Part shown: positions 1-21,145 of the stretch, piece after piece
How the letters are laid out: every line of letters begins with the position of its first letter
Position numbering within the stretch: position 1 is the stretch's first letter
IMG/VR virus record: IMGVR_UViG_3300042891_001630
Span: 1 to 21,145 of that record
Source of the DNA: a virus
DNA: 21,145 bases
Direction: 5' to 3' (one strand)
Notes under the pieces: generated by a model
What the model saw: only the letters and a program-made list of their open reading frames with translations
Databases searched by the model: none
Told to the model about the DNA's origin: nothing
Position numbers and translations under genes: made by a program

Positions 1-465
1 CAATCCATTGATTGCATACATTACGAAATTATTAGCATTTGATTTGCTGCTAATTTTGTAATGTCCTTTGATTGAAGATGTTGAATCGTCAATTGTAATT
101 AGAAAATTATAAACGTTTGTTCCATTATCATCTTGTGTGTTGATCCACAAAAGACTTGCAGAGGATGGTGTTCCGTTGTTAAGTTTTAATCGACCTTGTC
201 CTGGATTACTGATTGCAGTATTTGAATCAAAGGTATAATCAAATGCAGCACCACCAAAGTTACCTTGTGCACCAGTTGGACCCTGTGGTCCTTGAGGACC
301 CTGTGGTCCTTGCGGACCAACGACACCTTGCGGTCCTTGTGGACCGATAACGCCTTGAGGACCTTGTGGACCCTGTGGACCTTGTGGACCCTGTGGTCCT
401 TGAGGACCACGAGTGATCTGTGAGACAAGAACAGAACTGCTTTGCTGTTTAACTGTAACAGTCAT
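1..465 (-). CDS. Collagen-like structural/adhesin protein, C-terminus cut by window edge
   Basis: Reading the minus strand from the ATG at 465 gives 155 codons open to the left edge, so the C-terminus is missing. The protein starts [20 protein letters not shown] and passes at once into Gly-Pro-Gln triplets (about residues 20-63, interrupted by GVIG and GVVG). A glycine-rich hinge (NFGGAAFDY) and a beta-type region with many Asn, Ser and Thr (residues 70-155) follow. Collagen-like triplets form trimeric rods in phage fibres. A short N-terminal anchor, triplet stalk and distal globular head is the usual plan of small virion adhesins in marine T4-like phages. The ATG overlaps the stop of the upstream 111-residue gene (TAATG), which implies translational coupling and fixes this start. 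Its exact place on the virion cannot be told. A frame-shifted reading of the triplet region gives a Val/His/Lys-rich ORF (186-428) that is not a gene. Confidence 0.8.
362..396. repeat. 35-bp perfect direct repeat, copy 1 (collagen-like coding DNA)
   Basis: This 35-base stretch inside the Gly-Pro-Gln triplets of the left-edge gene is identical to 2744-2778 in the tail-fibre gene, in the same orientation. It consists of alternating CCTTGTGGA and CCCTGTGGA units on the + strand. It joins two different genes about 2.4 kb apart. Confidence 0.9.
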
Positions 466-800
466 TATTTCGTAACCTGTGGATAGACTGTTATAATTCC
501 TTCAACCAAACGACTGACATTGTTTGAAGTCGTTGTTTCTTTAATGTCGTAGAGATATCTTCCTGGGCGAATATTTGCAGTCACTGCTGAGTTTGCATTT
601 GCGTAGATGACACCATTCGCTGCATCTGCAGCAGTGATGATTAAATTTGCAGTTGGAGAAGAAGAATAATATGATTTACGAATTGAACAAGTGAATGTAG
701 AATTTGCGACGTTTCTTGGTGAACCATCATCTTTTATTACTGTAATATCTACACCAAAGGAAGTCCCTTGGTCCATTGATAATTCTACATACTGAGCCAT
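465..800 (-). CDS. Small beta-rich virion protein (111 aa), function unknown
   Basis: A complete 111-residue protein with no signal peptide or membrane segment. It starts [19 protein letters not shown] and has alternating hydrophobic residues through a predicted beta sandwich. Two marks stand out: IRKSYYSSS (about residues 40-48) and RPGRYLYDI near residue 78. I recognise this pattern (MAQY..L..DQG, S.IRKSYY, PGRY.YD) from small proteins beside collagen-like fibre genes in marine T4-like phages. Their role is not established to my knowledge. An Ig-like or adaptor domain is a reasonable guess. The start has an AGGA ribosome site about 8 bases upstream in a 49-base gap that also holds a late-promoter-like motif. 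The stop overlaps the start of the next gene (TAATG), so the pair is probably made together and may form one adhesin unit. Confidence 0.75.
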
Positions 801-827
801 CTATTAATTCCTACTTTTATTATTGAT

Positions 828-835
828 TATTTATC
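828..835 (-). promoter_or_regulatory. Candidate T4-type late promoter (GATAAATA)
   Basis: On the minus strand this reads GATAAATA, matching the NATAAATA late-promoter form known in T4-like cyanophages (T4 consensus TATAAATA). It lies in the 49-base gap between the Hint-domain gene and the 111-residue gene, 27 bases before the ATG, with an AGGA site in between. It would allow separate late transcription of the two leftmost genes. Initiation itself cannot be seen from sequence. Confidence 0.55.
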
Positions 836-849
836 CATACTTTTGGATC

Positions 850-1965
850 TTAGTATACCAAAACTCCATTCGCATAGAAATTAGGACTTGTTTTATGTTT
901 GTTGTTAAATGTGTAAACAGTTTCAGATAAGCCAAGTGGAACAATGTTTTGTAGTAATATTTCATTTCTGTCTTTATCAACTAACTTATCGCCAACAGCA
1001 ATAAATGTAACATCAGTTAGTGCTTTATAACCGTTCATGGTCATAGGTGGATTCATTGAACAGTATCCTTTACCAACAACATAGAATGGGTGATCTTGTG
1101 ATCCCTTGATATTTGTTCCATTTTCAAGATGAAATTCATACATCACGCGATTAACACGAGTGATGATTTCTGATACTTCATTCGTTTCATTTTGTTGAGT
1201 ATCTGGATTATATGATAGAATTAAATCACCAACCTGAATGCTTTCGATTGGTTTGGTTGATAGATCAGCCATTGTAATGAGAGTGTCGCCAGTAAAGCAA
1301 CAACCGCCACCACCACCAATTCCACCACTTTGTGTTGCACCAATAAGAACAGATACAGTTACAGTGTCAAGATCAGTGCCTGCTGAATTTTTAAGTCTTA
1401 GTGTTGTAGTAGCAGATTTTGAAAGATAACTACCAGTAGTTTGTACATACCACTGCCATGCTCTCGTAGTAGTCATTTGCAGAGAAGTTGCAACAGCTGA
1501 AGAGGTTCCCTCAACGCTGTCTCCAGAAGGTGTATCAAGATAAGCATATGCAGTTGAAGCACTTCCTGATGTCAACCAAGTGAATGGTGTATCGAAATCT
1601 CCTGTATTCACATTAGACTCTCGATAAACACCATTGCCATTTGCATACAAAATAATCTGCGCTGATGCCCAAGATAATCCCAGACCACTTGGACTTCCTG
1701 ATGCGAACAAATTAACATCATATCCGAAACCAGCATTGTATTGAGGTAAATTAACTACAGGCGATACCACAGCAGCTGCACCAGAAAAATTAGAGAAACT
1801 GATTGTTCCACTTGTAGGAATTGTGACAGATGTTGCGTTTGCTGTTCCACCAGCAACATATGCACCACCAGAATAATACTCACTGATTGAAATTGGATTT
1901 GATCCTCCAAACTCAGTTTGAATATTACCTAGAGAAATCGAACTTGGTATGGTTGGAACAGCCAT
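850..1965 (-). CDS. Virion-type protein with C-terminal Hint (hedgehog/intein-like) domain
   Basis: 371 residues in four parts. Residues 1-65 (SISLGNIQTEFGGSNPIS, then IPTSGTISFSNFSGA) match the N-terminal modules common in marine T4-like fibre proteins. Residues 66-210 are beta-rich with no family I recognise. Residues 213-221 are a glycine hinge. Residues 222-371 form a Hint domain. Its signs are CCFTGDTLI (Cys222/Cys223, intein block A type), SIQVGDLILSYN, GSQDHPFYV (block B type, His292) and the C-terminal block NFYANGVLVY. The protein ends there, without the His-Asn and +1 nucleophile needed for full splicing. Expected chemistry is an N-S acyl shift at one of the Cys, giving cleavage or transfer of the N-terminal part to a nucleophile, as in hedgehog or bacterial intein-like proteins. 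The start is 3 bases after the tail-fibre stop, with AAGGGA upstream. The Hint call is firm; virion location and activity are inferred. Confidence 0.85.
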   Translation of the reverse strand: MAVPTIPSSISLGNIQTEFGGSNPISISEYYSGGAYVAGGTANATSVTIPTSGTISFSNFSGAAAVVSPVVNLPQYNAGFGYDVNLFASGSPSGLGLSWASAQIILYANGNGVYRESNVNTGDFDTPFTWLTSGSASTAYAYLDTPSGDSVEGTSSAVATSLQMTTTRAWQWYVQTTGSYLSKSATTTLRLKNSAGTDLDTVTVSVLIGATQSGGIGGGGGCCFTGDTLITMADLSTKPIESIQVGDLILSYNPDTQQNETNEVSEIITRVNRVMYEFHLENGTNIKGSQDHPFYVVGKGYCSMNPPMTMNGYKALTDVTFIAVGDKLVDKDRNEILLQNIVPLGLSETVYTFNNKHKTSPNFYANGVLVY

Positions 1966-1968
1966 TCA

Positions 1969-4143
1969 TCATCCCTTGTTGCGAACTTCGTTTAATAGAT
2001 CATTATATTTCTTATCAAGTTCTTTGATTGCTTCAACTAGCAACACACAAATCTTTTCGTAATGAATTGTTTTGTATTGCTCATCAATTGGAGCTGGAAC
2101 AACAATTTCAGGTAGCACACCTTCAACTTGTTGTGCAGAGAGACCAATTTCTCTCTTAACTGGGTATCCTAAACTTTGTGCAACTTCATTTGCTTCGTAG
2201 TAGAATCCATTTAATGAATTTACTTTCGCAAGAGCATTTTCAATATTACCGAGCACTGTCTTCAATCTTTCATCAGAGTAGTATGCAGTAATGTCGCCAG
2301 TGGCACGAATTGCACCGCCGCCAGGAGCACCTGTACCAACTCCAAGACTATTAAATTGTACATCACTATTTGTATTCAATGATTGGTTTGCGCCTGGACC
2401 CTGTGGACCCTGTGGACCAGTTGCACCATTGGTTCCATTGGTTCCATTCGTTCCTGCTGGACCCTGTGGACCCTGTGGACCAGTTGCACCATTGGTTCCA
2501 TTAGTTCCTCCTGGACCTTGTGGACCCTGTGGACCAGTTGCACCATTGGTTCCATTGGTTCCATTCGTTCCTGCTGGACCCTGTGGACCTTGAGGTCCAG
2601 TTCCACCTGGACCTTGTGGACCTTGTGGACCAGTGTTACCTATTGGACCCTGTGGACCCTGTGGACCAGTTCCTCCTGGACCCTGTGGACCTTGCGGACC
2701 AGTGACACCTTGTGGTCCCTGCGGTCCAGTTAATCCTGTTGGTCCTTGTGGACCCTGTGGACCTTGTGGACCCTGTGGACCTTGTGGTCCAGCAGCAACC
2801 ACAAATGCAACATTTGCGTTGCCATCAGCTGATGCAGTCACAGAAACAGTAACAGCTGATGTGTTGACAAAGTTCAATTGTCTTGCAGTTAATGTTGATC
2901 CACTATTTGCAGAAACTCTAACTGTGTTTGCAGCATTGTTTGCTGCGGCATAAGCATCATTGGCAGTTGTTCTTGCAGTATTTGCTTGAAGATATGCGTT
3001 ATTTGCTTGATCGTAACCAGCATTGGCTTGCCCATAAGCAGCATTCGCTTGTGCATAAGCATTCAATGCTGTGTCAAAACTGTAAAATACAGTTCCATTA
3101 TCACTCCAACCCCATTTGTCTGAAGTCTCATTCCATCTAAGGAATGTATCAGTACCAGATCCGCGCTCTACTTTAACATCAGCATTTAAAGAAGGAGCTC
3201 CTGTTTGATTGGAGTTCAGAATAATTTCGCTGTCTTCAACAACAAGGCTTGCAACATTAAATGTTGTTGAATCACCTTCAACGAAGAGATTACCTTGAAT
3301 CGTAACATCACCACTAAACGTACCACCAAGTGTGGTCACGCTGAGGTTTGCTCGAGCATATGCATTATTGGCTTGTGTATAAGCAGTATTTGCTTGGGCA
3401 TAAGCATCATTGGCAGTTGTTCTTGCAGTATTTGCTTGTGCGTATGCATTTAATCCATTTGCATTTACGTTTGTTATGTTTGTATTAACGGTACTGAATG
3501 TAGTATTCATTGTAGCGAATGTTGTATTCGCATCAGAACGTGCAGTATTTGCTTGACCATAAGCATCATTGGCTGTTGTGCGTGCTGTATTTGCTTGATT
3601 GAATGCAGCATTGGCTTGACCATATGCATCCAATGCACTCTGGAAATTATACATTGTGGTGCCATCATCTGACCAGCCCCACTTGTCTGTTGTTTCATTC
3701 CAACGCAAGAATGTATTAGTGCTCGAGCCGCGATCAATTGTAATAGAGGCACTTAATGTTGGTGCGGCAGTTGTATTTGAATTGAGGATAATTTCATTAT
3801 CTTCAATTGAAAGTGTTGCAACATTAAAAGAAGAAATATCACCTTCGATAAACACATTACCATTAACGGTCAAATCTTGATCAACGTAAATGGTATTAGC
3901 ATTAACTCTTGTTGCGGTTAGTAAATTAGAAACGAAAACGTTACCGTTTCCTGTACTACCAATCGTCAATAATGGAGGGGTATTAGATTGACCAGCTGCA
4001 CTCAATAATGTGAGTGCACCACCATCTTTCACATAGTTTGAATTGCGAAGAATATTACGATCCTCAATCAGATCGTTTGTACCTGCACGCCATTCATTGA
4101 ATGTGTTCACCAACTGAATATGTGTAATATTTGCGTTTGCCAT
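1969..4143 (-). CDS. Tail fibre: duplicated modules, collagen-like stalk, S74 self-cleaving chaperone
   Basis: 724 residues. After an N-terminal part (1-90) come two copies of a module, about residues 94-198 and 283-388. Each holds GN.F.EGD...FNVA.L..ED.EIILNSN, a [15 protein letters not shown] block and AYxQANxA heptads. Residues 405-450 are beta-rich. Residues 452-584 are Gly-X-Y triplets, mostly GPQ, with [15 protein letters not shown] runs. The C-terminus (about 590-724) is a Peptidase_S74 intramolecular chaperone: YSDERLK gives the Ser623/Lys628 dyad, then a final coiled coil ([16 protein letters not shown]). In this family the chaperone drives trimer folding and then cuts itself off before the Ser. 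The ATG overlaps the stop of the 73-residue gene (TAATG), with AGGGG upstream. It is probably the host-contacting fibre. No sequence similarity to T4 gp12 or gp37 is visible beyond the general plan. Confidence 0.9.
2392..2790. repeat. Collagen-like triplet coding repeat with 63/54/63-bp higher-order units
   Basis: This encodes residues 452-584 of the tail fibre as a 9-base periodic array (glycine-proline-glutamine codons). Within it, 2396-2458, 2459-2512 and 2513-2575 are three near-identical units of 63, 54 and 63 bases. Each encodes GPQGPQGP followed by GTNG-type triplets; the middle unit lacks one GTN triplet group. All unit lengths are multiples of 9, so copy-number change keeps the Gly-X-Y register. 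Confidence 0.85.
2744..2778. repeat. 35-bp perfect direct repeat, copy 2
   Basis: Identical over 35 bases to 362-396 in the left-edge collagen-like gene, in the same orientation. It lies at the N-terminal end of this fibre's triplet stalk. Confidence 0.9.
2947..2988. repeat. 42-bp perfect direct repeat, copy 1
   Basis: Identical over 42 bases to 3397-3438. It encodes [14 protein letters not shown] in the second heptad region of the tail fibre (residues about 386-399). The two copies are exactly 450 bases apart, which is 150 codons and keeps frame. Confidence 0.9.
3397..3438. repeat. 42-bp perfect direct repeat, copy 2
   Basis: Partner of 2947-2988, encoding [14 protein letters not shown] in the first heptad region (residues about 236-249). 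A further, diverged copy of the same coding pattern lies near 3541-3600. Confidence 0.9.
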
Positions 4144-4364
4144 TAATTGCCCCTAGAAAGCATCTCTAAAATTTTTGAAATATCACCTTTAAGTGAGGAA
4201 ACTTCGTCTCGTAGACTATTTATGGAGGACTCCATTTCCTTCTGTTTTTTTAATTTTTCCTGATACATTTGATCTTTAAAGAGAGCGTTTTTATTAATAT
4301 TCAAAATTGCTTTTGAATTTACGTCTCTTACAAGATCTTCATTATCCTTAATCTTCACAAGCAT
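4143..4364 (-). CDS. Small coiled-coil protein (73 aa)
   Basis: A complete 73-residue protein starting [20 protein letters not shown]. The N-terminal third is a short ordered segment. Residues about 30-70 are strongly helical and charged ([33 protein letters not shown]), with leucine, isoleucine and methionine spacing of a coiled coil. I recall small proteins of this type ([12 protein letters not shown]...KAI.N) next to large structural genes of marine T4-like phages, with no assigned role. AGGA lies 8-9 bases before the ATG, and only 4 bases separate it from the upstream stop. The stop overlaps the tail-fibre start (TAATG), so it is coupled to the fibre. A fibre-assembly aid or a trimeric connector is possible, but this is inference. 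Confidence 0.75.
4217..4224 (-). promoter_or_regulatory. Possible late promoter (CATAAATA) upstream of tail fibre
   Basis: The minus strand reads CATAAATA, 73 bases before the tail-fibre ATG. It lies inside the coding sequence of the 73-residue gene (SINS codons), so it may be chance. It matches NATAAATA and would raise fibre expression above that of the baseplate genes. Confidence 0.3.
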
Positions 4365-4368
4365 AATA

Positions 4369-7170
4369 TTATCCTGCTGGTGTTGCGATCGCTCTATAAT
4401 TTCTTACATGAGGAACGACAGTTGGACTTTCAGCTGTCATCACAATCTTGATAGCGTAGTATTTAAACTTGTCGCCAAGAGGATAAGTCACACCATTCTC
4501 AACATATGAAATCTTGTTTACGTCAAGGCTTGGGCGATATTCAAGTTCAATACCCTGATTCTGATCCTTTGAGAAGTTATCATTAACTTTACTCATTAGT
4601 TGCCATTTCTTATCATCGAATGGCTGAGAATCTTCGCCTGATTTGACCTTATAGTAAACATTAATATCTGTTCCAACTGGACGATTGCAGTCTAGATAAA
4701 CTCTCAGATCACCAGCATCGAATCCATCAGCAAGGGTGATTGGTTTTGTAACATATCTAGCGCGACAGTTACCACCAGAGGCACCATTTTCACCTGCGAT
4801 AATTGCTGTAGCATTTATTGCAATTCCAGGTTCAGCAAATGTAATCGTTGGAGTAGTGTAGTACCCAGAACCTGGTTCATCAACAACAACAATCGATACA
4901 TTTCCTGTATATCCAGTAACAGAAGATAGAGCTGCCACATAAGCATTTGCTGTTGTACCGCCTGATCTGTTTGGTGCAGAGAACGTTACTACGATATTTG
5001 CAGCGTTTGTGTGCTCTCCAAGATTTGTGAAGGTGATGTCAGAAACGGAAATACCTGCATCATTCACTAGGTATTCTGTTGCCACGCCACTCAATCTCTC
5101 AATATCGATAGATGGAGAAACATAAGGATCACTTGTTGATAAGTCTGCTTTTACGAGCAATGATTCATTATTACCCGCTACAATTCTTCTTCTACGAGTT
5201 GAAGATTTTGTTGATGTTCCAACATCTTCGCTGAAATCATAAAATCTATCTTTACGAATGCTTCTCCAATCAGTATCGAATGCGCTATCGATTGAAGTCG
5301 ATTTGAAAGAGTAGTTGATGTTTGTTGGCTTAAAGTTATAGTCAACTGAGTGAATCAAGAGCGAATCAACGTTGATGTTTGATAGAATATTATCTGTCAT
5401 AAACGTGATTGTATTTGATGTCGTTGTCCAGTTAGCATACTTCACGCGGAACATCAAATCTTCATTTGGAATTGGTGTCCAATTGGAGGCATTTTGAGCC
5501 TTAAAGAAATCACCAATGTATGGTTGCTCTGAGACTCTTCTTGCTGGAGTTGTACCAAGAATCTCACCACCGATTTCTGCAACGAATAGTGCATAGTCTG
5601 GTGAAGATGTCGTGACAGTAATTGCATATTCCTTTGATGGTTTAACAATTACTGGCGGAGAGAACTTGAATGTTGTGATTGAAGCATCAGAGGTAGCATC
5701 TGGAATTGTTGATGTTTTAATATCAGTTGCTTCCACAATGCTTTGACCTAGAATCTTTTGTGAAGGTAATCCATTTTCGATCTCATTAATTGTAACCTTA
5801 ACTGGCAACAATAGATCACCACTGGATGGTTTCTCAGCAAAAAACAAATCTACTGCTTTAATCTGTAGTGCACTTAATTCAGAAGCCACACCATCTGCGT
5901 GTGTATTCGCAGTTGCTGGTGTAAAGAAGGTTTGTGAAAGAGGGAAAAACTTCTTATTATTCTTCAAAATGTCGTTGTTGTTAAGTGCAACTTCTTTTGA
6001 AGGTGCGATTGTATCATATGCCAGCCTTGCATAATCAGCAACGCTAGATTGATTACCAACCACTGAGTAATAATTAAATGCTCTCATTGTATAATTATCA
6101 GAGTCGCTTGTTGCTCCATCTGTAATTGTTAGTAATCGTTTGCCGACAGGAAAACTTGCACCAGCTGCTTCGGGAATATGGAACAGACCAGCAAGTGTTC
6201 CATAATCATCAACGACGTGATCTCCATATGAATACTTAGAATTAGATGTCACGGAGACATTTGCACTCAGAGTAATCATAAATCCATTAGCGGAGACAGC
6301 ATTAATTGTACGCTCTGCAGTTAGACCCACTCCAGCTGCGATTCTAAAAGTGTTACCAACTGCATTAGAAACGTTACCAGAAACGTGAATGATATTTGTA
6401 TCATTACTTGAAGCATATGAAACAACACCAGAGTAGTGATTGTATGAGGAGACAGTTGCTGTCTTACCTGCATTATACTTACTATAGATCGTTGAACTTA
6501 TTGGGAATCCGTTGGCAACAGTTTGTGTTGATCCCACATTTAATCTTGTCGTAGAATTATCGCGCAAGAAAATTACAGAGTTTGGATTAAACTTTCTGAA
6601 TGCACCATCAATTGGACGAATTGCCATGTAAGCATGTGAAGTGCTTGTATTCTGGTATCTTTCAACAACACCAGCAAAAGTAATTTGTCCAGAAATATTA
6701 TTAGAGGATGTCTGATAAATTACGTCTTGTTCTATGACTGTTGTAGTAGATAATGTGTTAGCAGCATATGGAGCAACATTAACATTAATAAAATTTTCAT
6801 TTAGATAAATGATATTATTAGATGTTGTGATTACTTTTGCAAATGCATTAGTAGTCGCATTAATAATTGGCTCATCTTGAAAAAACTGACTTGCAGAGGT
6901 TGATAATGCAAGTTCATTCGCTTTTTGAGTGAATCCCTTTACATTAACTTTGTCGAAGAAAACATTTGCAGTTTTGTCTGGGCAAAGTCCTTTGGCAACA
7001 AAGGTGACTTCCTGCGCACGCATGAAACGAGTGTATTGCACTTTTCTTGTGCTATCATCTGTTAGTGAACTTTTTAAACTATCTACGAATCCAGGAGGAA
7101 AGTAAGTCAGAGAAGCCCCGCCGTCTTCCTCAAATGCTCTTCTAATAGATGGTTCATATGGAATTGGCAT
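4369..7170 (-). CDS. Large virion structural protein (933 aa), baseplate-associated
   Basis: The N-terminus is MPIPYEPSIRRAFEEDGG. Residues 50-80 (RAQEVTFVAKGLCPDKTANVFFD) form the Q.V.FVAKGL.P.T....FFD signature seen in DUF4815-type marine phage structural proteins. Residues 437-580 (VDLFFAEKPSSGDLLLPVKV...RRVSEQPYIGDFFKAQNAS) form a jelly-roll-like unit common in the same group. Residues 705-795 carry a GSGYYTTPTITF beta module shared with neighbouring baseplate genes. The end (805-930) has DLRVYLDCNRPVGTDINVYY and VPHVRNYRA, a conserved C-terminal block. A STRRRRRIVAGN stretch lies near 656-667. GAGG sits 9 bases before the ATG, in a 17-base gap after the 1298-residue gene. With that neighbour it probably decorates or extends the wedges, in the place T4 uses gp9-gp12, whose sequences I do not see here. 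The family match is from memory; the precise role is unknown. Confidence 0.75.
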   Translation of the reverse strand: MPIPYEPSIRRAFEEDGGASLTYFPPGFVDSLKSSLTDDSTRKVQYTRFMRAQEVTFVAKGLCPDKTANVFFDKVNVKGFTQKANELALSTSASQFFQDEPIINATTNAFAKVITTSNNIIYLNENFINVNVAPYAANTLSTTTVIEQDVIYQTSSNNISGQITFAGVVERYQNTSTSHAYMAIRPIDGAFRKFNPNSVIFLRDNSTTRLNVGSTQTVANGFPISSTIYSKYNAGKTATVSSYNHYSGVVSYASSNDTNIIHVSGNVSNAVGNTFRIAAGVGLTAERTINAVSANGFMITLSANVSVTSNSKYSYGDHVVDDYGTLAGLFHIPEAAGASFPVGKRLLTITDGATSDSDNYTMRAFNYYSVVGNQSSVADYARLAYDTIAPSKEVALNNNDILKNNKKFFPLSQTFFTPATANTHADGVASELSALQIKAVDLFFAEKPSSGDLLLPVKVTINEIENGLPSQKILGQSIVEATDIKTSTIPDATSDASITTFKFSPPVIVKPSKEYAITVTTSSPDYALFVAEIGGEILGTTPARRVSEQPYIGDFFKAQNASNWTPIPNEDLMFRVKYANWTTTSNTITFMTDNILSNINVDSLLIHSVDYNFKPTNINYSFKSTSIDSAFDTDWRSIRKDRFYDFSEDVGTSTKSSTRRRRIVAGNNESLLVKADLSTSDPYVSPSIDIERLSGVATEYLVNDAGISVSDITFTNLGEHTNAANIVVTFSAPNRSGGTTANAYVAALSSVTGYTGNVSIVVVDEPGSGYYTTPTITFAEPGIAINATAIIAGENGASGGNCRARYVTKPITLADGFDAGDLRVYLDCNRPVGTDINVYYKVKSGEDSQPFDDKKWQLMSKVNDNFSKDQNQGIELEYRPSLDVNKISYVENGVTYPLGDKFKYYAIKIVMTAESPTVVPHVRNYRAIATPAG

Positions 7171-7187
7171 CGTACTTTTCCTCGATA

Positions 7188-10100
7188 TTAATGGAGTTCA
7201 TAATCAAAATTTTCTGACCGTCTACCACCACCGCCACCAGTATCAGCAAAGATCTCAGCTGCAACGCTGATAGGTGCAGAATACCAGGTGTCAATGACAG
7301 CAACTTCTGGAGCAGCACCAGTAAAGTCTGGTATAGTCACAGAAAGTGGCATTGGGAATATTTGATCAATCAAAATAGCTGGGAATCCTGGGAACACGAT
7401 TGGTGGTGGTGTTGGTGGCGCTGATGGAGGTAGTGGGGGAGGTGGCAATACTAATACCTGACCAACATCTTCAGGTGAAGGAAATGGCAATCTATCCATA
7501 ATCACCTGTGGATATGTAACAATCGGTGGCTCTACAATTGGCGGTGGAGCCACATAAACTGGTGGAGGAGGAGGTGGAATGTATGGGACTGCAGGTGGTG
7601 GTACTGGTGGTGGTAACACTGGTTCAACTCTTGGAGTTAGAACTGGTGTATATACATCAATTGGTTGTGGTAGCGGCTGCACAATCACTTCAACCTTTGG
7701 TGGTGGAGGTGGTGTAACGTAACTGATAATATCAGGTGGAGGCAATACTGGTGTCTCAGAAATTACTATTGGTGGAATCACAACAGAGTAGTAGTGATCT
7801 GTAGATGGGAACAATCCAATATCTCCTTCAAATTTAGCAGCAAGAACTGGCGGAATCACTGCAGTGTTTTTGGTTGCTGCAGTTTGATTGTTGATAATAA
7901 GTTCATTTGAAGGGATAGACCACACCTGACGTTTTGGCAATTGTGGATCTTCTGGCTCAGTAAACGTTCTGTCATATGGAACCAAATTAAAGTTTACAGT
8001 TTTAGCATATGGTTTTAGTTTGCCGTTTTCAATTGAGCAAACAAAGTCTTTGTTAGACAAATCGCCGACAGAGAATCCAGTAAAGTTATCAGTGATGATA
8101 CCATACTTTTCTTTCTGCGTTGCATTATCCTCATAAAGGATCGTGGAATCTTTTGCCTTTGTTTCAACAAGGCTCAATGCAGAATAGTATTCGACATTTT
8201 TGATTCTCTGCTCAAGTTTACCGATATCGCGCATCGTGTAACGCTTGTTGTCAATAGACTTAACAGTGATATGATTTGGTGAACTTGTGTAGGCTGGAAT
8301 ATCCAACGTGAACAATGTCATTCCATCAGCTTGTTCTGGTGGGTATTGTGGAGCCTTAGATGGAATACCGCTGATAATCTTCAATTCTTTTGAAGAAGTG
8401 ATAACAATTTTATCTCTTCGTGGAAGATAATATTGATACGTCATTTCCATAGATTCATATGGAAGTGGAATGCGTGTTCCGAAGAATGTGTTAGCTGTTG
8501 TTCCAAGAGTTCTTGTTGGTCTGAAATCAATACAATCTCTCAATGGATAACTGGTTCCTTCGCTGGATTTAAACATTCCAATTTCGCCGTTTGCATATTG
8601 CGAAGATGGATATGAGTCAACGTTGAAGTATCCAGCTGTAGAGCTGTGCTCATAGTATTCGACAAAGACCACAATTCGACCGCGTGGTGGATTTCTTCCT
8701 GGTTTTAGAACCAATTTAGCGTGATCATAATACTCTGAAGTCTGACCTGTATCCAAGAAGAAACTTGAGGTCACATCAGTATAAGTTGTTGATGTTGGAT
8801 TACTGCTTGTGCTTCCAGAGTCATAAACCTTAATCAATTTATAAACGTCAGGAACAAACAACGAAGTTGTTCCACCAGGACTTGTATTGATTACAGAGGA
8901 GCTTGTGAACCAGATGTGTCCGTTCGTTGAATCGATGTAAACACTAGTGCACCCTGTTACAGCAGCACCATTTGTTGGCGCATCTGTTGAGCGAATGACA
9001 GAATTTGATGTGGTACCCTTGCGAGTCTTTGTGCGCTTGTTATAGTCTTCAGAATTATCCATCTTCACGCGAACATAAACATCTGCAGTGAATGAACCAT
9101 TCAAGCCAGAAGTGATTGTCAAACCAGTACTTGAAGTTCTTGTGATGCTGGATGGACCAATAATGTCACCGACTGCAACTGAAGTCGAGTTTCCGCTATA
9201 TGCTGTTGCTGTTCCAAGACTCTTGATAACAACAATGAAGTTTTGCGAGACAAGAGTTGATGAGATTGTGCTACCATCTGAACCATAATCTAGAACTTCA
9301 TTATTTGTTAATGAGAGCGATAGAACACCGCTTGCATTGAATGATTGTCCAGCAAAGAATCTGCTCGTAACATAATCTGCATTATCAATAGAATTATTTG
9401 CAATTTGTGGTTCAGGCAACTTAAAGATCAATGTCTTTCTATTTGAATCGTAAACAATTGTAGAACCAGTGATGTCTTTACTGTTATTTGAAATGTTCAT
9501 TGAAACATTGAATGCAGCCTTTGTTGCGATAACATCAACAAGAGAGTCAATATCTTTTGTGCTATAAAGAAGCGCGAATGTTTGACCCGAACCAATGGTT
9601 CCTGTGAATGGCAAATCAACTGTTGCAACTTTAGTTCCTCCGTTATATGATATAATTTTACGAACATCTCCTGAAGATCCACCAGAGGTGATTCTAACAG
9701 AAACGTTGGTATATGCTTGATCAAGAGTTGAATATGATGCTGGGAAGTTTAATGCAATCGTATTTGCACCAGCTCCGCTTGCTGTTACAGTATTTGATTG
9801 AAGAGCAACATCGCTCAAGTAAACGATAAATTCAGTACCAGAATTGCGAGTAATGTGTTTTAACTTTGCACTTCCCATGAATGTTGTGTTATACCCAACA
9901 GTTCCAGTTGTGTTCACATTGTTCTTTGGAACGCAGTGTAGTTCTAGTGTTGGTAGGCTTGCAGTATTTGAGAAACCATTTGCTGAACCGACGATTGAGT
10001 TGGCATACAAATAGTTACCATACTCTAGAGATAGATCGAAGTCAGTTGAGGTTTCTTTTGTTCTTGCTTTTACGCCATTGAGTCTTTGTGGACCGATGGC

Positions 10101-11084
10101 TTCGTATTCAAAACCCTTGACATACGCTTTTCCTGGCTCAACAACTGCAATAAAGTTGTCAGTGCATGCTGTGTTGGCTTCAAGAGAAACTTTGAATGGT
10201 GATACAGTGTAATCGCCTGACTCATCATAAGTGCGGCGAGCAAGAGTTTTTTCAAGTTCAGAGTAAATTGGATACTTAACTTGTTTTGTTACCACACCAT
10301 TTTCGATGCGGAGAAGTTCGAAGAACTTTGTATCGTCTACAGAGTCAAGTGCTCTCTTTGCGAGATCGAGTCTGAATTGATAGCGATGCGCACCAGGAGC
10401 CTGATAATTAAATGAAGCCTGTGCTGGATCAAGAAGATTGGCATCTGCGCTTTCGTCGATGATCTCTTCTACGATTTCAAGACCAACCCTATAACTTGGT
10501 ATGCTTGCATATGGATCGAGAACGATTGATTGTTCAGGAACTTGAACGAAGAATCCATCAACATAGAAAATGCCAGGTTGAATGGAAGCAATTGAACCAA
10601 TTCCTGTTGCGCTTGTAGGAATTGTTTTTGCTTCATTGCCACCAGATTCTGCATTAGAAATAACTTGGTTATCGCCAAATCTCGTTCCTCTCAAATACTT
10701 AACCATGAGTGTTGGGAAAGTTTGAGTTTCATCTGTAGCAACAACTCTTGCGCGAATCTTAGAAGTACCTGCGACATTACGAACAACAACATTGGTATAA
10801 TCTTCAACTTCAACGTCAGAACCGTTATAGGCTGTCTGTAATTTGATATAAGGAACGTTTAGATCATAGGTAATATGACCGCCAAATACTGGTGAACCAT
10901 TGTGGAAGATATGATCGCCAAACTGTTTGATTTGATTCTGAATAATCGTTTGGATTTGAGTCAATTCGCGAGCCTGAACAGCGTATCCAGGACGGAATAG
11001 AATTCTCATATAGTTATTTTCTTTCGCGCCGTTAGAGGCTAGAAAGTCGTCGTAAAATGGTTCTACATTAAAATCTATTGCCAT
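7188..11084 (-). CDS. Giant DUF4815-type baseplate/structural protein with proline-rich tail (1298 aa)
   Basis: Residues 6-70 hold FNVEPFYDDF, RILFRPGYAVQARELTQIQ and IIQNQIKQFGDHIF, the N-terminal signature of the DUF4815 phage structural family. The middle (about 100-930) is beta-rich and Ser/Thr-rich. Residues about 945-1060 (NKRYTMRDIGKLEQRIKNVEYYSALSLVE, cut here into motifs NKRYTMRDIG, LEQRIKNVEYY and GFSVGDLSNKDF) are the conserved C-terminal block of that family. Residues 1104-1235 are a proline-rich segment with PPPPP runs. The last residues are DTGGGGGRRSENFDYELH. TAGGAA precedes the ATG in an 11-base gap after gp8. In related phages such proteins are virion components near the baseplate. 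I infer a wedge-periphery or fibre-attachment role; enzymatic motifs are absent. Confidence 0.8.
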   Translation of the reverse strand: MAIDFNVEPFYDDFLASNGAKENNYMRILFRPGYAVQARELTQIQTIIQNQIKQFGDHIFHNGSPVFGGHITYDLNVPYIKLQTAYNGSDVEVEDYTNVVVRNVAGTSKIRARVVATDETQTFPTLMVKYLRGTRFGDNQVISNAESGGNEAKTIPTSATGIGSIASIQPGIFYVDGFFVQVPEQSIVLDPYASIPSYRVGLEIVEEIIDESADANLLDPAQASFNYQAPGAHRYQFRLDLAKRALDSVDDTKFFELLRIENGVVTKQVKYPIYSELEKTLARRTYDESGDYTVSPFKVSLEANTACTDNFIAVVEPGKAYVKGFEYEAIGPQRLNGVKARTKETSTDFDLSLEYGNYLYANSIVGSANGFSNTASLPTLELHCVPKNNVNTTGTVGYNTTFMGSAKLKHITRNSGTEFIVYLSDVALQSNTVTASGAGANTIALNFPASYSTLDQAYTNVSVRITSGGSSGDVRKIISYNGGTKVATVDLPFTGTIGSGQTFALLYSTKDIDSLVDVIATKAAFNVSMNISNNSKDITGSTIVYDSNRKTLIFKLPEPQIANNSIDNADYVTSRFFAGQSFNASGVLSLSLTNNEVLDYGSDGSTISSTLVSQNFIVVIKSLGTATAYSGNSTSVAVGDIIGPSSITRTSSTGLTITSGLNGSFTADVYVRVKMDNSEDYNKRTKTRKGTTSNSVIRSTDAPTNGAAVTGCTSVYIDSTNGHIWFTSSSVINTSPGGTTSLFVPDVYKLIKVYDSGSTSSNPTSTTYTDVTSSFFLDTGQTSEYYDHAKLVLKPGRNPPRGRIVVFVEYYEHSSTAGYFNVDSYPSSQYANGEIGMFKSSEGTSYPLRDCIDFRPTRTLGTTANTFFGTRIPLPYESMEMTYQYYLPRRDKIVITSSKELKIISGIPSKAPQYPPEQADGMTLFTLDIPAYTSSPNHITVKSIDNKRYTMRDIGKLEQRIKNVEYYSALSLVETKAKDSTILYEDNATQKEKYGIITDNFTGFSVGDLSNKDFVCSIENGKLKPYAKTVNFNLVPYDRTFTEPEDPQLPKRQVWSIPSNELIINNQTAATKNTAVIPPVLAAKFEGDIGLFPSTDHYYSVVIPPIVISETPVLPPPDIISYVTPPPPPKVEVIVQPLPQPIDVYTPVLTPRVEPVLPPPVPPPAVPYIPPPPPPVYVAPPPIVEPPIVTYPQVIMDRLPFPSPEDVGQVLVLPPPPLPPSAPPTPPPIVFPGFPAILIDQIFPMPLSVTIPDFTGAAPEVAVIDTWYSAPISVAAEIFADTGGGGGRRSENFDYELH
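7380..7775 (-). other. Proline-rich segment of the 1298-residue protein
   Basis: Residues 1104-1235 are about one-third proline, with repeated PPPP and PPPPP blocks separated by Val-, Ile- and Tyr-containing spacers (for example VYVAPPPIVEPPIV). Such composition favours an extended polyproline-II rod rather than a globular fold. The + strand shows matching GGTGGTGG tracts. Confidence 0.85.
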
Positions 11085-11095
11085 TAGTTATATTC

Positions 11096-12484
11096 CTAAA
11101 ATCTTAAAACAATTTTAAATTGTTGATATTCTGTTGGGTCACGAGTCACAGCGGAACTGTTTTGAATATATAGCAGATCCCCAGTATATGGTTTAAGTTC
11201 AGATGGTTCTACTACAATAACTGTAGCCGTTGCTCCTGAATTTGCTCCAATGATCGAAAATGTATTTGCCACATTAACAGTTCCATCATTGATAATATTA
11301 TTCACAAAGAGCTCAGTATTTGCAGAATCGTAGTGTTCGACTACAGCTGTTAGATTTGCTGTAGCCTCTGTTGATCCAGAATAAATTACTTCTCTATGAG
11401 CAAATGTACCAGTTGGAACTGCTAAGAAATATTTAGTTGTCGTTCTATAAACACTACCCGTTGCAGCTCCACCACCAAGAATTTTTGGATCTTTGATAAG
11501 GCTAACCTGTCTATAGCGATTCTCGCCACCCGATTTAGTGGGAATTAGACCGTTCTCATTACCTTCGATGGCGGTACTGATCATTAATGCAGAGGCACCA
11601 AGTTCGCTTGCAACGTTAGAACCATGACCTCCTGGTGGACCGATAATCGCCACCAGGTTTGCGTTTCCTGTATTAGCAATCTTGTTAGAATCGACGATAG
11701 AAACTGTAGCTCTGGTATAGTTATTACCACCAGAAATGATCGTATAACCAACGATATTGCCACCGTTTGCAGCTGAAGATTGAACATTTACACGAAGGTT
11801 AGCGTCTGCACCATCACCTTTAATGCTAATGATATTCAAGAAGTTATTAGCGACGTTTGCATTAAACCCTGCACCTGGAGTAATGATCTTAAGAATATCA
11901 ATACGACCATTTCTTGCACTATTTGTGATGTTTTCTTCAACAACAACTGGCATATAATCGGTAGTAAAGAATTTTTCTTTCAGTCCAGAAGGAATTTTAT
12001 ACAAATACTTCCATCGATATCCATCACTTGTTTCAACATATGGATTTTCTGGTAGCTGACCACCGACATCAATTTCTGGCATGATCGTAGAGTTAGCATT
12101 TGCATTATTAAATAAACACTTGAACACCTGATCTTTGTTATTTCTTACATAAAACTTATTATCATAAGCCACATTTGATGTGTTTGCTTTATAGAATAGA
12201 TTTAAATCTTGAGTATATTCAACATATGTCGTTCCATTAGCCCAGTCGACTCTTGGAACTACGAGATTCATGTCGGAAGCAGTTACTTTCTTGACAGCGA
12301 TAAGGTCATTCCAAACTGAATAATAATTATTTGATGACTCAACAGGTGTTGGAACAGTATCACCATTAGCCCATGCATGTTGGCGACCAATACAAACATA
12401 TAGATTTGTTAATGCAGCCGAGACGTAGTATTCGAATGCTCGAGCATTGAAAATACCAAAATTTCTAGTGAATAATGATGACAT
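11096..12484 (-). CDS. 8: Baseplate wedge protein gp8
   Basis: 462 residues against 334 in T4. T4 gp8 landmarks are visible: VVPRVDW near 75-81 (T4 VIPRRDW), DGYRWKYLYKIPSG near 154-167 (T4 DGYVWEYLFEIP), RYRQVSLIKDP near 323-333 (T4 FRQISIITNP), and the C-terminal YTGDLLYIQN...EYQQFKIVLRF (T4 HSGEMIYMEN...EEINILF). gp8 is a wedge component that joins gp7 in T4. The extra length sits mainly in residues 194-290, a beta module (GAGFN, GGNNYTRATVSI, PPGGHGSN), and in 360-425 (YSGSTEATANLTAVV and later GANSGATATV). GAGGAT lies upstream of the ATG in the 9-base gap after the gp7-like gene. T4 residues are quoted from memory. Confidence 0.88.
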   Translation of the reverse strand: MSSLFTRNFGIFNARAFEYYVSAALTNLYVCIGRQHAWANGDTVPTPVESSNNYYSVWNDLIAVKKVTASDMNLVVPRVDWANGTTYVEYTQDLNLFYKANTSNVAYDNKFYVRNNKDQVFKCLFNNANANSTIMPEIDVGGQLPENPYVETSDGYRWKYLYKIPSGLKEKFFTTDYMPVVVEENITNSARNGRIDILKIITPGAGFNANVANNFLNIISIKGDGADANLRVNVQSSAANGGNIVGYTIISGGNNYTRATVSIVDSNKIANTGNANLVAIIGPPGGHGSNVASELGASALMISTAIEGNENGLIPTKSGGENRYRQVSLIKDPKILGGGAATGSVYRTTTKYFLAVPTGTFAHREVIYSGSTEATANLTAVVEHYDSANTELFVNNIINDGTVNVANTFSIIGANSGATATVIVVEPSELKPYTGDLLYIQNSSAVTRDPTEYQQFKIVLRF

Positions 12485-12493
12485 CTTTTATCC

Positions 12494-15400
12494 TCAATTC
12501 GTTCTTATGATCTTGTAGTCGACGTTACTAAATTGTGGAATAACTTCGTACACAAGAGCAGGAACCGTTTCCTTACCGTAGTTAAATTTGTTTGTTGTAT
12601 CAATCGTGAGATTCGTAGTATTCGTAATGCCGACGTTGCTATTAAGTGTAACAACATTACCAGAAATTGTGTTGATTGAGCGGAGTAGTGTGCTTCCATC
12701 AACCTTCAGTCTAATCCTATCATTAGTAGAAATAAATCTTGCGATAATGTTAGAATTACCTTTAATGACAATGCTTGCATTTCCACTAGAAATATGAGCA
12801 CGACCCTCGCCAACCATCACACAAGGACTTTCAATATTTAGCGAGTTATTATTAGCGACTACTGTGATAATCTTATTGAATGATCTGTGTGTATTAGCTG
12901 AGTTGATGACAATTAGATCATTAACATTTGCAATTGTATCAAAGTTTTCTAAACCACCAATTACATTATTAGAATTGAAAGCAACTGAGCAGTTACCGAT
13001 TAATGTGTTATCTGTAGTAATTAGAGCATCTTGATTTAAACTGACATTTGCTTCAGCTTTATAATCTTCAGGGATGACGTGAATCGGAAGAAGTTTTGTT
13101 CCTGTTGGATGAACAACATCAAAGATAGTTTTTCTGTAAGTATCAAAACTTTCTTCAGAGGATAATGCATAAGAGAAATTATGATAACGATCATCGTCTT
13201 GCAATCGCTTATCTGAACTGATATGACCATCAGTATTTAGATAGAATCCATTATAACGAATCAATCCATTTAAGAACTCTGCATTGGCTCTTGCTCTGCC
13301 ATTACCGTAACGATATGGATATTGTTTGCCGCTAACATTTGCAGTGGCAATAATGATTCCACTATTGTGAACATTAATTACTGTTCCTGTGAAATCTGTT
13401 CTTGTAACCACCACATCACCGCCGACGGGTGTACCAGAATAGTTGAACACACGAATAATTGAATTAGATTCTAGAACGCTATCAACAATTCCTGTGAAGG
13501 TTTGAGCAGATGGAGTTCCTTGATAGACAAAATCATTTTCTTGTATCGAAGAAATGTTTGTTGTGTTTCCAGTAACAGACAAATCGTAAATCTTCAGTGA
13601 AACATTTGGTGTTGAGACATAATCGGAGCCGCGATTTACAAGATTAAAGTCGATAATAGCACCAAGAGATGATGCATTTGCGGTCAAATCTTCACCATCG
13701 CCAACTAGAACAACATTAAATGTTGCTCCAGTACCAGAACCACCAGCAGTTGCGGTTGGTGGCACAAAATATCCAGCACCTCTGTTTGTGAGTGTTACAG
13801 CAGCAACAGCACCACCAACGCCAATGGATTGGACTTGAGCAGCTGCTCCATAACCAGTGCCAATAAAAGTAATTGGATCACCAGCCATGTATCCTGTGCC
13901 GCCAGAACTAATTTCAACATTTGCAATCTGACCCATTCCGAGAATGGAAGGGCGATTGTCTAAACGCATTGTCTTCGACAGAATATTGATTGGATTAATA
14001 TTCGTTTCAAAAATTCTGTTTAAGAAAGCAGTTTTTGTTGCTCCATCATAGGCAATAATTCTTCGATACTGACTTTCAAGTTTAATTCTTCTTCCAACAT
14101 ACCAACCATCAGTGGACGAGAATCCTGCACCTGAGAATCGAATTGATGCGTTGACGTTATTGTAGTTGAAGTGGCTTCCAGGATTTAATGTAATAAATCC
14201 TTCTGACGAATAATCGCTTTCATACATGGCAACAACATTAAGTGTTGCTGGAGGATCGCCTTCGAAGTCAGCGCCACCAGAAACAATCACTGTTGTTCCA
14301 ATTGGAGCAACGTTTAGAGTTTCAAAACTGAATGCACTTCCTACACCTGTTTCTGCAGAAGAGGTGAGTTGTAGACTACTTGTTCCGTCTAGAGTTGAAG
14401 TTAGTGTAGAATTCGCGTTTAATTTTTTATCGGTTGCTGAACTTGAGAATGCGACAGTGACATCAAGATGAGTTGAATTCATCACAGCATTAATTGTTCG
14501 CAATTCACCATTAATCTCAATCGTCTTACCAGCTGTGAGATAGGTATAGAATCCAGGCTCACCAGCTGTAAAGTCTGCAATATTAGGATAGGTCGTGTTT
14601 GCATAAACATTCACACCAGAAATATTAACTGTTCCTTGGATTGAAGTATTTGCATTCAATGTGGCAATTCGTGTTGCACCAGTATAATCTGCAATAACCA
14701 CAGTATTAATTTTAGATCCAGATCCATCGGAACCAGTACCCTCAACGACTTTAATAACACGACCATTATAGAAATCATTGGTCACATTCAATGATGGATC
14801 GTTTGCAATATTAACTGCGAGCTGCGTAGAGCCAGAAGTTGCAGCAAAGAACAAGTCTGTTGGTGCAGTATTTGGAAAGTCGTAATCTGTAGAATTTATT
14901 CCAAGATTTGCTTTATAGAAAATAGAATCTGTGCAATAATCGATAGTAATATTTGCACCAGTTTGTAAAGAATCAACTGTAATATTCGCGAGTACACCAT
15001 TGCCAGTGCCATCTAATGCGCCAGTGATTGGATTAGCAGTAATGATATCGATGAATGAATTTGGGAACGTTCTAAATCCATAACCCCTTTTTGTAATCAA
15101 CACACTGTCGATTGTTGCTGTAGTTACGTTACCGACATAAGCGACTGCTTTTTGTCTCGTTAAGGAATTTAAATTTTGACCGCCATTGATTACGACAGGA
15201 TCACCAGGAATATATCTTCTACCTCTACGTCTTGGGTTAATTTTAATGTTTGAAATACTACCAATAATCGTTTCACTGAAAACTTGAGCATCGCCATTTT
15301 CATCAATGTATGGAATCTCTAACAATTCATTATTCGTAAATGTTCTTGTAATACTAGAAACATACACTTCATAAATTTCTCTGTTGGTTGCAAGATCAAT

Positions 15401-15928
15401 AGTTTTGTATGCACGCTCAATAATACAGGTGGCGCGAGAAATAGAACCTGTTGCTTTTTGATTCTTTAACAGATTAAGATTCACTGATTCATTTGCTGGT
15501 GATGATGATAGGCGAAATGCTTGTGGAAGAACCCACTTACCATCAGAGGCTTTAAAGATTTGTAGTTTAGGAAAATAAATGTCAAGATCTTTATCATAAA
15601 GAACTCTGAATAAAAATTGAAAAGAATCAGGTGTGCCCTTTTTGGTGTAGAAATCTCGAGCTGATTTAATGATTCTTTCAGTTGTTAACTCAGATTCTTC
15701 TGGGAATGATGGCAGAATCTTATTACGAAAATATCGTAGCAATCCTTCTCTCGTCAAATCAATATCATAATTATTCTGGAATGTTTTTAATTCGTAGACT
15801 GGATTTCCAGGCTGCTCTAAAAACTCATAATATTTTTCTAAAAACTCGACGAATACAGGATAATCTGAGCGAATAAACTCAGGTAACTGCGATTCTACAA
15901 GTGTTGAAACTCTATTCAGACTTGACAT
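12494..15928 (-). CDS. 7: Baseplate wedge protein in gp7 position, gp7-like core
   Basis: 1144 residues, between gp6 and gp8 exactly as T4 gene 7 (1032 aa). Residues 10-120 (PEFIRSDYPVFVEFLEKYYEFL, then ARDFYTKKGTPDSFQFLFRVLY, cited as motifs PEFIRSDYP, DFYTKKGTPDSF and FLFRVLY) resemble, from memory, the T4 gp7 segment with DFYSTKG and FLFKVLYNEE. Residues 922-950 (SSEESFDTYRKTIFDVVHPTGTKLL, motif DVVHPTG) resemble the gp7 RFVHPVG region. The block LQDDDRYHNFSY at 909-920 is typical of marine T4-like homologues. In between, beta modules of the GxGYxxxP type recur (221-300 and 664-780). T4 gp7 starts wedge assembly by binding gp10, and later gp8 and gp6. The start is one base after the gp6 stop with no good ribosome site, so translation is probably coupled. 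If the gp7 match fails, it is still a wedge-region structural protein. Confidence 0.7.
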   Translation of the reverse strand: MSSLNRVSTLVESQLPEFIRSDYPVFVEFLEKYYEFLEQPGNPVYELKTFQNNYDIDLTREGLLRYFRNKILPSFPEESELTTERIIKSARDFYTKKGTPDSFQFLFRVLYDKDLDIYFPKLQIFKASDGKWVLPQAFRLSSSPANESVNLNLLKNQKATGSISRATCIIERAYKTIDLATNREIYEVYVSSITRTFTNNELLEIPYIDENGDAQVFSETIIGSISNIKINPRRRGRRYIPGDPVVINGGQNLNSLTRQKAVAYVGNVTTATIDSVLITKRGYGFRTFPNSFIDIITANPITGALDGTGNGVLANITVDSLQTGANITIDYCTDSIFYKANLGINSTDYDFPNTAPTDLFFAATSGSTQLAVNIANDPSLNVTNDFYNGRVIKVVEGTGSDGSGSKINTVVIADYTGATRIATLNANTSIQGTVNISGVNVYANTTYPNIADFTAGEPGFYTYLTAGKTIEINGELRTINAVMNSTHLDVTVAFSSSATDKKLNANSTLTSTLDGTSSLQLTSSAETGVGSAFSFETLNVAPIGTTVIVSGGADFEGDPPATLNVVAMYESDYSSEGFITLNPGSHFNYNNVNASIRFSGAGFSSTDGWYVGRRIKLESQYRRIIAYDGATKTAFLNRIFETNINPINILSKTMRLDNRPSILGMGQIANVEISSGGTGYMAGDPITFIGTGYGAAAQVQSIGVGGAVAAVTLTNRGAGYFVPPTATAGGSGTGATFNVVLVGDGEDLTANASSLGAIIDFNLVNRGSDYVSTPNVSLKIYDLSVTGNTTNISSIQENDFVYQGTPSAQTFTGIVDSVLESNSIIRVFNYSGTPVGGDVVVTRTDFTGTVINVHNSGIIIATANVSGKQYPYRYGNGRARANAEFLNGLIRYNGFYLNTDGHISSDKRLQDDDRYHNFSYALSSEESFDTYRKTIFDVVHPTGTKLLPIHVIPEDYKAEANVSLNQDALITTDNTLIGNCSVAFNSNNVIGGLENFDTIANVNDLIVINSANTHRSFNKIITVVANNNSLNIESPCVMVGEGRAHISSGNASIVIKGNSNIIARFISTNDRIRLKVDGSTLLRSINTISGNVVTLNSNVGITNTTNLTIDTTNKFNYGKETVPALVYEVIPQFSNVDYKIIRTN
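13589..13939 (-). repeat. GxGYxxxP beta-repeat module in the gp7-like protein
   Basis: Residues 664-780 contain three successive units with the pattern I.SGGTGYMAGDPITF, L.NRGAGYFVPPTAT and LVNRGSDYVSTPNVSL, linked by Gly/Ala-rich strands (TGYGAAAQVQ, GSGTGATFNVV). Related units lie in the same protein at 15029-15268 and in gp6, gp8 and the 933-residue protein. Confidence 0.75.
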
Positions 15929-15929
15929 A

Positions 15930-18005
15930 TTAGGTTACTTTAATAACATCAATTGTTACTTGTGATTGATTATCGATATCCAATGTAATGATTGTATTTC
16001 TTTCAGAATTAAACAGAGTATTTTTTGGTGCTGCATAGAATCTTAAGATCTTGAAACTATCTTTAACATCTAATGGATTAAATTGAGATAGTGTAATCGT
16101 TCCAATCAAATAGTCAATTGTACCAGCATTTTCAGAAAACACAATCTTAATATTGTTGTTATCGAAGTAGTATGATCTTAACTTACCAGTTGTGTTTTCA
16201 ATCAATGGTTTTAAGACAACATTTGTTAATAAGTTGTCATCTTGATCATATGCTTTGATTGATGCTGTTGAGTAATCAGAACCTGATTTATCTACAATCA
16301 CAGAAGTTATTTTGCCGTTTGTGACAACTGCTCTCAATGATGCGCCGATGCCGTCACCGATAACATCTAATCTCGGAGTTGTAGTCAAATTTGATCCACC
16401 AAGAATGACTTGAACTGTTGACACACCTGTTGATGATAGCGGTACTTCTTCGAAGTAGAATTCACGAAGAATTCCTTCATTATCATATGCAGTGTATGCT
16501 GGAGCTGAACTGATGCGATCTGTTCCTGTTGAACGTTTTAGTTCTGTAAAGAACTTGATTACATAATTTCTAGATACACCAAGAACTGGAGTCACACGTT
16601 TCTCAATTTTAACATCAACGTCGTTACTAATTATTGATGGATGCGCCATGTCAACTTCATGCATCAATCTTGAAATCTTAAAGTATGAATTAAACTGATC
16701 AAGATAAGTATTTGCATAATTATTAATGCGAGTACGAACTAGTGTTGAAATCTCACCTGGTGTTAATGTTGTTGCTGTTGGATCATAAGTTACGCGAACA
16801 TTCAAGTTTAGATAATTGAAATCTGGATCAACAAACTCAGGCGTCACTGTTAGAATGCTAATTGGATTGATGATTTCGTTAATGATGTAATCTTTTTCAG
16901 TTCGTGATATTTCATAACCCGCAGATGGTTTTGCAGAAATGAAAACTTTACCATAAACTGGTGGAGTATTTTCTTCACCACCCCAAACATTGACAGCCTC
17001 GAATGCAGGATATCTTTGTTGGATCAACGCGATGTAATCATTCTTTGTTACAGCTCGACCATTTGATGCATATGTTTTTGGAGCAAGATTTTTAATTCTA
17101 TCAAGAGATTCAATTGCTGCGCCACCAGAAGCAACTTGATCAACTACGACAGATCCACTAGACAATCCACCAACAGAGTCTAGCAATGTAAAGTTTGTTG
17201 CTTTATTTGATTTTTCACCGTTGCTGATCAAATAACTTACAATGACCATATTACCATCAGATAACTTTGCACCTAGAATATCGTCACCAAAATAAATTTT
17301 ATACTTACCTTCATCAAATTCATCTAGGTAAAAAACTTTGCTTGAGGATGTTACAGTAGTTGCATCAGTTGCTAATGTATAGGTTACTTGTGTCAAATCA
17401 ACAGAAGAATTTTGTACGATAACTTCAATTGTAGAGGTGTCAATGTTAGTATCTTGTAGTTTAAATTCTTGAAGTGGATTTATCTGTTGGGAGTACATAA
17501 ACACTTGCGAAACAGGATTACCCTCATAGATACTTAAATCGCTAAATGTAAAAGCGTTATTTGATTTTGTTACTGTTACTTCGTCTAGATTAGTAAATGT
17601 GTAATTTACTCCATCGACTGCAGATGAAGCAAATCGTGTAAATCTAGGTAATGTTAGAGATGTAATACTTGACACACCTGGGTTATTCGTTTGTGAGAAC
17701 GTCAAATCAATTCTTGCTCGAGCAGAGCGAATTGAAGAGGGAGTATATCCAAGCATTTTAGCGTGTGATACCACAGAACTGCGGAGAGCTGCAGTGTCTA
17801 AAAATGATTCATTCGCAATCATGTTCATATAAAATGACAGATAATGCGTATTATATGCTAGAAGGTCAATAAGTTGTGAAAGTGTTGAACCTTCGAAATC
17901 GTAATCTACAAAGGTATCCTGAGACTTTAAAAAGTTCTTTAGACTAGTTTTGATTGAAAAGAAATCAGGTTCAGAGATTACTAGTTTACTCTCGACATTT
18001 GCCAT
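15930..18005 (-). CDS. 6: Baseplate wedge protein gp6
   Basis: 691 residues, close to T4 gp6 (660). The N-terminus (MANVESKLVISEPDFFSIKTSLKNFL, motif EPDFFSIK) and residues 33-66 (VDYDFEGSTLSQLIDLLAYN) carry the gp6/baseplate-J-like pattern D.DFEGS....LIDLLAYNTHY. Residues 306-345 (LAPKTYASNGRAVTKNDYIALI, motif NGRAVTKNDY) and PAFEAVNVWGGEE near 333-345 are further landmarks of the family. Residues about 525-603 contain a GSDYS beta module that adds length near the C-terminus. gp6 dimers form the inner iris of the baseplate around the hub and bind gp25 and gp53. The ATG overlaps the gp25 stop (TAATG), indicating coupled synthesis. Identification is firm. Confidence 0.9.
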   Translation of the reverse strand: MANVESKLVISEPDFFSIKTSLKNFLKSQDTFVDYDFEGSTLSQLIDLLAYNTHYLSFYMNMIANESFLDTAALRSSVVSHAKMLGYTPSSIRSARARIDLTFSQTNNPGVSSITSLTLPRFTRFASSAVDGVNYTFTNLDEVTVTKSNNAFTFSDLSIYEGNPVSQVFMYSQQINPLQEFKLQDTNIDTSTIEVIVQNSSVDLTQVTYTLATDATTVTSSSKVFYLDEFDEGKYKIYFGDDILGAKLSDGNMVIVSYLISNGEKSNKATNFTLLDSVGGLSSGSVVVDQVASGGAAIESLDRIKNLAPKTYASNGRAVTKNDYIALIQQRYPAFEAVNVWGGEENTPPVYGKVFISAKPSAGYEISRTEKDYIINEIINPISILTVTPEFVDPDFNYLNLNVRVTYDPTATTLTPGEISTLVRTRINNYANTYLDQFNSYFKISRLMHEVDMAHPSIISNDVDVKIEKRVTPVLGVSRNYVIKFFTELKRSTGTDRISSAPAYTAYDNEGILREFYFEEVPLSSTGVSTVQVILGGSNLTTTPRLDVIGDGIGASLRAVVTNGKITSVIVDKSGSDYSTASIKAYDQDDNLLTNVVLKPLIENTTGKLRSYYFDNNNIKIVFSENAGTIDYLIGTITLSQFNPLDVKDSFKILRFYAAPKNTLFNSERNTIITLDIDNQSQVTIDVIKVT

Positions 18006-18397
18006 TATCTTAACCTTTGTAGAAATAAGTTTGTGGTTATTGGTTTGACGGAATTAAGCAGATAAAATCTGACAGTCACATCAAATCCATCTCTATCAAA
18101 ATTGGGAACAACATTTATGAAGTCTAATTTAACTCTAGGCTCATAGTTTGAAATGCTTGTCGCAATTTCTTTTCTAATGTTATATGCCGTGATGTCGTCT
18201 AGAGGCTCGAACATCATCGCTAGAATATTACTTCCAAAGTTGGGTGTAAATCGTCGTTCACCAAAATTTGTTAAAACAATATTTTTAATTGACCCAATGA
18301 TTGCGTTTTCGTTTAATTTTAGCGAGACATCTTTTGTAATTGGATGTTTACTAAAATTTAAATCCAAATCCGAATATACGCGAGCCGTTCTTGACAT
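18005..18397 (-). CDS. 25: Baseplate wedge protein gp25 (sheath initiator, GPW/gp25 family)
   Basis: 130 residues, as T4 gp25 (132). Family marks are YSDLDLNFSKHP near the N-terminus, AIIGSIKNIVLTNFGERRF (residues 32-50), PNFGSNILAMMFEP (52-65) and the YEPRVKL motif near 85-91, the EPR core of the family. gp25 sits at the gp6 iris and starts polymerisation of the contractile sheath. GAGGAA lies 5-6 bases before the ATG, in a 26-base gap after gp5 that also carries NATAAATA motifs. T4 keeps gene 25 elsewhere; here it lies between 5 and 6, the arrangement usual in marine T4-like phages. Confidence 0.93.
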   Translation of the reverse strand: MSRTARVYSDLDLNFSKHPITKDVSLKLNENAIIGSIKNIVLTNFGERRFTPNFGSNILAMMFEPLDDITAYNIRKEIATSISNYEPRVKLDFINVVPNFDRDGFDVTVRFYLLNSVKPITTNLFLQRLR

Positions 18398-18416
18398 TTA
18401 TGGTTCCTCTAACCGT

Positions 18417-18428
18417 TATTTATTTATG
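18417..18428 (-). promoter_or_regulatory. Candidate late promoter, overlapping CATAAATA/AATAAATA
   Basis: On the minus strand two overlapping NATAAATA motifs (18421-18428 and 18417-18424) sit at the gp5 stop codon, about 20 bases before the gp25 ATG, with the GAGGAA ribosome site between. Position and form fit a T4-type late promoter for the gp25-6-7-8 run. Confidence 0.6.
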
Positions 18429-20853
18429 TGTTGGAAGGACGGAGAATGGTAACAATTGGGCATCCTCCATCACCAACAATAGATACATCGCCAATACGAC
18501 CGTCTCCGATGTCTAATCTTGAGTCTGGTGGTTGCGCTCCACCGACGAATCTAAGAGTTCCATTAATATTTTCATAAACAAAGTTGACGTGATCATTAGC
18601 CCAAAGAACCACGTCTCCTGCTCGAGCATCCTCTGGTTTTACACGACTAAATCTATAATCTTCAAATCGAATTTCAAGATCTCTTGGATGTGGAGTTTGA
18701 ACATAGCGATATCCATTTTGCTTTAGACCATAATTAACGAATGCCATCGCCCATACAGTCTGGTCGCTTTGAGTCCAATATTCGAGAGTAAACCCTAAAT
18801 TTCTCCACATGCTTAGAATATTAGGATTAGAAGGCTGAATCTCTCCTGTTAACTCGAATCCAGTTTCTCTCCAATAGCCATTCGCCGCTAATTCTAATTG
18901 TTTGTCCAACCACTTTGATATGTTTGCAGTCTCGTTAATTAAAATTAGACTTTCGCCAACAGTATTCTTATAGATTAGATCCGAACCAGACTTCGGAGAG
19001 GTTGCAATATATCTCTTTACATTTCTATAAGTGGCTGGGAAATTGTATGGATTTGCCAAATAGTCCTTTAAAATCCTATTGTTGTCTCTAATGATATCAT
19101 CGCTCAATTTGACAACCTTATCAGCTTCTAAAAACTTCTGCGTTGCAGTAGGTGTTCCTCTGCGTGGAGGAGCAGTTATTGTCAATGGAGATCCTGTTGT
19201 GCTATGCGTTGCCGCTATAATGGTTGAAGTTTGCGCAATGTCGAATTTGAGAGTATTTGCTTTGATATTAAAGGCATCTCCGACAGAGAAATTAACATTT
19301 CCGCTAACTGAAGCATTTAGATCATTCTCAACTTGCAAGAAACAATCACCTACGATCTTTACATGTGCATTTGATTCTAATACAACGTTCACCTTTCCAG
19401 CGACATAAATGTGATCGTCGCTCATTACTAACTTATAATTATTTTTAACAACCTTCTCAACCTTTGTTCCACTTGGATACCATTCAATAAAACTTCCAGA
19501 GCGATGGGCTAGATGTACGCGCTCGTTATATGGCGTATCGTCCATCTCAAATACGTGACCAGACTCAGTCTCTTTAACTTTATTGTGTGGATATTCTGCA
19601 GAATAGGCTGGACTTGGTTCAGTCCAGGACTCATTATTCGCCCCAATTGCGCTTACTGGAGATCTTTCTCTAAACTTTTGAATAAGAGTCTTATCTTCAT
19701 ATGATACAAGATCGCTCAATGAAGACTTACCAATTTCTTCTGGTGTTGGATATTTTAATGAAAGCGCATTTTCATCTTCAGCAATATTAGATTCGTGGAC
19801 TTGTACGCCAATGCCTGCGCCTGCAACAATAACAGGACTTGTATTCAAGGCTGTGTTTGCGCGTGTAGAGGCAATACTAGATCTTGGTATTGATTTAAAT
19901 AGACTTGCAGCGATATGCGCAATTCCTTCCTCACTCTTTAAATATTTTCCTGTGGATGATTTCAACATCTCAGAACTTAAAAGTTGGGCAGCACGAATTA
20001 CGTCACCCGATGTCACCGCAGATCTAACGCCAGATTTCTCAAAGTCTGTTCTTGTTCCAAGATGGTATGCATTCAAGACTAATCCAGCTTTTTGAGGAAC
20101 AGTCAAAGAATCCCATGTTGTTGAGCCAATTGAGTCTCGTGCAGAAACAATGGTGTTAACTATATCCATATCTAATAAAACTTTTGCTTGAGACTTTGTT
20201 ATTCGAGTCTCATAACCAATCAGACCATTAACCGCAACATTTTCGCCATTTCTGAGTGGAATATATCCTTGGTTTAATTCTCTTTGCGTAATTTTATGAT
20301 TATAACCGATAATGATTTGTCCATCATCTGTCAAAGATGGACGAGCATTTAATGATAATGGTAAATGCAATATGATACTATCAGTGACTAATTTTGATAC
20401 GCCAACACCATCATTAATAATGTTTCCGCTGATTGCAGTCGGGTGCCCTGATCTTGCTTCTGGATAATCAATTGCGACTGGTTTTTTCGGCGACTTTCTA
20501 ATCTTCTCAGCAGTCCTCATGTCTCCAAACCCCACACCTTCTGGTGGAGTTTGATTATTGAATCCTGGCAAAACACCTAACATGGCAGGTGCCTGACTGA
20601 ATGTGCCGTCTAAGAAAAATCCAATGACATACTCACCCTCTTTTGGAGTAGAGAATGAATCGTTATTATTAATTGAATAAACAGGAATCGCCCAAGGAAG
20701 ATCTTCTGTTGGGATGAGGCTCTTGTCTTCGCTATGGACACCAAAAATCCTTACCTTACATCTTCCAATTTTTTCAGGATCGTCGCGGTCTTCAACAACA
20801 CCAACCCACCAAATGAAACCCTCAAATCCTATGAAATTCTTTATCTGTTTCAT
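18424..20853 (-). CDS. 5: Central spike protein gp5, with degenerate lysozyme-like and CHAP-like domains
   Basis: 809 residues against 575 in T4. Residues 14-95 are the OB-fold: VGVVEDRDDPEKIGRCKVRIFG, PTEDLPWA and GEYVIGFFLDG match T4 gp5. Residues about 158-300 resemble phage lysozyme (IIIGYNHKIT, ITKSQAKVLLDMD, LTVPQKAGLVLNAYHLGT), but no Glu stands where T4 lysozyme Glu11 is expected. Residues 430-545 form the spike (SGHVFEMDDTPYNERVHLAHRSG, GTKVEKVV, then short beta-helix repeats). After a linker, residues about 640-809 resemble a CHAP or NlpC/P60-type amidase: VWAMAFVNYGLKQNGY, ARAGDVVLW, DHVNFVYE, FVGGAQ, GDVSIV. The catalytic Cys position is Ala702; His755 is kept. The protein should pierce the outer membrane; whether it cuts peptidoglycan is doubtful. 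The ATG overlaps the hub stop (ATGA). Confidence 0.88.
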   Translation of the reverse strand: MKQIKNFIGFEGFIWWVGVVEDRDDPEKIGRCKVRIFGVHSEDKSLIPTEDLPWAIPVYSINNNDSFSTPKEGEYVIGFFLDGTFSQAPAMLGVLPGFNNQTPPEGVGFGDMRTAEKIRKSPKKPVAIDYPEARSGHPTAISGNIINDGVGVSKLVTDSIILHLPLSLNARPSLTDDGQIIIGYNHKITQRELNQGYIPLRNGENVAVNGLIGYETRITKSQAKVLLDMDIVNTIVSARDSIGSTTWDSLTVPQKAGLVLNAYHLGTRTDFEKSGVRSAVTSGDVIRAAQLLSSEMLKSSTGKYLKSEEGIAHIAASLFKSIPRSSIASTRANTALNTSPVIVAGAGIGVQVHESNIAEDENALSLKYPTPEEIGKSSLSDLVSYEDKTLIQKFRERSPVSAIGANNESWTEPSPAYSAEYPHNKVKETESGHVFEMDDTPYNERVHLAHRSGSFIEWYPSGTKVEKVVKNNYKLVMSDDHIYVAGKVNVVLESNAHVKIVGDCFLQVENDLNASVSGNVNFSVGDAFNIKANTLKFDIAQTSTIIAATHSTTGSPLTITAPPRRGTPTATQKFLEADKVVKLSDDIIRDNNRILKDYLANPYNFPATYRNVKRYIATSPKSGSDLIYKNTVGESLILINETANISKWLDKQLELAANGYWRETGFELTGEIQPSNPNILSMWRNLGFTLEYWTQSDQTVWAMAFVNYGLKQNGYRYVQTPHPRDLEIRFEDYRFSRVKPEDARAGDVVLWANDHVNFVYENINGTLRFVGGAQPPDSRLDIGDGRIGDVSIVGDGGCPIVTILRPSNT

Positions 20854-21145
20854 GAATTAATTACCAAATTCCAAGTTGAGTTATATGGAGGCGCATAATT
20901 TAAATTGAAGATTACAGAGTCTTTGCAGAGCTGTGCATGCGCAAAATATTTATCACCTAATAGTTGATGTCTTAATCCAGTAATTAGATATCTTCCTGAT
21001 AGCATAGAATCTAGTTTAATATTTTGAATATCAACTTTTGCATCATTTTCGGGGATGTTTAGTTTTACAATATCGCCCACAGATAACATGCTGTCACCTG
21101 GAATATCAATATGCATTTTAGTGGCAGTCAACAATGCAATTCTAG
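20850..21145 (-). CDS. Baseplate hub protein, C-terminal fragment (gp27-like candidate)
   Basis: Only the last 97 codons are inside the window; the reading frame is open to the right edge, so any start codon here would be internal. The visible part reads MHIDIPGDSMLSVGDIVKLNIP, then LSGRYLITGLRHQL and AHAQLCKDSVIF (given as separate motifs). The pattern of I.IPGDS...VG..V.L.IP followed by LSG.YLIT.LRH and L.KDS is what I associate with C-terminal beta domains of gp27-like hub proteins directly upstream of gp5. In T4 gp27 trimers hold the gp5 spike. The TGA stop overlaps the gp5 ATG by four bases (ATGA), so hub and spike are translationally coupled. Assignment to gp27 rather than another tail protein depends on the missing N-terminus. 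Confidence 0.6.
   Translation of the reverse strand, partial: RIALLTATKMHIDIPGDSMLSVGDIVKLNIPENDAKVDIQNIKLDSMLSGRYLITGLRHQLLGDKYFAHAQLCKDSVIFNLNYAPPYNSTWNLVINS
20947..20954 (-). promoter_or_regulatory. Weak candidate late promoter (GATAAATA) upstream of gp5
   Basis: The minus strand reads GATAAATA, 93 bases before the gp5 ATG but inside the hub gene (Gly-Asp-Lys-Tyr codons). It matches NATAAATA; coding constraint makes chance likely. Confidence 0.25.

What the first reader, a model, noticed from the sequence alone, without database searches (positions are those of the whole stretch)
850..1302. Hint (hedgehog/intein) domain at the end of a fibre-cassette protein
Residues 222-371 carry block A (CCFTGDTLI), block B (DHPFYV) and the C-terminal block (FYANGVLVY) of the Hint fold. 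The N-terminal part has fibre-type modules (SLGNIQTEFGGSNPIS and TSGTISFSNFSGA). A self-processing domain on a virion-type protein suggests it releases or covalently transfers its N-terminal part, for example to a neighbouring virion protein or a host surface group. I recall similar CCF...FYANGVLVY ends in marine phages, so the domain may be widespread but without a known job.
Basis: partly seen in the sequence, partly recalled or inferred. Interest (0 to 1): 0.75.

Follow-up and report, generated by a model that had tools for sequence, protein, structure and literature searches.

The report
Intein-like end on phage fibre adhesin
A marine T4-like phage makes a tail-fibre-tip protein that ends in an intein/hedgehog-type self-cutting domain whose front-end chemistry is intact and whose back-end chemistry is gone, and in relatives this same domain is joined to very different front halves, which suggests that it processes or attaches whatever precedes it; no activity has yet been shown.

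Summary
Observation confirmed. Residues 222-371 of the 371-aa ORF at 850-1965(-) form a complete Hint fold: AlphaFold pLDDT 92; best solved match Tetrahymena BIL2, TM 0.86. The nucleophile is Cys223, not Cys222: NCBIfam intein_Nterm starts there. In 22 different relatives Cys1, [S/T]xxH and the following Pro are invariant. None has the C-terminal His-Asn; the chain stops where it would be. These truncated Hints lie on one side of a single branch, away from phage and bacterial Hints ending in HN, and are under strong purifying selection (dN/dS about 0.02-0.12). The Hint is a constant module behind exchangeable N-termini: the closest relative has a 69% identical Hint and syntenic 41-86% identical neighbours but an unrelated N-terminus; others carry S8 subtilases or a tail protein. 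The window gene sits directly behind an S74-ended fibre gene, where T2/S16-type phages encode the gp38 adhesin. Best reading: a cleavage-only Hint that forms a thioester at Cys222-Cys223 and releases, or less likely transfers, the adhesin part. No activity was tested. Side finding: the AXH domains of ataxin-1 and HBP1 are sequence relatives of these phage Hints, and HBP1 keeps the Cys and His.

The parts
850..1965 (-). Hint-bearing fibre-slot protein, 371 aa (stop codon 850-852)
   Evidence: ORF and translation
1768..1965 (-). N-terminal module, aa 1-66, shared with Hint-less, mostly glycine-rich proteins located behind S74 fibre genes
   Evidence: 41-65% identity in 16 loci
1327..1767 (-). 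Middle part, aa 67-213, probably a beta-sandwich ('TWLTSGSAS' type) resembling the middle of L006, L044, L066; variable in the family
   Evidence: structure prediction too weak to use (pLDDT 45)
1303..1326 (-). Gly-rich linker, aa 214-221 (GGIGGGGG), just before the point where the N-terminal part is exchanged in L048
853..1302 (-). Hint domain, aa 222-371
1297..1302 (-). Cys222 (-1) and Cys223 (nucleophile Cys1, block A): predicted scissile bond between them
   Evidence: intein_Nterm model starts at 223; Cys1 22/22
1090..1101 (-). Block B Ser289-x-x-His292 ([S/T]xxH)
   Evidence: 22/22 in core family
853..879 (-). C-terminal block FYANGVLV-Tyr371-stop; His-Asn of inteins/type A BILs absent, chain ends there
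   Evidence: 0/22 core members have HN; intein_Cterm model matched L063 but not the window protein
1969..4143 (-). Upstream fibre gene: collagen-like repeats and C-terminal Peptidase_S74 intramolecular chaperone (724 aa)
   Evidence: Pfam S74 3e-9, Collagen 1e-13
465..800 (-). Downstream 111-aa gene, phrog_1084 / phrog_3304 ('L-shaped tail fiber protein assembly'), conserved in order

Best explanation
The gene encodes an adhesin-like protein in the slot directly behind an S74-ended fibre. Its N-terminal module probably docks on the fibre or baseplate, its middle part is variable, and its C-terminal Hint is a cleavage-only autoprocessing domain. After folding, Cys223 attacks the Cys222-Cys223 peptide bond, helped by Ser289 and His292, and forms a thioester. 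Because there is no C-extein, no terminal Asn and no +1 nucleophile, the reaction cannot go on to splicing. The thioester is resolved by water or a small thiol, so the Hint is shed and the adhesin part is left ending in Cys222. Shown here: fold, intact N-side catalytic residues, loss of the C-side, constancy of the Hint against exchanged N-termini, synteny. Inferred: that cleavage occurs, its timing, how the thioester is resolved, and the adhesin role.
For: Hint fold with BIL2 as best match. The intein N-terminal splicing-region model is met from Cys223, the C-terminal model is not. Cys1, His, Pro 22/22, Ser/Thr 22/22, HN 0/22. dN/dS about 0.02-0.12 in seven informative pairs of the truncated family, so the domain is not decaying. 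Truncated Hints lie on one side of one branch. N-terminal exchange: L048 has a 69% Hint, syntenic neighbours 41-86% identical and an unrelated N-terminus; L220/L224 have Hint 99% vs N-terminus 58%, L208/L209 97% vs 61%. The same Hint is fused to subtilases (8e-24, 1e-22) and a tail protein (3e-29). Type B BILs, which lack block G, catalyse uncoupled cleavage (PMC4031507); hedgehog uses only the N-S acyl shift (PMC7664689).
Against: No activity data. The block F Asp of inteins is Thr in 19 of 22 here, and its partner role may be lost. A strongly conserved residue set can also serve a binding role. The invariable end (F/Y)(F/Y)ANG.LVY suggests that the end of the Hint itself is needed, which fits folding but also a docking function.
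Confidence: 0.5

Rival explanations
1. Covalent coupling: the thioester at Cys223 is attacked by an amine or hydroxyl of a partner, so that the exchangeable N-terminal part is ligated to a constant virion protein (for example the S74 fibre or the 111-aa protein) or to a host-surface molecule, hedgehog- or BIL2-fashion.
For: The nearest solved relative, BIL2, makes an isopeptide bond to a lysine (PMC8616854). Loss of the C-side leaves only reactions with an external nucleophile. A constant Hint on swapped N-termini is what a ligation module would look like.
Against: No acceptor site is identified; hydrolysis is the default for isolated Hint domains; no tail or sterol-recognition-like extension is present.
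Confidence: 0.2
2. Structural domain: the Hint is no longer catalytic and serves as a C-terminal cap, folding nucleus or binding module of the fibre tip.
For: Block F Asp and the F-block His equivalent are not kept; AXH domains show that a relative of this Hint can become a binding module, in ataxin-1 without Cys and His.
Against: Cys1, [S/T]xxH and Pro are invariant in 22 divergent members with unrelated N-termini; dN/dS is very low.
Confidence: 0.2
3. Redox-gated variant of the best explanation: Cys(-1) with Cys1, or with Cys(-4) of the CxxCC motif found in most members, forms a disulfide that blocks the acyl shift until reduced.
For: Cys(-1) precedes Cys1 in 21 of 22 core members and CxxC ends at Cys(-1) in 13, despite unrelated N-terminal parts. 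An engineered DnaE intein redox trap (3nzm) is among the structural matches.
Against: The window protein itself has only CC, with glycines before it; no redox measurement; the cysteines could bind metal instead.
Confidence: 0.1

Closest known systems
Bacterial intein-like (BIL) domains; ciliate BIL2 of the BUBL1 locus (6tmm/6y75) and C. thermocellum BIL (2lwy)
   Same: Complete fold (TM 0.86 and 0.79), block A Cys1, block B [S/T]xxH, NG-L-V end strand, no +1 nucleophile
   Different: Chain ends at Tyr371 where type A BILs have His-Asn and a C-flank; sits on phage fibre-slot proteins
Hedgehog autoprocessing (Hog) domain
   Same: Hint at the C-terminal end, only the N-side reaction possible
   Different: Weak sequence similarity (E about 0.2 by profile), no sterol-recognition region seen, unrelated N-terminal partners
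Phage Hint domains ending in HN (L063, L008, L073, L101 and others) and bacterial PT-HINT
   Same: Same fold and blocks; profile-profile E 1.4e-41 between the phage groups
   Different: Keep His-Asn, mostly with a downstream segment; separate branches in the tree
AXH domain (ataxin-1, HBP1)
   Same: Pfam AXH is the best Pfam hit of the window domain; shared 'HPFYV.GKG(W/Y).S..P...VGD' stretch
   Different: Eukaryotic binding domain, lacks the last third of the Hint; ataxin-1 lacks Cys1 and His
T2/S16-type gp38 adhesin
   Same: Gene directly follows the fibre gene; Hint-less relatives with the same N-module are mostly glycine-rich
   Different: No sequence relation to gp38 shown; carries a Hint

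Membership tests
Hint superfamily | Hedgehog/intein fold | tested here: met
   pLDDT 91.8 model; TM 0.86 to BIL2, about 0.7-0.8 to inteins and hedgehog
Hint superfamily | N-side catalytic residues: Cys/Ser/Thr1 and block B [T/S]xxH | tested here: met
   Cys223, Ser289, His292; 22/22 in core family; intein_Nterm above cut-off
Intein (splicing, class 1) | C-terminal His-Asn followed by Cys/Ser/Thr +1 and a C-extein | tested here: not met
   chain ends FYANGVLVY-stop; intein_Cterm not matched
BIL type A | C-terminal His-Asn | tested here: not met
   0/22 core members
BIL type B | no similarity to intein block G; cleavage uncoupled from splicing | tested here: inconclusive
   NG-L-V part of block G is kept, HN absent; cleavage not testable here (definition from PMC4031507)
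Hedgehog Hog domain | sterol-recognition region after the Hint and cholesterol transfer | tested here: not met
   protein ends with the Hint domain; transfer activity not testable
AXH domain | Pfam PF08517 above gathering score | tested here: met
   34.9 vs 33 bits for the isolated domain; 32.2 in the full protein. AXH-fold identity not tested
gp38-type fibre adhesin | encoded directly behind the distal fibre gene | tested here: met
   S74 fibre gene ends 3 bp before this gene starts; same neighbour in L048, L034, L055, L212
gp38-type fibre adhesin | binds the fibre tip and the receptor | not testable with these tools
   needs protein work

The most novel reading that the evidence does not exclude
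The Hint is a universal coupling module of marine phage tail tips: it turns any N-terminal binding part into a thioester at the fibre end and links it covalently to a virion partner or to the host surface, giving irreversible adsorption or modular adhesin loading without a separate enzyme, possibly gated by the CxxCC redox motif.
Probability: 0.12. Interest if true: 0.9.

Novelty: new variant of a known kind. Interest (0 to 1): 0.58.

Why it matters
Autoprocessing Hint domains are known from inteins, hedgehog and bacterial toxins. A conserved, C-terminally truncated group that is kept constant while adhesin, protease or tail parts are exchanged in front of it would give phage tail tips a self-processing step, beside the S74 chaperone, that can be tested directly. 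The same family makes the AXH domains of the disease protein ataxin-1 and the transcription factor HBP1 likely members of the Hint superfamily, with HBP1 keeping the catalytic Cys and His; whether that mammalian domain can form a thioester becomes a simple question to ask.

Tried and rejected
Cultured phages: no close relative of the domain among 50,697 phage records (best full-length matches 27-32%, many of the weaker ones inteins in other genes). Bacterial genomes: one core member (L115), in a MAG contig, whose Hint equals that of viral contig L006 but for one residue, so probably viral DNA; the rest are mostly HN-bearing bacterial Hints. The slot in Pelagibacter phage HTVC008M holds an unrelated 78-aa protein. 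N-terminal structure prediction failed (pLDDT 45), so no fold search was done with it. A split or trans-spliced partner was considered: no C-extein ORF follows; the gap to the next gene is 49 bp. Decay of the domain was rejected by dN/dS. The AXH hit was at first suspected to be spurious; it was kept because all 17 members match and single-sequence and profile searches of the PDB agree. Literature searches for Hint domains on phage fibres and for AXH with intein/Hint gave nothing relevant in the open library.

Full report
Setting. The window is a whole 21,145-bp IMG/VR record. Its genes, all on the minus strand, are those of a T4-like baseplate and fibre operon: gp5-like hub lysozyme, gp25, two large proteins (691 and 1144 aa), gp8, a DUF4815 protein, a 933-aa structural protein, a 73-aa virion protein, an S74/collagen fibre, the Hint protein, a 111-aa protein and a collagen-like fibre. 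The nearest cultured phages by gp8 are Pelagibacter phages Mosig and HTVC008M and Synechococcus phages at about 30% identity. HTVC008M (Kyanoviridae) has the same order, but its slot between S74 fibre and 110-aa-class gene holds an unrelated 78-aa protein. The Hint protein is therefore an accessory occupant of a variable place.

The domain. Residues 222-371 are a complete Hint. Pfam, NCBIfam, PDB sequence profile and fold search agree. The intein_Nterm model begins at Cys223, so Cys223 is the nucleophile and Cys222 the residue before the scissile bond. The intein_Cterm model matched L063 but not the window protein.

The family. Pattern and profile scans of viral contigs gave 22 different sequences of a subfamily that ends at (F/Y)(F/Y)ANG.L.(Y/F)-stop or close variants of it. 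Cys1, Phe2, block B His and Pro are invariant, the residue three before the His is Ser or Thr in all, and none has the terminal His-Asn. In a tree built without the last 14 residues, the 24 truncated rows lie on one side of a single branch; support for that exact split is low, but a starred branch holds them together with one HN row. One member, L206, ends in Gly instead of Tyr. Pairwise dN/dS of the Hint is about 0.02-0.12 in seven informative pairs of this family, and an eighth pair had no amino-acid change, so the domain is maintained.

Constant Hint, exchanged front. L048/L202 is the closest relative: Hint 69% identical over all 150 residues, neighbours 41-86% identical in the same order, and no detectable similarity in the N-terminal 190 residues. 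Closer pairs show the same: L220/L224 Hint 99% identical with dS 0.18, N-terminal part 58% with dS 1.67; L208/L209 97% and 0.10 against 61% and 1.45. Elsewhere the same Hint follows S8 subtilases (L001, L059, L227, L228), a tail protein of phrog_2048 (L004), a glycine-rich domain (L034) and YNTGNP-type repeats (L203-L206).

The slot. The first 66 residues belong to a module found in Hint-less, mostly glycine-rich proteins; in 13 of 16 such loci an S74 domain is encoded just upstream. In T2 and S16 the gene behind the distal fibre gene encodes the gp38 adhesin (PMC10175313; the S16 polyglycine domain is the title of a reference cited there). An adhesin role for the window protein is thus a positional inference.

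Mechanism. Without C-extein, terminal Asn and +1 nucleophile, only the N-side half of the intein reaction is possible. Type B BILs cleave without splicing (PMC4031507) and hedgehog uses only the acyl shift (PMC7664689). I therefore favour thioester formation at Cys222-Cys223 followed by hydrolysis or thiolysis (0.5). Transfer to an acceptor is possible, because BIL2 makes isopeptide bonds (PMC8616854), but there is no acceptor evidence (0.2). An inert structural role is not excluded (0.2). Cys at -1 in 21 of 22 and CxxCC in 13 of 22 members suggest redox or metal control, untested.

AXH. The best Pfam hit of the window domain is AXH (2.5e-8, above the curated cut-off). All 17 members of A2 match AXH, and 13 of the 20 mostly HN-bearing phage Hints of A3 do so, best 6.5e-19. 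In the PDB, profile A3 reaches ataxin-1 AXH at 3.7e-10, ahead of hedgehog; phage Hint L067 alone reaches it at 6.4e-8. With L073 the top hit is HBP1, whose printed alignment shows CFLKGT and DHPFYVKNKGWSSFYP; ataxin-1 has FMKGS and EYPFF there. hhalign of A2 with the ataxin-1 segment gives 94% probability. AXH did not appear among the 50 fold matches shown for the window model, and solved AXH topologies were not compared, so the claim rests on sequence. No paper in the searched library joins AXH with inteins or Hint domains; most subscription papers are not held there.

Judgement.

Noticed in passing
window 853-1302 and loci L063, L067, L073: AXH domains of ataxin-1 and HBP1 are clear sequence relatives of these phage Hint domains; HBP1 keeps a block A Cys and block B His, ataxin-1 does not. 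No mention found in the searched library.
   Followed up: partly
L001:1234-3378, L059:2384-4426, L227 and L228 (domain at 6001-6426): Phage-encoded S8 subtilases ending in the same truncated Hint, with a Cys-rich stretch before it.
   Followed up: partly
L067, L073, L076, L113, L237, L250: Single phage proteins with two or more Hint domains in tandem, some separated by short or HN-flanked segments.
   Followed up: no
L002:4429-6726 (also L034): Small genes that by eye look like sulfotransferases lie beside a Hint-bearing gene; the contig of L034 carries two different Hint-bearing proteins.
   Followed up: no
L203, L204, L205, L206 (upstream of the Hint): Long N-terminal parts made of degenerate 'YNTGNPASYTGN' repeats in front of the Hint; no Pfam match for L203 and L206, no PHROGs match for L203.
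   Followed up: no
window 1-465 and 1969-4143: Collagen-like GPQGPQ repeats shared between two nearby fibre genes, a likely recombination substrate.
   Followed up: no

Follow-up and report, generated by a model that had tools for sequence, protein, structure and literature searches.

A T4-like central spike protein with two conserved, probably non-catalytic hydrolase folds

The central spike protein encoded in the window, the 21,145-nucleotide stretch of viral DNA analysed here, is best explained as a T4-like gp5 carrying two conserved pseudo-enzyme modules, a lysozyme-fold domain and an NlpC/P60-CHAP-like tip, each kept as a fold without canonical catalysis; this reading is given a probability of about 70%. 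Judged from its residues, the spike likely no longer cuts the wall, and the two modules probably serve structural or wall-contacting roles rather than wall cutting. A preliminary description of this DNA had proposed that both wall-degrading domains look inactive. The canonical residues are absent from every row of the window's clade, and the observation is confirmed in a stronger form than the one given there; the strong conservation of the two domains suggests that they are not merely inactive but retained for a role.

Gene 5 (18424–20853, on the minus strand, as are all features given below) was identified from its translated frame and by homology as encoding the baseplate hub/central spike protein gp5, of 809 residues, and it matches the PHROG family of baseplate hub/tail lysozymes with E=8e-80. 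The protein has the N-terminal OB fold of a T4-like gp5 (residues 1–112; 20518–20853), which was recognised both by alignment with T4 gp5 and by Pfam Gp5_OB (PF06714; 3.7e-06, above cut-off). Its triple-stranded β-helix needle (residues ~409–545; 19219–19629) was placed by T4 gp5 alignment, and T4-type gp5 chains in the PDB matched window residues 410–496 and 470–555. PDB matches of the window gp5 to T4 gp5 cover the OB fold and β-helix only, leaving the middle domain unmatched. That domain, of lysozyme fold and GH24-like (residues ~140–325; 19879–20436), was assigned from an AlphaFold2 model, its fold matches and the PF00959 and phrog_4290 matches of relatives. The coordinates 19954–20382 given for it in the preliminary description correspond to gp5 residues 158–300. 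The C-terminal tip domain (residues 625–809; 18427–18981) was assigned as NlpC/P60-CHAP-like from a TIGR02594 match and from alignment with a sister clade and outgroups. Downstream of gp5 lie genes for gp25-, gp6- and wedge-like proteins, a T4-like baseplate neighbourhood, and the frame preceding gp5 encodes a tail protein (phrog_350) that is perhaps gp27-like.

The general-acid glutamate on the core helix is invariable across the lysozyme superfamily, and in T4-type lysozymes the core segment, published as residues 2–11, ends at Glu11, as stated in portions of PMC2976769. Glu11, Asp20 and Thr26 of T4 lysozyme (T4L) are Glu184, Asp193 and Thr199 of T4 gp5, according to a section of PMC3004832. 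In the predicted model of the window's domain, the core helix spans residues 148–163 and the next strand residues 167–172. Superposition on T4 lysozyme (3fi5; Z 12.5, rmsd 2.9, 148 aligned), similar to the check on the T4 gp5 lysozyme that the preliminary description had suggested, aligned the model from 35 to 204 with T4L from 1 to 157; taken from these end residues and on the assumption of no gap in the first ten, Glu11 falls at approximately Leu164 (20362–20364), the place of Glu184 in T4 gp5. A gapless count from the GxGH motif puts the Glu11 place at residue 166. Alignments by hhalign to T4 e, T4 gp5, P22 gp19, Cronuts gp5 and K1E gp35 never reached the Glu region, and the Glu11 place therefore rests on the model and the gapless count. 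Residues were counted over 20 rows, the window included, representing 16 distinct domain sequences. Position 164 is Leu in 8, Val in 9 and Ile in 3, and Asp and Glu are absent from residues 159–171 in 20/20 rows, in agreement with the earlier claim that no Glu occupies the Glu11 place of gp5. Residue 172 is Glu in 2/20 rows. The core helix thus lacks, at its end, the Glu that serves GH24 enzymes as general acid.

The model alignment assigns the Asp20 place to Ser173 (20335–20337), in a register uncertain by about two residues, and this position is Ser in 20/20 rows; a gapless alignment with T4 puts the same place at Thr175 instead. The preliminary description had read a Thr or a shifted Asp at the Asp20 place. 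The nearby position 176 is Asp in 9 rows, Glu in 7, Asn in 3 and Ser in 1, and it faces an Asp of K1E gp35 in the hhalign alignment; a second acid may therefore survive there in part of the clade, to judge from these residues. The place of Thr26, Ile181 by alignment (20311–20313), is Ile in 8, Val in 5, Tyr in 4, Met in 2 and Leu in 1 of the 20 rows, and the threonine is absent. The IIIGYNHKIT motif noted previously was found as described, at residues 180–189 rather than 179–189. According to hhalign, His186 (20296–20298) is the equivalent of T4L His31 and Asp230 (20164–20166) that of T4L Asp70, and each is retained in 20/20 rows; in T4L, Asp70 is the salt-bridge partner of His31. Together with the retention of His186 and Asp230, the residue counts therefore indicate that the fold was kept and the general acid is gone, and because the whole family shares the pattern, across many contigs, a single-contig error is ruled out.

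In T4, the β-helix sterically blocks the lysozyme cleft, as described in part of PMC3004832. The window's domain, lying between the OB fold and the β-helix, would form a non-catalytic collar or spacer, most likely docked on the β-helix in the manner of the T4 domain prior to activation, and/or touching glycan without cutting it. Docking is suggested because mostly hydrophobic residues now stand at the Glu11 and Thr26 places. This same hydrophobic character argues against a peptidoglycan-binding module, in which a dead, lectin-like cleft would hold the needle on the sacculus, even though the domain is conserved and the SpmX muramidase domain (6h9d) is among its fold matches. SpmX was reportedly described by Randich in 2019 as a phage lysin that has been co-opted and detoxified. 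Wall binding is compatible with the non-catalytic spike favoured here and is a possible role for the domain, with chances well short of even.

The domain could alternatively still be an enzyme that uses a non-canonical acid (Asp/Glu158, Asp/Glu176 or Glu192), the tip peptidase being dispensable. Position 158 is acidic in 16/20 rows, but it is Asn in 4/20 and corresponds approximately to T4L residue 5, mid-helix in the predicted model; on both counts Asp158 was disfavoured as a replacement for Glu11. Position 176 is likewise acidic in 16/20 rows and aligns with the Asp of K1E gp35, yet it is Asn or Ser in 4/20. Glu192, the residue that the preliminary description numbered Glu191, is present in 20/20 rows but is located after the hairpin. 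A low dN/dS would suit an enzyme, and the tip lacks its Cys precisely in the clade that bears the lysozyme-like domain, which could have taken over wall cutting; against this, 20/20 rows have other residues at the Glu11 and Thr26 places. Non-canonical catalysis is accordingly considered unlikely.

Were the domain only a look-alike fold with no lysozyme relative, the missing Glu would be meaningless. The window's own middle domain gave no lysozyme match in the Pfam search, and hhalign of the domain to T4, P22 and Cronobacter-phage lysozymes was weak. In contrast, hmmscan detected PF00959 (Phage_lysozyme) in 4/10 relatives, with a best value of 1.2e-4, phrog_4290 (lysozyme domain-containing protein) matched 7/10 relatives, and the lysozyme region of K1E gp35 aligned with the family profile at an hhalign E=1.1e-7. 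The AlphaFold2 model of the domain, built from a 10-row alignment, has a mean pLDDT of 73.7; ten-residue blocks average 78–93 across gp5 residues 150–289 and then 69, 55 and 77 up to residue 319, and pLDDT is <50 at residues 120–147, 306–308 and 322–335. The best Foldseek matches in the PDB were phage or prophage peptidoglycan hydrolases, the SpmX muramidase domain and T4 lysozymes (best 5.4e-5). VIA-align superposed the model on the phage peptidoglycan hydrolase 9kbs with Z 16.1 (rmsd 2.3, 146 aligned), on 6et6 with Z 15.8 (rmsd 2.7, 149 aligned) and on SpmX 6h9d with Z 13.8 (rmsd 2.9, 145 aligned). Among the fold matches listed, the single entry named as GH24 is 8b2s, and the remainder are presumably GH24 as well. 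A profile search of the PDB with the domain alignment returned two weak matches, the unrelated 2efk (E 0.12) and the SpmX-type lysozyme 6h9d (E 1.8). The domain is thus predicted to have a GH24 fold, and with Z values of up to 16.1 to phage muramidases over ~146–149 residues, a chance resemblance is very improbable.

At the other end of the protein, residues 673–774 match TIGR02594 at 2.4e-06 with 27.9 bits, below the curated cut-off of 70.55, and the sister-clade records also fall under this cut-off, with 41 bits. The tip alignment comprises 22 window-clade rows (18 distinct sequences), 6 sister rows and 2 outgroup rows, the latter being proteins of Vibrio phage RYC and Microcystis phage Mae-JY30. 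In the NlpC/P60 superfamily, Cys and His have catalytic roles, and the Asn of a GGNQ motif would be the third catalytic residue here. The catalytic Cys place, Ala702 (18748–18750), is Ala in 16, Ser in 4, Thr in 1 and Asp in 1 of the window-clade rows and Cys in 0/22, while Cys is present in 6/6 sister and 2/2 outgroup rows. Similarly, the Asn place, Ala773 (18535–18537), is Ser in 15, Ala in 4, Val in 2 and Cys in 1 of the window-clade rows and Asn in 0/22, with Asn in 6/6 sister and 2/2 outgroup rows. The equivalent of the catalytic His, His755 (18589–18591), is retained in 30/30 rows, including 22/22 of the window clade. The change to Ala702 at the catalytic Cys had thus been recognised correctly, and the Asn is absent too, both in 22/22 rows. 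The AlphaFold2 model of the tip has a pLDDT of 36, and its catalytic loss is therefore read from the alignment. A profile search of the PDB with the tip domain gave no useful match, and phage records searched by tblastn with the window's tip yielded nothing.

Selection was estimated from eleven chosen pairs, which are few and partly not independent. For the lysozyme-like domain, dN/dS was 0.111 between the window and L004 (dS 0.20), 0.048, 0.081 and 0.094 within the triplet L086-L087-L088 (dS 0.62–0.74), and 0.095 (dS 2.0) and 0.079 (dS 2.8) for more divergent pairs. For the tip, the same triplet gave 0.075, 0.066 and 0.075 (dS 0.79–0.81), and a more divergent pair gave 0.044 (dS 1.6). The OB domain ranged from 0.03 to 0.12 at similar divergence. 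Very close pairs gave ratios of up to 0.28 at dS <=0.025, or undefined ones, and saturated pairs were undefined; all of these are uninformative. On these sequence comparisons, purifying selection appears to act on both domains, with dN/dS ~0.04–0.11, and such strong conservation suggests that they are kept for something. That both are decaying relics without a role, as the absence of catalytic residues from each could be taken to mean, is the least probable reading of all, neutral decay being disfavoured by low ratios that lie within the OB-domain range and by the many invariant columns.

A scan with the tip domain revealed a second group of gp5 proteins (loci L129-L142) with an OB fold, a β-helix and the same tip at 38–42% identity. 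In those sister members that extend across both the OB fold and the β-helix, the two matches lie only ~83 residues apart, and the two members scanned gave no lysozyme match; the tip of one matched CHAP (7.8e-05) and that of the other NlpC/P60 (0.014), both below cut-off. The family set of 70 frames was merged to 35 sequences, of which 28 rows were kept along with the window; seven frames were removed because longer rows already included them (L081, L083, L104, L120, L126, L128 and L133). A tree of 35 rows and 252 columns was built on the OB fold and β-helix and rooted on Cronobacter-phage gp5, leaving out the kept rows L001, L004, L106, L109 and L127. The 18 lysozyme-bearing rows form one clade (support 98/98), the 6 sister rows form another (100/97), and the two are joined at 100/99. 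No lysozyme match was obtained in the outgroups X1, Moby, KVP40, L008 and L010, whereas the Cronobacter-phage root, serving as positive control, matched PF00959 at 2.2e-10. This Pfam test could miss a diverged domain, as the window's own domain also escapes Pfam. The middle regions of X1 and Moby are long, of low complexity and helical-looking; in L009 and L012, as in L008, a short gap separates the OB fold from the helix, and L008-L012 offer no space there for a lysozyme domain.

With a T4-type spike as root and lysozyme-less neighbours, the tree favours gain of the lysozyme-like domain on the branch that leads to the clade of the window, though it cannot separate gain from loss; several outgroup branches are long, and the domain may instead have been lost repeatedly. 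Provided that the sister clade shows the ancestral state, Cys and Asn were replaced on that branch too. Beyond the family, a single scan of bacterial genomes was negative for relatives, and when viral sequences were scanned with just the core, the 29 loci recovered all belonged to this clade. A tentative history, put at slightly less than even odds, is that the clade gained a spike lysozyme fold after an ancestor without one, and that this fold and the former peptidase tip then became non-catalytic, yielding an enzyme-free needle and a parallel to SpmX within the virion.

Other wall enzymes were sought in 15 records (12 of the window clade and 3 sister), all of them contigs and possibly partial. 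Phage_lysozyme, Amidase_2, SLT, Glyco_hydro_108, CHAP and Peptidase_M15_4 had no match in the 15 records, Peptidase_M15_3 matched one sister record only (4.1e-21), and the four NlpC/P60 matches were below cut-off and fell without exception on the gp5 tip. In the 12 window-clade records, the eight wall-hydrolase families thus gave nothing outside gp5 and, inside it, one NlpC/P60 match below cut-off. The search was blunt, since PF00959 missed even the gp5 domain and the Glyco_hydro_108 control gave a signal in 1/14 genomes, below cut-off; because of this, and because the records are contigs, the absence of other wall enzymes is weak evidence. PAAR had no match in 15/15 records, which would fit a tip domain that caps the needle. 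In the non-catalytic spike proposed here, the dead tip domain would take the place of a PAAR protein as the cap, and on contraction the needle would pierce the wall mechanically, or another enzyme would open it, the two routes that the preliminary description had suggested.

A gp5 spike without a lysozyme is nothing unusual among T4-like phages, and because many have none, a non-cutting spike is only moderately surprising; what stands out is that a single spike has conserved two dead hydrolase folds. This lineage would separate the mechanical or binding roles of spike domains from cutting, and its natural, conserved pseudo-enzymes, together with a sister clade whose Cys is intact, allow direct comparison. 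Lysozyme annotations of spike domains often follow from position, and the label 'baseplate hub and tail lysozyme' does not amount to activity.

Among the titles and abstract openings surveyed, none describes a gp5 with both domains dead. The main text of Sullivan 2010 (PMC3037559) gives gp5 only as a gene location and does not contain the word 'lysozyme'.

Among known systems, T4 gp5 shares its plan with the window's gp5, with the same order of OB fold, lysozyme-fold domain and triple β-helix in a baseplate gene of a T4-like block. T4 gp5 keeps Glu184, Asp193 and Thr199, where the window has approximately Leu, Ser and Ile, and the T4 spike lysozyme is needed during infection, both according to sections of PMC3004832. 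The PDB match to T4 gp5 stops at the β-helix end, with no NlpC/CHAP-like tip matched there, and T4 has an annotated PAAR-motif gene, 5.4, unlike the records here. The gp5 proteins of KVP40, X1, Moby and related phages share the OB fold and β-helix in a spike without a lysozyme match, and the KVP40 record states that its gp5 is without the T4 lysozyme domain; the window clade, in contrast, has the domain, conserved but minus its catalytic residues. Sister-clade gp5 has the same OB fold, β-helix and tip and differs in lacking a lysozyme match and in retaining the tip Cys-His-Asn in 6/6 rows.

More distant likenesses concern single domains. K1E gp35, an SP6-like virion protein, is similar only to the part after the Glu region, and it is another protein, of a podophage; SP6-like phages are the only cultured phage group matched by the domain at E<=1 (80 records, best E 1e-3). 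The hub protein gp15 of the Anabaena myophage A-1(L) contains lysozyme, endoglucanase and peptidase domains, with activity reported for the endoglucanase and peptidase in part of PMC10966104, where the lysozyme domain is not described as inactive. This is a partial parallel in its combination of lysozyme and peptidase domains, which sit in the hub in A-1(L) and in the spike in the window. The SpmX muramidase domain of Asticcacaulis shares the lysozyme fold with the window's domain but belongs to a bacterial protein rather than to a virion.

At the place of the catalytic Cys in the tip domain, locus L109 carries Asp, and the other 21 aligned rows of the window's clade carry Ala, Ser or Thr. Needle length seems to be variable: in gp5 of loci L078–L088, ~165–195 additional residues (at ~residues 541–810) separate the beta-helix from the tip match, a figure taken only from those members spanning both, and this extra segment contains beta-helix-like repeats.

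Enzyme types may be exchanged among spike tips. The gp5 relative of the outgroup locus L010 (L010:694–2574) matches Peptidase_M15_3 close to its C-terminus (0.017), and that of Melnitz (L090:4986–8029) has VanY matches, one within the OB protein (1.1e-4) and one towards the end of its neighbour (0.043); all three are weak and under cut-off. In the sister clade, the record of L138 encodes a 412-aa open frame (L148) with a Peptidase_M15_3 domain (158639–158932 of the record; 4.1e-21), which is a candidate endolysin.

Elsewhere in the window, two minus-strand genes (4369–7170 and 7188–11084) match consecutive parts of phrog_358 (2056 positions), as if one large DUF4815-type structural protein were divided in two here. 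A 371-aa protein (850–1965, minus strand) bears a Hint-like (intein/hedgehog-type) module in its C-terminal part, with Pfam matches to Hint (3.2e-06) and AXH (1.7e-07), both slightly under cut-off. It is adjoined by two collagen-repeat (GPQGPQ) proteins, both on the minus strand (1–465 and 1969–4143), the larger of which (1969–4143) has a Peptidase_S74 (chaperone of endosialidase) domain close to its C-terminus.
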